Shown: positions 1 through 52,871 of the stretch, one piece after another
Position numbering within the stretch: the stretch's first letter is position 1
Layout of the letters: every line of letters begins with the position of its first letter
Assembly (NCBI GenBank): GCA_944390315.1
Contig: CALXPO010000013.1
Location: forward strand, 1 to 52,871
Length of the DNA stretch: 52,871 nucleotides
Direction: 5' to 3'
Source: an uncultured Alphaproteobacteria bacterium
GTDB lineage: Bacteria > Pseudomonadota > Alphaproteobacteria > RF32 > CAG-239
Made by a program: the position numbers and the translations under genes
The notes under the pieces: generated by a model
Databases searched by the model: none
What the model saw: the letters and a program-made list of their open reading frames with translations, nothing else
Told to the model about the DNA's origin: nothing

Positions 1-231
1 TGCTAAATACAAAGACGTCAAATAATCAGTTTTCGTACCAACGAGTGTGGTCAAACCGTAAAGTTTGCGGCTGATTTAATTTTCCGTTTTTACCGAAGAA
101 TGCTTATTCATACCAAGAATCTTAGAATATAACGGTCTGAATTTAAGCAAAATTTTGTATTTAGGGTTTTCGTTAATCCAAGCTGCTTAATAACTTATTA
201 TTAAACGATTTTGACAGATTATTCTGATTCT
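1..231. other. edge region without a convincing gene
   Basis: This stretch lies downstream of the reverse-strand HD gene. A reverse-strand open frame of 36 codons (186 down to the stop at 76-78) reads like the C-terminal tail of a protein, ending in KTEN, but an in-frame stop sits directly before it and there is no ribosome binding site or plausible start. It may be a decayed remnant. Nothing else is supported. Confidence 0.25.
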
Positions 232-927
232 TTAGAGTTTGGTATTAAGCGGCGGTGTGAAGCTGGGCAAGTTCTGTTCATTTTTAGGGTATGCCAGAAA
301 GATATCCTTTGCAGCAACTTTTTCATATAAAGAGTAGATGTCCATACCTATTTTTTTATCAAAGTAGTTTTTTAATTCATGCATAGATTCGAGCATTCCC
401 TGAGGAACATCAATTCCGTGTCTTTTGGCATATTCTGCAGCGCGTTCTTCTATTGTTACCAAACCATAGGCATTAGCCAACCCGTCGGACATTTGTACCA
501 ATAAGTCATAATCGTTTAGGGGATGAGAACGAATAAAATCAAATACCAAATCGTAATCTTCTTTTTTATGAAAGAACATTTTTGTATAATGTTCAAAGTT
601 TTCCAGACGGTTGAAAGGAAAAGTATGCAATAAGCAAGCTCGAGCAATATCCAAATTTTCATCTTTGAGCATGAGATATCCAAGTACGCCATGAAAGCGA
701 TGCTCTATTGTTTCTCTTATTTTTCCAATGTCATGAAGTAAGGCCGAAAAATAAGCTCTGTTAGAATCCATACCGGCTAAATCGGCAACAATTCTGGCAA
801 CTTCTGCGGCGCCAAACACATGATTATGAAATAAATACCATGAACTTTCGGGACGTCCGTTTTCCAATTCGATTTTTTTTTCTCGTAAGATTAAATCGTT
901 TGCAAAATTGAAATTCATGTCTGTCAC
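232..927 (-). CDS. HD-domain phosphohydrolase family protein
   Basis: A 231-residue protein with the metal-binding pattern of the HD superfamily: H34 (in YLFHNH), the H65-D66 doublet in LLHDIGK, H76/H79, H101 and D148 in QMSDGL. HD proteins of this size usually hydrolyse phosphomonoesters or phosphodiesters of nucleotides in the cytoplasm. The sequence gives no substrate, and no partner domain (GGDEF, RelA synthetase, nucleotidyltransferase) is present. The gene stands alone, facing the same way as the Nudix gene behind it but separated by about 105 bp. The domain is clear; the substrate is unknown. Confidence 0.8.
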   Translation of the reverse strand: MTDMNFNFANDLILREKKIELENGRPESSWYLFHNHVFGAAEVARIVADLAGMDSNRAYFSALLHDIGKIRETIEHRFHGVLGYLMLKDENLDIARACLLHTFPFNRLENFEHYTKMFFHKKEDYDLVFDFIRSHPLNDYDLLVQMSDGLANAYGLVTIEERAAEYAKRHGIDVPQGMLESMHELKNYFDKKIGMDIYSLYEKVAAKDIFLAYPKNEQNLPSFTPPLNTKL

Positions 928-1032
928 AAAAGTCCGAGTAAAATTAGTAGAATTGCATAGTATACTCTCATTAAGGAACTTTGTAAAGACAATAGACAGA
1001 AAATATTTGTAAAAAGAGGGCAGAAGATAAGA

Positions 1033-1665
1033 TTATATTTTTGTAATATATCTCTTTAACATATCCATTGATTTCGTGTAATATTCTTTGGTATGAGGAG
1101 CAATTCGATTTGGGGTGACGTTAATAACTTCCCAAGTATAACTGTTATCGTTATTGCGTTTGATTCCATAAGCGGTGATGCTTTGAACATCGCCATTGAG
1201 CAGGCGTACAAAATCGTCAAGTTCAACTTCATATAATCCGGCAACTTCTTCGGGTTGCAATTTGACTTTTGCGAGCAAATTGTCGACTACGGCCATATAT
1301 AAGACTTCAAATTCTCGATTATAAATATCGTTTTTTTGATAAATTTCTTTAATGGTAAACATTTTGACCAAATCGTCTTTTTGTAGGCAAAGTCCCAATT
1401 CCTCAGTAACTTCACGATAACCGTCTTTAACTTCTTCTCCGGATCTGACGTGTCCTGCGGCAGAAACATCAAGCATATCCGGATAAATAGATTTATCTTT
1501 ATTACGGAGTTGCAACCATACCATAATTTTTCCTTCTTCATTTTTTCGGGCTAACCAGCAATGGAAAGTTTTGTGCCACAAGCCTTCTCGATGGGCTTGA
1601 GATTTCATTGCGGTTCCGAGCAAATTCATATTTTCGTCATAAATATCGATTAATTCATCAATCAT
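1033..1665 (-). CDS. Nudix hydrolase
   Basis: A 210-residue Nudix hydrolase. The Nudix box covers residues 71-92, starting GHVRSGEE and ending REVTEELGL, with R84-E85 and E88-E89 as the expected catalytic and metal-binding residues. The N-terminal opening (DIYDENMNLLG) and HCWLA segment resemble the YfcD/IPP-isomerase-like branch, whose substrates are poorly known. A longer frame runs upstream to 1830, but the ATG at 1665 is preceded by GGAG at good spacing and begins the conserved domain, so the upstream residues are rejected. A good sigma70-type promoter lies 40-70 bp upstream. The substrate cannot be named. Confidence 0.85.
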   Translation of the reverse strand: MIDELIDIYDENMNLLGTAMKSQAHREGLWHKTFHCWLARKNEEGKIMVWLQLRNKDKSIYPDMLDVSAAGHVRSGEEVKDGYREVTEELGLCLQKDDLVKMFTIKEIYQKNDIYNREFEVLYMAVVDNLLAKVKLQPEEVAGLYEVELDDFVRLLNGDVQSITAYGIKRNNDNSYTWEVINVTPNRIAPHTKEYYTKSMDMLKRYITKI

Positions 1666-1707
1666 GGTAAAACTCCGTAAAATCCAAGAGCGACAACAAT
1701 TGTTTTT

Positions 1708-1736
1708 ATCATAAGAGTTTTTTTTGACCAACGCAA
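1708..1736 (-). promoter_or_regulatory. sigma70-type promoter of the Nudix gene
   Basis: On the reverse strand TTGCGT (1731-1736), a 17-bp spacer and TATGAT (1708-1713) form a near-consensus promoter. Transcription would start near 1701, about 35 bases before the ATG at 1665, which agrees with the chosen start. Confidence 0.6.
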
Positions 1737-1789
1737 GCATAAAACTAAGGAAAAAACAGTGAAGACGATGAAATATACAAAATAGATAA

Positions 1790-1822
1790 AACACGTGACA
1801 GGGTGATTTCCTATCACGTGTT
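1790..1822 (-). terminator. possible terminator of the GNAT transcript
   Basis: AACACGTGA (1790-1798) and TCACGTGTT (1814-1822) form a 9-bp inverted repeat with a 15-base loop. On the reverse strand it is followed by a weak T-run (TTTTATC). It lies downstream of the GNAT gene, so it may end that transcript. The short T-run makes this uncertain. Confidence 0.35.
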
Positions 1823-2038
1823 CCAAGCATTTACAAAGAAAAACAGATTTTCATCTGGGCAGAAAGCCGAAGGATGAAAACAATATTTTTTTATATTTTT
1901 AAAGCTCCTACAATATCAGATTTGTAAATATTTTAGATATGCGAGTTTATCTGAAAATATCTTTTTTAATCTGAAACTGCAAATAAATTTTGCCTAAAGC
2001 ACAAAATTGAAATGATATCTCTAAAGGTACTTTCATAT

Positions 2039-2563
2039 TTATTGTGCAGGAATATTATTTGCTGCCTCATCATCATAAAAGTTGTATGAATAGATGTAAC
2101 AATCATCTCTGTCGGCATAATATTCCTTTAAGACGGCTTCTAGTTTAAAACCGCAGGATTCATAAAATTTGCGTGTCGGAATATATTTTTCCGTTCCTTC
2201 GGTTTTCACAAATAGTTTTTTGGCTCCTAATTCGCGTACGGTTTTAAGCAATCGTTCAATCATTTTACGTCCAATGCCGTGTCCTCGGTAATTGCTCAAA
2301 GTTGAAATACGCAATAGTTCATATGCAGTAAAACTATCTGGAATTTTGCAGAAGCAAGCAAACCCAACCATCAAACCATTATCTTCGGCAATTAAAAAAT
2401 TAGGTTCTTCATTACTGCAGATGCTGTTTTGATTTTCAAGAGCATTATGGGCAAGCTCAACACTTATCTCGACATCGGTGGCATCAAAAAAGCCGGTCGA
2501 AGCGGAAATTGTTCTGATGGCTTCGGGATCATCAAATTTTAATTTGTTTCTGAAAGAAAGCAT
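2039..2563 (-). CDS. GNAT-family N-acetyltransferase
   Basis: A 174-residue GNAT acetyltransferase. The acetyl-CoA pyrophosphate-binding loop is R93-G-H-G96-I-G98 (the Q/RxxGxG/A motif), preceded by the beta-strand ELLRISTLSNYRG, and the later RKFYESCGFK (131-140) is the usual C-terminal GNAT signature. The acceptor substrate cannot be told from sequence. The start has a strong ribosome binding site (AAGGAGTG, 5 bases before ATG) that overlaps the end of an upstream 49-codon ORF, so translation may be coupled. A leader with a terminator-like hairpin lies between the promoter and this gene. Confidence 0.88.
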   Translation of the reverse strand: MLSFRNKLKFDDPEAIRTISASTGFFDATDVEISVELAHNALENQNSICSNEEPNFLIAEDNGLMVGFACFCKIPDSFTAYELLRISTLSNYRGHGIGRKMIERLLKTVRELGAKKLFVKTEGTEKYIPTRKFYESCGFKLEAVLKEYYADRDDCYIYSYNFYDDEAANNIPAQ

Positions 2564-2565
2564 TG

Positions 2566-2715
2566 TTACACTCCTTTCAGAACCAACAAGCCCTCACTTA
2601 AAAAAGAAAGATTATCATATTGGTTCGTATATTGAAAAAAAAGAAACTTTTTCCGCGATTTTGTACGCGGAGAAGATATTTTGCTTTGCACCGCAAACGG
2701 TGTTACTGCTAACAT
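2566..2715 (-). CDS. possible 49-residue leader peptide upstream of GNAT
   Basis: A small frame starts at the ATG at 2715, with GGAG 5 bases before it, and ends with a TAA two bases before the GNAT ATG. Its last codons contain the GNAT ribosome binding site. The peptide is basic in the middle (SPRTKSRKKF) and resembles no family known to me. It starts about 60 bases after a consensus promoter and spans a GC-rich hairpin followed by a T-run, which suggests a leader peptide in an attenuator, although a non-coding leader with chance ORF is possible. Confidence 0.4.
   Translation of the reverse strand: MLAVTPFAVQSKISSPRTKSRKKFLFFQYTNQYDNLSFLSEGLLVLKGV
2635..2671 (-). terminator. attenuator-like hairpin in the GNAT leader
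   Basis: On the reverse strand, TCCGCG (66-71 complement) and CGCGGA (52-57 complement) pair around an 8-base loop. The stem can be extended by CUU/AAG pairing, and an uninterrupted run of eight T (2635-2642) follows. A second hairpin (CACCG UUUG CGGUG, about 2689-2702) precedes it. This arrangement within a leader suggests conditional termination. Confidence 0.4.
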
Positions 2716-2782
2716 AAAAACTCCATACTTGTTAATCCGATGTGATTTATGATTTATATGAAAATCATATAACCACATTTTA

Positions 2783-2811
2783 ATTATATGATATTTTTGC
2801 ACTTTTTGCAA
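2783..2811 (-). promoter_or_regulatory. sigma70-type promoter for leader ORF and GNAT
   Basis: On the reverse strand TTGCAA (2806-2811), a 17-bp spacer and a perfect TATAAT (2783-2788) are present. The start would be near 2776, close to an 8-bp hairpin (TTATATGA/TCATATAA). The element sits in the divergent gap shared with the TerC-like gene. Confidence 0.65.
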
Positions 2812-2916
2812 TAATTTCTTATTTTTTGGTTTAATTGAGCCTTGATGTGGTTGACTATCCGCGAAAAAAAAATTATAAGTAACCCGGATTTATGTCTTTT
2901 TTTGAAAGTTTTTACT

Positions 2917-3900
2917 ATGGAAAAATTAAAAGATTTGTTTACCAATCATTATATAATTCCTCAAGAATGGCTATGGGTCATTTTCGGCATTGTCGTTTTG
3001 GCATTGCTCTTTTTCGATTTGTTTTTGTTTAACCGCAAAAATGAGGTTCCCAATTTTTGGCACACCTTAAATCTGTGTATAATTTATATTGCGGCGGCGT
3101 GTATTTTCGGCGTCTTTATTATCTATGAAGAAGGTATCGACAAAGGTATGGATTTTTATACCGGATTTTTAGTTGAAAAAAGTTTGTCTCTGGACAATAT
3201 CTTTATTATGTCCATGATTTTTGCCAGCCTCGGTGTTCCGAGAATGTATCAGCACCGAGTTTTGTTCTGGGGTATTTTGGGCGCAATCGTTATGCGTGCA
3301 TTGCTTATCTGGGTCGGAGAAACACTTATTTCCAATTTCCACTGGATTTTGTATGTATTCTCTGTCTTTTTGGTTTATACCGGTGTCAAAATGCTTCTGC
3401 ACAAAGGTGAAGAAGAACCTCCGTTTGAAGAAACCAAAATGTTCAAATTCTTTTCCAAGGTTTTTCACGTTACCCCGAAAATCCATAATGAACATTTCTT
3501 TGTTAAAGAAAACGGCAAACACTATATTACTCCGTTATTCTTTGCTTTGATAACCATCGAAACCATGGATGTCATCTTTGCTTTGGACAGTATTCCCGCC
3601 ATCTTTTTGATTACCGATGATGTGTTTATTGTTTATACCAGCAATATTTTTGCTATTTTGGGTTTACGTGCTTTATATTTCTTATTGGAAGCCGTTGTCC
3701 ACAAATTCAAATATCTCAAACCGGCTTTATCAATTATTTTAATCTTTATCGGATTAAAAATATTTGCTCCGAAGTTGCTTGGGTTTGAATTTGAGCCGTG
3801 GCATTCATTAATGGTTACGTTCGGCTTGTTATTTGCCGGTATCGGTTTTTCGATTTGGAAAGCCAAAGACGAACCGAAAGATAAAAATGCACAGGCCTAA
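2917..3900 (+). CDS. TerC family integral membrane protein (Alx-like)
   Basis: A 327-residue polytopic inner-membrane protein of the TerC/Alx family, linked to metal (manganese) export and pH or tellurite stress. About nine hydrophobic segments are visible. Two acidic family signatures lie within membrane segments: EKSLSLDNIF (87-96, D93) and MDVIFALDSIPA (217-228, D224). The length fits Alx (about 320). A longer frame starts at 2842, but those residues (MMWLTIREKK) do not fit the family, so the ATG at 2917 is preferred despite a weak ribosome binding site. A strong terminator follows. The exact transported ion is inference. Confidence 0.85.
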   Translation: MEKLKDLFTNHYIIPQEWLWVIFGIVVLALLFFDLFLFNRKNEVPNFWHTLNLCIIYIAAACIFGVFIIYEEGIDKGMDFYTGFLVEKSLSLDNIFIMSMIFASLGVPRMYQHRVLFWGILGAIVMRALLIWVGETLISNFHWILYVFSVFLVYTGVKMLLHKGEEEPPFEETKMFKFFSKVFHVTPKIHNEHFFVKENGKHYITPLFFALITIETMDVIFALDSIPAIFLITDDVFIVYTSNIFAILGLRALYFLLEAVVHKFKYLKPALSIILIFIGLKIFAPKLLGFEFEPWHSLMVTFGLLFAGIGFSIWKAKDEPKDKNAQA

Positions 3901-3922
3901 AAATAGCCTAACTTATATGAAG

Positions 3923-3956
3923 AACCGCTTTTCTTGCAAAAGCGGTTTTGTTTTTC
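3923..3956 (+). terminator. rho-independent terminator of the TerC-like gene
   Basis: AACCGCTTTT and AAAAGCGGTT form a perfect 10-bp stem with a 5-base loop (CTTGC), followed by a T-rich run. Confidence 0.9.
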
Positions 3957-3964
3957 TATTTAAC

Positions 3965-3992
3965 TTGATATAAAAATCAAACTTAGTATATT
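3965..3992 (+). promoter_or_regulatory. promoter of the Cys-rich SIMPL gene
   Basis: TTGATA (3965-3970), a 16-bp spacer and TATATT (3987-3992) lie about 30 bp before the start codon of the SIMPL gene, which itself has a strong AGGAGG ribosome binding site. Confidence 0.55.
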
Positions 3993-4020
3993 AACAATAA
4001 ATACAATTGAAGGAGGCAAC

Positions 4021-4944
4021 ATGAAAAAAGATAAACAAAAATGCAAATGCGGTTGCGGTTGTGATGAAAATTGCACTTGCGGCTGTCAAGAGGGAAAAGA
4101 ATGCACTTGCGGCGACAAATGCGGTTGTGATGAAAATTGCACCTGCGGCTGCCAAGAGGGAAGAGAATGCACTTGCGGCGACAATTGTTCTTGCGGTTGC
4201 GGCAAAAATTGTAAATGCGGCTGCTCTAAAAAATTCGGAGCTTTGATTTTGGCCGTAGGTATTGCTTTGGGTGGATTCTTCCCAGGCTATTACTACTATC
4301 ATGCCAAAATAAACGCTAACAGCGTTACTGTTAAAGGTCTGGCCGAAAAAGACGTACGTGCCGATATGGCGATTTGGTCATTGCAATTTGTCGTAGCCGG
4401 CAACGATCTTTCTGAGTTACAAAACAAAATTTCCGGTCAAGCTCAGGCGATTGTCGAATTTTTGAAAAAACGCGGCTTTACCGAAAATGAAATCTCTTTA
4501 AGCCCGATTACAACGAACGACTTGTTAGCCAATCCATATCAAAGCGCCAATGATACCAACAGTCGCCGTTTTATTTTGACTCAATCGGTCGAAGTCCAAA
4601 CTCAAAAAGTTGATGAAGTTGCCAATTCACTTTCGGCAACTAACGAACTTATCAGCCAAGGAATTGTCTTTACTCAAGATTACAGCGGCGGTTCAAGAGC
4701 CTCGTTCTTGTTTACCAAACTAAATGAAATTAAACCGCAAATGCTTGAAGAGGCGACTCAAAACGCCAAAGAGGCAGCCTACCAATTTGCTAAAAGCAGC
4801 GGTTCGGAGGTCGGAAAAATTAAACGTGCCAGCCAAGGTGTCTTTTCTATCCAGCCGAGAGTAGATGCCGACAATATCCGCGAAAGCCAACAAATTGATA
4901 AAAAAGTCAGAGTAGTTTCGACGGTTGAATATTGGTTGAAATAG
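4021..4944 (+). CDS. SIMPL-domain protein with metallothionein-like Cys-rich N-terminus
   Basis: A 307-residue protein in three parts. Residues 1-68 hold 22 cysteines, mostly as CxC and CGC, with two tandem 22-residue repeats (12-33 and 34-55) built around DENCTCGC and ECTCG. One membrane segment (about 73-92, LILAVGIALGGFFPGYYYY) follows. Residues 97-307 are a SIMPL/YggE-like domain (VTVKGLAEKDVRADMAIWSLQF), usually periplasmic and of uncertain function. With this topology the Cys-rich part would face the cytoplasm and could bind several soft metal ions. That binding is inference from spacing; the fusion itself is directly visible. Start: ATG with AGGAGG seven bases upstream. Confidence 0.85.
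   Translation: MKKDKQKCKCGCGCDENCTCGCQEGKECTCGDKCGCDENCTCGCQEGRECTCGDNCSCGCGKNCKCGCSKKFGALILAVGIALGGFFPGYYYYHAKINANSVTVKGLAEKDVRADMAIWSLQFVVAGNDLSELQNKISGQAQAIVEFLKKRGFTENEISLSPITTNDLLANPYQSANDTNSRRFILTQSVEVQTQKVDEVANSLSATNELISQGIVFTQDYSGGSRASFLFTKLNEIKPQMLEEATQNAKEAAYQFAKSSGSEVGKIKRASQGVFSIQPRVDADNIRESQQIDKKVRVVSTVEYWLK
4054..4185 (+). repeat. two tandem 66-bp repeats coding a Cys-rich motif
   Basis: Positions 4054-4119 and 4120-4185 code for nearly identical 22-residue units with six or seven cysteines each. The DNA copies differ at a few third positions and at one K/R codon, so the duplication is recent or under selection. Confidence 0.85.
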
Positions 4945-4954
4945 ATTAAATTTC

Positions 4955-4998
4955 AAAAAGCGCAGTAATTTTTTCATTATTGCGCTTTTCTTTTTTTG
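4955..4998 (+). terminator. rho-independent terminator of the SIMPL gene
   Basis: AAAGCGCAGTAAT and ATTATTGCGCTTT form a long stem with one mismatch-like offset and a T-rich loop, followed by TTCTTTTTTT. Confidence 0.88.
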
Positions 4999-5045
4999 AT
5001 GATAATTTTTTTTATGTTTAAGAAATTTTACAAAGGATATAAAAA

Positions 5046-5297
5046 ATGGAAACAAAAGTTGCCGTTATTGCGATTGTGGTTGAGGACCGAAATTCTGCCG
5101 AAGCCTTAAATGAGATTTTGCACAGTTATGCCGACTATATAATCGGTCGCATGGGCATTCCCTATCGCGCCAAAAATATCAATGTTATCAGTGTGGTGGT
5201 TGATGCGCCTCATGACGTTATCAGTGCCCTTTCGGGAAAAATCGGTGCATTGAAAGGCGTTAGCGCCAAAACCGCTTATTCGGGAACTTGTGAATAA
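5046..5297 (+). CDS. TM1266-type iron-only hydrogenase system regulator
   Basis: An 83-residue ACT-like ferredoxin-fold protein matching the TM1266 family, small putative regulators found beside [FeFe]-hydrogenase maturation genes. Visible features are the alternating strand/helix pattern (VAVIAIVVEDR, then NSAEALNEILHSYADYIIGRMGIPY) and the closing KTAYSG segment typical of the family. It lies 53 bp upstream of hydG on the same strand, which supports the assignment. The ligand and the regulated process are not known from sequence. The start has AAAGGA ten bases upstream. Confidence 0.85.
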   Translation: METKVAVIAIVVEDRNSAEALNEILHSYADYIIGRMGIPYRAKNINVISVVVDAPHDVISALSGKIGALKGVSAKTAYSGTCE

Positions 5298-5350
5298 ACT
5301 TTGTTGAACTGACGGGAAAGATTATTCTGACCCATAAGAAAGAGGTATAT

Positions 5351-6769
5351 ATGTATAATCCGAAATCATTAAAGGCTGAAGAATTTATCAGCCACGAAGA
5401 AATATTGTCGACTTTGCAATATGCGGAAGACAATAAAAATAACGCTAAACTCATCGACGAAATTATTGAAAAAGCCAAACTCAGAAAAGGTTTGTCTCAT
5501 CGGGAAGCCTCTGTTTTGCTTGCCTGTGAGTTAGAGGATAAAAATCAGGAAATTTACGCTTTGGCCGAGCAAATCAAAAAAGATTTCTACGGCAATCGTA
5601 TTGTTTTGTTTGCACCGCTTTATCTGTCAAATTACTGTGTCAACGGCTGTGTCTATTGCCCGTATCATGCTAAAAATAAGCACATTGCCCGTAAAAAAAT
5701 GACACAAGACGAAGTTCGGCGCGAGGTTATTGCTTTGCAAGATATGGGACATAAACGCTTGGCCATTGAAGCCGGAGAAGATCCGGTAAACAACCCGATA
5801 GAATATATTTTGGAATGCATCAAAACAATCTATTCAATTAAACACAAAAACGGAGCCATTCGCCGCGTTAATGTCAATATCGCCGCAACAACGGTTGAAA
5901 ATTATCGCAAATTGCACGAAGCCGGTATCGGTACGTATATCTTATTCCAAGAAACTTATCATAAAGAATCTTACGAAAAACTGCATCCGACCGGACCAAA
6001 GCACAATTATGCTTATCATACCGAAGCCATGGACAGAGCCATGGAAGGTGGAATTGACGACGTCGGTTTGGGTGTTTTGTTCGGCTTGGAGATGTACAAA
6101 TATGAATTTGCCGGCTTATTGATGCATGCCGAACATTTGGAAGCCGTTCACGGCGTCGGTCCACATACCATCAGCGTTCCCCGTATTCGCCACGCCGATG
6201 ATATTGATCCTTCGGCTTTTGATAACGGCATAGATGATGATACTTTTGCCAAAATCGTGGCCTGTATTCGAATAGCCGTTCCTTACACGGGGATGATTGT
6301 TTCTACCCGTGAAAGTCAGGCTTCCCGCGAGCGCGTACTGCATTTGGGAATTTCGCAAATCAGCGGCGGCTCCAAAACCAGCGTCGGCGGTTATGCTGAA
6401 CCTGAGCCGGAAGAAGAAAATTCTTCCCAATTTGATGTCAGCGATACCAGAACTTTGGATGAAGTTATCTACTGGTTGATGAGTATGGGCTATATTCCGA
6501 GTTTCTGTACGGCTTGCTATCGCGAAGGACGCACCGGCGACAGATTTATGGAGCTTTGCAAAAGCAAACAAATTCAGAATTGCTGTCATCCCAATGCGCT
6601 GATGACCTTAAAAGAATACTTGGTTGACTATGCATCCGAAAAAACAAAAAAACTGGGAATGGAATTGATAAAGAAAGAGCTTTATAATATTCCTAAGGAA
6701 AAAGTTCGCGAAGTCGTCGTCGAACGTTTGGATAAAATTGAACACGGTGAACGTGATTTTCGATTCTAA
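5351..6769 (+). CDS. hydG: [FeFe]-hydrogenase maturase HydG
   Basis: A 472-residue radical SAM enzyme that cleaves tyrosine to p-cresol and supplies CO and cyanide ligands on an iron synthon for the H-cluster of [FeFe]-hydrogenase. The radical SAM cluster motif is C96-x3-C100-x2-C103 (CVNGCVYC). The C-terminal auxiliary cluster motif CX2CX22C is intact: CTACYREGRTG followed by a CC pair 22 residues later. Length and both motifs match HydG and exclude ThiH. The TM1266-type regulator precedes it. HydE, HydF and the hydrogenase are not in this window and must be elsewhere if the system works. Confidence 0.97.
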   Translation: MYNPKSLKAEEFISHEEILSTLQYAEDNKNNAKLIDEIIEKAKLRKGLSHREASVLLACELEDKNQEIYALAEQIKKDFYGNRIVLFAPLYLSNYCVNGCVYCPYHAKNKHIARKKMTQDEVRREVIALQDMGHKRLAIEAGEDPVNNPIEYILECIKTIYSIKHKNGAIRRVNVNIAATTVENYRKLHEAGIGTYILFQETYHKESYEKLHPTGPKHNYAYHTEAMDRAMEGGIDDVGLGVLFGLEMYKYEFAGLLMHAEHLEAVHGVGPHTISVPRIRHADDIDPSAFDNGIDDDTFAKIVACIRIAVPYTGMIVSTRESQASRERVLHLGISQISGGSKTSVGGYAEPEPEEENSSQFDVSDTRTLDEVIYWLMSMGYIPSFCTACYREGRTGDRFMELCKSKQIQNCCHPNALMTLKEYLVDYASEKTKKLGMELIKKELYNIPKEKVREVVVERLDKIEHGERDFRF

Positions 6770-6777
6770 AAAAATGT

Positions 6778-6876
6778 CAAATAGATATCCTCAGCAGACC
6801 AAAGGTTTCAAGTTGATACGGACATTACGGTTTGCAACTGTCCTAAACCTTAAGGCGGCTGAGGAATATCTATTTG
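6778..6876. repeat. about 100-bp nested inverted repeat after hydG
   Basis: Outer arms at 6779-6795 and 6858-6875 (AAATAGATATCCTCAGC against GCTGAGGAATATCTATTT) pair over 17 bp with one bulge. Inside, AAGGTTT (6802-6808) pairs with AAACCTT (6845-6851) and AGTTG with CAACT. There is no T-run after the outer arm, so it is not a simple terminator. It could be a structured RNA at the end of the hydG message or a small palindromic repeat element. Confidence 0.6.
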
Positions 6877-6991
6877 AAGTCAATATGATATGTTGTCAAA
6901 ATGACATGGCAGCGAAATTTTGAATGAATTTTGCTTTGAAGTTTGAAATTGATTAAATAATCTCAAGAGGCAAGGACATTTTTTAAAAATA

Positions 6992-7020
6992 TTGACAAAA
7001 TTTAGGACTTATGCTCTAAT
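6992..7020 (+). promoter_or_regulatory. promoter of the 7.07-kb gene, shared core with 8136
   Basis: A perfect TTGACA (6992-6997), 17-bp spacer and TCTAAT (7015-7020). The 15 bases 6985-6999 (AAAAATATTGACAAA) recur exactly at 8129-8143 before the next gene. Confidence 0.7.
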
Positions 7021-7069
7021 CAATTCATCTAACCTATTATTTAGTTTAAAAACCACAAAAATATTATTT

Positions 7070-7876
7070 ATGGAAAAAATTATTATTGAAGGAACACATC
7101 CGATGTTTCTCAAAACTCCGATGGAGGAAGTAAATTTGCTGCGTCGTGATGACGAACAAGAAATTTTCTACTATATCTGCTGTCACGGAATTGCAAGCTA
7201 TTTGGGACAGAAAATGATGTTGAAAAATTATCCCAAATGGATAAGGTTGCAGGAAATTACTCACGCGGAAATATGGCATGTAGACTTGCAGGACGAGCTT
7301 TCTAAACAGGGATACGGTTCTGCAACTGATATGTCTGATGAGAAATGCAAGGATGGCTTTATGCGCTGGTTGCATCACAAGCTGATGGTTTCGCCGCTTT
7401 CGTTTCCGAGTGAAAAGGAATATGGCATCACTTCGCAATTGCTTTTGGCTTCAGGCGTTAGGCTTTCACCCGCTCTTAGTTGTGAAGAGGAAATAAAACT
7501 TCTTCTCACGAAAGACTGGGATAAGATACGTGATTACAGCAGAAGATTCCATCCGCACGCCGAAAAATTGTTTTTTGAAACGGCGCCGGTTGAGTTGATT
7601 TTTGGGTACATAAGACACTTTCGTCCTCAGACTGATGAATGTGAATGTGCCATACTCAAAAGGAACAACAGTTATTTGTCTTGGCAGTTGATTTCGTATT
7701 ATTCCTTGAGGCCTCAGGCCAGAAAGTTGGTAAAAATGTCCGGCAACATGTATGCATGGAAGTGGACAGTTTTAAGATGCTATGGTTTTGATAGCCGGTT
7801 GGAACAGAAATTTGGCAGTATTCGAGCAACACAAGCCAAATTGGAAAAGAGTTTTAATAAAAAATATTTTGCATAA
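7070..7876 (+). CDS. protein of unknown function
   Basis: A 268-residue soluble-looking protein that I do not recognise. It has no signal peptide or membrane segment and is rich in aromatic and basic residues. The stretch from about residue 140 to 230 (SCEEEIKLLLTKDWDKI, then FGYIRHFRPQ and LISYYSLRPQ) suggests helical repeats. The frame is open from 6992, but the promoter -35 box overlaps that region, so the ATG at 7070 is the likely start. No ribosome binding site precedes it; the leader is A/T only. The next gene shares the promoter core and the missing ribosome binding site. Transfer from a lineage that does not rely on Shine-Dalgarno pairing, such as Bacteroidota, is a possibility, not shown. 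Confidence 0.7.
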   Translation: MEKIIIEGTHPMFLKTPMEEVNLLRRDDEQEIFYYICCHGIASYLGQKMMLKNYPKWIRLQEITHAEIWHVDLQDELSKQGYGSATDMSDEKCKDGFMRWLHHKLMVSPLSFPSEKEYGITSQLLLASGVRLSPALSCEEEIKLLLTKDWDKIRDYSRRFHPHAEKLFFETAPVELIFGYIRHFRPQTDECECAILKRNNSYLSWQLISYYSLRPQARKLVKMSGNMYAWKWTVLRCYGFDSRLEQKFGSIRATQAKLEKSFNKKYFA

Positions 7877-7888
7877 AAGCAATTTTTT

Positions 7889-7923
7889 CTCTCCCACGAC
7901 TTTTGTCCTGGGAGAGTTTTTTT
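7889..7923 (+). terminator. rho-independent terminator of the unknown gene
   Basis: CTCTCCCA and TGGGAGAG form an 8-bp stem with a 12-base loop followed by a long T-run. Confidence 0.9.
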
Positions 7924-8135
7924 ATTATAAGTTTTCATTAAAATGAATAAAAGGACCGAAAAAATCTAATATTTGTCTAATCAATTGTAAAAACAATATG
8001 TTTTAACATGACAAAATGAGCAGATAGGTAATGATGATATAAATCGATTCGTGTTTAAAAAGCAGGAATATTAAACCATTCTGATATAAAATTTTTGTAA
8101 AATATAAGAATGTGTAAAAAAAATCGCCAAAAATA

Positions 8136-8164
8136 TTGACAAATATACGAAAAGAGAGTATAGC
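8136..8164 (+). promoter_or_regulatory. promoter of the M16-like gene
   Basis: A perfect TTGACA (8136-8141), 17-bp spacer and TATAGC (8159-8164), embedded in the same 15-mer that carries the promoter at 6992. The start codon is about 40 bases after the expected transcription start. Confidence 0.65.
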
Positions 8165-8211
8165 TAGCAATACTGTAATTATATTATTTATTTACTATTA
8201 AATTCAGTTTT

Positions 8212-9429
8212 ATGGAAAAGTTTAAATTAGAAAATGGTGCGACTCTCGTCATCGTAGATCGTACAAGTGAGGATCTGTCAATTGCGGCAACAATCAACGT
8301 CGGTCATATCAATGAACCCAAGCTCGGAATGGCTGCTCTGTTTGAAAATCTTCTGAGCAAACAGGTTCAGAACGTTCAGACAGTACATGGCGGTACCATC
8401 ACAAGCTATCTGACAGGATGCACGAAAACCGAGTTGGATGAAACATTTCGTATGCTGTCAGAACTGTTGTCGAAGCCAAAATTGGATGGCGTCTTGATAC
8501 GCGTTGCTGCAGAAGATATCGCGGAACATACACGTGATTTGGCGCCTTTGACCAAACGTCAGATGAAACTGCTGTACAAGCATACGGCATTTGGCAAAAA
8601 ACGTGTTTTGTGGAATGCAGACAGTTATATCCGCGCCGTAGAATCCTACACTGCTGAAGATCTGCGTGAGTTTGCCGACAAATACTACACCGGTAAGAAT
8701 ATGGTGATTGTTGTCGTCGGCAGCGGATTGGATCATGAAAAGGTTCGGGAAATGTTCAAAAAATACTTTGAACATATTCCTGCGGGAGAACGTCAGCGGT
8801 TGAAAAAGTCCATTTACACAGGCGGCTACAACGTTCTCATTCCAAACGGAAATTACAATCAGGTAATGCTCGGGTGGGATGTAACCGATATCAAAGGTTC
8901 CGCGAGTGCAAATGTGATGATGTCGATGTTGAGCAAACGTTTGGAGCGTTCGTTCAACGAGGTTGTCAACACCAGGACAGGCGTGAAGTTCAGCCGGCCG
9001 AGTGATGCGGAAGTAGAGGTAAAAATTGCCGGCTACTATGGTTTCAGAACCTTGAGGATTTCTGTTAAATCGGCACAGTTGACGACAAACGAAATCATCG
9101 ACACAATCGTCAGAAACGTCGTGCGTTTGCAGAACTCTTTGCCATCGGACCGCAGAATGGAAACCTCCAAGAACTGGGCTATGGCCGAAAAACTTTGGCT
9201 TTTCTCTCAGCCGCAACCTGCTGCTGTGGAAACAGCTTGGCAAATGCTCGGACGCGATGCTATGTACGATATCAATGAACGTATCGGACATATCTGGGCG
9301 GTGTCAGCGTATGAAATTCAAGCAATTTCACGTGACATCTTCACCGGGTCTCCGTTGACCATGGTGGTCGCAACAAAAGAACCTCACTACACCTACAGCG
9401 AGGTACAGGAAAAACTCAAAGTAGAGTAA
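8212..9429 (+). CDS. M16-family peptidase homologue, catalytic residues lost
   Basis: A 405-residue protein with the single-unit M16 (insulinase-like) layout: N-terminal domain opening LENGATLVIVDRTSED, a middle YTAEDLREFADKYYTGKNMVIVVVG segment typical of the family, and a second domain from about 205. The zinc motif HxxEH, expected in GMAALFENLL (about residue 43), reads A-x-x-E-N, so both histidines are missing and hydrolysis is unlikely. Such inactive subunits often pair with an active M16 partner, but none is nearby. The start has no ribosome binding site. It stands alone with its own promoter and terminator. Confidence 0.8.
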   Translation: MEKFKLENGATLVIVDRTSEDLSIAATINVGHINEPKLGMAALFENLLSKQVQNVQTVHGGTITSYLTGCTKTELDETFRMLSELLSKPKLDGVLIRVAAEDIAEHTRDLAPLTKRQMKLLYKHTAFGKKRVLWNADSYIRAVESYTAEDLREFADKYYTGKNMVIVVVGSGLDHEKVREMFKKYFEHIPAGERQRLKKSIYTGGYNVLIPNGNYNQVMLGWDVTDIKGSASANVMMSMLSKRLERSFNEVVNTRTGVKFSRPSDAEVEVKIAGYYGFRTLRISVKSAQLTTNEIIDTIVRNVVRLQNSLPSDRRMETSKNWAMAEKLWLFSQPQPAAVETAWQMLGRDAMYDINERIGHIWAVSAYEIQAISRDIFTGSPLTMVVATKEPHYTYSEVQEKLKVE

Positions 9430-9444
9430 TCCTTTTCCAATAAT

Positions 9445-9480
9445 AAAAAAAGAGTCTGCGGGATGCAGACTCTTTTTTTA
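9445..9480 (+). terminator. rho-independent terminator of the M16-like gene
   Basis: AGAGTCTGC (9451-9459) and GCAGACTCT (9465-9473) form a perfect 9-bp stem, flanked by A-run and T-run, so it could act in both directions. Confidence 0.92.
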
Positions 9481-9891
9481 TTATTTGTCTTACAGAAAGA
9501 ACAAGTTTACTCATAACAGAATGCCAAGATGTTGACATATCATTGCTTCATGCCTAAAAGTATAGGCAAAATTACAGTTTTGCAGCGAGTTATTACCATC
9601 ATTTATTGGGGATTCCAATTATTGATGATAAAAAATTCTGAGCTTGATGCAGTCTTAATGGCAGGAAAGTTTGATTTGTAACCGAATTAGCAGATGCGAG
9701 CTTTGTAACGGATATTAAATTTTCATTTTATTAAAAAAGCCCCATATAAGAAAAAATTTTCGAGTCTTTAATTTTTAAGATAAGAGCCCTAATAATCGCG
9801 TGATAAATATAAAAAAACGCTTGATAAGCAGTTTATTTTATTAATTAGCAAAAAAAAATGTATTTTTTGTGGGTAAATGCTTTGATTTCGT

Positions 9892-9920
9892 TTGACTTGA
9901 GCAAAAAAACAGTCTTAAAT
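9892..9920 (+). promoter_or_regulatory. probable promoter of the HU gene
   Basis: TTGACT (9892-9897), 17-bp spacer and TTAAAT (9915-9920). A small hairpin (AGCGG/CCGCT, 9929-9945) follows in the leader before the AAGGAG ribosome binding site. Confidence 0.5.
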
Positions 9921-9977
9921 TTCGATGTAGCGGTTGATTGCCGCTTTGTTTAATAATTTATTACAAGGAGTTCCTTC

Positions 9978-10250
9978 ATGAATAAAAATGAACTTATTGC
10001 CAGCATTGCCGCTGCAACTGGTTTGACAAAGACAGACTCAGCCAAGGCTTTGGATGCGTTTATTAATTCTGTAGCAAAAGCTCTTAAAGACGGTAAAGAA
10101 GTTCGTCTGGTTGGTTTTGGTACATTTGGCGTTAGCAAACGTGCTGCAACAACCGGTCGCAATCCTCGTACTGGTGAAACCATTAAAATCCCGGCTCGCA
10201 AAGTTGCTAAATTCAAACCGGGTAAAGCTTTGCAAGATTCTGTAAACTAA
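9978..10250 (+). CDS. hup: DNA-binding protein HU
   Basis: A 90-residue HU-family nucleoid protein that binds and bends DNA as a dimer. It has the family opening (MNKNELIASIAAATGLTK), the dimer core, and the DNA-grasping arm GRNPRTGETIKIPA with the intercalating proline. It ends in FKPGKALQDSVN, as in HU rather than IHF. Length is exactly that of the family. It is monocistronic, with a strong AAGGAG ribosome binding site and its own terminator, as expected for an abundant protein. HU and IHF subunits are close relatives, but HU fits best. Confidence 0.95.
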   Translation: MNKNELIASIAAATGLTKTDSAKALDAFINSVAKALKDGKEVRLVGFGTFGVSKRAATTGRNPRTGETIKIPARKVAKFKPGKALQDSVN

Positions 10251-10283
10251 TTGTTTATCAAGGAAAGTTTTATTGTAAGGAAA

Positions 10284-10315
10284 TTCAACCCCGTTCAAAC
10301 GGGGTTGAATTTTTA
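10284..10315 (+). terminator. rho-independent terminator of the HU gene
   Basis: TTCAACCCCG and CGGGGTTGAA form a perfect 10-bp stem with a 6-base loop followed by five T. Confidence 0.93.
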
Positions 10316-10521
10316 CGTATTAAAAAATAAACAAATAGTTTTTGTGTTTTTATAGCAAATTAAAAAAAATCAAGTGCAAATCAAAAAATAAAAAAACATG
10401 AATTAAAAATAAGCCCCCACATGTTTAGACGTATCTTTGCCATTGTTAGAAATTAATAAGGCTCTTTACGAGATAAAAAAAATAGTATACACTGCCGTTC
10501 AATATAAACTAAGGAAAAAAA

Positions 10522-11415
10522 ATGAGTTTCAATAAGCTGAAAATCGGTGCTTTTGTATTGGGAATTTCAATGTCGTTATGCGCCTGCGGAACACCTAGTC
10601 CCGAAGTGACGGATCCACCGCAAAAACAAGCCCTGGCCATCAAAAATCAGGGAGGCAGCTATAAAATAGGCAATCCATATAAAATATTAGGCCGGTGGTA
10701 CTATCCTAAAGAAGATTATTCTTATTCCGAAATAGGAACAGCTTCTTGGTACGGTCCGGATTTTCATGCCAAAAGAACGGCTAATGGTGAAAAATACAAT
10801 ATGCATAGTTTAACGGCTGCGCATAGAACATTGCCGTTACCGTCTATTGTACGTGTAACTAATCTTGAAAATGGTCGTTCATTAATAGTACGCGTTAATG
10901 ACCGCGGTCCGTATGCTCGCAACAGGATTATTGATGTTTCCAAAAAAGTGGCTCAATTGCTTGGTTTTATGGAAAAAGGCACGGCAAAAGTCAAAGTTGA
11001 AATTATGGAAAAAGAGAGCAAAAATTTAAAAGCGGCATTGCTCGGAGAAGGAACCATATCAGAAGTAACGGCTGCCCCAAGCACGGAAATCGTTAGATCT
11101 GAAATCGGGGAGAAAGTTACACCGGTTGTTTCAGCGCAAAATGCACAAAAGTCTGCCTTACAAACAAAAGCTAAAACTTCTCTTTCCAAGGGGTATTATG
11201 TTCAAGCCGGAGCATTTGCCAGTTATGATGCGGCAGAACGTTTGGCGGAAAAGTTAGAAGGGTTTGGTCAAACACATGTTTTGCAGGCTGAGGTGGACGG
11301 CAGAACATTTTATCGTGTGAGAGTCGGTCCGACGGACTATCGCGAAGAAGCAATCGTTCTTCAAAGCCAAATAAGAGATTACGGAATTCCCGCAGCGCAC
11401 GTTGTAGAAGAATAA
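10522..11415 (+). CDS. rlpA: RlpA-like septal ring lytic transglycosylase lipoprotein
   Basis: A 297-residue lipoprotein. The signal peptide ends in a lipobox with C22 as the lipidated cysteine (SLCAC). The double-psi beta-barrel covers about residues 70-165, with GTASWYGPDFHAKRTANGE and the active-site region RVNDRGPYARNR. A C-terminal SPOR domain (about 220-297, KGYYVQAGAFASYDAAERLA) binds denuded glycan at the septum. RlpA cleaves such glycan in some bacteria. It starts a run of same-strand genes; the D,D-carboxypeptidase gene follows 10 bp later, so two peptidoglycan enzymes are likely co-transcribed. Confidence 0.93.
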   Translation: MSFNKLKIGAFVLGISMSLCACGTPSPEVTDPPQKQALAIKNQGGSYKIGNPYKILGRWYYPKEDYSYSEIGTASWYGPDFHAKRTANGEKYNMHSLTAAHRTLPLPSIVRVTNLENGRSLIVRVNDRGPYARNRIIDVSKKVAQLLGFMEKGTAKVKVEIMEKESKNLKAALLGEGTISEVTAAPSTEIVRSEIGEKVTPVVSAQNAQKSALQTKAKTSLSKGYYVQAGAFASYDAAERLAEKLEGFGQTHVLQAEVDGRTFYRVRVGPTDYREEAIVLQSQIRDYGIPAAHVVEE

Positions 11416-11425
11416 AGGAGCAAAA

Positions 11426-12571
11426 ATGAATAACTATTCAAAATGGCTATCGGTCGCCGTTATGACCGCACTGTTTACAAGTTCGGCTCATGCACTTGAG
11501 ACTAAAGCAAAAAACGCGATTTTAATGGATTATGATACCGGTGAATATTTGATGACGGAAAATGCTTTTGTTCCGGTAGCTCCCGCATCTATGAGTAAAT
11601 TAATGACGGTATATGTTCTCTTTAGCAAATTAAAAGACGGCACTCTGTCTTTGGAAGATGTGTTTAGTGTCAGTGAAAATGCTTGGCGGACCGGCGGAGC
11701 CGCAAGCGGGAGTTCGACCATGTTTTTGCCTGTCGGCGGAAAGGTCAAGGTCGAAGATTTGATAAAAGGGATTATTATTCAATCGGGCAATGACGCATGT
11801 ATTGTAGCGGCAGAAAATATTGCCGGTTCGGAAGAAGATTTTGCTGTAATTATGAATGAAACGGCCAAGAAATTAGGACTAAAAAATTCTCATTTTGCAA
11901 ATTCAACCGGTCTTCCGCACCCGGATCACAAGATGTCGGTAGAGGATTTGGCAAAGTTGTCACGTGCGATAATTCATGATTTTCCGGAATATTACTCTGT
12001 TTTTTCGCAAAAAAGTTTTACATACAACAATATTCTGCAAGGGAACAGAAATCCATTGCTCTATTCAATGCCTGACGCGGATGGTCTTAAAACGGGGCAC
12101 ACTTCGGAGGCTGGGTTTTGTTTAACCGCTTCGGTCAAGAGAGGAAACAGACGTTTAATCGGCGTTATGACCGGGTTAAAAAGCAACAAAGAACGTTCCG
12201 AAGAAGCCGAGAAGTTGATGAATTGGGGGTTTAGAGAATTTGATAACTATAAGGTATTTAAACAATTTCAACGAGTTGCCGCGGCTCCGGTTTATATGGG
12301 AGAAGAAGATAGCATAGATTTGGTCGTTAAAGAAGATATTGTATTAACCCTTGCACGCAGTAAGGCAAAAGATGTAAAGTTGACGGCTGTTTATGAAAAG
12401 CCGGTAAAAGCTCCGATTAAACAAGGACAAAAGCTCGGTGAAGTCAAAATAGAAATTCCGGACGGTGCGACCAAGACCATTCCTTTATATGCTGACCACA
12501 GTGTCAGGAAACTCGGATTTTTTGGAAGAATTATCAGTAATCTTAAATATCTTTTGCTTGGAGCCGAGTAA
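11426..12571 (+). CDS. D-alanyl-D-alanine carboxypeptidase (DacF/DacC type)
   Basis: A 381-residue serine peptidase of the S11 family that trims the terminal D-Ala from peptidoglycan stem peptides in the periplasm. It has a signal peptide ending near residue 23 (SSAHA). The three active-site motifs are S55-M-S-K58, S120-G-N122 and K222-T-G224. A C-terminal PBP5-like beta domain follows (about 285-360), and an amphipathic or hydrophobic tail (FGRIISNLKYLLLG) may anchor it to the membrane. Its stop codon directly abuts the tmk start, which fits an operon. Confidence 0.94.
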   Translation: MNNYSKWLSVAVMTALFTSSAHALETKAKNAILMDYDTGEYLMTENAFVPVAPASMSKLMTVYVLFSKLKDGTLSLEDVFSVSENAWRTGGAASGSSTMFLPVGGKVKVEDLIKGIIIQSGNDACIVAAENIAGSEEDFAVIMNETAKKLGLKNSHFANSTGLPHPDHKMSVEDLAKLSRAIIHDFPEYYSVFSQKSFTYNNILQGNRNPLLYSMPDADGLKTGHTSEAGFCLTASVKRGNRRLIGVMTGLKSNKERSEEAEKLMNWGFREFDNYKVFKQFQRVAAAPVYMGEEDSIDLVVKEDIVLTLARSKAKDVKLTAVYEKPVKAPIKQGQKLGEVKIEIPDGATKTIPLYADHSVRKLGFFGRIISNLKYLLLGAE

Positions 12572-13219
12572 ATGGCGACAGGATATTTTATAACGCTTGA
12601 AGGCGGCGAGGGAGCCGGAAAAACAACGCAAATAAAACTGTTGGCAGAATATTTGCAGGCAAAAGGAATAGAAGTCGTTACCACCAAGGAACCCGGCGGA
12701 ACTCCGATTGGTTTAGAATTGCGTAAAATGCTGTGTACCGGTGATAAGGATAAATTTGATCCGGTAGCCGAAGCCCTGCTATACTATGCTGATCGTCGTA
12801 TTCATGTCCAACAAAAAATTTTACCGGCATTGCAAGAAGGCAAATGGGTTATCAGCGATAGATTTGCCGATTCTACCATGGCGTACCAATACTACGGATA
12901 TAATAAAAGAGTTTCTAAAGAAATGTTGGAACAACTGTATAAAATGACAGTTGGGGATTTTTATCCTGACCTAACATTAATTTTAGATATTGACCCCAAG
13001 GTAGGACTGGCACGTTCAATTAAAAGAAACAATGAAGAAAAAGGGCAGGAAATTCGTTTTGAGGGAAGAGAAATAGAATTTCATAATAATTTGCGCAACG
13101 GATTTTTGGAAATAGCCAAAACAGCACCAAGGTATAAAGTTTTGAATGCCGGACAAACGATTGAGGATTTGCATAAAGAAATTGTTAAGACGGTAAAAGA
13201 AAGGTTGATAAACAGGTAA
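12572..13219 (+). CDS. tmk: thymidylate kinase
   Basis: A 215-residue kinase that phosphorylates dTMP to dTDP with ATP. The P-loop GGEGAGKTT is at 11-19, the DR(Y/F/H) motif is D96-R97-F98, and the lid region (IKRNNEEKGQEIRFEGR) lies at about 149-165. Length matches bacterial Tmk. The ATG follows the previous stop without a gap, and the stop overlaps the holB start by one base. Pairing of tmk with holB is widespread in bacteria. Confidence 0.96.
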   Translation: MATGYFITLEGGEGAGKTTQIKLLAEYLQAKGIEVVTTKEPGGTPIGLELRKMLCTGDKDKFDPVAEALLYYADRRIHVQQKILPALQEGKWVISDRFADSTMAYQYYGYNKRVSKEMLEQLYKMTVGDFYPDLTLILDIDPKVGLARSIKRNNEEKGQEIRFEGREIEFHNNLRNGFLEIAKTAPRYKVLNAGQTIEDLHKEIVKTVKERLINR

Positions 13220-14271
13220 TGCCCGAAGGTGAACAGATAACCCCGAAAAATAATTTTTTTCTGCTTGGACAAGAAGAGGCAGAAAAGATACTGCTTGAGG
13301 GATATAATTCTAATAAACTTCACAATTCTTGGCTTATTTCCGGAGAAAGAGGAATAGGCAAGGCAACGCTGGCATATCGATTTGCCCGTTTTTTGTTAGA
13401 TGAAAAAAAACGCAATGGCAAGCAGGCTACTTCATTGAACAGTTGTCCTGACAGCTATGCAAATACGTTGATTACTTCTAACGCTCATCCGGATTTGAAA
13501 ATTATTGAGCGTGATTTTATTGAAACCGATCGCAAAAAAATACTCAAGGCCATAAAAGAAGGTGAAGCGTTAGACGAAAATGAATTGAAGAATTTGAAAA
13601 AATCTGCGGTTATTCGTATTGATGATGTTCGCTTGATTAATGAATTTTTTTCCAAAAAATCATCAGACGGCGGTTGGCGGGTTGTGATTATAGACAGTAT
13701 TGATGACATGAATACGGCCAGTGCCAATGCGTTGCTCAAAGTTTTGGAAGAGCCTCCTGCAAAAAGCATATTATTGCTTATCAGCCATAATATTGGTCAA
13801 TTGCTTCCGACTATTCGTTCTCGGTGCAACAAGCTGGTTTTAAAACCTCTTTCGGATAACGTTGTTGCCAGTTTAATCAGACGATATCGCCCACACGTTG
13901 ACGAAAAAGAAATTAAGGGCATCGTAGACATAGCGTCCGGCAGCATCGGCAGAGCCCTTAATTATATTGATAGCAATGCACTTGATCGCTACAACAAACT
14001 TGAACAAATAGCAAGTGCCGGTAAAAATTTTAAGTTACAAGATATGCTGGATTGGGTGAATGAAGCGGCATCTTCGGAAGAAAGTTTTGATATGTCATCG
14101 GAATTGATACTAAAATTTTGTTCCGAACATGTTATAAGTGCATCAGATATAGACGGAATGGCGCAGGTTTGGGAAAAAGCGGTAAAGATATTGCGTCAGA
14201 CCGAGAGTTTGAATATAGATAAAAAAGAGGCACTTATCAATATTATTGTAAATTTGTGTAATGTAATGTAA
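13219..14271 (+). CDS. holB: DNA polymerase III subunit delta'
   Basis: A 350-residue AAA+ clamp-loader subunit. Visible features are the GERGIGKATLAYRFARF Walker A-like region (about 34-50), the central sensor region VVIIDSIDDMNTASANALLKVLEEPP (about 155-181), and SRCNKLVLKPL. These are hallmarks of delta', which stabilises the clamp loader that loads the sliding clamp. It overlaps tmk by one base. In many alphaproteobacteria metG sits between holB and tatD; here tatD follows 14 bp later. Confidence 0.93.
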   Translation: MPEGEQITPKNNFFLLGQEEAEKILLEGYNSNKLHNSWLISGERGIGKATLAYRFARFLLDEKKRNGKQATSLNSCPDSYANTLITSNAHPDLKIIERDFIETDRKKILKAIKEGEALDENELKNLKKSAVIRIDDVRLINEFFSKKSSDGGWRVVIIDSIDDMNTASANALLKVLEEPPAKSILLLISHNIGQLLPTIRSRCNKLVLKPLSDNVVASLIRRYRPHVDEKEIKGIVDIASGSIGRALNYIDSNALDRYNKLEQIASAGKNFKLQDMLDWVNEAASSEESFDMSSELILKFCSEHVISASDIDGMAQVWEKAVKILRQTESLNIDKKEALINIIVNLCNVM

Positions 14272-14285
14272 CAACAGAGGAAAGA

Positions 14286-15080
14286 ATGTTAGTTGATAGC
14301 CATTGTCATCTGGATTATAATGATTTTGAAGATGACTTTGATGATATAATCCTTCACATGAAGGAAAACGGAATAACGGCAGCACTTAATGCCGGAAATA
14401 ATGTAAATAGTTTGGATGAACAATTAGCCTTGTCCGAAAAATATCCGTTTATTTATACGGCCGTCGGAGTCCACCCCCATAATGCAGACGAATATCCTGA
14501 AATTACGGCTGCCGATTTGGTCGAAAAAAGCAAACATAAAAAAATTGTGGCCATTGGTGAATGCGGTTTGGATTATTATTACGATTACAGCACCAAAGAA
14601 AATCAATTTCGTGTTTTTATAGAGCAGATTAAAGCAGCGCAAGAAACGGGATTACCGCTGATTATACATACACGAGATGCTGATGATGATACAATATCGC
14701 TTTTAAGTGAATATTACAAAAAAGCCCCGTTCAGCGGTGAGATACATTGTTTTTCCGGCTCAAGGAAATTAGCGGAATTTGCCTTATCAATAGGTTTTTA
14801 TATATCGGCGTCGGGTATGATAACTTTTAATAAGAGTGGGGAATTGAGAGAAATATTTGCAGATATACCGTTGAATAGATTATTGATAGAAACGGATTCT
14901 CCTTTTTTGGCACCGGTACCTTTGAGAGGGCATCGTAACGAACCGGCCAATGTCCGTTTTGTTGCGGAAAAGTTGGCGCAGATAAAAGATGTGTCTTTCG
15001 ATGAAATAGCAAAAGTGACTTCAGAGAATTTTTATAATTTATTCCGCAAGGCGAGCGATAAAGGGAGGTACGAATTTTGA
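14286..15080 (+). CDS. tatD: TatD-family metal-dependent hydrolase
   Basis: A 264-residue TIM-barrel hydrolase of the TatD family, metal-dependent nucleases with a 3'-5' exonuclease activity in characterised members. Metal ligands are seen in DSHCHLD (4-10), GECGLDYYYD (about 95), LIIHTRDADDD (about 124), IHCFSG (about 149) and ETDSPFLAP (about 200). Length is typical. It overlaps the next gene by four bases (TTGA), so the two are likely co-translated. Confidence 0.92.
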   Translation: MLVDSHCHLDYNDFEDDFDDIILHMKENGITAALNAGNNVNSLDEQLALSEKYPFIYTAVGVHPHNADEYPEITAADLVEKSKHKKIVAIGECGLDYYYDYSTKENQFRVFIEQIKAAQETGLPLIIHTRDADDDTISLLSEYYKKAPFSGEIHCFSGSRKLAEFALSIGFYISASGMITFNKSGELREIFADIPLNRLLIETDSPFLAPVPLRGHRNEPANVRFVAEKLAQIKDVSFDEIAKVTSENFYNLFRKASDKGRYEF

Positions 15081-15865
15081 GCTATAAAGTAACTATTTTG
15101 GGAAGTGGTGCGGCGCCGGGTGTACCTTCGGTTGCCGGAGGTTGGGGATGTTGCAACCCCGAAAATCCCAAAAATCGTCGCTTGAGAACGACAATTTGTA
15201 TAGAGTACAATCAAACCCGAATTTTGATAGATACTTCGCCCGACTTGCGTATTCAGTTGTTGTCAATGCATATCAGACACTTGGACGGGATTGTCTATAC
15301 TCATGCTCACGCCGACCATTTGCACGGAATAGATGAACTTAGGGAAATTAATAGGGCAGAGCTAAAAAGCCTTAATTTTTACGGCACAAGAGATACAGTT
15401 AATTCTATCAAAGAGCGTTTTCCGTATTTACTTGCGTCCAAGGAAAGAACAAATAATGTTGCCAAACAACCAAGTTTGGTAGCCAATGTTATTGATTACT
15501 ATGTTCCTTTTACAATTGGTGACATAAAAATTACGCCGATTAGACTTTTAGGGCACAATATGCCGACGACGGGATATTTGTTTAACGATGGTGAAATTGT
15601 CTATATCGCCGATTATCGTCAAATTGACGAAGCTGCGTTTGAACAAATAAAAGTTCCGGTCAAATTGATGATTGTTCCGTTAACGACGCCGAAAGGAGAA
15701 AAATTTCATGCCAGCCTTGAGGATGTGTTGTTAGATATTCGTCGGATTAATCCGGAGCATGCCGTGATTAATCATATGGCCATAGAGTGTGATTATGACG
15801 ATATAAATCGGTGTACGCCGGATAATGTTGAGCCGGCATTTGATAATATGTGTTTGAATTTTTAG
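15077..15865 (+). CDS. PhnP-like metallo-beta-lactamase-fold hydrolase
   Basis: A 262-residue MBL-fold phosphodiesterase-like protein. The zinc motif is H76-A-H78-A-D80-H81 (THAHADH), with GSGAAPGVPS at the N-terminus, LLGHNMPTTGYLF and a late INHMAIECDYD. This is the PhnP/YcbX-related hydrolase that commonly follows tatD in alphaproteobacteria. No phn gene is near, so a phosphonate role is not supported. The start is TTG at 15077, inside the tatD stop region, with GGGAGG upstream. Confidence 0.86.
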   Translation: MSYKVTILGSGAAPGVPSVAGGWGCCNPENPKNRRLRTTICIEYNQTRILIDTSPDLRIQLLSMHIRHLDGIVYTHAHADHLHGIDELREINRAELKSLNFYGTRDTVNSIKERFPYLLASKERTNNVAKQPSLVANVIDYYVPFTIGDIKITPIRLLGHNMPTTGYLFNDGEIVYIADYRQIDEAAFEQIKVPVKLMIVPLTTPKGEKFHASLEDVLLDIRRINPEHAVINHMAIECDYDDINRCTPDNVEPAFDNMCLNF

Positions 15866-15879
15866 GCGGGGGAAAAGAA

Positions 15880-16737
15880 ATGTTATGTATATATCATATA
15901 GCAGATCACGACGGCAAGGGCTCGGGAGCAATTGTTAAAAGCGTATTTCCCGAAACGCAGTTGTTAGGACTTAATCATGACATGGAAATTCCTTATGATG
16001 AGATAAATCGCCATGATAAAGTTATTGTCTGCGACTTTGCGTTACCGATGGATTATATGTTTGAACTCAGTCAAAAAATAGATTTTACATGGATTGACCA
16101 CCATGCTTCGGTAATAGAGGAATATGAACAAAAAATTGCTGAGGGCAAAACCCCGATTAAAGGTTTGCGTCGTATCGGGACGGCAGCAATAGAATTATGT
16201 TGGGAGTATTTTTATCCGGATAAAGAGATACCGCTCGGAGTAAAATTATTGGCCAAACACGATATTTTTGATTTGTCGGATGCCAGAGTCCAACCTTTTG
16301 AGTATGCTTTTCAATCGTTGGGTGTTAATCGTCCGGAAGATGCTATTTGGACAGATTTATTCAACAATCGCTTAGATATAGACAAACTGGTTAATCAAGG
16401 AGAACGTATTTTAGCGTGGATAAATGCGCGTAACTATCGTTTGGTGCGTTCAATGGCATTTGAGGCCGAAATTGACGGATTGAAGTGCATTTGCGCCAAT
16501 ATGCCGCAAGGTCGCTCTTCATTTTTTGATACTTTTGATAATATTAAAGATTATGATGTGATGATTAACTTCTACATGAATAAAAACAGGCTTTGGAATT
16601 TGTCTTTTTATTCGTCAAAAAAAGATGTAGATGTCTCGAAAATAGCCGCTCGTTTCGGTGGCGGCGGACACAAAGGAGCCGCGGGAGCGTCTGCGTTGGA
16701 ACAATTGCCGGAATTTATGCTCAAAGCCGTGCAATAA
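15880..16737 (+). CDS. DHH/DHHA1-family phosphoesterase
   Basis: A 285-residue protein of the DHH superfamily. Metal-binding motifs are IADHDGKGSG (8-17), D52 in VCDFALP, and D73-H74-H75 in TWIDHHAS. The C-terminal DHHA1 part has the GGGGHKGAAGAS glycine-rich loop near 263-274. Related proteins degrade short oligonucleotides or cyclic dinucleotides, but the N-terminal motif here (HDG) is that of a distinct oligoribonuclease-like branch. The frame is open from 15850; the ATG at 15880, with GGCGGGGGAAAAG just upstream, is the better start. It lies 14 bp after the MBL gene. Confidence 0.85.
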   Translation: MLCIYHIADHDGKGSGAIVKSVFPETQLLGLNHDMEIPYDEINRHDKVIVCDFALPMDYMFELSQKIDFTWIDHHASVIEEYEQKIAEGKTPIKGLRRIGTAAIELCWEYFYPDKEIPLGVKLLAKHDIFDLSDARVQPFEYAFQSLGVNRPEDAIWTDLFNNRLDIDKLVNQGERILAWINARNYRLVRSMAFEAEIDGLKCICANMPQGRSSFFDTFDNIKDYDVMINFYMNKNRLWNLSFYSSKKDVDVSKIAARFGGGGHKGAAGASALEQLPEFMLKAVQ

Positions 16738-16807
16738 CACCGTTTTTTGCTTGAAATTTATTTATATCGCCTTAATCTGAAAAGAGACGGAAGACAAGGA
16801 GAAAAAA

Positions 16808-17686
16808 ATGTTTTTTTCAAAAAAGAAAAAAGATGAAGATATAGGAAAACCAAGCGGTTTAGGAGCAGTTATCCATAATACGGTTATGTTTTTGACTTAT
16901 CCTTTCAGAAGACCTTGGGGAATTTTAGTCATATTGTTATTGTTGGTTGCGGTGGTTTATGCCATTCCGATGTACGTGTATAATGTTCCGGTAAAAGAAG
17001 TTCACACTTGGTATATGGAGCGAATTAAGTTTTTTGAAAAACGCGACTTAAACGAAGTCTCGGGAAAATTTTCCAAGCTGTTCAATAAAATTCCGATACT
17101 AAACGAAGAGCCAGTCAAAGGGACAGACAGGTTAGTCGTAGCTGCGCCCACACAAAAAGAAATCAGACGACAAATGTTTAAGGCAGCCGCCGGCGGTCAA
17201 AGACAAAAAGTAGATGTTTTGGCAGAAGAGGCAGACAATGTTGTAGCCGTAGAAATGCCCAAACCTATCAATATGGAAGAACCGAGTGAAGAAGTCCGTT
17301 ATGCCGAAGTACCGTCCAATCAAAGAAATGGTTTTGATGAAAAACCCGTTATTGTAAAAAAAGTATCCATGGAAGATGGCAATATGTTGCATTATTTGCC
17401 GCAGCCAAAAACAATCACGGGACCGGTCAAAGTATATAATGCCAACGAATTAGAAGTTGACGGAACCTATCTATTTTTATACGGGATATATTCTTCTCCA
17501 AAGACAGCCAGAGGCATAAAAGCCGGAGTATTTTTAAAAGATTCGTTGGAAGGTGAGACAGTATCTTGTGACATATTGGCATATACTGCGGATAATGTAG
17601 CTACCGGAGAATGTTTCGTTGAAGGAATAAGTATTAATAAGACATTAGTGGAAAGAGGCTTTTCAGACAGAGTATCTTTGCGATAA
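16808..17686 (+). CDS. membrane-anchored protein with SNase-like C-terminal domain
   Basis: A 292-residue protein with a short basic N-terminus (KKKKDED), one membrane segment (about 38-58, ILVILLLLVAVVYAIPMYVY) and a long low-complexity linker. The C-terminal part (about 205-290) reads like a staphylococcal-nuclease (thermonuclease) fold: VKVYNANELEVDGTYLFLYGI, GIKAGVFLKDSLEGETVSCDIL, and INKTLVERGFSD. The usual catalytic Arg and Asp pairs are not evident, so it may bind rather than cut. It precedes trkH by 12 bp. Confidence 0.65.
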   Translation: MFFSKKKKDEDIGKPSGLGAVIHNTVMFLTYPFRRPWGILVILLLLVAVVYAIPMYVYNVPVKEVHTWYMERIKFFEKRDLNEVSGKFSKLFNKIPILNEEPVKGTDRLVVAAPTQKEIRRQMFKAAAGGQRQKVDVLAEEADNVVAVEMPKPINMEEPSEEVRYAEVPSNQRNGFDEKPVIVKKVSMEDGNMLHYLPQPKTITGPVKVYNANELEVDGTYLFLYGIYSSPKTARGIKAGVFLKDSLEGETVSCDILAYTADNVATGECFVEGISINKTLVERGFSDRVSLR

Positions 17687-17698
17687 AGGATATTGACG

Positions 17699-19141
17699 AT
17701 GTGGCAAGTCGTATTAATGATTAATGGGTATTTTATCAGCATATTAGGGGGAGCAATGCTGGTAGTTGCCGGTTATGATATGTATATTAATTTGTCGACA
17801 TGGTCTCCGTTTATTAACTCGGCTTTATTTTGCTTATTTATAGGTCTGTCATTATTTTTGTCAAATCGTTCATCAATAGACAATATAAGCGTTAGACAAG
17901 GATATTTGTTAACGGTTGTCAGTTGGGTAGTTATGCCGATATTGTCGGCCATTCCGTTTATGCTTTACGGAAGTACGGATAATTTTCACGATGCATTGTT
18001 TGAAGCCGTATCCGGTTTATCAACAACGGGAGCTACCATTTTAACCAATATTGAGGCCCAACCGAAAGCAATTTTGTTGTGGCGCTCGGTGTTAACGGTT
18101 ATCGGTGGTGTCGGAATAGTTATGTTTGCCGTTGCTTTGCTGCCTTTTTTGGGGATTGGCGGCATGCAGATGTTTCAGCGCGAAAATTCTGATTTTACCG
18201 ACAAATTTATGCCAAAATTTCATTATATAGCCAAACGCATTTTCTTTGTTTATTTCTTTTTGTGCAGCTTATGCGCCGTTTGTCTGTATTGGGCGGGAAT
18301 GGGATGGTTTGATGCCGTTAATCATGCGATGTCGACAATTTCAACTGCCGGATTTTCAACTAAAAACACTTCAATTTTGTATTTTGATAATGCTTCGGTT
18401 GAAGCAGTCATATCTGTTTTTATGGTTATCGGTGCCTTGCCGATGACATTTTATATTGTGTTATTGCAAAATAAATTTCGTCATTCGTTGCGTACCGAGC
18501 AGGTTATCAGCTTTTTGAAAGTCTTGTTTGTTTATATTTTAGGAAGTTCGTTGTGGTTGGTCCATAAAGATATTTACAATTTCTGGACGGCTCTACGCTA
18601 TACTTCTTTTAATATTATATCGATTGTTACCAGTACCGGCCTGACATCAATTAATTATCTGAATTGGGGTGTTTTGTTCCAGACATTATTTATTATTTTT
18701 GCATTGACGGGAGGTTGTACGGGCTCGACCTCCGGCTCGGTCAAAATATTCAGATGGCAGGTGGTTTGGGCTTATCTCAAGCAATCAATTGTTACGGCAG
18801 TAGATCCTAACCGAATTGTCCCGATTAAGGTAAAACAATATACCATATCTCCGTCAGCAGTTTCTTCGGTTATGGTTTTTGTCGTCGCATTTTTTGCCAC
18901 AATTTTTATGGCAACGGCGGCGTTGGCTTTCTTAGGCGTTGATTTTGTGACGGCTTTCAGTGCGGTTGTTGCCTGTGCTACCAACTCCGGTCCGGGCGTA
19001 GTCCCTTCAATCGGCCCTGACGGCAACTTTGCTTGGTTCTCGGATGGTGCCAAAGACATATTAAGTGCAACAATGTTACTCGGTCGTTTGGAAGTTTTAA
19101 CTGTTCTGGTGGTCTTTACCAGAAATTTCTGGAGGAAATAA
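17699..19141 (+). CDS. trkH: TrkH/KtrB-family potassium uptake protein
   Basis: A 480-residue polytopic membrane protein of the Trk/Ktr K+ transporter family. Four pore-loop repeats with filter-like sequences are visible, for example LSTTGATIL, STISTAGFST, VTSTGLTSIN and ATNSGPGV. It would move K+ across the inner membrane with a TrkA-type NAD-binding subunit, which is not in the window. A TTG six bases upstream is possible, but the ATG at 17699 has AAAGGA at proper spacing. The bPH2 gene starts two bases after its stop. Confidence 0.92.
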   Translation: MWQVVLMINGYFISILGGAMLVVAGYDMYINLSTWSPFINSALFCLFIGLSLFLSNRSSIDNISVRQGYLLTVVSWVVMPILSAIPFMLYGSTDNFHDALFEAVSGLSTTGATILTNIEAQPKAILLWRSVLTVIGGVGIVMFAVALLPFLGIGGMQMFQRENSDFTDKFMPKFHYIAKRIFFVYFFLCSLCAVCLYWAGMGWFDAVNHAMSTISTAGFSTKNTSILYFDNASVEAVISVFMVIGALPMTFYIVLLQNKFRHSLRTEQVISFLKVLFVYILGSSLWLVHKDIYNFWTALRYTSFNIISIVTSTGLTSINYLNWGVLFQTLFIIFALTGGCTGSTSGSVKIFRWQVVWAYLKQSIVTAVDPNRIVPIKVKQYTISPSAVSSVMVFVVAFFATIFMATAALAFLGVDFVTAFSAVVACATNSGPGVVPSIGPDGNFAWFSDGAKDILSATMLLGRLEVLTVLVVFTRNFWRK

Positions 19142-19142
19142 G

Positions 19143-19703
19143 ATGTTTTCAAAAAACGGATATGTTAATGGTACAATGACCAAAGATGAGCAGATTAAGG
19201 TTGAAGCAAAGTATCATTGGATTAGATGGCTGTGGTTTTATTTTATATTTGCCACTCTGGGCATAGCTGCCATGGCGGCTTTTTCGGTTGCGTTTACTTC
19301 ATATTTGGAAAAACAGATGGATTTAGCGATTGCCTTAGTCATTATGGGATGTTTGCTCGGTATATATCCGTTTATACTTTATTTGTCGTTACATTTGACG
19401 GAGATGGTATGCACCAACAAACGCGTAGTCTACAAAACCGGTATTATTTCGATGAAGACGGAAGAGATAAAAATAGAGCGTATTGAGTCAATTCAGATAA
19501 AACAAAGCTTCTGGGGACGTGTATTTGGCTACGGAAATATCCTATTCTCAGGTACGGGAAGTGCTAAAGTAGAGTTCTACGATGTTGATAATCCGTTACA
19601 AATGAAAGCCCGTATCGAAGAAGCCGTCGATGAAAGCAATCGTGAAAGAGAAAGTGATTTCGGAAATAAAAATACGGACGACGAAGACGAAAAGAAACTC
19701 TAA
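19143..19703 (+). CDS. bacterial PH-domain (bPH2, YdbS-like) membrane protein
   Basis: A 186-residue protein with two membrane segments (about 27-50 and 55-80) followed by a bPH2 domain (TEMVCTNKRVVYKTGIISMKTEEIKIERIESIQIKQSFWGRVFGYGNILFSG split over 83-140). The RIESI...RVFGYG pattern is typical of YdbS/YdbT-like proteins, whose function is unknown. The C-terminal tail is highly acidic and basic. It is tightly linked to trkH with GGAGG as ribosome binding site and converges on recG, whose stop lies 11 bp beyond. Confidence 0.83.
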   Translation: MFSKNGYVNGTMTKDEQIKVEAKYHWIRWLWFYFIFATLGIAAMAAFSVAFTSYLEKQMDLAIALVIMGCLLGIYPFILYLSLHLTEMVCTNKRVVYKTGIISMKTEEIKIERIESIQIKQSFWGRVFGYGNILFSGTGSAKVEFYDVDNPLQMKARIEEAVDESNRERESDFGNKNTDDEDEKKL

Positions 19704-19714
19704 AAAAAGAAACA

Positions 19715-21799
19715 TTATCCCGCCAGATAAGTTTTAACCGCGTCATCACGTTCAAAAAGATAGAGCAGATTGCGCAAAGCCTGACCGCGCTGAGTAAGTA
19801 AATTTGGGTCTTGAGTTACAATCATCGCCGCATCTTTATGGGCGGTATAAAGCAGGTTTTGATGCTCGGGCATTTGTGCCAGACAAAATTGTTCTGTTCC
19901 CGATTGGCGCGTGCCCAAAATTTCACCGCCGCCGCGAAGACGCAAATCTTCTTCGGCAATCAAAAAACCGTCTTCGGTCTTGCGCATAATATCAAGCCTT
20001 GCGCGAGATGTTTCTCCGAGCGGGTAGCCATAGAGTAAAATACAGGTGGCAGGCTTGAAACCGCGTTTAACTCGTCCGCGCAATTGGTGCAATTGGGCTA
20101 AACCGAAACGTTCGGCGTGTTCGATAATCATTACCGTCGCTTCGGGGACGTTAACGCCGACCTCAATAACGGTTGTTGCTACCAGCAGTTTGATTTCACC
20201 TTGTTTGAAACGTTCCATGATTTGGTCTTTTTCTTTGTCTTTCATTTTGCCGTGAACCAAGCCGACCAAATTACCGAAAGTTTTTTGCAAAATTTCAAAT
20301 CTGTTTTCGGCGGCGGCCAGGTCAAGTTTTTCGGATTCTTCAACCAAAGGGCAAACCCAGTAGATACGTTCTCCGGCTTCGATTTTGCGTGAGAGAGCGG
20401 GGATAATTTCATCAATCTTGGTAAGCGGCATCACACGGGTGTCAACCGGTTTACGTCCTTCCGGCAGTTGGTCGATTTTGGAATAGTCCATATCGCCGAA
20501 AGCGGTCAAAATCAATGTCCGCGGAATAGGGGTTGCGGTCATAACCAAAACATCGGCCCGATTGCCTTTGTCGGACAAATTAAGACGCTGATGAACACCG
20601 AAACGGTGTTGTTCGTCGATAATGACGCAAGCCAAATCTTTAAAAGTTACGTCTTCAACAAACAGAGCGTGCGTACCGATAAGAATATTGATTTTGCCGT
20701 TTTTGAGCTCTTGCAGCAGTTGAGTGCGGGCTTTTCCTTTAACACGACCGGTAAGTAGGGCGGCTTTAAGACCGATATTTTCAAGCATCGGTGCAATGGT
20801 GTCAAAATGCTGCTTGGCCAAGATTTCGGTCGGCGCCATAATCGCCGCTTGTGCGCCGCATTCCACCGCATTCAGCATTGTCAGCAAAGCGACAATGGTT
20901 TTGCCGCTGCCGACATCTCCTTGCAACAGGCGCAACATTCTGTTTTCGGAAGATTGATCGGCAAAAATTTCTTTCAAAACTTTTTCTTGGGCGGATGTCA
21001 GTTTGAAAGGTAGTTTATCTATAATTTGCCGACGAAGCAAACCGTTGCCGGCAATTTTACGTCCGGCTTGTTTTTTGACTTTTTCGCGCACCAAAGCCAA
21101 GGCCAGCTGATTGGCCAACAGTTCGTCATATGCCAAGCGGGTGTGGGCGGGAGATTCCGGAGCCAAAACCGATGCCGAGCTGGGGTGATGGACTTGCTCC
21201 AAGGCGGTACGAAAATCGGGTAATTGATGTGTTTTTTGAAAATTCGGTTCCAACCATTCAGGCATTTCGGGAACGGCTTTTAGGGCGTGATACATCAGGC
21301 GGCAGATAAATTTGTTGGTGATACCTGCGGTCAGACCGTAAACGGGTTCTGTTTCTGGAATTTGCCAAGAATTCTCGATATCGACCGCAAAATCGGGATG
21401 ACTCATCTGCCAGCGACCGTTAAAAAATTCGGCTTTTCCGCTGACGATTTTGGTTGCACCTATTGGAAAATTTTTTTTGATAGATTCGGGATAAACCTTA
21501 AAAAAAACAATTGCCAGTTCGTGTTGTTCCGTGTCTTGCGCGAGTACGACATAAGGTTGTTTGCGGCTTTTGGGAGCGATGTGGTCAACGACGGTGACGG
21601 CAAGAGTATTAATTTCTCCCGACTTAAATTCTCTCAAGCTATGCAATCGACGGCGATTGTTGACGGCATAAGGCAAATGCCACAGCAAATCGACAATCTT
21701 AAAAATCCCCAAATTTTGCAGCAATTTGGCATATTTTTCCCCGACACCGTTAATCGACAGCGGCAAGGCAAAAAGAGGATATAAAAAAGGCGGTCGCAT
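19715..21799 (-). CDS. recG: ATP-dependent DNA helicase RecG
   Basis: A 694-residue superfamily 2 helicase that remodels stalled replication forks and Holliday junctions. An OB-fold wedge domain occupies about 55-140. The helicase core has Walker A GDVGSGKT (294-301), DEQH box (395-398), TATPIPRT, and the C-terminal motifs VGVNVPEATVMIIEHAERFGL and QLRGRVKRG. Length is typical. It is divergent from mfd with about 80 bp between them, which includes a run of about 15 A. Confidence 0.97.
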   Translation of the reverse strand: MRPPFLYPLFALPLSINGVGEKYAKLLQNLGIFKIVDLLWHLPYAVNNRRRLHSLREFKSGEINTLAVTVVDHIAPKSRKQPYVVLAQDTEQHELAIVFFKVYPESIKKNFPIGATKIVSGKAEFFNGRWQMSHPDFAVDIENSWQIPETEPVYGLTAGITNKFICRLMYHALKAVPEMPEWLEPNFQKTHQLPDFRTALEQVHHPSSASVLAPESPAHTRLAYDELLANQLALALVREKVKKQAGRKIAGNGLLRRQIIDKLPFKLTSAQEKVLKEIFADQSSENRMLRLLQGDVGSGKTIVALLTMLNAVECGAQAAIMAPTEILAKQHFDTIAPMLENIGLKAALLTGRVKGKARTQLLQELKNGKINILIGTHALFVEDVTFKDLACVIIDEQHRFGVHQRLNLSDKGNRADVLVMTATPIPRTLILTAFGDMDYSKIDQLPEGRKPVDTRVMPLTKIDEIIPALSRKIEAGERIYWVCPLVEESEKLDLAAAENRFEILQKTFGNLVGLVHGKMKDKEKDQIMERFKQGEIKLLVATTVIEVGVNVPEATVMIIEHAERFGLAQLHQLRGRVKRGFKPATCILLYGYPLGETSRARLDIMRKTEDGFLIAEEDLRLRGGGEILGTRQSGTEQFCLAQMPEHQNLLYTAHKDAAMIVTQDPNLLTQRGQALRNLLYLFERDDAVKTYLAG

Positions 21800-21882
21800 G
21801 ACTTGTAAAAAAAAAAAAAAAGGTTGCTAACTTCGGCAATTGTATATATTTTCAAAAAAGATGTAAACAAGAAGATAAAGCC

Positions 21883-24800
21883 ATGACCAAAAATATTGAT
21901 TCGAATATTGTTTCCGTATCCTCGGTTGCCGAAGGCTATGAGCCGTTTGCGGTAGCCGATATCTATAAACAAAGCGAAAACGATGTTTTGTATATTGCCA
22001 GCGACGGCGTTTCTTTGGAACAAAATGCCGATATTTTGCAGGCCTTGATGCCCGAAGTCGAGATTTTACGTTTTCCGGCGTGGGATACGGTTCCTTATGA
22101 CCGAGTTTCGCCGAATGTCAATTTAATTTCGGTTCGTACCGACACTTTGGGGAAATTGGCTTTTGCTCCCGACGCCAAAAAACCGAGAATTATTGCTACC
22201 AGTATCGGTGCTATATTGCAAAAATTGCCGCCGAAAAGAATTTTCCTTAATTCGATGAAAGAGGTGTCTGTCGGCAAGACGTTGAATTTTGATAATTTTC
22301 TGCATTATGTTGCCATGAACGGCTACACTCGGGTAGAGCAGGTGATGGAGCCCGGAGAATATGCGGTCAGAGGCGATATTTTGGATATTTTTCCGACCGG
22401 AAGCCTTGAACCTTTGCGTATAGATTTGTTTGGTGATGAAGTTGAAAAAATCCGCACTTTTGACGTGCTCACTCAACGCACGACTGGCGAAAAGAAAAAT
22501 TACCTGTTCCAAGCTGCGGGTGAAGTCGTTTTAGACGAAAATACGATTAAGACCTTTCGCGGCAAATATCGGGAGGCTTTTGGTGCGGCTTTCAAAGATG
22601 ATGAAATTTATGAGGCAATATCCAACGGTCGCAAATATATGGGTATGGAAAATTGGCTGCCGTTCTTTTATGAGGAGGCACTGCCTGATTTGTTTGACTA
22701 TCTGCCGCGGGCAAAAGTGGTGGTCGGACGCAACAGCGATGTTGCTTTAATTGCCAAGTGCGAAAGTATTGCCGACCATTATACTTCGCGTTTAGAGGCT
22801 TTGAAGATTAAAAATCAAGGAGAAGTTGACACTTATCGACCGGTTGCTCCCGAATTGATGTTCTTAAGCGAAAAAGATTTTGAGGAAATCTTAAAACGTC
22901 GTCAGGCAATTAAGTTAACCCCTCTCAATTTACCGAACAGTGAACAAAATTTAGATACCGGAGTTTTGCCCGGACGAGATTTTTCGTCCGCCAAAAGCAT
23001 CAATGCCCAACAGGTTTACCTTGATTTGTTGGCTTATTTGCAGGAATACGGTAAACTTAAAAGGATTATTTGTTGCTATACGGCAGGTTCGCGCGAGCGT
23101 CTGTTCACGCTTATTTCCGATGCCAAAAACGAAAGTCCTTACGAAAAAATGGAATTCGGGTTTGCCGAAAGTTGGCAAGAGGCTCTGCAAAAGGCTGATA
23201 ATCGCCGCGTTTCAATGGTCGTTCTCGGTGTGCCTCACGGCTTCAAAAGTCAAGATTTATGTCTGGTCAGCGAACAAGATATTTTAGGGGCGCGCCAAAA
23301 CCGCCGTACGACCAAAAAAGTAACTTCCAAAGATTTTATCGCCGATATATCTTCGCTTAATATCGGTGAATTGGTTGTTCATATTGAACACGGTATCGGG
23401 CGCTTTATGGGACTGGAGAACATTACCGCAGGAGGTGCGCCGCACGATTGTTTGAAGATTATCTATGCCAACGACGACAAACTTTTCGTTCCGGTAGAAA
23501 ATATCGAAACCGTTTCTCGTTACGGAATAGAAGACGACAATATTCAACTCGATACTTTAGGCGGTGCCGCGTGGGAAGCCAAAAAGGCCAAAGTCAAAAA
23601 ACGGATACACGAGATTGCCGAAAAATTAATTGCCATCGCTGCCGAAAGACATTTGAAAAAAGCCGAAAGCTATGTTGCGCCCGAAGGACTTTATGACGAG
23701 TTTTGCGCCGGTTTTCCGTATAATGAAACTGAAGATCAGTTGAATGCCATAAGCGATGTGCTGAGTGATTTGTCAGCAGGCATACCGATGGATAGATTAG
23801 TTTGTGGAGATGTCGGTTTCGGTAAAACAGAAGTTGCACTTCGTGCAGCCTTTACCGTTGCAATGTCCGGAGGACAAGTGGCTTTGATTGTACCGACGAC
23901 TTTGCTTGCCCGCCAGCACTATTATAATTTCAAACAAAGAATGTCTGGTTTTCCGCTCAATGTGCGAATGCTCTCCCGATTGCAAACACCGACCGAGGCC
24001 CGCAAAGTCAAGGAAGGATTAAAGGACGGCAGTGTCGATATCGTTATCGGCACGCACGCTTTGTTGGCCAATAATATTGAATTCAGCAACTTGGGACTGT
24101 TGATTATTGATGAGGAGCAACATTTCGGAGTTGCCCATAAGGAAAAGCTCAAGAGTTTGAAAACTGATGTTCATGTGTTAACAATGACGGCAACTCCAAT
24201 TCCGAGAACATTACAAATGTCCTTAACAGGGGTTAAACAATTGAGCATTATTGCCACGCCGCCGGTTGATCGTTTGGCGGCACGTACTTTTGTGATGCCG
24301 TTTGACGGAGTAATGATAAAAGAAGCGATTTACCGTGAAAAATTCCGTAACGGTCAAATTTTTGTGGTTTGTCCGCGCGTATCGGATATTTCCCATGTTC
24401 ACGAAGTCTTGCAAGAATTGGCTCCCGATGTCAAAATCTTGGTGGCACACGGTCAAATGCCGGTTAAGCATTTGGAAGAAGTGATGAACGATTTTGCCGA
24501 CCATAAGGCGGATATATTACTGTCGACGACAATTATTGAATCGGGTATTGATATGCCTTCGGTTAATACAATGATTGTTTATCGTGCGGATATGTTTGGT
24601 CTGGCGCAATTGTATCAGTTGCGAGGCAGAATAGGGCGTTCCAAACTCCGCGGCTATTGTTATTTTACAATTCCGGCACAAAAGCACCTAAAACCGGTTG
24701 CAGAACGCCGTTTAAGTATTCTTCAGGCCCTAGACAGCTTGGGTGCCGGTTTTTCGCTTGCGAGCCATGATATGGATATCAGAGGTTCGGGTAATATTTT

Positions 24801-25371
24801 GGGTGAAGAGCAGTCAGGCCATATTAAGGAAGTCGGTATAGCGCTTTATCATCATATGTTGGAAGAAGAAATTGCCCGTATCAAAGCAGGAGCAACAGCA
24901 GTTGACGAAGGCGGTAAGCAGCCCAATGATTGGAGTCCGCAAATTGTGACCGGCGTACCGATTATGATACCCGAGAGTTATGTCCGTGATTTGGGCGTGC
25001 GTTTGGGCTTGTATAAACGTATCGGCGGTTTGGAAACGCCTGAGGCGTTGCTTGATATGCGCGAAGAATTGACCGATCGTTTCGGACCTATTCCGGCAGA
25101 AGTTGAAAACTTACTTAAGACAGTGGAAATCAAACAAATTTGCAAACAGGCCAATATTGAAAAAGTTGATGCCGGTGCCAAAGGATTTTTGATAACTTTT
25201 CATAATAATATTTTTCGAGCTCCTGATAAACTGGTTGATTTGGTTGCGCGTTCGTTCGGTACAATTAGAGTTCGTCCCGACCAAAAGTTGTTGATTGAGC
25301 GGGATTTAGCTAACTATGCGGTAAGGCTTGAAACCATTCGCGAGTATGTCAACAAGATAAATCGTTTATAA
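21883..25371 (+). CDS. mfd: transcription-repair coupling factor Mfd
   Basis: A 1162-residue protein that removes stalled RNA polymerase and recruits nucleotide excision repair. In order: UvrB-like N-terminal region, RNA polymerase interaction domain (about 490-560, LVVHIEHGIGRFMGL), helicase motor with Walker A GDVGFGKT (642-649) and DEEQ (about 743-746), RecG-like motifs TATPIPRT and QLRGRIGRS, and a C-terminal TRCF domain from about 1010. All are intact. A folded RNA lies directly behind it, so the mfd message may read into that unless stopped. Confidence 0.98.
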   Translation: MTKNIDSNIVSVSSVAEGYEPFAVADIYKQSENDVLYIASDGVSLEQNADILQALMPEVEILRFPAWDTVPYDRVSPNVNLISVRTDTLGKLAFAPDAKKPRIIATSIGAILQKLPPKRIFLNSMKEVSVGKTLNFDNFLHYVAMNGYTRVEQVMEPGEYAVRGDILDIFPTGSLEPLRIDLFGDEVEKIRTFDVLTQRTTGEKKNYLFQAAGEVVLDENTIKTFRGKYREAFGAAFKDDEIYEAISNGRKYMGMENWLPFFYEEALPDLFDYLPRAKVVVGRNSDVALIAKCESIADHYTSRLEALKIKNQGEVDTYRPVAPELMFLSEKDFEEILKRRQAIKLTPLNLPNSEQNLDTGVLPGRDFSSAKSINAQQVYLDLLAYLQEYGKLKRIICCYTAGSRERLFTLISDAKNESPYEKMEFGFAESWQEALQKADNRRVSMVVLGVPHGFKSQDLCLVSEQDILGARQNRRTTKKVTSKDFIADISSLNIGELVVHIEHGIGRFMGLENITAGGAPHDCLKIIYANDDKLFVPVENIETVSRYGIEDDNIQLDTLGGAAWEAKKAKVKKRIHEIAEKLIAIAAERHLKKAESYVAPEGLYDEFCAGFPYNETEDQLNAISDVLSDLSAGIPMDRLVCGDVGFGKTEVALRAAFTVAMSGGQVALIVPTTLLARQHYYNFKQRMSGFPLNVRMLSRLQTPTEARKVKEGLKDGSVDIVIGTHALLANNIEFSNLGLLIIDEEQHFGVAHKEKLKSLKTDVHVLTMTATPIPRTLQMSLTGVKQLSIIATPPVDRLAARTFVMPFDGVMIKEAIYREKFRNGQIFVVCPRVSDISHVHEVLQELAPDVKILVAHGQMPVKHLEEVMNDFADHKADILLSTTIIESGIDMPSVNTMIVYRADMFGLAQLYQLRGRIGRSKLRGYCYFTIPAQKHLKPVAERRLSILQALDSLGAGFSLASHDMDIRGSGNILGEEQSGHIKEVGIALYHHMLEEEIARIKAGATAVDEGGKQPNDWSPQIVTGVPIMIPESYVRDLGVRLGLYKRIGGLETPEALLDMREELTDRFGPIPAEVENLLKTVEIKQICKQANIEKVDAGAKGFLITFHNNIFRAPDKLVDLVARSFGTIRVRPDQKLLIERDLANYAVRLETIREYVNKINRL

Positions 25372-25404
25372 ATTTGGAGAACAAGTGATAATTTGATTTA
25401 TAGG

Positions 25405-25431
25405 TTGCAAAACAAGAAAATCTATTATAGT
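25405..25431 (+). promoter_or_regulatory. possible promoter of the post-mfd RNA
   Basis: TTGCAA (25405-25410), a short 15-bp spacer and TATAGT (25426-25431). The spacer is not ideal, so this is tentative. Transcription would start near 25438, just ahead of the folded region. Confidence 0.35.
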
Positions 25432-25437
25432 TTGCAT

Positions 25438-25630
25438 ATGGGTGCATAAATGTGCCTAGGGCGTCGAAAACCCTAAATTCTGTTAGTCGTGTGCACACGA
25501 CTTTAAAATTGTGCCGACTCTGTCTGTGGACGGATGTCGGTGAATAAGGCTTTGGCCAAATAAGCCGAGCCGTTTTAACAGAATACGGTTTTCGAACATC
25601 CGCCCGCCTTTTTTAGGTGGGTTTTTTGTT
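25438..25630 (+). ncRNA. structured RNA of unknown class between mfd and a lipoprotein gene
   Basis: About 190 bases fold into a multi-branch structure by eye. The closing helix is UCGAAAACC (25464-25472) with GGUUUUCGA (25587-25595), extended outward by GGGCG/CGCCC. A second helix is UUCUGUU (25478-25484) with AACAGAA (25577-25583). Inside are the hairpin in the 18-base palindrome AGTCGTGTGCACACGACT (25485-25502), CCGAC/GUCGG (25514-25540) and GGCUU/AAGCC (25548-25566). An intrinsic terminator follows at 25603. It has none of the signatures I know for tmRNA, RNase P, SRP or common riboswitches. It may be a free RNA or a leader that ends before the lipoprotein gene 35 bases on. Confidence 0.65.
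25603..25630 (+). terminator. rho-independent terminator of the post-mfd RNA
   Basis: CCCGCCT (25603-25609) pairs with AGGTGGG (25615-25621) with one G-U, followed by six T. It lies before the lipoprotein ribosome binding site. Confidence 0.85.
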
Positions 25631-25661
25631 TAGACTACAATAAAAAGGATGTTCTTGAAAT

Positions 25662-26240
25662 ATGAAAAAACTATCACTAATCACATTTTTATTACTTGCG
25701 GCTTGCGGCACCGTTATCAGCGGTTCGAGCCAAAATATCAGTTTTGATTCCAATGTCAAAGGCGTGAGAGTATTTATTGACGGAATGGAAATATGCAAAA
25801 CACCGTGTGTTTATCCGTTTGAAAGAAAATCAGCCACTTCAGTCATTACGGCTAAAAAGGACGGATATGAAGATAAACAAATTATCTTAAGAAGCGAATT
25901 TAACAGTATTGCCATACTCAATCTTACTTTTTGGCCGAGTTGGTTGACCGATGTGGCGACCGGCGGAATGTGGCAATACAACCGCGAAGGTGTCTATATT
26001 GATATGGAAAAGACGAACTTAAAACAAGCGGAATTGGAACAAGCCAAAAGAAATACGGCAATCCGTCGTTTTGCATTGTTTAACTATCATGCTTTGAAAT
26101 TGGAGGCCGCATCGAATCAAACGTCTGGAGAGTATTTGACGGCTTTGTCAGAGTTGAGCGGAATAAATAAATCCGAGCTGATGAAAACAGTTAATCAGAC
26201 GCAAGGAGAAGTTAATCTTGCTCACGCTTTGGTAAAATAG
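25662..26240 (+). CDS. small lipoprotein with PEGA-like domain
   Basis: A 192-residue lipoprotein. The signal peptide ends in LLAAC, giving C15 as the lipidated residue (MKKLSLITFLLLAACG). Residues 25-75 look like a PEGA domain (SFDSNVKGVRVFIDGMEICKTPC, then VITAKKDGYEDKQIIL). A short hydrophobic and tryptophan-rich stretch (LNLTFWPSWLTDVATGG) and a charged helical tail follow. Function is unknown; PEGA modules often sit in surface proteins. The start has AAAGGA well upstream and lies behind the structured RNA. Confidence 0.75.
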   Translation: MKKLSLITFLLLAACGTVISGSSQNISFDSNVKGVRVFIDGMEICKTPCVYPFERKSATSVITAKKDGYEDKQIILRSEFNSIAILNLTFWPSWLTDVATGGMWQYNREGVYIDMEKTNLKQAELEQAKRNTAIRRFALFNYHALKLEAASNQTSGEYLTALSELSGINKSELMKTVNQTQGEVNLAHALVK

Positions 26241-26260
26241 TCTATTGGGCTGTTTAAGAA

Positions 26261-26289
26261 AAACCGTCGTTTATACGACGGTTTTTTTG
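26261..26289 (+). terminator. rho-independent terminator of the lipoprotein gene
   Basis: AAACCGTCGT (26261-26270) and ACGACGGTTT (26275-26284) form a perfect 10-bp stem with a 4-base loop and T-run. Confidence 0.93.
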
Positions 26290-26311
26290 TGTGAGGATAA
26301 GAATTTTAAAG

Positions 26312-26340
26312 TTGCCAATCGGGCGAGATTTTTTTAATAT
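26312..26340 (+). promoter_or_regulatory. promoter of tandem RNA copy 1
   Basis: TTGCCA (26312-26317), 17-bp spacer and TAATAT (26335-26340). The same promoter is repeated base for base before copy 2. Confidence 0.75.
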
Positions 26341-26345
26341 AACTT

Positions 26346-26522
26346 TGCCTCCGAGAGGTCGGAGGCGGAGTGTCACAGCTCCTATCACAGAAAAAGAACA
26401 ACTCCTTTTAAGGGGAGCTGGGGATATAAGTGTATTCTTTTTAAGATACAGCGAATAACCCAGACTGTTCTGTGATCAGTTGTGAACTCCCCGCCTTGAA
26501 GTTTTTTTGAGGCGGTTTTGTT
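26346..26522 (+). ncRNA. tandem structured RNA, copy 1
   Basis: About 175 bases with its own promoter and terminator. Helices by eye: P1 GCCUCCGA/UCGGAGGC (26347-26366); P2 GGAGU (26367-26371) with ACUCC (26486-26490) and CACAGCU (26374-26380) with AGUUGUG (26478-26484); P3 AUCACAGAA (26384-26392) with UUCUGUGAU (26468-26476); P4 CUCC/GGAG; P5 CUGGG/CCCAG (26418-26463); P6 apical hairpin near 26431-26450. Terminator 26491-26522. P3, P5 and P6 differ from copy 2 in sequence but keep pairing, which is direct evidence for RNA folding. Family unknown to me; a rod-like 6S-type RNA or an anti-Shine-Dalgarno (CUCC) regulator are possibilities. Confidence 0.8.
26491..26522 (+). terminator. terminator of RNA copy 1
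   Basis: CCGCCT (26491-26496) pairs with AGGCGG (26510-26515), followed by TTTTGTTTT. Confidence 0.85.
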
Positions 26523-26571
26523 TTACCTAAAAAATGAACAAAACAAAGGGGAGAGAATATGATAAAAAGTC

Positions 26572-26600
26572 TTGCCAATCGGGCGAGATTTTTTTAATAT
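26572..26600 (+). promoter_or_regulatory. promoter of tandem RNA copy 2
   Basis: TTGCCA (26572-26577), 17-bp spacer and TAATAT (26595-26600), identical to copy 1. Confidence 0.75.
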
Positions 26601-26605
26601 GACTT

Positions 26606-26779
26606 TGCCTCCGAGAGGTCGGAGGCGGAGTGTCACAGCTCCTTTAACGTACAAACAACTCCTCAAATGGGGAGCTGTCGAAATAAGCATATTCTTTTTT
26701 AGAATATGACGAATAAGGCAGACTGAACGTTAACAGTTGTGAACTCCCCGCCTTGAAGTTTTTTTAAGGCGGTTTTGTT
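26606..26779 (+). ncRNA. tandem structured RNA, copy 2
   Basis: Paralogue of copy 1, about 260 bp downstream. P1 and P2 are identical to copy 1. P3 is UUAACGU (26644-26650) with ACGUUAA (26727-26733), P5 is CUGUC/GGCAG and P6 is CAUAUUCU/AGAAUAUG, all different from copy 1 but still paired. Unpaired stretches are conserved, notably CAACUCC, GGGGAGCUG, AUAAG before P6 and CGAAUAA after it. CAGCUCC can also pair with GGAGCUG, competing with P2 and P5, so two folds are possible. The RNA ends in a terminator 40 bases before a small HTH-like gene. Confidence 0.8.
26748..26779 (+). terminator. terminator of RNA copy 2
   Basis: CCGCCTT (26748-26754) pairs with AAGGCGG (26766-26772), followed by TTTTGTTT. 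Confidence 0.85.
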
Positions 26780-26818
26780 TATCTGCAAATCAAACAAAAC
26801 AAAAGGGAGTTTAGACCG

Positions 26819-27052
26819 ATGAAACTAAAAAAACAAATCAAACAACAATTGGGAGAAATCTTGCGTGAGTATCGTTGTACCCACGGCTTGAGCATTCGTA
26901 ACATTTCCCAACAAAGCGGCGTGGACTGGCAACAAATAGATGCGCTCGAAATCGGCTCGCTCAAAAATTGGGATGTCTATGAAAAATTGTTGAAATGTTA
27001 TGGAATGTGTTTGAAAACGGAATTAATGCCCGACAAAAAAACATTTCAATAA
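26819..27052 (+). CDS. small XRE-like helix-turn-helix protein
   Basis: A 77-residue basic protein. Residues 8-55 resemble a Cro/C1-type HTH: LGEILREYRCTHGLSIRNIS, then QQSGVDWQQIDALEIG, where the second helix pair would be SIRNISQQSG and DWQQIDALE. It could be a small DNA-binding regulator. It has a good GGGAG ribosome binding site 10 bases upstream and sits 40 bases behind the second tandem RNA, with no promoter visible between them, so read-through past the RNA terminator may drive it. The resemblance is moderate. Confidence 0.6.
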   Translation: MKLKKQIKQQLGEILREYRCTHGLSIRNISQQSGVDWQQIDALEIGSLKNWDVYEKLLKCYGMCLKTELMPDKKTFQ

Positions 27053-27058
27053 TTAAAG

Positions 27059-27087
27059 CAAAGCCCCGATTTTTTCGGGGCTTTTTA
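27059..27087. terminator. bidirectional terminator between HTH gene and topA
   Basis: AAGCCCCGA (27061-27069) and TCGGGGCTT (27075-27083) form a 9-bp stem with T-runs on both strands, placed between converging genes. Confidence 0.9.
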
Positions 27088-27090
27088 AGT

Positions 27091-29556
27091 TTATTTTTTG
27101 GCGGCAATAATTTTAACGGCTTCTTCCAACGTCGGTTCTTTGTCTTTGAACTCTTTGGGCAAAGCATAGTTTGTTTTTCCGCACTTCAAATACGGTCCGT
27201 AACGTCCGTTGTTTAATGTAATTTCCAGTTTGCTTTCGGGATGAGTACCGATAACTTTGGCCGGAATTTTTTCTGCCGCACCTTTGAGCAATTCTTCGGC
27301 ACGTTCCAAAGTAATGTTAAACACATTATCATTGCCAAAAAGTGATTTAGATTTGTTTCCTTGCTTCAGATAAGTTCCGAATTTACCGATATTGACCTCG
27401 ATTCCGTTACCAAGCTGACGAGGCAGTGAGAGCAAAATGTCAGCTTGTTCAAAAGTGATTTCTTCGGGGGCAATCCCTTTGGGCAAAGAACAACGTTTGG
27501 GTTTGACTTTACCTTTGGGGTCATCTTCGCCGAGTTGAACATAATATCCGTAAGGACCTTTTTTGAGATAAACTTTTTGCTCGCCTTTTTCGCCCAAAAT
27601 TTTATCTTCGGGATTGGGCGTTTTGTTGGCGGCATTGGCGACGGCAGCTTCTTCTTCGGCTGTTGTATCTACCAATTGTTTGGTATATTTACATTCGGGA
27701 TAGTTGGAACAACCGATAAAGGCGCCGAATTTTCCAAACTTAATTCCCAAACGACCGGTTTTGCACTCGGGACAACTTCTGGGATCGCTGCCGTCCTCAC
27801 GTTCAGGGAACAAATGTTTAGCCAACACTTCATCAATCTTATCAATAACTTCACTCATTTGTAACGGTGTAACGGCATCAATGTTCTTAATGAATTTGGT
27901 CCAGAAACCGGACAACAGCTTGCGCCATTCCATTTCGCCGGCAGAGATATCATCCAAAAATTCTTCCATTTGCGCGGTAAAGTCGTATTCCACATATTTA
28001 TGGAAAAAATTCTCCAAAAATGCAGTTACGATTCTGCCTCTTTCTTCGGGGATAAAACGCAATTTTTCAACCTTAACATATTTGCGTTCCTGAAGTACGG
28101 CAATAATCGTTGCATAAGTCGACGGACGTCCGATACCGAGTTCTTCGAGCTTTTTGACCAAACTTGCTTCGGTAAAGCGCGGCGGCGGTGCGGTAAAGTG
28201 CTTGTCGGTAAAGATTTCGCCTTTGGTCTCTTTTTCGCCGACCTCAACGTTTGGCAAAATCCGGTTATCGTCGTTTTCTTCTTCGTCGTCAAAACTTTCC
28301 TGATAAAGTTTTAAGAACCCGTCAAAAGCAATAACCTGACCGTTGGCACGCAAAGTAATTTGACCGTCGGCAGAAGTTGAGTCAATACAGACCTTATCCA
28401 AAACGGCGGGATTCATCTGACAGGCAACGGTACGCTTCCAAATCAGTTCGTAGAGGCGGTGAGCGTCGTTATCGAGTTTTCCTTCCATTTTTTTCGGCGT
28501 ATTATTGACGTCGGATGGACGAATGGCCTCGTGAGCTTCCTGAGCGTTTTTGGATTTTGTTTTGTACTCTTTGGGAGCCTTAGGCAGATATTCTTCACCA
28601 AAATATTTAACAATGGCGTCGCGGCAGGCGGCAATAGCTTCTTTGGAGAGGTTGACTGCGTCGGTACGCATATAGGTAATCAAACCGTCCTCATAAAGTT
28701 TTTGCGCAATCTGCATTGTCTTTTTGGCAGAAAAACGGAGCTTGCGCGCGGCTTCCTGTTGTAAGGTGGAAGTTGTAAACGGCGGAGCAGGGTATCTGTT
28801 GGCTTTTTTGCGTTCGACATTGGCAACGGCAAACTCTTGCGCCTCAATTTTAGCCTTGGCGGCGAGAGCCTTTTCTTCGTTATTGATGTCAAATTTTTCG
28901 AGTTTTTTACCGTCTAAGATAATTAGTCTTGACTTAATTAAAGCCTGTTTAGCGGTAAAGAGCTCGGCATCAATCGTCCAATATTCTTCGGGTTTAAAGT
29001 TTTCAATTTCCGTTTCTCTGTCGCAGATTAGGCGCAAGGCAACCGACTGCACACGTCCGGCGGATTTTGAACCGGGGAGTTTGCGCCACAAAACAGGCGA
29101 GAGATTAAAACCTACCAAATAGTCAAGGGCGCGTCTGGCCATATAGGCTGAAACCAAATTATCATCGATTTGGCGTGGATTCTTGATGGCTTCGGTGATG
29201 GCGGATTTTGTAATTTCGTGAAAGACGACGCGTTCTATTTTTTTATCTTTTATTTTGTTTCTGGCTTTCAATTCTTCTAAAATGTGCCAAGCAATGGCTT
29301 CTCCTTCTCTATCCGGGTCGGATGCGAGAATAATGGTGTCGGCGTCTTTGACTGCGGCAATAATATCGTTTAAGCGTTTTTTTCCGCCGGGACTAAGTTC
29401 CCAAGTCATTGCAAAGTCATGATCGGGTTGAACCGAGCCGTCTTTGCTCGGCAAGTCGCGAATATGTCCGAAACTGGCGAGAACTTTATAGTCTGAGCCG
29501 AGGTATTTATTTATGGTTTTGGCTTTTGCCGGAGATTCTACAATAACTAGTTTCAT
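27091..29556 (-). CDS. topA: DNA topoisomerase I
   Basis: An 821-residue type IA topoisomerase that relaxes negative supercoils. The N-terminal TOPRIM domain has VESPAKAKT (E7) and the D80-P-D82-R-E84 acidic triad. The active-site tyrosine is Y295 in GLITYMRTD. A single four-cysteine zinc ribbon (CPECKTGRLGIKFGKFGAF, then CSNYPEC) follows near 595-625, then lysine/glycine-rich C-terminal repeats (KKGPYGYYVQLGE, IGKFGTYLKQG, NGRYGPYLKCG). This C-terminal make-up is usual in alphaproteobacteria. dprA lies four bases upstream, a common pairing. Confidence 0.97.
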   Translation of the reverse strand: MKLVIVESPAKAKTINKYLGSDYKVLASFGHIRDLPSKDGSVQPDHDFAMTWELSPGGKKRLNDIIAAVKDADTIILASDPDREGEAIAWHILEELKARNKIKDKKIERVVFHEITKSAITEAIKNPRQIDDNLVSAYMARRALDYLVGFNLSPVLWRKLPGSKSAGRVQSVALRLICDRETEIENFKPEEYWTIDAELFTAKQALIKSRLIILDGKKLEKFDINNEEKALAAKAKIEAQEFAVANVERKKANRYPAPPFTTSTLQQEAARKLRFSAKKTMQIAQKLYEDGLITYMRTDAVNLSKEAIAACRDAIVKYFGEEYLPKAPKEYKTKSKNAQEAHEAIRPSDVNNTPKKMEGKLDNDAHRLYELIWKRTVACQMNPAVLDKVCIDSTSADGQITLRANGQVIAFDGFLKLYQESFDDEEENDDNRILPNVEVGEKETKGEIFTDKHFTAPPPRFTEASLVKKLEELGIGRPSTYATIIAVLQERKYVKVEKLRFIPEERGRIVTAFLENFFHKYVEYDFTAQMEEFLDDISAGEMEWRKLLSGFWTKFIKNIDAVTPLQMSEVIDKIDEVLAKHLFPEREDGSDPRSCPECKTGRLGIKFGKFGAFIGCSNYPECKYTKQLVDTTAEEEAAVANAANKTPNPEDKILGEKGEQKVYLKKGPYGYYVQLGEDDPKGKVKPKRCSLPKGIAPEEITFEQADILLSLPRQLGNGIEVNIGKFGTYLKQGNKSKSLFGNDNVFNITLERAEELLKGAAEKIPAKVIGTHPESKLEITLNNGRYGPYLKCGKTNYALPKEFKDKEPTLEEAVKIIAAKK

Positions 29557-29560
29557 TTTT

Positions 29561-30694
29561 TTACTTTCTTCTTTTGCCGGTCAGGGCAATTTTATTGCCG
29601 GGAAGACGCACGATTTTATCTTCCATTTCCAGTTCAATCAACACCATTGCCAAGCTTTGGGCGTCGGTTTTGCATAGACGAATAAGCTCGTCGGCATCAC
29701 AACCCTCGGCTGACAAATATTCCAAAATCAAGTTTTTATCAGCACTTGTTACCGGTGGAATATCAACAGTTTTTTGCAAATTGTCAAGCGAATTTGTGAA
29801 CAAGTCGTTTTCTTGAGGCTTGCGGTTAACCAACGGACAGGTGGAGACAATTTGTTTTAAGCCATTTAAAATATCAGAGCATTTTTCGCCCCAAGAGGCT
29901 CCGTTTCTGAGTAAAAAATTTGGACCTTCCGAACGGGCGTCTCCCGGAGAACCAGGGATGGCAAACAACATTTTCCCATAATCGGCAGCAAGTTTAGCCG
30001 TGATTAATGAACCAGATTTATGAGTCGCTTCTCCGACCACAACGGCATCGGCAAGGGCAGCCACAATTCGATTGCGCCGCGGAAAATTTCCGGTTTGCGC
30101 CGGTGTTGACATCGGATATTCGGAAATAAGTAATCCCTGTCGGGCAATTTGTTGATATAAAATTTCATTTTCTTTGGGGTAGATTTTATCTATTCCCGTA
30201 CCCAAAACGGCAACAGTCGGCCCGAATTGATTTTGGGCATACATTGCACCTTTATGAGCGGCAGAGTCAATTCCGCGCGCCATTCCCGATATAATCAGCA
30301 CATTATTTTCGGTTAAGTCATAAGCCAATTTGGAAATTATCTTTCGTCCCATAATCGAGGCATTACGCGTGCCGACCATGGCCACTGTCGGCGCGTGATT
30401 GAGCAATTCGAGATTTCCTTTTGCATATAAAAGCGGTGGGGCATCATGCAACTTTAGGAGTCTTTGCGGATAAAAAGGACTGCTTTTGATAATGATTTCG
30501 GCGCTGAAATCTCTTGTTTTTCTTATTTCTTCGTTTGCCCAAGCGCAAGAAGGCGTCTGCTTCTTTAAGGAAACAAACGCCAAAGCCTTGTCGACCGAGC
30601 CGTAACGAGTCAACAGACGGTTACAGCCGATGGCTCCGATACCTTGTGTATTGATTAAGCGTAAATAGTCCGAAATTTCTTCATCAACAGCCAT
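29561..30694 (-). CDS. dprA: DNA-processing protein DprA
   Basis: A 377-residue DprA/Smf protein that binds single-stranded DNA and loads RecA during transformation. The Rossmann-like core has AMVGTRNASIMG, ISGMARGIDSAAHKGA, VAVLGTGIDKIYPKEN and ISEYP. A C-terminal winged-helix-like DML1 domain occupies about 315-377. The frame extends two codons further to a TTG, but AAGGG fits the ATG at 30694 better. It precedes topA by four bases and follows plsY, so the three form a likely operon. No other competence gene is in the window. Confidence 0.94.
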   Translation of the reverse strand: MAVDEEISDYLRLINTQGIGAIGCNRLLTRYGSVDKALAFVSLKKQTPSCAWANEEIRKTRDFSAEIIIKSSPFYPQRLLKLHDAPPLLYAKGNLELLNHAPTVAMVGTRNASIMGRKIISKLAYDLTENNVLIISGMARGIDSAAHKGAMYAQNQFGPTVAVLGTGIDKIYPKENEILYQQIARQGLLISEYPMSTPAQTGNFPRRNRIVAALADAVVVGEATHKSGSLITAKLAADYGKMLFAIPGSPGDARSEGPNFLLRNGASWGEKCSDILNGLKQIVSTCPLVNRKPQENDLFTNSLDNLQKTVDIPPVTSADKNLILEYLSAEGCDADELIRLCKTDAQSLAMVLIELEMEDKIVRLPGNKIALTGKRRK

Positions 30695-30703
30695 TTCCAA
30701 CCC

Positions 30704-31393
30704 TTAATTTGCCTTTTCCTCATCTTTTTTTGAGGATTCGCTTTCGGACTTATTTTCTTTTTTCTTAGAAAAAGAAATTTTGCTTTCTTCGCCTTTCATC
30801 AGGCGTTTAATGTTTGCGTGGTGGCGAAGCAAGACCAACAAAGCAATTACGGTAAAGAAGATGCTTTCGACTTCACCGGCATAAAAATAGGCGTAGAGCG
30901 GTGTCAAAACGGCGGCGGCTATAGCCGAGAGCGAAGAATATTTGAAAGTAAAAGCAAAAACAAGCCAAGTAGCAAGAGCCATTAAGGCAATTGTCGGATT
31001 AATGACCAAGATAAAGCCGAAGGTCGAGGCCACACCTTTTCCGCCCTTAAATTTAAGCCAAATCGGAAAATTGTGACCGATAATGGCGGCAGAACCGGCG
31101 CACAAAGCGGCAACCAAATTGGTCTGAGTAAGAATTCCCATAAAAAACATATCGGTTGTCGGAACAAAATGTAAAGCCAACCAAGCGGCAAAACCTGCTT
31201 TGGAAGCATCTAACAAAACGGTAAGCAGAGCCAAATCTTTTCTGCCGGTCCGCAAAACATTGGTTGCGCCGATATTTCCCGAGCCGATTTTACGAATATC
31301 GCCGAGACCGGCCAAACGGGTTAAAACCAAACCGAAAGGAATGGAGCCGAGCAAGTAACCGCCGATAAGGCTGATAATGAAAATTTCTGTCAT
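30704..31393 (-). CDS. plsY: glycerol-3-phosphate acyltransferase PlsY
   Basis: A 229-residue polytopic membrane enzyme that transfers the acyl group from acyl-phosphate to glycerol-3-phosphate. The three conserved loops are visible: GSIPFGLVLTRL (about 16-27), GSGNIGATNVLRTGRK (about 38-53) and GHNFPIWLKFKGGKGVASTFG (about 106-126). The C-terminal tail (about 195-229) is an unusual run of Lys, Glu and Ser after RLMKGEESK, probably disordered and cytoplasmic. It heads the plsY-dprA-topA group. Confidence 0.95.
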   Translation of the reverse strand: MTEIFIISLIGGYLLGSIPFGLVLTRLAGLGDIRKIGSGNIGATNVLRTGRKDLALLTVLLDASKAGFAAWLALHFVPTTDMFFMGILTQTNLVAALCAGSAAIIGHNFPIWLKFKGGKGVASTFGFILVINPTIALMALATWLVFAFTFKYSSLSAIAAAVLTPLYAYFYAGEVESIFFTVIALLVLLRHHANIKRLMKGEESKISFSKKKENKSESESSKKDEEKAN

Positions 31394-31475
31394 AACAAAA
31401 TCCTAAACTGTTAAATTTACTTTTTTACTTAAAACAATTTGTTGTTGTTTTAAACTGTTTTTATTTTTTATCCCA

Positions 31476-31500
31476 CAAAAAAGCCCCGAAAGCTCGGGGC
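31476..31500 (-). terminator. rho-independent terminator of proS
   Basis: GCCCCGA and TCGGGGC pair with a 4-base loop (31483-31500). On the reverse strand a run of six T follows. Confidence 0.9.
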
Positions 31501-31510
31501 GATTTTATTT

Positions 31511-33031
31511 TTAATAGCTGCGAGCATATATCACGTCGATGGTGGCATCTTTTGCACCGGTAAGCAAACACTCACCTTTGGTGCCGCTTTGGTCGAACGG
31601 AATACAGCGAATTGTAATTTTGAGAGCTTTCAAAAGTTCTTCCGAATTTTTGTCGCCGCTCCATTTGCCGCGAACAAAAGCAACGGCATCTTTGTCACCG
31701 TCTTTAATGAAACGGTTGGAGTTTGAAAAATACTTTTCAAATTCTTCGTGTGTTGTAATGTCCGTTCTGATGTTGTCATACAAACGTTTTTTGGCGCGTT
31801 CGAACATTTCTTTTTGAATAGCCTCCAAACGGGCGCAAACGCCGGCAACGAAATCGTTTAAGCCGACAATTTCCTTACCTTCGGGAGTTCCGAGTTTAAG
31901 ACGTTCTTTGACCATAACTTTTTGTCCTTCGACATCACGCATACCGATTTCGCAAATAATCGGAGCGCCTTTTCTGGTCCAATCCCAGAATTTGTCAACA
32001 CTCGACTTATTACGATTGTCGATTTTTATTCTGATTTTTTCGCCGAAAGGCATCAAAGTTTTAAGCATTGCTTTAATTTTTTCAATATATTCCGTAATGG
32101 CCTGACGGTTGGCTTCGTCTTTGATAACCGGAACCAAAATAACCTGATAGGGAGCAATCCGAGGAGGTACAACCATACCTTCGTCATCGGCGTGAGTCAT
32201 AATCACACCGCCGATTAAACGTGTCGAAACGCCCCAAGAAGTCGTATAAGCATATTCGGATTTGCCTTCGCTGTTGATAAAGCTGATGTTTGCGGATTTA
32301 GCAAAGTTTTGTCCGAGGAAGTGAGAAGTACCGGCCTGCAGAGCTTTACCGTCCTGCATCATGGCTTCGATACAATAAGTATCAACAGCACCGGGGAATT
32401 TTTCGTGTTCGGGTTTGCGACCGACGAGTACCGGCAAAGCCAGAGCATTTTCGGCCACATCGCGATAAACCTCAAGCATTTGTTTGGTTTCGGCTTCGGC
32501 TTCTTCGGCAGTTGCGTGAGCGGTATGACCTTCTTGCCACAAAAATTCACGCGTACGCAAGAACAGACGCGGACGCATTTCCCAGTGAACGACGTTTGCC
32601 CATTGATTTACGAGTACCGGCAAATCGCGATAAGATTTTACCCATTTTGCGAAAGAGTCGGCAATAATGGCTTCGGAAGTCGGGCGAACGATTAAAGGTT
32701 CGTCCAAAGGCGATTGAGGAACGAGCTTGCCGTCTTTCATACCCAATCTCGAGTGGGTAACAACCGCCATTTCTTTGGCAAAACCTTCAACATGTTCGGC
32801 TTCTTTCTGGAAAAAAGAAAGTGGGATGAACATTGGAAAATAGCAGTTTTCGTGACCTGTTTCTTTAATTTTTTCATCAAAAATGTTGCGGATATTTTCC
32901 CAAATACCGTATCCCCAAGGCTTGATAACCATACACCCCGGCGAGGCAGAGTTTTCTGCCATATCGGCAGCCGCAACCACGTTCTGATACCATTCGGGAT
33001 AATTTGCTTCTCTGCTGTTTTTCAATGCCAT
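31511..33031 (-). CDS. proS: prolyl-tRNA synthetase, archaeal/eukaryotic type
   Basis: A 506-residue class II synthetase that charges tRNA-Pro. Motif 2 (MRPRLFLRTREFLWQEGHTAHAT) and motif 3 (GGVIMTHADDEGMVVPPRIAP) are visible, with VRPTSEAII binding the adenylate and proline. There is no bacterial editing insertion, and the C-terminal zinc-binding-like extension ends in an aromatic residue (DVIYARSY). These mark the archaeal/eukaryotic (ProS type 3) form. Most alphaproteobacteria have a shorter bacterial-like ProRS, so this gene may have been acquired. It is alone on its transcript with its own terminator. Confidence 0.95.
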   Translation of the reverse strand: MALKNSREANYPEWYQNVVAAADMAENSASPGCMVIKPWGYGIWENIRNIFDEKIKETGHENCYFPMFIPLSFFQKEAEHVEGFAKEMAVVTHSRLGMKDGKLVPQSPLDEPLIVRPTSEAIIADSFAKWVKSYRDLPVLVNQWANVVHWEMRPRLFLRTREFLWQEGHTAHATAEEAEAETKQMLEVYRDVAENALALPVLVGRKPEHEKFPGAVDTYCIEAMMQDGKALQAGTSHFLGQNFAKSANISFINSEGKSEYAYTTSWGVSTRLIGGVIMTHADDEGMVVPPRIAPYQVILVPVIKDEANRQAITEYIEKIKAMLKTLMPFGEKIRIKIDNRNKSSVDKFWDWTRKGAPIICEIGMRDVEGQKVMVKERLKLGTPEGKEIVGLNDFVAGVCARLEAIQKEMFERAKKRLYDNIRTDITTHEEFEKYFSNSNRFIKDGDKDAVAFVRGKWSGDKNSEELLKALKITIRCIPFDQSGTKGECLLTGAKDATIDVIYARSY

Positions 33032-33139
33032 GTTACATATTCCTTATTGTTCAAGTTTAACATTGTTTATTTATTTTTTCAAAAATCGCTTGAATTTAAC
33101 AGATTTTATTTAAATTGTGAACACAAAAAAGCAAAAAAA

Positions 33140-33165
33140 CAAAAAAAACCGGAGTTTCCTCCGGT
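33140..33165 (-). terminator. rho-independent terminator of the small exported protein gene
   Basis: ACCGGAG (33148-33154) and CTCCGGT (33159-33165) pair with a 4-base loop; on the reverse strand eight T follow. Confidence 0.9.
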
Positions 33166-33189
33166 CGGTGAAAATAAAAGCAATCAAAA

Positions 33190-33552
33190 TTACAAGATCT
33201 CATCGATTTCTTTGATGACTTTTTTGTTGTCATTGTCAGATTTGACGGCATCACTCATAGAAGCGCGTTCTTCCATGTTTTTGGCTTTTTGAGCGGCAAC
33301 GGCCTGAGCCTGTTCGGTTGCTAATTGGCGGTTGGCTTCGGCTTGGGCTTCCAAGACTTTTTTCTGTTCATCGCTGAAAGAAGATTTATCCAATTTTTCG
33401 ATAGCTTTGTGGTAATCTTTATCAATTTCGGCAATTTCTTTATCAAGCCAACTTTTGTGTTTTTTGTCTTTGGCTTCGGCATTGTCGGCGCAAATCATAA
33501 TGACGGCGGGAACAACAGCCGCAATCAATAAGCCATTCAAAATTTTATTCAT
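33190..33552 (-). CDS. small exported protein with coiled-coil character
   Basis: A 120-residue protein with a signal peptide (about 1-28, MNKILNGLLIAAVVPAVIMI ending near ADNAEA) and a highly charged helical remainder (DKEIAEIDKDYHKAIEKLDK, then EAQAEANRQLATEQAQAVAAQ). No enzymatic motif or known family is recognised. The frame continues 21 codons upstream, but the ATG at 33552 has AAGGA at good spacing and begins the signal peptide. It may be a periplasmic structural or chaperone-like protein, which is only a guess. Confidence 0.7.
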   Translation of the reverse strand: MNKILNGLLIAAVVPAVIMICADNAEAKDKKHKSWLDKEIAEIDKDYHKAIEKLDKSSFSDEQKKVLEAQAEANRQLATEQAQAVAAQKAKNMEERASMSDAVKSDNDNKKVIKEIDEIL

Positions 33553-33672
33553 GATTACAATCCTTTGCAAAAAATTAAACCCAACTGCAAAGATATAATC
33601 TTCTTTTTGCCTCAATCAAGATGAACAAAAAATAACTTGCTTAAAAAGTAAAATTGTAGTAGCTTAACATTA

Positions 33673-33690
33673 TAACTGCAATAGCAGTTA
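33673..33690 (+). promoter_or_regulatory. hairpin in the cold-shock gene leader
   Basis: TAACTGC (33673-33679) and GCAGTTA (33684-33690) form a perfect 7-bp stem with loop AATA, about 45 bases before the cspA start. A structured leader is common for cold-shock genes; this one may be at or near the transcript start. Confidence 0.4.
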
Positions 33691-33733
33691 CTAGATAAAA
33701 AGTTTTAACCTGTATGTAAAAAGGAATAAGATT

Positions 33734-33937
33734 ATGGCAGCAGGAACAGTAAAATGGTTTAATAAAAGAAAAGGTTACGGATTTATTACTCCCGATGAAG
33801 GCGACAAAGATATTTTTGTTCACATTTCGGCAGTAAAGAGTGCAGGACTCAGAACGCTTAACGAAGGGGACAAAGTCAGCTACGATACAATGACAGAAAG
33901 AGATCGTGTCGTCGCCGGAAACATTAAACTGCTGTAG
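33734..33937 (+). CDS. cspA: cold-shock domain protein
   Basis: A 67-residue single cold-shock domain. The nucleic-acid binding motifs RNP1 (KGYGFI, residues 13-18) and RNP2 (DIFVHIS, 26-32) are present, and the opening AAGTVKWFNKRKGYG is typical. Such proteins bind single-stranded RNA and DNA and act as RNA chaperones. The start has AAGGAATAAGATT upstream, and a terminator follows. It is monocistronic. Confidence 0.96.
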   Translation: MAAGTVKWFNKRKGYGFITPDEGDKDIFVHISAVKSAGLRTLNEGDKVSYDTMTERDRVVAGNIKLL

Positions 33938-33954
33938 TTTTCAATCCGATAAAA

Positions 33955-33989
33955 TAAGCCCTGCCGTCCTAAAGCAGGGCTTTTTGTTT
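33955..33989 (+). terminator. rho-independent terminator of the cold-shock gene
   Basis: AGCCCTGC (33957-33964) and GCAGGGCT (33974-33981) form a perfect 8-bp stem followed by T-run. Confidence 0.92.
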
Positions 33990-34067
33990 AGGACTTAGAA
34001 AAATATTAATAATTAGTTGTTATACTCACAAAAAATTTGGGTAAATTTATTATATGAGGAATATTAA

Positions 34068-34691
34068 ATGTCAGATAAGACCATGGAAGTTTATGATCGT
34101 TTGGTACCGATGGTAGTTGAACAAACCCCTCAGGGAGAACGTTCATATGATATTTTTTCTCGCCTACTTAAAGAACGCATCATTTTTTTGACCGGAGAGG
34201 TTGAAGATGATATGGCTTCCTTAGTTTGTGCACAACTTTTGTTCCTGGAAGCGGAAGATCCGGATAAAGATATCTTTCTTTATATTAATTCACCCGGAGG
34301 CGTCATTACTTCTGGAATGGCAATTTATGATACTATGAAATATATTAGTTGTGACGTTAACACCCTTTGCATAGGACAGGCTTGTTCAATGGGGTCTTTT
34401 TTGCTGGCAGGCGGAACCAAAGGCAAACGCTTTTCTTTGCCAAATTCTCAGATTATGATACATCAACCCTCCGGCGGTGCTAAAGGACAGGCCGCAGATA
34501 TCGAAATTCAGGCAAAACTTATTTTGGATATGCGTCGTCGCTTGAACAATATTTATGCCGAAAATACAGGGCAAAAACTATCGGTTATTGAAAAAGCCAT
34601 GGATAGAGACAACTTTATGACGCCCGAGGAAGCCCTGAAATTCGGTTTAATCGACCAAATCGTTACGACACGTAAAGAAATCAGTAAGTAG
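34068..34691 (+). CDS. clpP: ATP-dependent Clp protease proteolytic subunit
   Basis: A 207-residue serine protease subunit that forms the tetradecameric ClpP barrel. The catalytic triad is S107 (QACSMGS), H132 (IHQPSG) and D181 (MDRDNFM). The N-terminal [21 protein letters not shown] is the expected axial loop region. Length is typical. clpX follows 12 bp later, so the two are one operon, as in most proteobacteria. Confidence 0.98.
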
Positions 34692-34703
34692 AAAGAGGAA
34701 AAA

Positions 34704-35990
34704 ATGAGCGAAGATAACGGACATAAAGACGATCAAATTTGTTGCTCCTTCTGCGGAAAATCCCAGTCGGAAGTAAAAAAACTGATTGCCGGTCGCGGCG
34801 TTTATATTTGTGATGAATGTATTGATGTATGCATCAATATCGTTCACGATGAAATGAACGAAATCGAAAAAGAAAAAAAAGGTGAAAATGTTATCGGTAA
34901 TACAATGGAAAAATTGCCGACACCTTCTAAAATAAAAGAATTTTTGGATCAATATGTTATTGGGCAAGAACATGCCAAAAAAGTCTTGTCTGTTGCCGTT
35001 TATAATCACTATAAGCGGCTGAACAGTAATCATAACAATTCTGATGTAGAGGTTTCTAAATCTAACGTCATTTTGATTGGGCCGACCGGAAGCGGTAAAA
35101 CTTTACTCGCTCAGACTTTGGCAAAAATATTGGATGTGCCGTTTGCCATTTCCGATGCCACCACTTTGACCGAGGCCGGATACGTCGGTGAAGATGTTGA
35201 AAATATTGTTTTGAAATTGGTTCAAGCGGCCGATTATGATATCGAAAAAGCTCAAAGAGGCATTGTCTATATTGATGAAATCGATAAAATCAACCGCAAA
35301 GGTGACGGTCCGTCAATTACCCGAGATGTTTCGGGCGAGGGCGTACAACAAGCCTTATTGAAAATTATTGAAGGTACGGTTGCAAATGTGCCTCCTCAAG
35401 GCGGTCGCAAACACCCGCAGCAAGAATTTTTGCATGTCGATACCACAAATATTCTGTTCATTTGCGGCGGTGCGTTTGCCGGTATTGAAAAAATTATCAA
35501 TAAGCGGAATCAAAAAACATCTATCGGTTTTGGAGCAAAAGTGGCCAGCAAGCAGGAACGACCGGTCGGTGAAGTTATGAAAGATGTTCAACCCGAAGAT
35601 TTGCTGAAATACGGTTTAATTCCCGAATTTATCGGACGTTTGCCGATTATTGCTTCGTTAGATGATTTGGATGAAAAAGCTCTGGTTAAAATTTTGACCG
35701 AACCTAAAAATGCTTTGGTTAAGCAATATGTGGCTTTGTTTAATATGGAAAATGTTAAGTTGACCATAACCGACGATGCTTTAACGGCAATTGCCCGCAA
35801 GGCAATTGAACGCAAGAGCGGAGCCCGTGGTTTGAGAGCCATCATGGAAGAAAAGTTGTTGGAGCTGATGTATGATATTCCCGATAAAAAAGAAGTGGCG
35901 GAAATTATCATTGATGCCGATGTGATTGACGGCAAAAAAGCTCCGATGCTGGTTTATAAAGAAAAACAAGATGCCGTCGGTGCGGAATAA
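34704..35990 (+). CDS. clpX: Clp protease ATPase subunit ClpX
   Basis: A 428-residue AAA+ unfoldase. The N-terminal zinc-binding domain has C14/C17 and C36/C39 (CSFC, CDEC), then the AAA+ core with Walker A GPTGSGKT (126-133), Walker [11 protein letters not shown], sensor [10 protein letters not shown], and the substrate pore loop AGYVGED. The [13 protein letters not shown] sensor 2 is at [16 protein letters not shown]. It works with ClpP; in alphaproteobacteria this complex degrades cell-cycle regulators. A terminator lies 7 bases past the stop. Confidence 0.98.
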
Positions 35991-35996
35991 ACAAGT

Positions 35997-36025
35997 AAGG
36001 GCGAATAATTTCGCCCTTTTTTTTT
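35997..36025 (+). terminator. rho-independent terminator of clpPX
   Basis: AAGGGCGA (35997-36004) and TCGCCCTT (36011-36018) form an 8-bp stem followed by a run of T. Confidence 0.93.
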
Positions 36026-36037
36026 AAGGAGAAAAAT

Positions 36038-36769
36038 ATGAATTATCATTTATATTTCAGCCCGACCGGCGGAACCAAACGAGCAACCGATATACTATGC
36101 GCAGAACTCGGAAAGACATTTGTTGAACGAGACATGACCATTCCTCAAGAAAGAAAAAAAGTATTAAAATTTAGCGAGAATGATTTGGTCGTTATGGGAT
36201 GTCCGGTATACGGCGGCAGATTACCTCAGGTTGATGATTTGTGGGAAAATATTCAGGGGCGGAATACGGCTTGTGTTCTTTGCGCATGCTTTGGTAACAG
36301 AGATTATGACGATATGTTGCTGGAGTGGAAAAACAAAATGGAAGCCAAAAGATTTGTCTGTATTGCCGCGGCGGCTGTTGTCATTCCCCATGTTTATTCC
36401 GATAAATTGGGGGCAGGTCGTCCCGATGTTAAGGACCAAAAAGAAATAAGAGAATTTGCTCAAGCCATACTGAAAAAACAAGATAAGACTTCGGTCAAAG
36501 TAAAAGGAAATTTCCCTTATAAAGAATGGAAAAAATCTCCGGTGACGCCGATTAAAAGCGATGACTGCACCGGTTGCGGTTTATGTCGCAAAATATGTCC
36601 GACCGAGGCCATAAATGAGCAGTATATAGGTAACCCCGAAAAATGTATACAATGTATGAAATGCGTACGTTGCTGCCCGCAAAAAGCACGGTTAATGGAT
36701 ATATCGATGATACAAAAATATCTGGAAAGCAATTATCTTTCCCGTCATTCAAATGAATTTTTTATATAA
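36038..36769 (+). CDS. EFR1-type flavodoxin-ferredoxin protein
   Basis: A 243-residue electron-transfer protein. Residues 1-150 are flavodoxin-like, with the FMN phosphate loop SPTGGTKRAT (8-17) and the PVYGGRLP loop. Two [4Fe-4S] ferredoxin motifs follow: CTGCGLCRKICP (about 179-190) and CIQCMKCVRCCP (about 206-217). Such proteins are frequent in anaerobes and probably shuttle electrons; partner is unknown. Together with hydG it supports an anaerobic lifestyle. It runs into a convergent gene 4 bases beyond its stop. Confidence 0.9.
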   Translation: MNYHLYFSPTGGTKRATDILCAELGKTFVERDMTIPQERKKVLKFSENDLVVMGCPVYGGRLPQVDDLWENIQGRNTACVLCACFGNRDYDDMLLEWKNKMEAKRFVCIAAAAVVIPHVYSDKLGAGRPDVKDQKEIREFAQAILKKQDKTSVKVKGNFPYKEWKKSPVTPIKSDDCTGCGLCRKICPTEAINEQYIGNPEKCIQCMKCVRCCPQKARLMDISMIQKYLESNYLSRHSNEFFI

Positions 36770-36773
36770 GATT

Positions 36774-37376
36774 TCAGCTGATAATCAGAGAAAAACCGTT
36801 CAAAACATTTATTGTTAGTTTGAGTTCATTTTCTTTCAAAATTTGATTGAGATAATAGAGCGGAGCATACTGAGAAATATTGTCGGGAGTTTCTCCTTCA
36901 AGAACGGCTTGCATATCGGATATTTTAGCTTGAGCTAAGGGAGATTCGCTTATTGCCGAAATAATTACGGCTTGTCTTGTGCTGCAAACTTTGACTGTGC
37001 CGCCTCGGATGATGACTTCTGCGGCACACATGCAAGCCAACATAATCGCTCGATTAAATGGACTGTTTATAATATTGATATCTGCTTTAATCGGGTGTGA
37101 AAAATTGAGTGTGCGCAAATATTCTTCGGTAGCTTTTTTAACAATATCAATATTTTCAAGATTAGCATTAGTTAAGCCAAAAGCCATGCGAAAGAATTTT
37201 AGTCTTGCGGTGAGAACGTCAGAACTTGTTTTTAATGTATTTTTAATTTCGGCCAGAAAATCTGTATCTTCGTCATCCATCAATTCTACGGCGTTGGCAA
37301 AAGCTCCGATATTACCGATTAAATCATGGCTGATACGGGTGCATATCAGCTCAGAAATGTTAATTTTATTATTCAT
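36774..37376 (-). CDS. ChpT-like histidine phosphotransferase
   Basis: A 200-residue protein resembling ChpT, which passes phosphate from the hybrid kinase CckA to CtrA and CpdR in alphaproteobacteria. The phospho-accepting histidine is in RISHDLIGNIGAFANAVELM (about residues 14-33), the counterpart of the CxRLxHDLxGPxGAI motif, with H17. The rest fits a degenerate HATPase-like domain that lacks ATP-binding boxes. CtrA and CckA are not in this window. Convergent with the flavodoxin gene; 9 bp after the exported protein gene on the same strand. Confidence 0.78.
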   Translation of the reverse strand: MNNKINISELICTRISHDLIGNIGAFANAVELMDDEDTDFLAEIKNTLKTSSDVLTARLKFFRMAFGLTNANLENIDIVKKATEEYLRTLNFSHPIKADINIINSPFNRAIMLACMCAAEVIIRGGTVKVCSTRQAVIISAISESPLAQAKISDMQAVLEGETPDNISQYAPLYYLNQILKENELKLTINVLNGFSLIIS

Positions 37377-37385
37377 TTTTCAGCC

Positions 37386-38513
37386 TTAGAAATTATAGAG
37401 ATTTGTATTCATATACTTTTGGTCTTCGCGAGACATTCTGGTATAATCCAATTCTTTGAGCATAGGATCTTCCAAAAGCAAGAAGCCGGTTGCGGCTTTC
37501 ATATAAGGTTTTGTTCCGCCCATACCCCAAATAACATCTTCTTTATTGTCGGGAACACCGTATTTGCGGTTAATTTTGCGCCAAAAATCATAAATTTTAA
37601 TATCTCGTAAGTATTGAATTTTTTGACTGCTGCCGCGAATTTTTTTAGCAGACATGCTCCGATATACGATTTTATAAATTTTGTTATTGGTAAAATTACT
37701 TGTCAGGCTGATTGTAATTTCTTCTTGGGTATCGTATTTCATAAATTTTTCGCTTTCGACGTATTGGTGGTTATTTTCTTTAGCGGCTTTGACCACACAA
37801 CTAGCCAAGCGTTCATAGCCGACGACACCGGCATTGCGGCATTGTTCTTCGAAACGCCATTTTATAAAATTTGGGATTTCGAGTTTTTGCGAAACTTTTT
37901 TAAATCCTCTTTTGAGCATAGTTGCCTCGGCTTGAGGCAAATTCATGCGAAGCATAAGGCCGGATATATCAAACACGGAGGCATTGGAACGTCGATTGCT
38001 GTTTTTGGCATGATTGACCATACCCTCAAGATTGATGCTTCCGACTTTTGTATCATCATTATCATCATTTGCGGCGGACAAAGCAGTATTTGCCAGTTTT
38101 TCCACCCAAGTACCGGCCAAAGGAGACTCTTCACCTTCTTCTTCGGCAGTTTCTTTAATGGCATCGGTTAAGGATTGGGGTTTTGACTTTGCATTATTTT
38201 TTGTCGGCTTATTAACTTTTTGTGGATTGATATTCGAAGCGGCATTCATATCTGACGCGGCAGGTTCTGGTTCATCAGGCAGGGCTTCTTCAATACTTTC
38301 GAATTCAGCATCGCTGATGGCTTCGGGTTTCATGATGATTCCGCCGTTAACAGACGGAGCAATTGAAGTATTAGCCGGAGTTTTAGGCTTTTTGGGAGCG
38401 GCAGTAATTTTTGGTGCCGGTTCAAAAAGCATAGCATCCATATCATCGGCTATTGCGGAGCCGTAACCAAATATCAGTATCAATAAAGTAAGATAAAATA
38501 AATTGTTTTTCAT
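37386..38513 (-). CDS. exported protein of unknown function
   Basis: A 375-residue protein with a cleavable signal peptide (MKNNLFYLTLLILIFGYGSA IA split at about 22). Residues 25-175 are low-complexity, Pro/Ala/Glu/Asp-rich and probably disordered. A folded C-terminal region starts near 175 (FDISGLMLRMNLPQAEATMLKRGF), which resembles bacterial domains that bind the cell envelope but which I cannot name, and has two cysteines (CRNAG, ASCVV) that could form a disulfide. It likely shares a transcript with the ChpT-like gene. Confidence 0.75.
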   Translation of the reverse strand: MKNNLFYLTLLILIFGYGSAIADDMDAMLFEPAPKITAAPKKPKTPANTSIAPSVNGGIIMKPEAISDAEFESIEEALPDEPEPAASDMNAASNINPQKVNKPTKNNAKSKPQSLTDAIKETAEEEGEESPLAGTWVEKLANTALSAANDDNDDTKVGSINLEGMVNHAKNSNRRSNASVFDISGLMLRMNLPQAEATMLKRGFKKVSQKLEIPNFIKWRFEEQCRNAGVVGYERLASCVVKAAKENNHQYVESEKFMKYDTQEEITISLTSNFTNNKIYKIVYRSMSAKKIRGSSQKIQYLRDIKIYDFWRKINRKYGVPDNKEDVIWGMGGTKPYMKAATGFLLLEDPMLKELDYTRMSREDQKYMNTNLYNF

Positions 38514-38676
38514 TGCGTCAGCCGAGTTATATTAAAATTCGTTTCAATATTATATTATTTTGTAAAAATAGCAAACGATAATTTTAATAAAAAGAGAGAA
38601 AATCAAAAATTACAAAAAGCAACTTTACATTTTGGGTCACCAAAGGTATAGAAAGAAAAAACAGAAAGGAAAGACA

Positions 38677-40047
38677 ATGGGTTTTAATCCGGTTCATATA
38701 ATCGGCGCAGGTTTAGCGGGCAGCGAGGCGGCATGGCAGTTGATACAACGAGATGTGCCGGTAGTTATACACGAAATGAAGCCTGTTAAATATTCTCCGG
38801 CTCATAAAAAAAACGGTTTTGCCGAGTTGGTTTGCTCAAATTCGTTGCGTTCTGACGATTCTGAATATAATGCCGTCGGTTTAATGCACGAAGAAATGCG
38901 TCGTGCCGGCTCTTTGATTATGGAGGCGGCAGATAAATGTCGTGTTCCTGCCGGCGGAGCCTTGGCGGTAGATAGAGACGGTTTTTCCGATTATGTTACC
39001 GAAAAACTGAAAAGTCATCCATTAGTCACTATTGTGGAGGAAGAGGTAACGGCTTTGCCGCCCGAAGATTGGGGACGGGTCATTATTGCAACGGGACCGC
39101 TGACTTCCGAAACTTTGGCTAAAGATATTATGTCTTTGGTGGATAATCAGTCATTGTCTTTTTATGACGCGATTGCTCCGGTTGTGTACAAAGACAGCAT
39201 CAATATGGATGTTGCCTGGTATCAGTCACGTTATGATAAAGGAGAGGGAAAAGATTATATAAATTGTCCTTTAACCGAAGAGCAATATTATAAATTTGTG
39301 GAGGCTTTGTTGTCGGCGGAAAAGGTTGAGTTTCACGACTTTGAAAAGCCTAATTATTTTGATGGCTGTTTGCCGATAGAAGTTATGGCCGAAAGAGGAA
39401 AAGATACTCTTTTGTTCGGACCGATGAAGCCGGTCGGCCTGACCAATCCGCATACGGGAGGCAAGCCTTATGCCGTCGTTCAGCTGAGGCAGGATAATTT
39501 TGCCGATACCTTACGCAATATGGTCGGTTTTCAAACCAAACTTAAATATGGTGCTCAGCAGGAAATTTTCAGAACCATTCCCGGATTGGAAAATGCCGAA
39601 TTTGCCAGACTTGGCGGAATACATAAAAATACCTTTATCAAGTCGCCGATATTGTTGGACAACAGCTTACGTTTGAAACAACGTCCGTATATTCGTTTTG
39701 CGGGACAAATCAGCGGTTGCGAAGGCTATATTGAAAGTGCGGCAATGGGACTGCTTTGCGGCTATTTTACGGCTTGCGAAAGTCGAGACGAAACAATTAT
39801 ATTGCCTCCGCGGGAAAGCGCCTTCGGTTCAATGCTCAGCCATGTGACCGAATGTGTCAATATTGAAGATTTTCAGCCGATGAATATCAATTTTGGTATT
39901 TTTCCTGAAATACGAGGCGAAGTTACGGCCAACGGCAAATTCAGAAAAATTAAAGGAACGGAGCGCAAAAATGCTTATTGTCGGAGAGCTTTGGCGGCAA
40001 CGGATAAATGGGTTGAAGAAATGGGTCTGCCCAAAAAATACGGTTGA
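38677..40047 (+). CDS. trmFO: methylenetetrahydrofolate--tRNA-(uracil-5-)-methyltransferase
   Basis: A 456-residue FAD/NADH-dependent enzyme that makes 5-methyluridine at position 54 of tRNA, using methylene-tetrahydrofolate. The FAD-binding motif is [13 protein letters not shown] (about 9-21), followed by CSNSLRSDD and MGHL-type conserved blocks ([28 protein letters not shown]). The frame is open from 38632; ATG 38677 has AAGGAAAG upstream and starts the domain. The enzyme is usual in alphaproteobacteria and Gram-positives in place of TrmA. Confidence 0.95.
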
Positions 40048-40105
40048 TTTCATCACAACTTTATCCTAAATATAAATAAAGATTCAACAATGGATTGATA
40101 CTACA

Positions 40106-40960
40106 ATGAAAGATTTGAAAAAAGTTGTTCGCCGTAAAATTAAAAATGATACCGGTCATACTTTCTTTTGGGGAATGCAGTTTTTGCCCCGTGCCAAACG
40201 CGAAGCTATTTATACTTTGTTGGCTTTTGTCCGTCATCTTGAGAATGTGGTTGAAAGTCCAATAGATTTGAGCGAAAAGCAAGAAATATTATCTATGTGG
40301 CGTGAAGAGTTGGATAATATTTTTGATAAAAAAGTTCCGGCAACGGATATAGGACGCCGTATTTATAAAAATTGTATGCGTTTTAAGTTGCCAAAACAAG
40401 AATTTTTGAATTTGGTCGAAAGCATTTCCGCAAATATAGATAATCCGTTACAAGCGCCAAGTCTGAAACAATTGTCGGGTTATTGCCGCGGGGTCGGCGG
40501 AGTGGCCGGCAATTTGGCTTTGCGTGTGTTTGGGTGTCATGATGAACAAACCATCAAAGATTTGGCCTCAGCTTTGGGATTGTCTTTGCAAATCACCAAT
40601 ATTTTGCGCAATGTCAAAGAGGATGCGCAAAACGGAAGGCTTTATATTCCTCAGGAGTTACTGGAAAAAGCGGGAATTACCGCTACCGATCCCAAAAGTG
40701 TCGTTGTAGATAAAAATTTGGCCAAAGCCAGATTAGAATTAGCGCAAATAGCTTCCGCAAATTATAAAAAAGTTTATGAAATATTGGCAACATTGGATAG
40801 GCAAACGGCTCGCCCGATTTTGTTGATTGTTGATATTCAAAAAAGATATTTTGATATTATGGAAAAACGCGGCTGGGAAATTATCTCTCCCAAACCGCAT
40901 TTAAGTAAATGGAGCAAACTTAAAATTTTGCTCAAAAATCTTTTATCGGCAAAGCTTTAA
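40106..40960 (+). CDS. squalene/phytoene synthase family protein with altered Asp motifs
   Basis: A 284-residue member of the squalene/phytoene synthase family, most like HpnD/HpnC. The opening FFWGMQFLPRAKREAIYTLLAF and ILRNVKEDAQNGRLYIPQE are family signatures. However the first aspartate-rich motif (DDxxD in HpnD) reads ENVVE, and the second (DxxED) reads NVKED, so key magnesium ligands are Glu or Asn. It may be a low-activity or non-catalytic member, as in NDUFAF6-like relatives. No hopanoid genes are nearby. The 3' end overlaps elbB convergently by 18 bp. Confidence 0.82.
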   Translation: MKDLKKVVRRKIKNDTGHTFFWGMQFLPRAKREAIYTLLAFVRHLENVVESPIDLSEKQEILSMWREELDNIFDKKVPATDIGRRIYKNCMRFKLPKQEFLNLVESISANIDNPLQAPSLKQLSGYCRGVGGVAGNLALRVFGCHDEQTIKDLASALGLSLQITNILRNVKEDAQNGRLYIPQELLEKAGITATDPKSVVVDKNLAKARLELAQIASANYKKVYEILATLDRQTARPILLIVDIQKRYFDIMEKRGWEIISPKPHLSKWSKLKILLKNLLSAKL

Positions 40961-41614
40961 TATCTCTTCAACCAAATGAGAAATACCGGCATTGACCTCG
41001 GCAATGGAAGTTGCCAACATATAAGCCGGCGTACTGACGATTTTGTGTTCACGATCGACATAAGCCCCGTCGACTTCACAATTATGGTGATGTGCGCCGG
41101 TTTTTTCAATTTGTGCCGCTGTTGCGGCGTCGTTACCGATGGTAACGGTGATTCCATGCTTTCCGAGTACGCGGGCAATCAAAGCGGGAGCAATACAAAT
41201 GGCACCGATGGGCAATTGTTTGGCATAAGCGGCTTCCAGAGCTTTTTGCACATCTTCGTTTACATCGCAATCAGCGCCCTTGACGGCAAAATTGCAGAGG
41301 TTTTTGGCGGCACCTTGTCCGCCCGGAAAAATGACGGCATCAAACTGGTCGGGATTAAATTCTTTTAAGTCTTTAATATTACCTCTGGCAATGCGTGCAG
41401 CTTCTTCAAGCATATTCCGTTTTTGACCGCTTTCTTCGGTATGGGTCAGATGGTTGATAACGCTTGCTTGCTCGGCATTGGGAGCAAAACATTGATACTT
41501 TGCGCCTTTTGCGGCAATGTTGAGCAACGCACAGGTTGCTTCGTGAATTTCACTTCCGTCAAAGACGCCGCATCCGGCTAAAACTACGGCAATTTTTTTT
41601 TCGGCAATACTCAT
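40943..41614 (-). CDS. elbB: ElbB-like DJ-1/PfpI superfamily glyoxalase
   Basis: A 223-residue class I glutamine amidotransferase-like protein of the ElbB (isoprenoid biosynthesis protein with amidotransferase-like domain) family. VVLAGCGVFDGSEIHEA opens it, the nucleophile elbow is AICIAPAL, and the HHHNCEVDGAYVDREHKIVSTPAYM stretch is conserved in ElbB. E. coli ElbB has glyoxalase-like activity. A TTG two codons upstream is possible, but ATG 41614 has AGGAG at good spacing. It is convergent with the squalene-synthase-like gene and overlaps it by 18 bp. Confidence 0.9.
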   Translation of the reverse strand: MSIAEKKIAVVLAGCGVFDGSEIHEATCALLNIAAKGAKYQCFAPNAEQASVINHLTHTEESGQKRNMLEEAARIARGNIKDLKEFNPDQFDAVIFPGGQGAAKNLCNFAVKGADCDVNEDVQKALEAAYAKQLPIGAICIAPALIARVLGKHGITVTIGNDAATAAQIEKTGAHHHNCEVDGAYVDREHKIVSTPAYMLATSIAEVNAGISHLVEEILKLCR

Positions 41615-41809
41615 AAACAATCTCCTAAAAACAATGTAGCAACAAACTAAAAACTATATATTGTTAATCAAAAAATCAATAGATAATGCCGCTTAAGGGG
41701 ATAAAAAAGCAAAATCATTGTATAAAAAATGAAAATGTTGATGACAAACGTAATTAATTGTTTAATATAAAGCAAACAGAAAGTTGCAACTCATATTTTA
41801 AGGTAATAG

Positions 41810-42520
41810 ATGAAACCATTATATAGACGTGTCTTGCTAAAGTTGTCCGGCGAAGGGCTGATGGGACAAAAAACTTTTGGAATAGATGAAACCGTTATTG
41901 CCTCACTGGCCGAACAAGTCAAAAAAGTAAGAGAAATCGGTGTCGAGGTTTGTATGGTTGTCGGGGGCGGCAATATATTCCGCGGAGCCAAAGAGGCCTC
42001 CAAAGGTTTGGATCGTTCGGTAGCCGATCAGGTCGGAATGTTGGCAACGGTTATGAACGCGCTTTATCTGCAAAATGCTCTCGAAAAGCAAGGTGTTGAA
42101 GCTCGAGTTCTTTCAGGACTGAGTATTCCCGAGGTTTGCGAAGATTATATTTATCGCCGCGCGATGGGACATTTGCAAAAAAACAGAGTATTGATATTTG
42201 CTGCCGGCACAGGTAGTCCCTATTTTACGACCGATACCGGAGCGGCTTTGAGAGCAGCGGAAATGAAATGTGATGCGCTTCTGAAAGCAACACAGGTAGA
42301 CGGTGTTTATAATGCCGATCCGAAACAAAACGTCAATGCCGTAAAATATGATGAAATCAGCTACGATGATGTTATCGCACAAGGCTTAAAAGTTATGGAT
42401 TTAACGGCAGTGTCTTTAGCCAAAGACAATCATATTCCGGTTGTTGTTTTTGCTCAAAGCGGAGAAAATGCTTTGTTAAATGCGGTAACCGGACAAGGTC
42501 AATTTACAATCATAAAATAA
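41810..42520 (+). CDS. pyrH: uridylate kinase
   Basis: A 236-residue UMP kinase of the amino-acid kinase fold that makes UDP. The N-terminal RVLLKLSGEGLMG binds phosphate; GGGNIFRGA and DHNHIPVVVF-type blocks (here AKDNHIPVVVFAQSG) are conserved, along with ADQVGMLATVMNALYLQNAL. Length is typical. It begins a head-to-tail run with frr, uppS, cdsA, rseP, bamA, lpxD and fabZ, with gaps of 6-25 bp, so probably one long operon. Confidence 0.97.
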   Translation: MKPLYRRVLLKLSGEGLMGQKTFGIDETVIASLAEQVKKVREIGVEVCMVVGGGNIFRGAKEASKGLDRSVADQVGMLATVMNALYLQNALEKQGVEARVLSGLSIPEVCEDYIYRRAMGHLQKNRVLIFAAGTGSPYFTTDTGAALRAAEMKCDALLKATQVDGVYNADPKQNVNAVKYDEISYDDVIAQGLKVMDLTAVSLAKDNHIPVVVFAQSGENALLNAVTGQGQFTIIK

Positions 42521-42534
42521 TAAAGAGGTATTAA

Positions 42535-43098
42535 ATGTCAGATTATAGCCAAATAAAAGAAAGCGCCAAAACCAGAATGGAAAAAACATTAGAAACGTTA
42601 CGTGCCGATTTTGGCGGTTTGCGTGCCGGAAGAGCACACGCCAGTTTATTAGACGGCGTTATGGTGGAAGCCTACGGTTCAATGACGCCTATTTCGCAAG
42701 TCGGTACCATCAGTGTTCCCGATGCACGTTGCTTGTCAATCAGCGTTTGGGACAGAGGCTTGGCAAAAGCCGTTGAAAAAGCCATTTTGGAATCAGATTT
42801 GGGATTAAATCCGGCATCTGACGGTCAACTCATTCGTATTCCGATTCCGCCGCTTTCCGAAGAACGCCGCAAAGAATTGGTAAAAGTTGCCGGCAAATAT
42901 GCCGAACAGGGCAAGGTTGCCGTTCGCAATATTCGTCGTGACGCTATGGACGGTATCAAAAAACTTAAAAAAGATAACGAGATTTCAGAAGATGAAGAAA
43001 AGCGTTTTAATGATGAAATCCAAAAATTTACCGATGAGTTCGTAAAAAAGATTGATGAAGCTCTGGCGCAAAAAGAAAAAGATATTATGCAAGTCTAA
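42535..43098 (+). CDS. frr: ribosome recycling factor
   Basis: A 187-residue protein that splits post-termination ribosomes with EF-G. The conserved opening (AKTRMEKTLETLRADFGGLRAGRA), the hinge around residue 30-105 and the closing three-helix bundle (VRNIRRDAMDGIKKLKKDNEISEDEEK) are present at the normal length. The gene lies 14 bp after pyrH with AAGAGG as ribosome binding site. Confidence 0.97.
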   Translation: MSDYSQIKESAKTRMEKTLETLRADFGGLRAGRAHASLLDGVMVEAYGSMTPISQVGTISVPDARCLSISVWDRGLAKAVEKAILESDLGLNPASDGQLIRIPIPPLSEERRKELVKVAGKYAEQGKVAVRNIRRDAMDGIKKLKKDNEISEDEEKRFNDEIQKFTDEFVKKIDEALAQKEKDIMQV

Positions 43099-43112
43099 GG
43101 TCGGAGTATAAA

Positions 43113-43826
43113 TTGAGTAACGAACCAACAAACAAATTAAAGCATTTGGCGATTATCATGGATGGTAACCGCAGGTGGGCTAAAAAACATAATCTTCCGA
43201 CAGCGGCAGGTCATCGTAAAGGTGCCGAGACTTTAGAACAAGTTTGCAGAGATGCCAAAGAATTGGGAATAAAGTATTTGACACTATATGCTTTTTCAAC
43301 GGAAAACTGGCAAAGAGATAAAGAAGAAGTTGATACTTTGATGGGACTTTTGCGCGAATATCTAAAAAACGACCTGCAAGAGATTCAAAAAAATAATGCA
43401 AGGATTATATTTATCGGCGAACGCCAAATGCTGGATATAGATATTGTTGAAAGTATGCACCGTATTGAGCAACAAACCTCGTCCAACGATGGTTTGACTT
43501 TGTGTTTGGCCATTAGCTATGGTTCCAGACAAGAAATATTAAATGCTGTTCGTCGGGTGTCAAAATTGGTAAAAGCCGAAGAATTGAAAGTTGAAGAAAT
43601 AGATGAAAAAACATTCTCCAACTTTTTATATACAAAAGATATTCCGGATCCTGATATGGTCGTCAGAACCAGCGGCGAGCAGAGAATAAGCAATTACCTG
43701 TTGTGGCAGATAGCTTATTCTGAATTTTATTTTAGTGAATTGTTATGGCCGGACTTTAATCGCAAAGAATTAGAAAAGATTATTGCAAACTTTAACACTC
43801 GGGAGAGAAGATATGGTAAAAACTAA
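43113..43826 (+). CDS. uppS: undecaprenyl diphosphate synthase
   Basis: A 237-residue cis-prenyltransferase that makes the C55 lipid carrier for peptidoglycan and other glycans. The catalytic IIMDGNRRWAKK (about 11-22) with the key Asp, FSTENWQRDKEEV (about 66-78), and RTSGEQRISNYLLWQ (about 187-201) are all conserved. The start is TTG at 43113 with GGAG upstream. Its 3' end overlaps the cdsA start by 14 bp. Confidence 0.96.
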   Translation: MSNEPTNKLKHLAIIMDGNRRWAKKHNLPTAAGHRKGAETLEQVCRDAKELGIKYLTLYAFSTENWQRDKEEVDTLMGLLREYLKNDLQEIQKNNARIIFIGERQMLDIDIVESMHRIEQQTSSNDGLTLCLAISYGSRQEILNAVRRVSKLVKAEELKVEEIDEKTFSNFLYTKDIPDPDMVVRTSGEQRISNYLLWQIAYSEFYFSELLWPDFNRKELEKIIANFNTRERRYGKN

Positions 43827-44586
43827 ATCTAACCTTTGGGTACGAACGATAACGGCATTGATAATGGCTCCGATAGCCATTGCCGGTTTATATTTTGGTT
43901 ATCCATACGTCGTGCTGATGCTATTGGGGATAGGTGCCTTGCTCTCTTGGGAATGGAGTACGATGGTTGCTAATAATAAACCGACGGTATATGCCGTAGC
44001 TTATACGGTGTCAATGGCGGTTGCCGTCATGCTCAATTCGTGGCTGGGAATAGGTATAGCTTTGCTGTTTTGCACATTGTTGGTTTGGTTTAAGTCCAAA
44101 GGAGAAGCCCATCGCTTGTTGTTGACTTTAGGCGTGCCTTATATAACTTTGGGTATTGGTTCAATGATGTGGATTTATTACATTACCGCATTTCATATTC
44201 TTTGCTTTGTTTTGATGATATGGGCAACGGATATCGGCGGCTATGTCTTTGGAAAGACAATTAAAGGTCCGAAGTTGGCTCCCAAAATCAGTCCGAATAA
44301 AACTTGGGCGGGGTTGTGCGGCGGTATGGCTCTGTCTGCCTTATGCGCATGGGGATATCTCTATTTCTTCGGAATCAATGATTGGCGTTTGGCTGTTGCC
44401 GGTGCCTTGTTGGCTGTTATGGAACAAATCGGTGATTTGATTGAGTCGGCCATTAAACGTCATTTGGGACTGAAAGATTCGAGCACGCTAATCCCCGGAC
44501 ACGGTGGAGTCTTCGATCGTATTGACGGCATGATTTTTACCGCACCGTTTGTATTTTTAATCTTGGCATATTGGTTTAGTATTTAA
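43813..44586 (+). CDS. cdsA: phosphatidate cytidylyltransferase
   Basis: A 257-residue polytopic membrane enzyme that forms CDP-diacylglycerol for phospholipid synthesis. The family signature is near the C-terminus: SAIKRHLGLKDSSTLIPGHGGVFDRIDG (about 211-238; shown in two parts here, SAIKRHLGLKDSS and LIPGHGGVFDRIDG). The frame is open from 43783, but the ATG at 43813 follows GGGAGAG and begins the protein properly, giving a 14-bp overlap with uppS. Length is near the family average. Confidence 0.95.
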   Translation: MVKTKSNLWVRTITALIMAPIAIAGLYFGYPYVVLMLLGIGALLSWEWSTMVANNKPTVYAVAYTVSMAVAVMLNSWLGIGIALLFCTLLVWFKSKGEAHRLLLTLGVPYITLGIGSMMWIYYITAFHILCFVLMIWATDIGGYVFGKTIKGPKLAPKISPNKTWAGLCGGMALSALCAWGYLYFFGINDWRLAVAGALLAVMEQIGDLIESAIKRHLGLKDSSTLIPGHGGVFDRIDGMIFTAPFVFLILAYWFSI

Positions 44587-44607
44587 AAATAAAAGGCATT
44601 TGAAATT

Positions 44608-45738
44608 ATGGATTGGATAATCAATATACTTTACTATGTTGTTCCTTTTGTCGTTTTACTCGGCATTTTGGTGTTTGTACACGAATTCGGACATTTTCTG
44701 ATTGCTCGCCTTTGCGGCGTTCAGGTAACCGATTTTTCAATCGGATTCGGTAAACAATTGTGGGGATTTACGGATAAACATAAAACCAATTGGAAAATAT
44801 GCGCCGTTCCTCTGGGGGGGTATTGCCAGTTTTTAGGTGATGCCGACGCAGCTTCGGCCAATAGCGATGAAAGCGTTAAAGAACTTAGCGAAGAAGATAA
44901 GAAAAAAGCCTTTCCGTTTCAAAATCCATGGAAAAAGTTGGCTATTGTTTTAGGCGGTCCCGGTTTCAATTATCTTTTTGCAATAATTGTTTTTATGTTT
45001 ATGTTTGCATTTCTCGGAAAACTGACTTTTCCACCGGTCGTCGGCGAAGTGATTGAGGGCGGAGCAGCGGCAAAAGCCGGAATTATGCAAAATGACCGCA
45101 TATTGGAAATCAACGGCAAACAAATAGAAGATTTTAGCGATATCTCAACAGAAATTGCTCTGAGTGTTGATAATCAGGCTCATGTCAAACTTAAACGTGG
45201 TGACGATATCTTGGATTTGACGGTCGAGCTCGAAAAGATGGAAGTGGAAACAAACGGTCAGACAACGAAAAGACCGATGCTCGGTATAAAGTCAATTACC
45301 ACAATGGAAACGACGCATAAAAAGATGTCTTGGGGTGAGGCTTTTATGGAAGCCTGCGGCGAGACTTGGCGAATTACCGAAGGAACACTTCGCGGTGTCG
45401 GACAAATGATTACGGGTAAACGCGGCAGTGAAGATTTAGGCGGTATTATTCGTATAGCCGAAATGTCCGGCGATATATCTAAAAAGAATGGTTTGATAGA
45501 TTTTATTGCTTTTATGGCTTTGTTGTCTATCAATTTGGGATTAATCAATCTGTTTCCGATTCCCGTGTTGGACGGCGGACATGTCGTTATTTTCTTGATA
45601 GAAATCGTTACACGCCGTGAAATAAGTGTAAAAGTAAAAGAAAACTTGTTTAAGCTGGGATTTGCTTTGATTGTTGCCCTGATGATTTTTGCAACATGGA
45701 ACGACGTTGTTCACTTGTTTAATCGCTTTTTTGCATAA
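44608..45738 (+). CDS. rseP: site-2 protease RseP
   Basis: A 376-residue intramembrane zinc metalloprotease. The zinc motif is H24-E25-F-G-H28 in the first membrane segment, and the second conserved site is INLFPIPVLDGGH near residue 312-324. One PDZ domain lies in between (about 125-205, VVGEVIEGGAAAKAGIMQNDRI). RseP cleaves anti-sigma factors and signal peptide remnants at the inner membrane. Position between cdsA and bamA is standard for alphaproteobacteria. Confidence 0.96.
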   Translation: MDWIINILYYVVPFVVLLGILVFVHEFGHFLIARLCGVQVTDFSIGFGKQLWGFTDKHKTNWKICAVPLGGYCQFLGDADAASANSDESVKELSEEDKKKAFPFQNPWKKLAIVLGGPGFNYLFAIIVFMFMFAFLGKLTFPPVVGEVIEGGAAAKAGIMQNDRILEINGKQIEDFSDISTEIALSVDNQAHVKLKRGDDILDLTVELEKMEVETNGQTTKRPMLGIKSITTMETTHKKMSWGEAFMEACGETWRITEGTLRGVGQMITGKRGSEDLGGIIRIAEMSGDISKKNGLIDFIAFMALLSINLGLINLFPIPVLDGGHVVIFLIEIVTRREISVKVKENLFKLGFALIVALMIFATWNDVVHLFNRFFA

Positions 45739-45760
45739 TTATTGAATATTGAGGTCAGAG

Positions 45761-48016
45761 ATGAAAAGTAAAAAGTTATTGACAATTGCTTCTTTTTTGG
45801 CGGTGGCAACGACAGCCGAAGCTGCCGAAGTTAATAAAATTGATATCAGCGGCTTGCAACGTGTAGAAAAAGAAACTGTGCTTTCATATGTCAATGTTAA
45901 ACCCGGAGATGATGTCAATTCTGAGAGACTAAATGATGCTTTCAAAAAACTTTATACCACCGGTTTGTTTTCCGATATATCATTTGATATTAAAGGCGAT
46001 GTCTTAAAAATAACGGTAGAAGAAAATCCGATAATTAATAAACGCTTCTTTGACGGTAACGATAAAGTTGATGATAAAATGCTCGAAAGCGAAGTTCAAT
46101 TGGCACCGCGTTCCATTTATACGACCGCCAAAGTTCAGGAAGATGTCCAACGTATTTTAAATATTTATAAACGTGTCGGTCGTTATGCGGCAACGGTTGA
46201 ACCAAAGGTTATCAAAAGAGATCAAAATCGTGTTGATTTGATTTATGAAATTGATGAGGGGCCGTTGGCAAAGATAACCAAGATTAATTTTGTCGGCAAC
46301 GAACATTACAGCGACAGCGATTTGCAAGGAGAAATTTTAAGTAAAGAAACCAGATGGTGGCGTATTTTCTCATCATCGGAAAATTATGATCCCGAAAAAA
46401 GCAATTATGATAAGGAATTGTTACGTCGTTTCTATAATAACCGCGGTTACGCTGATTTTCGCGTGATATCTTCGGTTGCCGAGCTCAGTCCCGACAGTCA
46501 GTCTTTTGTGATAACGACGGTATTGGAAGAGGGCGTTCGTTATAAAATTAAATCAATTGATATTGTATCGGAGATTCCGGATATGAATACGGACGGATTG
46601 TCTGATAGCCTGAATATTGAGGTTGGAGATTGGTATGATGCTTCTAAGGTAGAAAAGAGTGTTTATTCGCTGACAGACGAAATCGGTAAACGCGGTTTTG
46701 CTTTTGTGGAAGTAGAACCCGAGCTTAATAAAGACATGAAAACGGGCGAGATGAAAATCACTTTCAAAATAAAGGAAGGGGCTCGCGTTTTCATTAACAG
46801 AATCAATATTATCGGTAACACCCGCACCTATGATGAGGTTATTCGTCGAGAATTTCGTATTAATGAAGGCGATGCTTTTAATGCCGCCAAAATCAGAGCT
46901 TCGCGCCGCAATATTGAGAATTTGAATTACTTCAGCAAAGTTGATATACAAACCGTTCCGACGTCAGATGACAGTAAAGCTGATATAAATGTCAATGTTA
47001 CCGAAAAATCTACGGGATATTTTAATGTCGGTATCGGCTATTCTACCGTCAACGGAGCCTTAATCCGTACGGGGGTTACCGAAAACAACTTTATGGGCAA
47101 AGGTCAACAACTTGGTTTTGACGTTGGCATATCTGAGCGTGTTCAAGATTATAATATTAATTTTACCGAGCCTTATTTCATGGATAGACCGCTTGCGGCC
47201 GGTATTGACTTATTCAAGAGTGAAAGCGATTACCAAGATGAGGCTTCTTACGATGAAGATACGATGGGGGGCAGAATTCGCTTAGGTTGGAACTATACGG
47301 ATGATTTATCTCAAAGTGTCCGCTATACCTTGCGTCAAGATGAAATTAAGAATGTCAGCCCAAGTGCATCAATTTATATTCAAAATCAAGAAGGTGAGTA
47401 CGTCGGTTCAATCTTTGGTCAAACTTTGTACTATGATAAGAGAGACAATGCCATTGATCCTAAAGAAGGATATTTCTTATCATTTGGTAATGATGTTGCC
47501 GGAGCCGGCGGTGATGAGAAATATTTAAAATTTGATGCTAAAGCCTATTGGTATACGACTTTTTATGATTATTACACCCTCAAAATGTTTATCAACGGCG
47601 GTTATATTGCAGGCTATGACGGAGAAAGCGTCCGCCTGTCTCAACGTTATTTTTTGGGTGGTTCGACCATGCGCGGATTTGACAGCGCCGGTATCGGTGC
47701 CAGAGATAAATATACCGAAGATGCTTTGGGCGGTAACTGGATGATCTATTCGGGAGCCGAAATGATTTTCCCGATTGGTTTGGATGAAGTCGGCATCAAA
47801 GGTCGTACCTTCGTCGATGTCGGTATGCTTGGTAAACCTGACGATGTCAGCTATAAAATCGTAGAATATTCGGATACGCCGCGTGTTTCGGTCGGTTTTG
47901 GGTTTAGCTGGCTGTCACCGATGGGTAAAATAGATATTGACTTCGGTTTCCCCGTTGTTAAAGAAAAATATGATGAAACCGAGGTCTTTCGTCTGAATTT
48001 TGGAACCAGCTTGTAA
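45761..48016 (+). CDS. bamA: outer membrane assembly factor BamA
   Basis: A 751-residue Omp85 protein that inserts beta-barrels into the outer membrane. It has a signal peptide (MKSKKLLTIASFLAVATTAEA), five POTRA domains (about 22-420) and a 16-strand barrel with VRGF-type motif (here STMRGFDSAGIG, about 636-647) and a C-terminal aromatic-like end (RLNFGTSL). The frame is open four codons earlier; the ATG at 45761 fits GAGG spacing. The last residue is Leu, not the usual Phe. Confidence 0.96.
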   Translation: MKSKKLLTIASFLAVATTAEAAEVNKIDISGLQRVEKETVLSYVNVKPGDDVNSERLNDAFKKLYTTGLFSDISFDIKGDVLKITVEENPIINKRFFDGNDKVDDKMLESEVQLAPRSIYTTAKVQEDVQRILNIYKRVGRYAATVEPKVIKRDQNRVDLIYEIDEGPLAKITKINFVGNEHYSDSDLQGEILSKETRWWRIFSSSENYDPEKSNYDKELLRRFYNNRGYADFRVISSVAELSPDSQSFVITTVLEEGVRYKIKSIDIVSEIPDMNTDGLSDSLNIEVGDWYDASKVEKSVYSLTDEIGKRGFAFVEVEPELNKDMKTGEMKITFKIKEGARVFINRINIIGNTRTYDEVIRREFRINEGDAFNAAKIRASRRNIENLNYFSKVDIQTVPTSDDSKADINVNVTEKSTGYFNVGIGYSTVNGALIRTGVTENNFMGKGQQLGFDVGISERVQDYNINFTEPYFMDRPLAAGIDLFKSESDYQDEASYDEDTMGGRIRLGWNYTDDLSQSVRYTLRQDEIKNVSPSASIYIQNQEGEYVGSIFGQTLYYDKRDNAIDPKEGYFLSFGNDVAGAGGDEKYLKFDAKAYWYTTFYDYYTLKMFINGGYIAGYDGESVRLSQRYFLGGSTMRGFDSAGIGARDKYTEDALGGNWMIYSGAEMIFPIGLDEVGIKGRTFVDVGMLGKPDDVSYKIVEYSDTPRVSVGFGFSWLSPMGKIDIDFGFPVVKEKYDETEVFRLNFGTSL

Positions 48017-48038
48017 TCAATCCTTGTAGGAGAGAAAA

Positions 48039-49052
48039 ATGATAGATACTAACTTTTTTATAAAAAAAGCAGAATTTACCTTGAAAGAAATTGCCGATAT
48101 ATGTGGAGCAACTCTTCAAAATGAGAGTAAGTCGGAAGTAAAAATATCTAATATCAATACCATGAATAAGGCAACAGCCGGAGAGATTTGCTTTTTTTAC
48201 GACAGAAAGAAAAAGGCGGAAGGTGCAAATATAAAAGCGACGGCTTGTGTGACCACCTCAGATTTGGCACAGTTTGTAGCTCCGGAAGTTGCTGTTCTGA
48301 CAAGCGATAACCCTAAGCTGGGCTTTTTGAAATTAAACGAAGCGATGTATGCCGAAAAACGTCCGTCGGCAAAAATTGCCGAAACGGCGGTTATCGGAGA
48401 AGGCACCAAAATGGGTGAAGGTTGTACGGTCGGTGATTATGTTGTTATCGGAGAAAATGTAGAAATCGGAGCCGGAACAATTATTGAACCTTTTGCCGTC
48501 ATCAGAGATAATTGTAAAATCGGCAGCAACTGCCGAATTGGTTCGCATGCCTATATTGCCTATACGATAATGGGGAATAATTGTTATATTTATAACGGAG
48601 CACGCTTAGGACAAGACGGATTCGGATTCCAGACAATCGGCGGTGTACATAAGCGTATACCACAGCTTGGTCGTGTTATTATCGGAAATGATGTTGAAAT
48701 CGGTTCCAATACTTGCGTTGACAGAGGTGCGCTAGATGATACTGTCGTCGGTGATGGTACGAGAGTTGATAATTTGGTACAAATTGCACACAATGATAAA
48801 CTCGGCCGTGGTTGCGTTATTGTTTCGCAAACGGGAATAGCAGGGAGTTGCAATTTTGGCGATTATGTGGTATGTGGCGGACAAAGCGGTTTTGCCGATC
48901 ACCTAAATGTGGGCAGCGGTGCCCAAATTGCCGCCCAATCCGGAATTATGCGTGATATTGAAGCAGGAACGGTTGTTATGGGTTCACCGGCAGTTCCGTT
49001 TAAGGATTTTATGCGACAGGTTTCGTTTTTGCAAAGAAATTCAAAAAAATAA
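48039..49052 (+). CDS. lpxD: UDP-3-O-(3-hydroxyacyl)glucosamine N-acyltransferase
   Basis: A 337-residue left-handed beta-helix acyltransferase in lipid A synthesis. An N-terminal uridine-binding domain (about 1-100) precedes hexapeptide repeats ([20 protein letters not shown] onward). The catalytic His is in [11 protein letters not shown] (about residue 245). The C-terminal helix ([11 protein letters not shown]) is typical. It supports an LPS-containing outer membrane. Order bamA-lpxD-fabZ is standard, but lpxA does not follow here. Confidence 0.95.
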
Positions 49053-49079
49053 ACATCAGTGATTTTTAAGGAAAAGAAA

Positions 49080-49535
49080 ATGTCAGAGAATAGAATTTAT
49101 ACAATAGAAGAGATTATGAATTTTTTGCCTCACCGCTATCCGTTTTTGTTGGTGGACAGATTGATAGAGGAAGTTCCCGGTGAAAAAGGTATCGGTATTA
49201 AAAATGTGACGATGAATGAAGAATTTTTCCAAGGGCACTTTCCCGGTAATCCGGTTATGCCCGGAGTTTTGCAAATTGAAGCCATGGCGCAGACGGCAGG
49301 AGCTTTGGTTATGGCAGCTTCAGCAAATGCTGAAAATGAAAGCGAAAAGAAAAAGAGTGTTTTGTTTATGTCGATTGACGGTGTTAAGTTCCGCAAACCG
49401 GTTAAACCCGGCGACCAATTGATGATGCATGTTGAAAAAATCCATGCTCGCCGCAACGTTTTTGTTTTTAAGGGCAAATCGATGGTCGATGATAAAGTTG
49501 TGTCTGAAGCAGAATTTACGGCAATGATTATATAA
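49080..49535 (+). CDS. fabZ: 3-hydroxyacyl-[acyl-carrier-protein] dehydratase FabZ
   Basis: A 151-residue hotdog-fold enzyme that removes water from 3-hydroxyacyl-ACP in fatty acid synthesis. The catalytic H is in LPHRYPFLLVDR and the Glu in GHFPGNPVMPGVLQIEAMAQ. The frame is open from 49059; the ATG at 49080 with AAGGAAAAG upstream is the better start. It competes with LpxD-branch enzymes for 3-hydroxyacyl-ACP, so co-expression with lpxD fits. It ends the long run; a terminator follows. Confidence 0.96.
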   Translation: MSENRIYTIEEIMNFLPHRYPFLLVDRLIEEVPGEKGIGIKNVTMNEEFFQGHFPGNPVMPGVLQIEAMAQTAGALVMAASANAENESEKKKSVLFMSIDGVKFRKPVKPGDQLMMHVEKIHARRNVFVFKGKSMVDDKVVSEAEFTAMII

Positions 49536-49559
49536 CAAAAACGGACAAAATAAAAGAGG

Positions 49560-49597
49560 TATCCCCGTACAATATAAGTAACGGGGATATTCTTTTT
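49560..49597 (+). terminator. rho-independent terminator after fabZ
   Basis: TATCCCCGT (49560-49568) and ACGGGGATA (49581-49589) form a perfect 9-bp stem followed by TTCTTTTT. It marks the end of the pyrH-fabZ run. Confidence 0.88.
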
Positions 49598-49688
49598 AAA
49601 TAAAATGTTTATAAACAGATAAAATACTTGCCTGGCTTATAATTTAACTTATCATAAATAACATAAAAAATGGAATAGGAGAAAATCT

Positions 49689-50642
49689 ATGGAATTTGCA
49701 TTATTTTTAGCGATTGTTGCCTTTTTAATATTAGTTAGTTCTGTGGTTATTGTTCGTCAGGGGTATGAATATACGGTTGAAAATTTTGGACGTTTTACAA
49801 GGACGCTTACACCAGGTTTACATTTAATAGTTCCGATTGTAGAAAGAGTTGGTGCAAAAATCAATCGTATGGAACAAGTTTTGGACGTTCCGTCGCAAGA
49901 TGTAATTACCAAAGATAATGCGACGGTGAGAGTAGACGGTGTTCTGTTTTTCCAGATTCAACAGGCAGCGAATGCGGCTTATCAGGTAAAAGATTTGAAT
50001 GTTGCGATTTTGAATTTGATAATGACCAATATTCGTACGGTTATCGGCAGCATGGAGATAGACGAATTGTTATCCCAACGCGATGCCATAAATCATAAAT
50101 TGTTAGCGGTTGTTGATGAAGCCACCATTCCTTGGGGAGTAAAAGTTACACGTGTTGAAATTAAAGATATTACGCCGCCGGCAGATTTGATTAATGCAAT
50201 GGCCAGACAAATGAAGGCCGAACGTGATAAACGTGCCAGTGTTTTGGAGGCCGAAGGTATCAGACAGTCAGAAATTTTGAAAGCCGAAGGTGAAAAGCAG
50301 TCAATGATTTTGGCGGCTGAGGCAGAAAAACAGTCGGCAATTTTGGCGGCAGAAGCCAAAAAAGAAGCAGCATTTCGTGAAGCTGAGGCTCGTGAACGCT
50401 TAGCACAGGCGGAAGCAACGGCGGCCAAAATGGTTTCAGATGCCATTGCCGGAGGTACACCTCAGTCTCTAAATTACTTTTTAGGACAAAAATACATTGA
50501 TGCTTTGCAAGGCATTATTACATCACCCAATCAAAAATTGTTGATGATGCCGATGGATACAGCCAACGTTATGAGTTCAATTGCAGGTATTGCTGAAATT
50601 GCCAAAGAAGTCATGACAGATAAACATAGTGCCAAGAAGTAA
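49689..50642 (+). CDS. SPFH-domain protein (stomatin/QmcA family)
   Basis: A 317-residue membrane-anchored protein. The N-terminal hydrophobic segment (about 3-24) is followed by an SPFH domain (about 25-200, QGYEYTVENFGRFTRTLTPGLH) and a long charged coiled coil (AEGEKQSMILAAEAEKQSAI...). This is the QmcA/paraslipin type, which forms oligomeric scaffolds in the inner membrane, often with an NfeD-like partner. That partner gene follows 10 bp later, which supports the pair. Confidence 0.93.
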   Translation: MEFALFLAIVAFLILVSSVVIVRQGYEYTVENFGRFTRTLTPGLHLIVPIVERVGAKINRMEQVLDVPSQDVITKDNATVRVDGVLFFQIQQAANAAYQVKDLNVAILNLIMTNIRTVIGSMEIDELLSQRDAINHKLLAVVDEATIPWGVKVTRVEIKDITPPADLINAMARQMKAERDKRASVLEAEGIRQSEILKAEGEKQSMILAAEAEKQSAILAAEAKKEAAFREAEARERLAQAEATAAKMVSDAIAGGTPQSLNYFLGQKYIDALQGIITSPNQKLLMMPMDTANVMSSIAGIAEIAKEVMTDKHSAKK

Positions 50643-50652
50643 GGGGACAGTA

Positions 50653-51105
50653 ATGGGGTATATGGAGTGGTTTTACCTTGGTTTATTTTTGGTGTTATTG
50701 GAGTTGTTTGCTCCCGGTGTTTATTTAATATGGTTTGGTCTTGCGGCATTTGCAACTGGATTTTTAAGTAAATATTACGAATTTTCGGCCATTGAGGTAT
50801 CAGGTGTATTTATTGCCTGTTCAACATTTTTTACTATATGCGGTTGGCTGTTTTATTCACGTTTTATGAAGAAGAGCAAAGTTGCGGAAGATTATAAATA
50901 CTTAAATGATGCAGCGGGTCAGCATATAGGCAAGGTATATACTTTATCAGAAGATGTAGTGGACGGTCGGTCCAAGGCTATTGTCGGTGACAGTGTGTGG
51001 CTCATTCAATGCGATACAAGTCTGAGAAAAGGAGATAAAGTTAAGATTGTTGGTGTTGACAACGGAGTCATTTTACGAGCAATTGACGCTAAAAAAATAA
51101 AATGA
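50653..51105 (+). CDS. NfeD-like membrane protein
   Basis: A 150-residue protein with two or three membrane segments (about 6-75) and a C-terminal OB-fold NfeD domain (about 90-145, HIGKVYTLSEDVVDGRSKAIVGDSVW). It pairs with the SPFH gene upstream, as is typical. The frame is open from 50629 within the upstream gene, but the ATG at 50653 has AAGGGG at good spacing. The serine-protease domain of long NfeD proteins is absent. Confidence 0.9.
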   Translation: MGYMEWFYLGLFLVLLELFAPGVYLIWFGLAAFATGFLSKYYEFSAIEVSGVFIACSTFFTICGWLFYSRFMKKSKVAEDYKYLNDAAGQHIGKVYTLSEDVVDGRSKAIVGDSVWLIQCDTSLRKGDKVKIVGVDNGVILRAIDAKKIK

Positions 51106-51172
51106 AATCTATTGTCAAACAATATAAATATTGCTATTCTGCGGCAAAATAAAACAGGTTAGGGGAAAAGAG

Positions 51173-51520
51173 ATGAGTCTAAAAAAAATATACTTTGCGA
51201 TTCTTGTAGTCGGTATTGCGGTGATTATTATCAGCATGTTTACGGGAACGAAGTTTATTCCGATAAGTTTAGGAATATTAAAGGAGATGATTGTAGACTG
51301 GAAGATTTTTGTTCCGGCCATTGTTTGTGCCTTTGCGTTTAGCAAAGTAAAGTATTATTGGCTGACAATGCTAGGATGCTCTTTAGTTACATCGATGGTT
51401 ATTCAGGTATTTTTCTTCAGTGTCAGAGCAGGAGCATATATTATCTGCCTTAGAGCATTTTGTTTTTTAGTTGTTGTATATATTGTTGATTATCTGCGTT
51501 TGGTTGGAAAACGCAAATAA
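51173..51520 (+). CDS. small integral membrane protein of unknown function
   Basis: A 115-residue protein made mostly of four hydrophobic segments (about 5-24, 42-58, 60-82, 88-108) with a basic C-terminus (LRLVGKRK). No family is recognised. The frame is open from 51131, but ATG 51173 has AGGGGAAAAGAG directly upstream and gives a proper membrane protein start (MSLKKIYFAILVV). It has its own short upstream gap and precedes the tRNA-Ser promoter. Confidence 0.7.
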   Translation: MSLKKIYFAILVVGIAVIIISMFTGTKFIPISLGILKEMIVDWKIFVPAIVCAFAFSKVKYYWLTMLGCSLVTSMVIQVFFFSVRAGAYIICLRAFCFLVVVYIVDYLRLVGKRK

Positions 51521-51545
51521 TTAGCAAAAAATATAAAAAAAAGAC

Positions 51546-51574
51546 TTGACCTTTGGGATTGTTTTAGATAAAAA
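51546..51574 (+). promoter_or_regulatory. tRNA-Ser promoter
   Basis: TTGACC (51546-51551), 17-bp spacer and TAAAAA (51569-51574). The -10 box sits in the loop of a perfect 13-bp inverted repeat (51555-51587). The start would be near 51581, 26 bases before the tRNA. Confidence 0.6.
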
Positions 51575-51587
51575 CTAAAACAATCCC
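51555..51587. promoter_or_regulatory. perfect 13-bp inverted repeat around the tRNA-Ser -10 box
   Basis: GGGATTGTTTTAG (51555-51567) and CTAAAACAATCCC (51575-51587) are perfect inverted repeats with a 7-base AT loop holding the -10 hexamer. No T-run follows, so it is not an evident terminator. It is placed like an operator. Confidence 0.6.
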
Positions 51588-51606
51588 GATTGGTTAGGGA
51601 GATGAA

Positions 51607-51698
51607 GGAGAGTTGGCAGAGCGGTTGAATGCACCTGACTTGAAATCAGACGAGGGGCGTGAGTTCCTCCCGGGGTTCGAATCCCTGACTCTCCGCCA
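51607..51698 (+). tRNA. tRNA-Ser (anticodon UGA)
   Basis: A 92-base class II tRNA with encoded CCA. Acceptor GGAGAGT pairs with ACTCTCC, the anticodon stem CTGA/TCAG encloses CTTGAAA with anticodon TGA, a long variable arm (GAGGGGCGTGAGTTCCTC) is present and the T-loop is TTCGAAT. It decodes UCA and related serine codons. Its 3' part is duplicated downstream. Confidence 0.97.
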
Positions 51699-51793
51699 TT
51701 AAAAAAGAGCACCTGAAAAGGTGCTTTTTTTTTAATGTAATGAGGAGAGCTGGATTTGAACCCCGGGAGAGGGGTTTGACTACAAGCGAAAGG
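51681..51793 (+). repeat. 113-bp direct repeat, left copy
   Basis: It starts in the tRNA-Ser T-loop, covers the tRNA 3' end and terminator, and extends 60 bp beyond. It recurs at 51868-51980 (period 187 bp) with a single T/C difference at 51775/51962. It includes GGATTTGAACCCCGGGAG (51751-51768), which on the reverse strand resembles a tRNA T-arm. Confidence 0.9.
51701..51733 (+). terminator. terminator of tRNA-Ser
   Basis: AGCACCT (51708-51714), loop GAAA and AGGTGCT (51719-51725), followed by nine T. An identical copy lies at 51888-51920. Confidence 0.93.
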
Positions 51794-51867
51794 CGGGCGG
51801 GAGAACGCCGGTGAGCGAGAGCGAATGAGCGCAGTGGAACAAGCATTGCGGAGCAATGTCGCGGACC
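51794..51867. other. 74-bp GC-rich spacer between tRNA-Ser repeats
   Basis: About 65 percent GC by count (48 of 74), far above its surroundings. It holds the hairpin CATTGC GGA GCAATG and ends in GTCGCGGACC just before the second repeat copy. No gene is present. Confidence 0.7.
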
Positions 51868-51980
51868 ATCCCTGACTCTCCGCCATTAAAAAAGAGCACC
51901 TGAAAAGGTGCTTTTTTTTTAATGTAATGAGGAGAGCTGGATTTGAACCCCGGGAGAGGGGCTTGACTACAAGCGAAAGG
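51868..51980 (+). repeat. 113-bp direct repeat, right copy
   Basis: Second copy of the tRNA-Ser 3' end (T-loop to CCA), terminator and 60-bp tail. It has no 5' tRNA half, so it is a fragment, not a gene. The tail runs on into TTCAAATCAT, unlike the left copy. Confidence 0.9.
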
Positions 51981-52085
51981 TTCAAATCATCAATTCTTGT
52001 GGGAATTATACATTAAATCAAAAAAATGTTGCATCCTAAGAAGAGGATAACTAAGCTGGAAAATAGGTTATTGGTTAAAGGAATA

Positions 52086-52638
52086 ATGATGAAAAATTTA
52101 GTTTTTTTGCATGGCTCGGGAGCTGATTGTAAGGCTTATCATAATTTGATGTCGGAAATTGGTCGCTTTTAATGCCCCTTTCCCTCATCCAGATAAACAG
52201 AATAAGTTCGTCTGGTTTAATAAAGTTCTAAAAGAGGGTAGGAGAGATGCCGTAGAAAAAGATTATTGGTCATCGGTCGACTATATAAAAAGGCAGTTAG
52301 AAAATTTAAAACTTAATCCGGCAGACACAATTCTCGTCGGTCATTCTCAAGGCGGAGGAATGGCGGCGCATATGGGCTTGGAATTAAACTTAAAAGCTGC
52401 AATCAGTATATGTGGAGATTTGCCTTATAATATTACTTATATTAACAAAGCACATACACCGATTTTCTGGTTTGAGGCGGCTGAGGACGGATATATAGAT
52501 ACCTCTCGCAAAGCATCGTATAAGATACTTGAAAATTTAGGAGTTAATTTGCATTATCAAATATTGCCGACAAGTACGCATAAAGATTTTGAAAAAGATT
52601 TGCTATTTTTTCTAAATAAGACAGATGTTACTTTATGA
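52086..52638 (+). pseudogene. frameshifted alpha/beta hydrolase
   Basis: The start (ATG 52086, AAAGGA upstream) reads MMKNLVFLHGSGADCKAYHN and stops at 52170 after 28 codons. The rest continues in another frame from about 52159 (AFNAPFPHPDKQNKFVWFNKV onward) to 52638. Together they form an esterase/dienelactone-like hydrolase with oxyanion-region HGSG, nucleophile elbow GHSQGGGM and catalytic His in STHKDF, with Asp likely in AEDGYID. Compared with such proteins the junction also lacks about ten residues, so a small deletion with frameshift is likely. A sequencing error is possible but less likely given the missing residues. Confidence 0.75.
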
Positions 52639-52657
52639 TGGTAACTATAAATTAGGT

Positions 52658-52682
52658 AAAATTTGGAGCGGGTAACGGGAAT
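52658..52682 (-). repeat. tRNA-Gly 3'-end fragment
   Basis: On the reverse strand it reads ATTCCCGTTACCCGCTCCA plus AATTTT: the T-loop end, acceptor strand TACCCGC, discriminator U and CCA of a tRNA-Gly. The upstream tRNA half is absent. The same 25 bases recur at 52847-52871 (period 189 bp). Confidence 0.75.
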
Positions 52683-52846
52683 ACGCGACGATGTCGCTCG
52701 AAAGCTCGGTTTCTAGAGCTTTTTCGCCACTCTGACGAGGTCTCAAAGCTCAAGCAACCTACGCCCGTCGTCATAAAACAGTTCACAGGACTGTTTTATT
52801 TTCTCCGGCCCTTTCGGGTTCGCTTCCCTTAATGATGTCAGTGTTG
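52683..52846. other. 164-bp spacer between tRNA-Gly 3' copies
   Basis: No gene. On the reverse strand it contains a hairpin AAAACAGT/ACTGTTTT, and ends in GTCGCGT before the tRNA fragment. On the forward strand GGGTTCGCTTCCC (about 52817-52829) resembles a T-arm, opposite to the tRNA strand. This layout parallels the tRNA-Ser unit. Confidence 0.6.
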
Positions 52847-52871
52847 AAAATTTGGAGCGGGTAACGGGAAT
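52847..52871 (-). tRNA. 3' end of tRNA-Gly, cut by the window edge
   Basis: The final 25 bases repeat the tRNA-Gly 3' end (reverse strand ATTCCCGTTACCCGCTCCA). The intact tRNA probably continues past the window on the reverse strand; the acceptor strand TACCCGC with U73 and CCA fits tRNA-Gly with a 5' GCGGGTA. It could also be another partial copy. Confidence 0.55.

What the first reader, a model, noticed from the sequence alone, without database searches (positions are those of the whole stretch)
26312..26816. Tandem paralogous structured RNAs with covarying helices
Two units about 260 bp apart share an identical promoter (TTGCCA-17-TAATAT), an identical 5' hairpin and outer helix, and a terminator. 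Inside, at least three helices change sequence on both sides yet stay paired: AUCACAGAA/UUCUGUGAU becomes UUAACGU/ACGUUAA, CUGGG/CCCAG becomes CUGUC/GGCAG, and the apical stem UGUAUUCUU/AAGAUACA becomes CAUAUUCU/AGAAUAUG. Unpaired strings (CAACUCC, GGGGAGCUG, AUAAG, CGAAUAA) are kept. Covariation within one genome is strong evidence of a selected RNA fold. I recognise no known family.
Basis: partly seen in the sequence, partly recalled or inferred. Interest (0 to 1): 0.85.

Follow-up and report, generated by a model that had tools for sequence, protein, structure and literature searches.

The report
High-copy RNA switches before genes
Two predicted folded RNAs here, and a third just upstream, belong to a family with 101 copies in a related genome; most copies sit right before a gene and likely act as switches that hide or expose that gene's start signal.

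Summary
The two RNAs belong to a large covarying family: 120 of 152 genomes of the same family carry it, with 4 copies here and 101 matches in a same-genus genome. The usual layout is promoter-like box, folded RNA, terminator, ribosome-binding site, gene. Unit 2 precedes a small XRE-type helix-turn-helix gene; elsewhere secreted-looking proteins follow. Unit 1 has no gene left.

One strand (ACUCC) can pair with an upstream strand or with the gene's own Shine-Dalgarno sequence, and the partners covary across lineages. A third leader in the window, before a PEGA-domain gene, shows it sharply: anti-SD GAACAUCC, SD GGAUGUUC. I infer a two-state translational switch combined with premature termination. 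The trigger is unknown.

The core is distantly related to Rfam RF02221 (sRNA-Xcc1), below its cut-off wherever tested in these bacteria, so "no known family" needs correcting. RF02221 proper lies before phage antirepressor genes, again with complementarity to its own ribosome-binding site. The RF02221-like fold itself computes as unstable in the window's leaders. No expression data exist here.

The parts
26312..26340 (+). Promoter-like box of unit 1 (TTGCCA, 17-base gap, TAATAT)
   Evidence: Sequence. A TTG box with TANNNT 16-19 bases on lies upstream of 203 of 233 leaders (7 of 240 had too little flank) against 470 of 4660 shuffled stretches. Not shown to be active.
26346..26491 (+). Unit 1 folded RNA domain (model R1 match, 145 bits)
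   Evidence: unit 1 is one of the 16 sequences R1 was built from
26347..26366 (+). P0, the 5' hairpin of unit 1 (loop GAGG)
   Evidence: Helix 1 covaries in A2 and A3
26367..26382 (+). P1a local hairpin of unit 1: GGAGU 26367-26371 with GCUCC 26378-26382, variable segment CACA in the loop
   Evidence: All five pairs form (G-U allowed) in 230 of 240 leaders; shuffled arms 579 of 4800
26374..26484 (+). Variable P1 segment of unit 1: CACA 26374-26377 with UGUG 26481-26484
   Evidence: 3-base core perfectly complementary in 95 of 97 regex-selected units; nearly every cell paired in A2 and A3
26384..26476 (+). P2 of unit 1: AUCACAGAA 26384-26392 with UUCUGUGAU 26468-26476
   Evidence: P2 is not part of model R1; own helices mostly 6-9 pairs, swapped mostly 2-4
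26412..26492 (+). Possible P8 of unit 1: GGGGAG 26412-26417 with CUCCCC 26487-26492, competing with P3 and P1
   Evidence: Covaries between lineages; computed as unstable in unit 2
26491..26520 (+). Intrinsic terminator-like hairpin of unit 1
   Evidence: Sequence; such a hairpin follows 239 of 240 leaders, shuffled 170 of 2400
26548..26597 (+). SD-like GGGGAG and a 12-codon ORF after unit 1 (inferred remnant of a lost gene)
   Evidence: Sequence; inference from comparison with unit 2
26572..26600 (+). Promoter-like box of unit 2
   Evidence: Sequence
26606..26748 (+). Unit 2 folded RNA domain (R1 match, 129 bits)
26742..26748 (+). Anti-SD strand of unit 2 (AACUCCC)
   Evidence: Pairs with the SD in the computed minimum-energy fold of the read-through mRNA
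26748..26780 (+). Intrinsic terminator-like hairpin of unit 2
   Evidence: Sequence
26805..26811 (+). SD of the downstream gene (GGGAGUU), complementary to the anti-SD over 7 bases
   Evidence: Sequence; GGAGTT follows 79 of 98 leader rows outside G005 against 5 of 184 control genes
26819..27052 (+). 77-aa XRE-like helix-turn-helix protein
   Evidence: HTH_31 E 0.001, below its gathering score; AlphaFold2 mean pLDDT 87, four helices; best PDB fold matches are HipB antitoxins and C proteins, E 4e-3 at best, TM 0.74
25457..25662 (+). Third leader: P1a UAGGG 25457-25461/CCCUA 25471-25475, variable segment UCGAAAA 25464-25470/UUUUCGA 25589-25595, P2 25477-25485/25576-25584, anti-SD GAACAUCC 25594-25601, SD GGAUGUUC 25647-25654
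   Evidence: Read by eye; RF02221 match 25528-25613, 37.5 bits, E 1.7e-4, cut-off 53; R1 gives only 11.7 bits, E 0.47, there
25662..26240 (+). PEGA-domain protein behind the third leader
   Evidence: PF08308 E 8.4e-6

Best explanation
The two RNAs belong to a high-copy family of predicted structured gene leaders (promoter-like box, folded RNA, terminator, Shine-Dalgarno, gene) that likely act as two-state switches on the gene behind them. Shown by sequence comparison: the layout, the covarying folds, and the complementarity between the ACUCC strand and the gene's own SD. Inferred: transcripts that stop at the terminator give a short RNA, and those that read through carry the gene. In one fold the ACUCC strand pairs with the SD (GGGAGUU) and translation would be off. 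In the other the strand is held by the 5' strand GGAGU (P1) and the SD would be free. An internal GGGGAG strand (P8) is a third possible partner; it also covers the first bases of the terminator stem in G005, so it could weaken termination, but its fold computes as unstable in the window. Unit 2 would control the HTH gene at 26819, and the third leader the PEGA gene at 25662. Unit 1 has no gene and may act only as a short RNA. The trigger is unknown; the conserved internal loop of P4 (AUAAG/CGAAUAA) is the likeliest docking site for a shared factor.
For: Layout: terminator-like hairpin in 239 of 240 leaders, starting 0-2 bases after P1 in 234; promoter-like box in 203 of 233; an ORF with an SD in 216 of 240, 211 of them 50-86 bases on. 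Fold: cells paired 95.4% against 78.8% shuffled in 90 G005 leaders, 98.9% against 82.3% in 72 others; 464 and 360 double changes against 125 and 104. SD: GGAAGT in 64 of 66 G005 leader rows, 0 of 11 control genes; GGAGTT in 79 of 98 elsewhere, 5 of 184 controls; anti-SD:SD helix 6.3 and 6.2 pairs against 3.5 and 3.8 for control genes, and 3.9 and 3.7 when lineages are swapped. P1a: 230 of 240, shuffled arms 579 of 4800. Third leader: an 8-base anti-SD:SD match with a different sequence. Energies: unit 2 mRNA, SD-paired -81.2, P1 -80.9 kcal/mol; over 216 leaders the two states lie within 5 kcal/mol in 53 of 61, 50 of 67 and 84 of 88.
Against: No expression or probing data. The minimum-energy fold has the SD-free pairing more often than the SD-paired one (42, 39, 48 against 17, 27, 36 of 61, 67, 88), so 'off by default' is not established. 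The RF02221-like fold (P1a with P6 and P8) lies 7.5 kcal/mol above the minimum in unit 2 and 23.5 above in the PEGA leader, which speaks against P8 as the 'on' state there. Within lineages P8 is hardly better with its own partner than swapped (9.72 against 9.16; 6.87 against 6.32), and its difference across lineages partly follows from the strand it shares with the SD pairing. P6 has no covariation support outside G005 (4.85 own, 4.94 swapped). The outer part of P1 is weak in the GGUGU lineage (4 of 5 pairs). In the PEGA leader the strengthened variable-segment pairing still leaves most of the SD paired. 24 of 240 units show no gene, among them unit 1 and tandem copies in L008. The G005 SD control has only 11 genes, and the regexes that accepted leader and control SDs differed slightly.
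Confidence: 0.64

Rival explanations
1. They are stand-alone trans-acting small RNAs, as sRNA-Xcc1 is described, and the gene behind them is incidental.
For: Most units have a promoter-like box and a terminator-like hairpin of their own. Unit 1 and several tandem copies have no gene behind them. sRNA-Xcc1 was seen as an RNA of about 100 nt on Northern blots (PMC2996969, passages).
Against: A start codon with SD lies at a narrow distance behind 211 of 240 leaders, and that SD covaries with the leader.
Confidence: 0.16
2. A metabolite-binding riboswitch.
For: Conserved loops inside a variable scaffold, a terminator and SD sequestration are what riboswitches look like (recalled).
Against: 101 matches in one genome, before secreted-looking proteins in those read, and many before small regulators elsewhere; no metabolic gene theme among the ORFs scanned. 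Nothing here tests ligand binding.
Confidence: 0.1
3. The downstream HTH protein binds its own leader and the system is simple autoregulation.
For: In the sample of 60 ORFs from outside G005, most match HTH families.
Against: The same kind of leader precedes secreted-looking proteins, some with LRR_5 repeats. In G076 nearly identical HTH ORFs sit behind leaders with different P1 and P2 stems.
Confidence: 0.06
4. The conserved thing is DNA (a mobile or recombination element with inverted repeats), not RNA.
For: Dispersed, tandem and truncated copies; the relative sRNA-Xcc1 travels in integron cassettes (PMC12444791, passages).
Against: Covariation with the SD, and a terminator-like hairpin at a fixed place, make sense mainly in RNA.
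Confidence: 0.04

Closest known systems
Rfam RF02221 sRNA-Xcc1
   Same: Strands for the same core (closing stem P8, internal-loop hairpin P4, hairpin P6). It matches the third window leader (37.5 bits), 6 of 11 distant or G005 loci scanned (32.2-46.0 bits) and 12 of 16 genomes (best 49.8 bits); in G005, 8 of its 25 matches fall on R1 matches. RF02221 proper lies before antirepressor genes in phage contigs and is complementary to their own RBS region.
   Different: Over the cut-off of 53 bits in 0 of the 16 genomes tested; units 1 and 2 gave no RF02221 match at E up to 10. The present leaders are longer (P0, P1a, P2, P3). In them the anti-SD strand matches the RBS, while the P6 loop does not (4.23 pairs, 4.16 swapped). 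The core fold computes as unstable in the window's leaders.
IsrK of Salmonella prophage Gifsy-1 (RF01394)
   Same: A short terminated RNA and a read-through mRNA from one promoter, with alternative structures that set translation (PMC4825925, abstract and sections 12-13 read).
   Different: No model match in the window. Trans action is shown for IsrK and untested here.
Candidate structured RNAs upstream of HTH_XRE genes in human microbiomes
   Same: HTH_XRE was the commonest domain directly behind their candidate RNAs (PMC8040213, one passage).
   Different: The main text does not contain the word proteobacteria; I could not compare their sequences.
Translational riboswitches that sequester the SD
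   Same: Anti-SD strand with alternative partners (recalled).
   Different: No ligand known; the copy number per genome looks far higher (recalled comparison).

Membership tests
RF02221 sRNA-Xcc1 | Score at or above the curated cut-off (53 bits) | tested here: not met
   Units 1 and 2 no match; third leader 37.5 bits; 0 of 16 genomes over the cut-off
RF02221 sRNA-Xcc1 | P8-P4-P6 three-way core | tested here: inconclusive
   Strands present and P8 differs in step across lineages, but own against swapped is close within lineages and the fold is 7.5 and 23.5 kcal/mol above the minimum in two window leaders
RF02221 sRNA-Xcc1 | A free RNA of about 88 nt | not testable with these tools
   Needs RNA data
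IsrK RF01394 | Model match | tested here: not met
IsrK RF01394 | Two alternative structures of near-equal energy | tested here: met
   (computed only)
IsrK RF01394 | Short form activates the long form in trans | not testable with these tools
   Needs experiment
Riboswitch | Specific ligand binding | not testable with these tools
   Needs experiment

The most novel reading that the evidence does not exclude
Self-addressed RNA switches: each leader's short, terminated RNA acts in trans only on its own read-through mRNA, because the gene-specific P1 and P2 stems re-pair between the two molecules. Over a hundred such addressed switches would then let one cell choose which members of a surface-protein repertoire it makes.
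Probability: 0.14. Interest if true: 0.95.

Novelty: new variant of a known kind. Interest (0 to 1): 0.82.

Why it matters
If true, an orphan small-RNA family (sRNA-Xcc1) becomes the relative of a widespread class of leader switches in gut bacteria and phages, with a mechanism that can be tested. A 1.6 Mb genome with 101 matches to one RNA switch, before secreted-looking proteins in those read, would be an unusual way to control a surface repertoire. These uncultured gut alphaproteobacteria would gain a defined regulatory system.

Tried and rejected
Other Rfam families: only chance-level hits; the Phe_leader and rimP hits lie at the terminator after the HTH gene. Uniqueness of the variable P1 segment: I asked whether copies avoid sharing it. 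They do not: among 90 G005 leaders 122 pairs share it against 57.8 expected (printed before that script stopped). Segment plus P2 is unique in 90 of 90, but only 1.5 collisions were expected, so this says nothing. P6 loop against RBS: clear in phage RF02221 units (7.20 pairs against 5.24 swapped, 74 units with a usable start and flank; one search had counted 85 distinct cores), absent in the alphaproteobacterial leaders (4.23 against 4.16, 223 leaders). Insertion sites next to topA (topA found in 11 of 13 genomes) gave no clean empty site, because gene order differs, but exposed the G005 leaders. G005 ORFs: no Pfam family matched more than 4 of the 30 scanned at E 0.1.

Limits and dropped rows. 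R1 was built from 16 sequences; the truncated L018 and L020 and the partial L011 were left out. Per-genome counts are lower bounds (22, 21 and 8 candidates scored per genome). Of the 101 G005 matches I read 90. RF02221-only matches would bring G005 to 118, but I did not read those 17. In one search, 274 rows became 164 after dropping duplicates and rows without a recognised SD. In one search, 106 loci were fetched and the scan stopped at its limit; 98 were searched and 8. The 60 ORFs were chosen by me from the 95 printed. One constraint set could not be satisfied, because the PEGA anti-SD overlaps the variable segment. On rechecking I added the unfavourable P8 energies and lowered the main confidence and the novel case slightly.

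Full report
What was checked. The two units read as described, and each folds far more stably than shuffled sequence. No Rfam family reaches threshold in the region. The genome of the window (G000, 1.56 Mb) holds four copies in two tandem pairs: the two here and two on contig C24. In both places the second copy is followed by a small ORF; the two proteins are 87% identical.

Homologues. A covariance model (R1) from 16 sequences matches 120 of 152 genomes of the same family and 121 of 153 of the order at E 0.01. In a draw of 385 genomes from the class it matches 12 at E 0.001, eight of them outside the family. With more candidates scored, matches per genome reach 101 in G005 (same genus), 83 in G160, 31 in G164, 24 in G114 and 21 in G101. 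Of 98 named-record loci that matched only a short pattern, 68 gave 73 R1 matches, and these are titled as Alphaproteobacteria, uncultured proteobacterium or Rhodospirillaceae, several from deer gut samples. The other 30, from unrelated bacteria and archaea, gave none.

Covariation. On alignments made with R1 (so leaning towards its structure), cells form standard pairs in 95.4% of 90 distinct G005 leaders (78.8% shuffled, at most 49% when slid) and in 98.9% of 72 distinct leaders from named genomes (82.3% shuffled). Double changes number 464 and 360 against 125 and 104. Three variable P1 positions show all four Watson-Crick pairs in G005. P2, not part of the model, has mostly 6-9 pairs with its own partner and 2-4 when swapped.

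Leader layout. I parsed 240 distinct units. A terminator-like hairpin follows 239, starting 0-2 bases after P1 in 234 (shuffled 170 of 2400). A TTG box with a TANNNT box 16-19 bases on lies before 203 of 233 (shuffled 470 of 4660). A start codon with SD follows in 216 of 240, in 211 at 50-86 bases; the other 24 include unit 1, tandem copies in L008 and several units at locus ends. Of 60 ORFs chosen from outside G005, 46 match HTH_31 and 45 HTH_25 at E 0.1. The window's HTH protein is predicted as a confident helical fold resembling HipB antitoxins and C proteins, with weak E-values. The G005 ORFs read share a signal-peptide-like start (by eye) and no common Pfam family. Of five other ORFs scanned, three from G160 and G164 match LRR_5 and two match nothing.

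The switch. The ACUCC strand at the 3' end of the domain can pair with the 5' GGAGU (P1) and with the SD. In G005 the same strand is ACUUCC and the SD becomes GGAAGU: 64 of 66 leader rows, 0 of 11 control genes. Elsewhere GGAGTT follows 79 of 98 leader rows and 5 of 184 control genes. The 5' strand also forms a local hairpin (P1a) that changes in step as GGAGU/RCUCC, GAGGU/RCCUC and GGUGU/ACAYC. It is complete, G-U allowed, in 230 of 240, against 579 of 4800 with shuffled arms. P1 and P1a use the same strand, and so do P1 and the SD pairing, so they exclude each other; I take this as the mark of a switch. Computed energies of the SD-paired and SD-free states lie within 5 kcal/mol in 187 of 216 leaders. 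The minimum-energy fold has the SD-free pairing more often than the SD-paired one in all three sets.

P8 and P6. The RF02221 core needs a closing stem P8 (GGGGAG/CUCCCC) and a hairpin P6. P8 appears as GGGGAG/CUCCCC, GAGGGAG/CUCCCUC, GGUGGAG/CUCCACC and UGGYYGGAAG/CUUCCRRCCA. Random pairs average 5.7 and 6.6 Watson-Crick pairs within the two lineages and 3.3 and 3.1 across. But own against swapped is close within lineages, P6 hardly varies outside G005, and the fold with P1a, P6 and P8 is 7.5 kcal/mol above the minimum in unit 2 and 23.5 in the PEGA leader. I therefore treat P8 as a possible, not an established, state.

The third leader. RF02221 matches at 25528-25613, just before the PEGA gene; R1 barely sees it. 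Read by eye, it has the family's elements with different letters: P1a UAGGG/CCCUA, variable segment UCGAAAA/UUUUCGA, P2 AUUCUGUUA/UAACAGAAU, and anti-SD GAACAUCC against SD GGAUGUUC, which pair in the computed minimum-energy fold.

Relation to what is known. Of 11 loci scanned, six match RF02221 at 32.2-46.0 bits, below its cut-off of 53. Over 16 genomes it matches in 12, never above the cut-off; in G005, 8 of its 25 matches fall on R1 matches. In papers seen in passages (PMC2996969, PMC12444791, PMC12189769, PMC11701678), sRNA-Xcc1 is a small RNA seen on Northern blots, lies upstream of symE in integron cassettes, and has seven copies in a Xylella genome. PMC8876359 only cites it. A pattern from its core hits at least 120 IMG/VR stretches; all 20 that I scanned pass the RF02221 cut-off, as expected from the pattern. 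Of 10 ORFs behind such units, 9 match antirepressor-type families (P22_AR, KilA-N, AntA, Bro-N, ORF6N). In 74 units the P6-loop region is complementary to the leader's own RBS region (7.20 pairs, swapped 5.24) and to its own 5' part (7.38, swapped 5.64). So one strand with two partners is found in the named family too, through a different segment. IsrK (PMC4825925, abstract and sections 12-13) is the nearest worked-out mechanism I read. My searches showed no paper that describes RF02221 or these leaders as cis-acting switches. The library lacks most subscription journals, and Chen et al. 2011 on sRNA-Xcc1 was not read.

Judgement. The RNA family, the leader layout and the SD complementarity are well supported. 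The switching, its direction and its trigger are inference. The finding is a new variant of a known but unexplained kind.

Noticed in passing
Phage contigs fetched (L378 onward, IMG/VR): RF02221 sRNA-Xcc1 lies before antirepressor genes, and its variable P6 loop region is complementary to the RBS of the gene behind it.
   Followed up: partly
G005 (same genus as the window): 101 dispersed matches in a 1.6 Mb genome; those read lie before secreted-looking genes with no common Pfam family.
   Followed up: partly
L018 and L020 (G022): Two rearranged copies in which a stem-loop with a T-run sits inside the P3-P4 region (read by eye).
   Followed up: no
L185 and L189 (G086): Leaders before a small ORF (MTETQTFYND...) that does not look like an HTH protein.
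   Followed up: no
L193-L206 (G076): Nearly identical HTH ORFs behind leaders whose P1 and P2 stems differ, so the paired stems seem to change faster than the gene.
   Followed up: partly
L366 (G183): Another leader of the class lies before a lipoprotein-like ORF that resembles PEGA proteins (by eye, not scanned).
   Followed up: no
L168 (IMG/VR), 6412-6605: A weak R1 match (E 1e-4) in a viral contig before an ORF that looks like a BRO-type antirepressor (by eye).
   Followed up: no
window 26312-26340 and 26572-26600: The promoter-like box overlaps a possible small terminator (CUUGCC-loop-GGCGAG then a T-run in the second copy), which could insulate the unit from upstream transcription.
   Followed up: no
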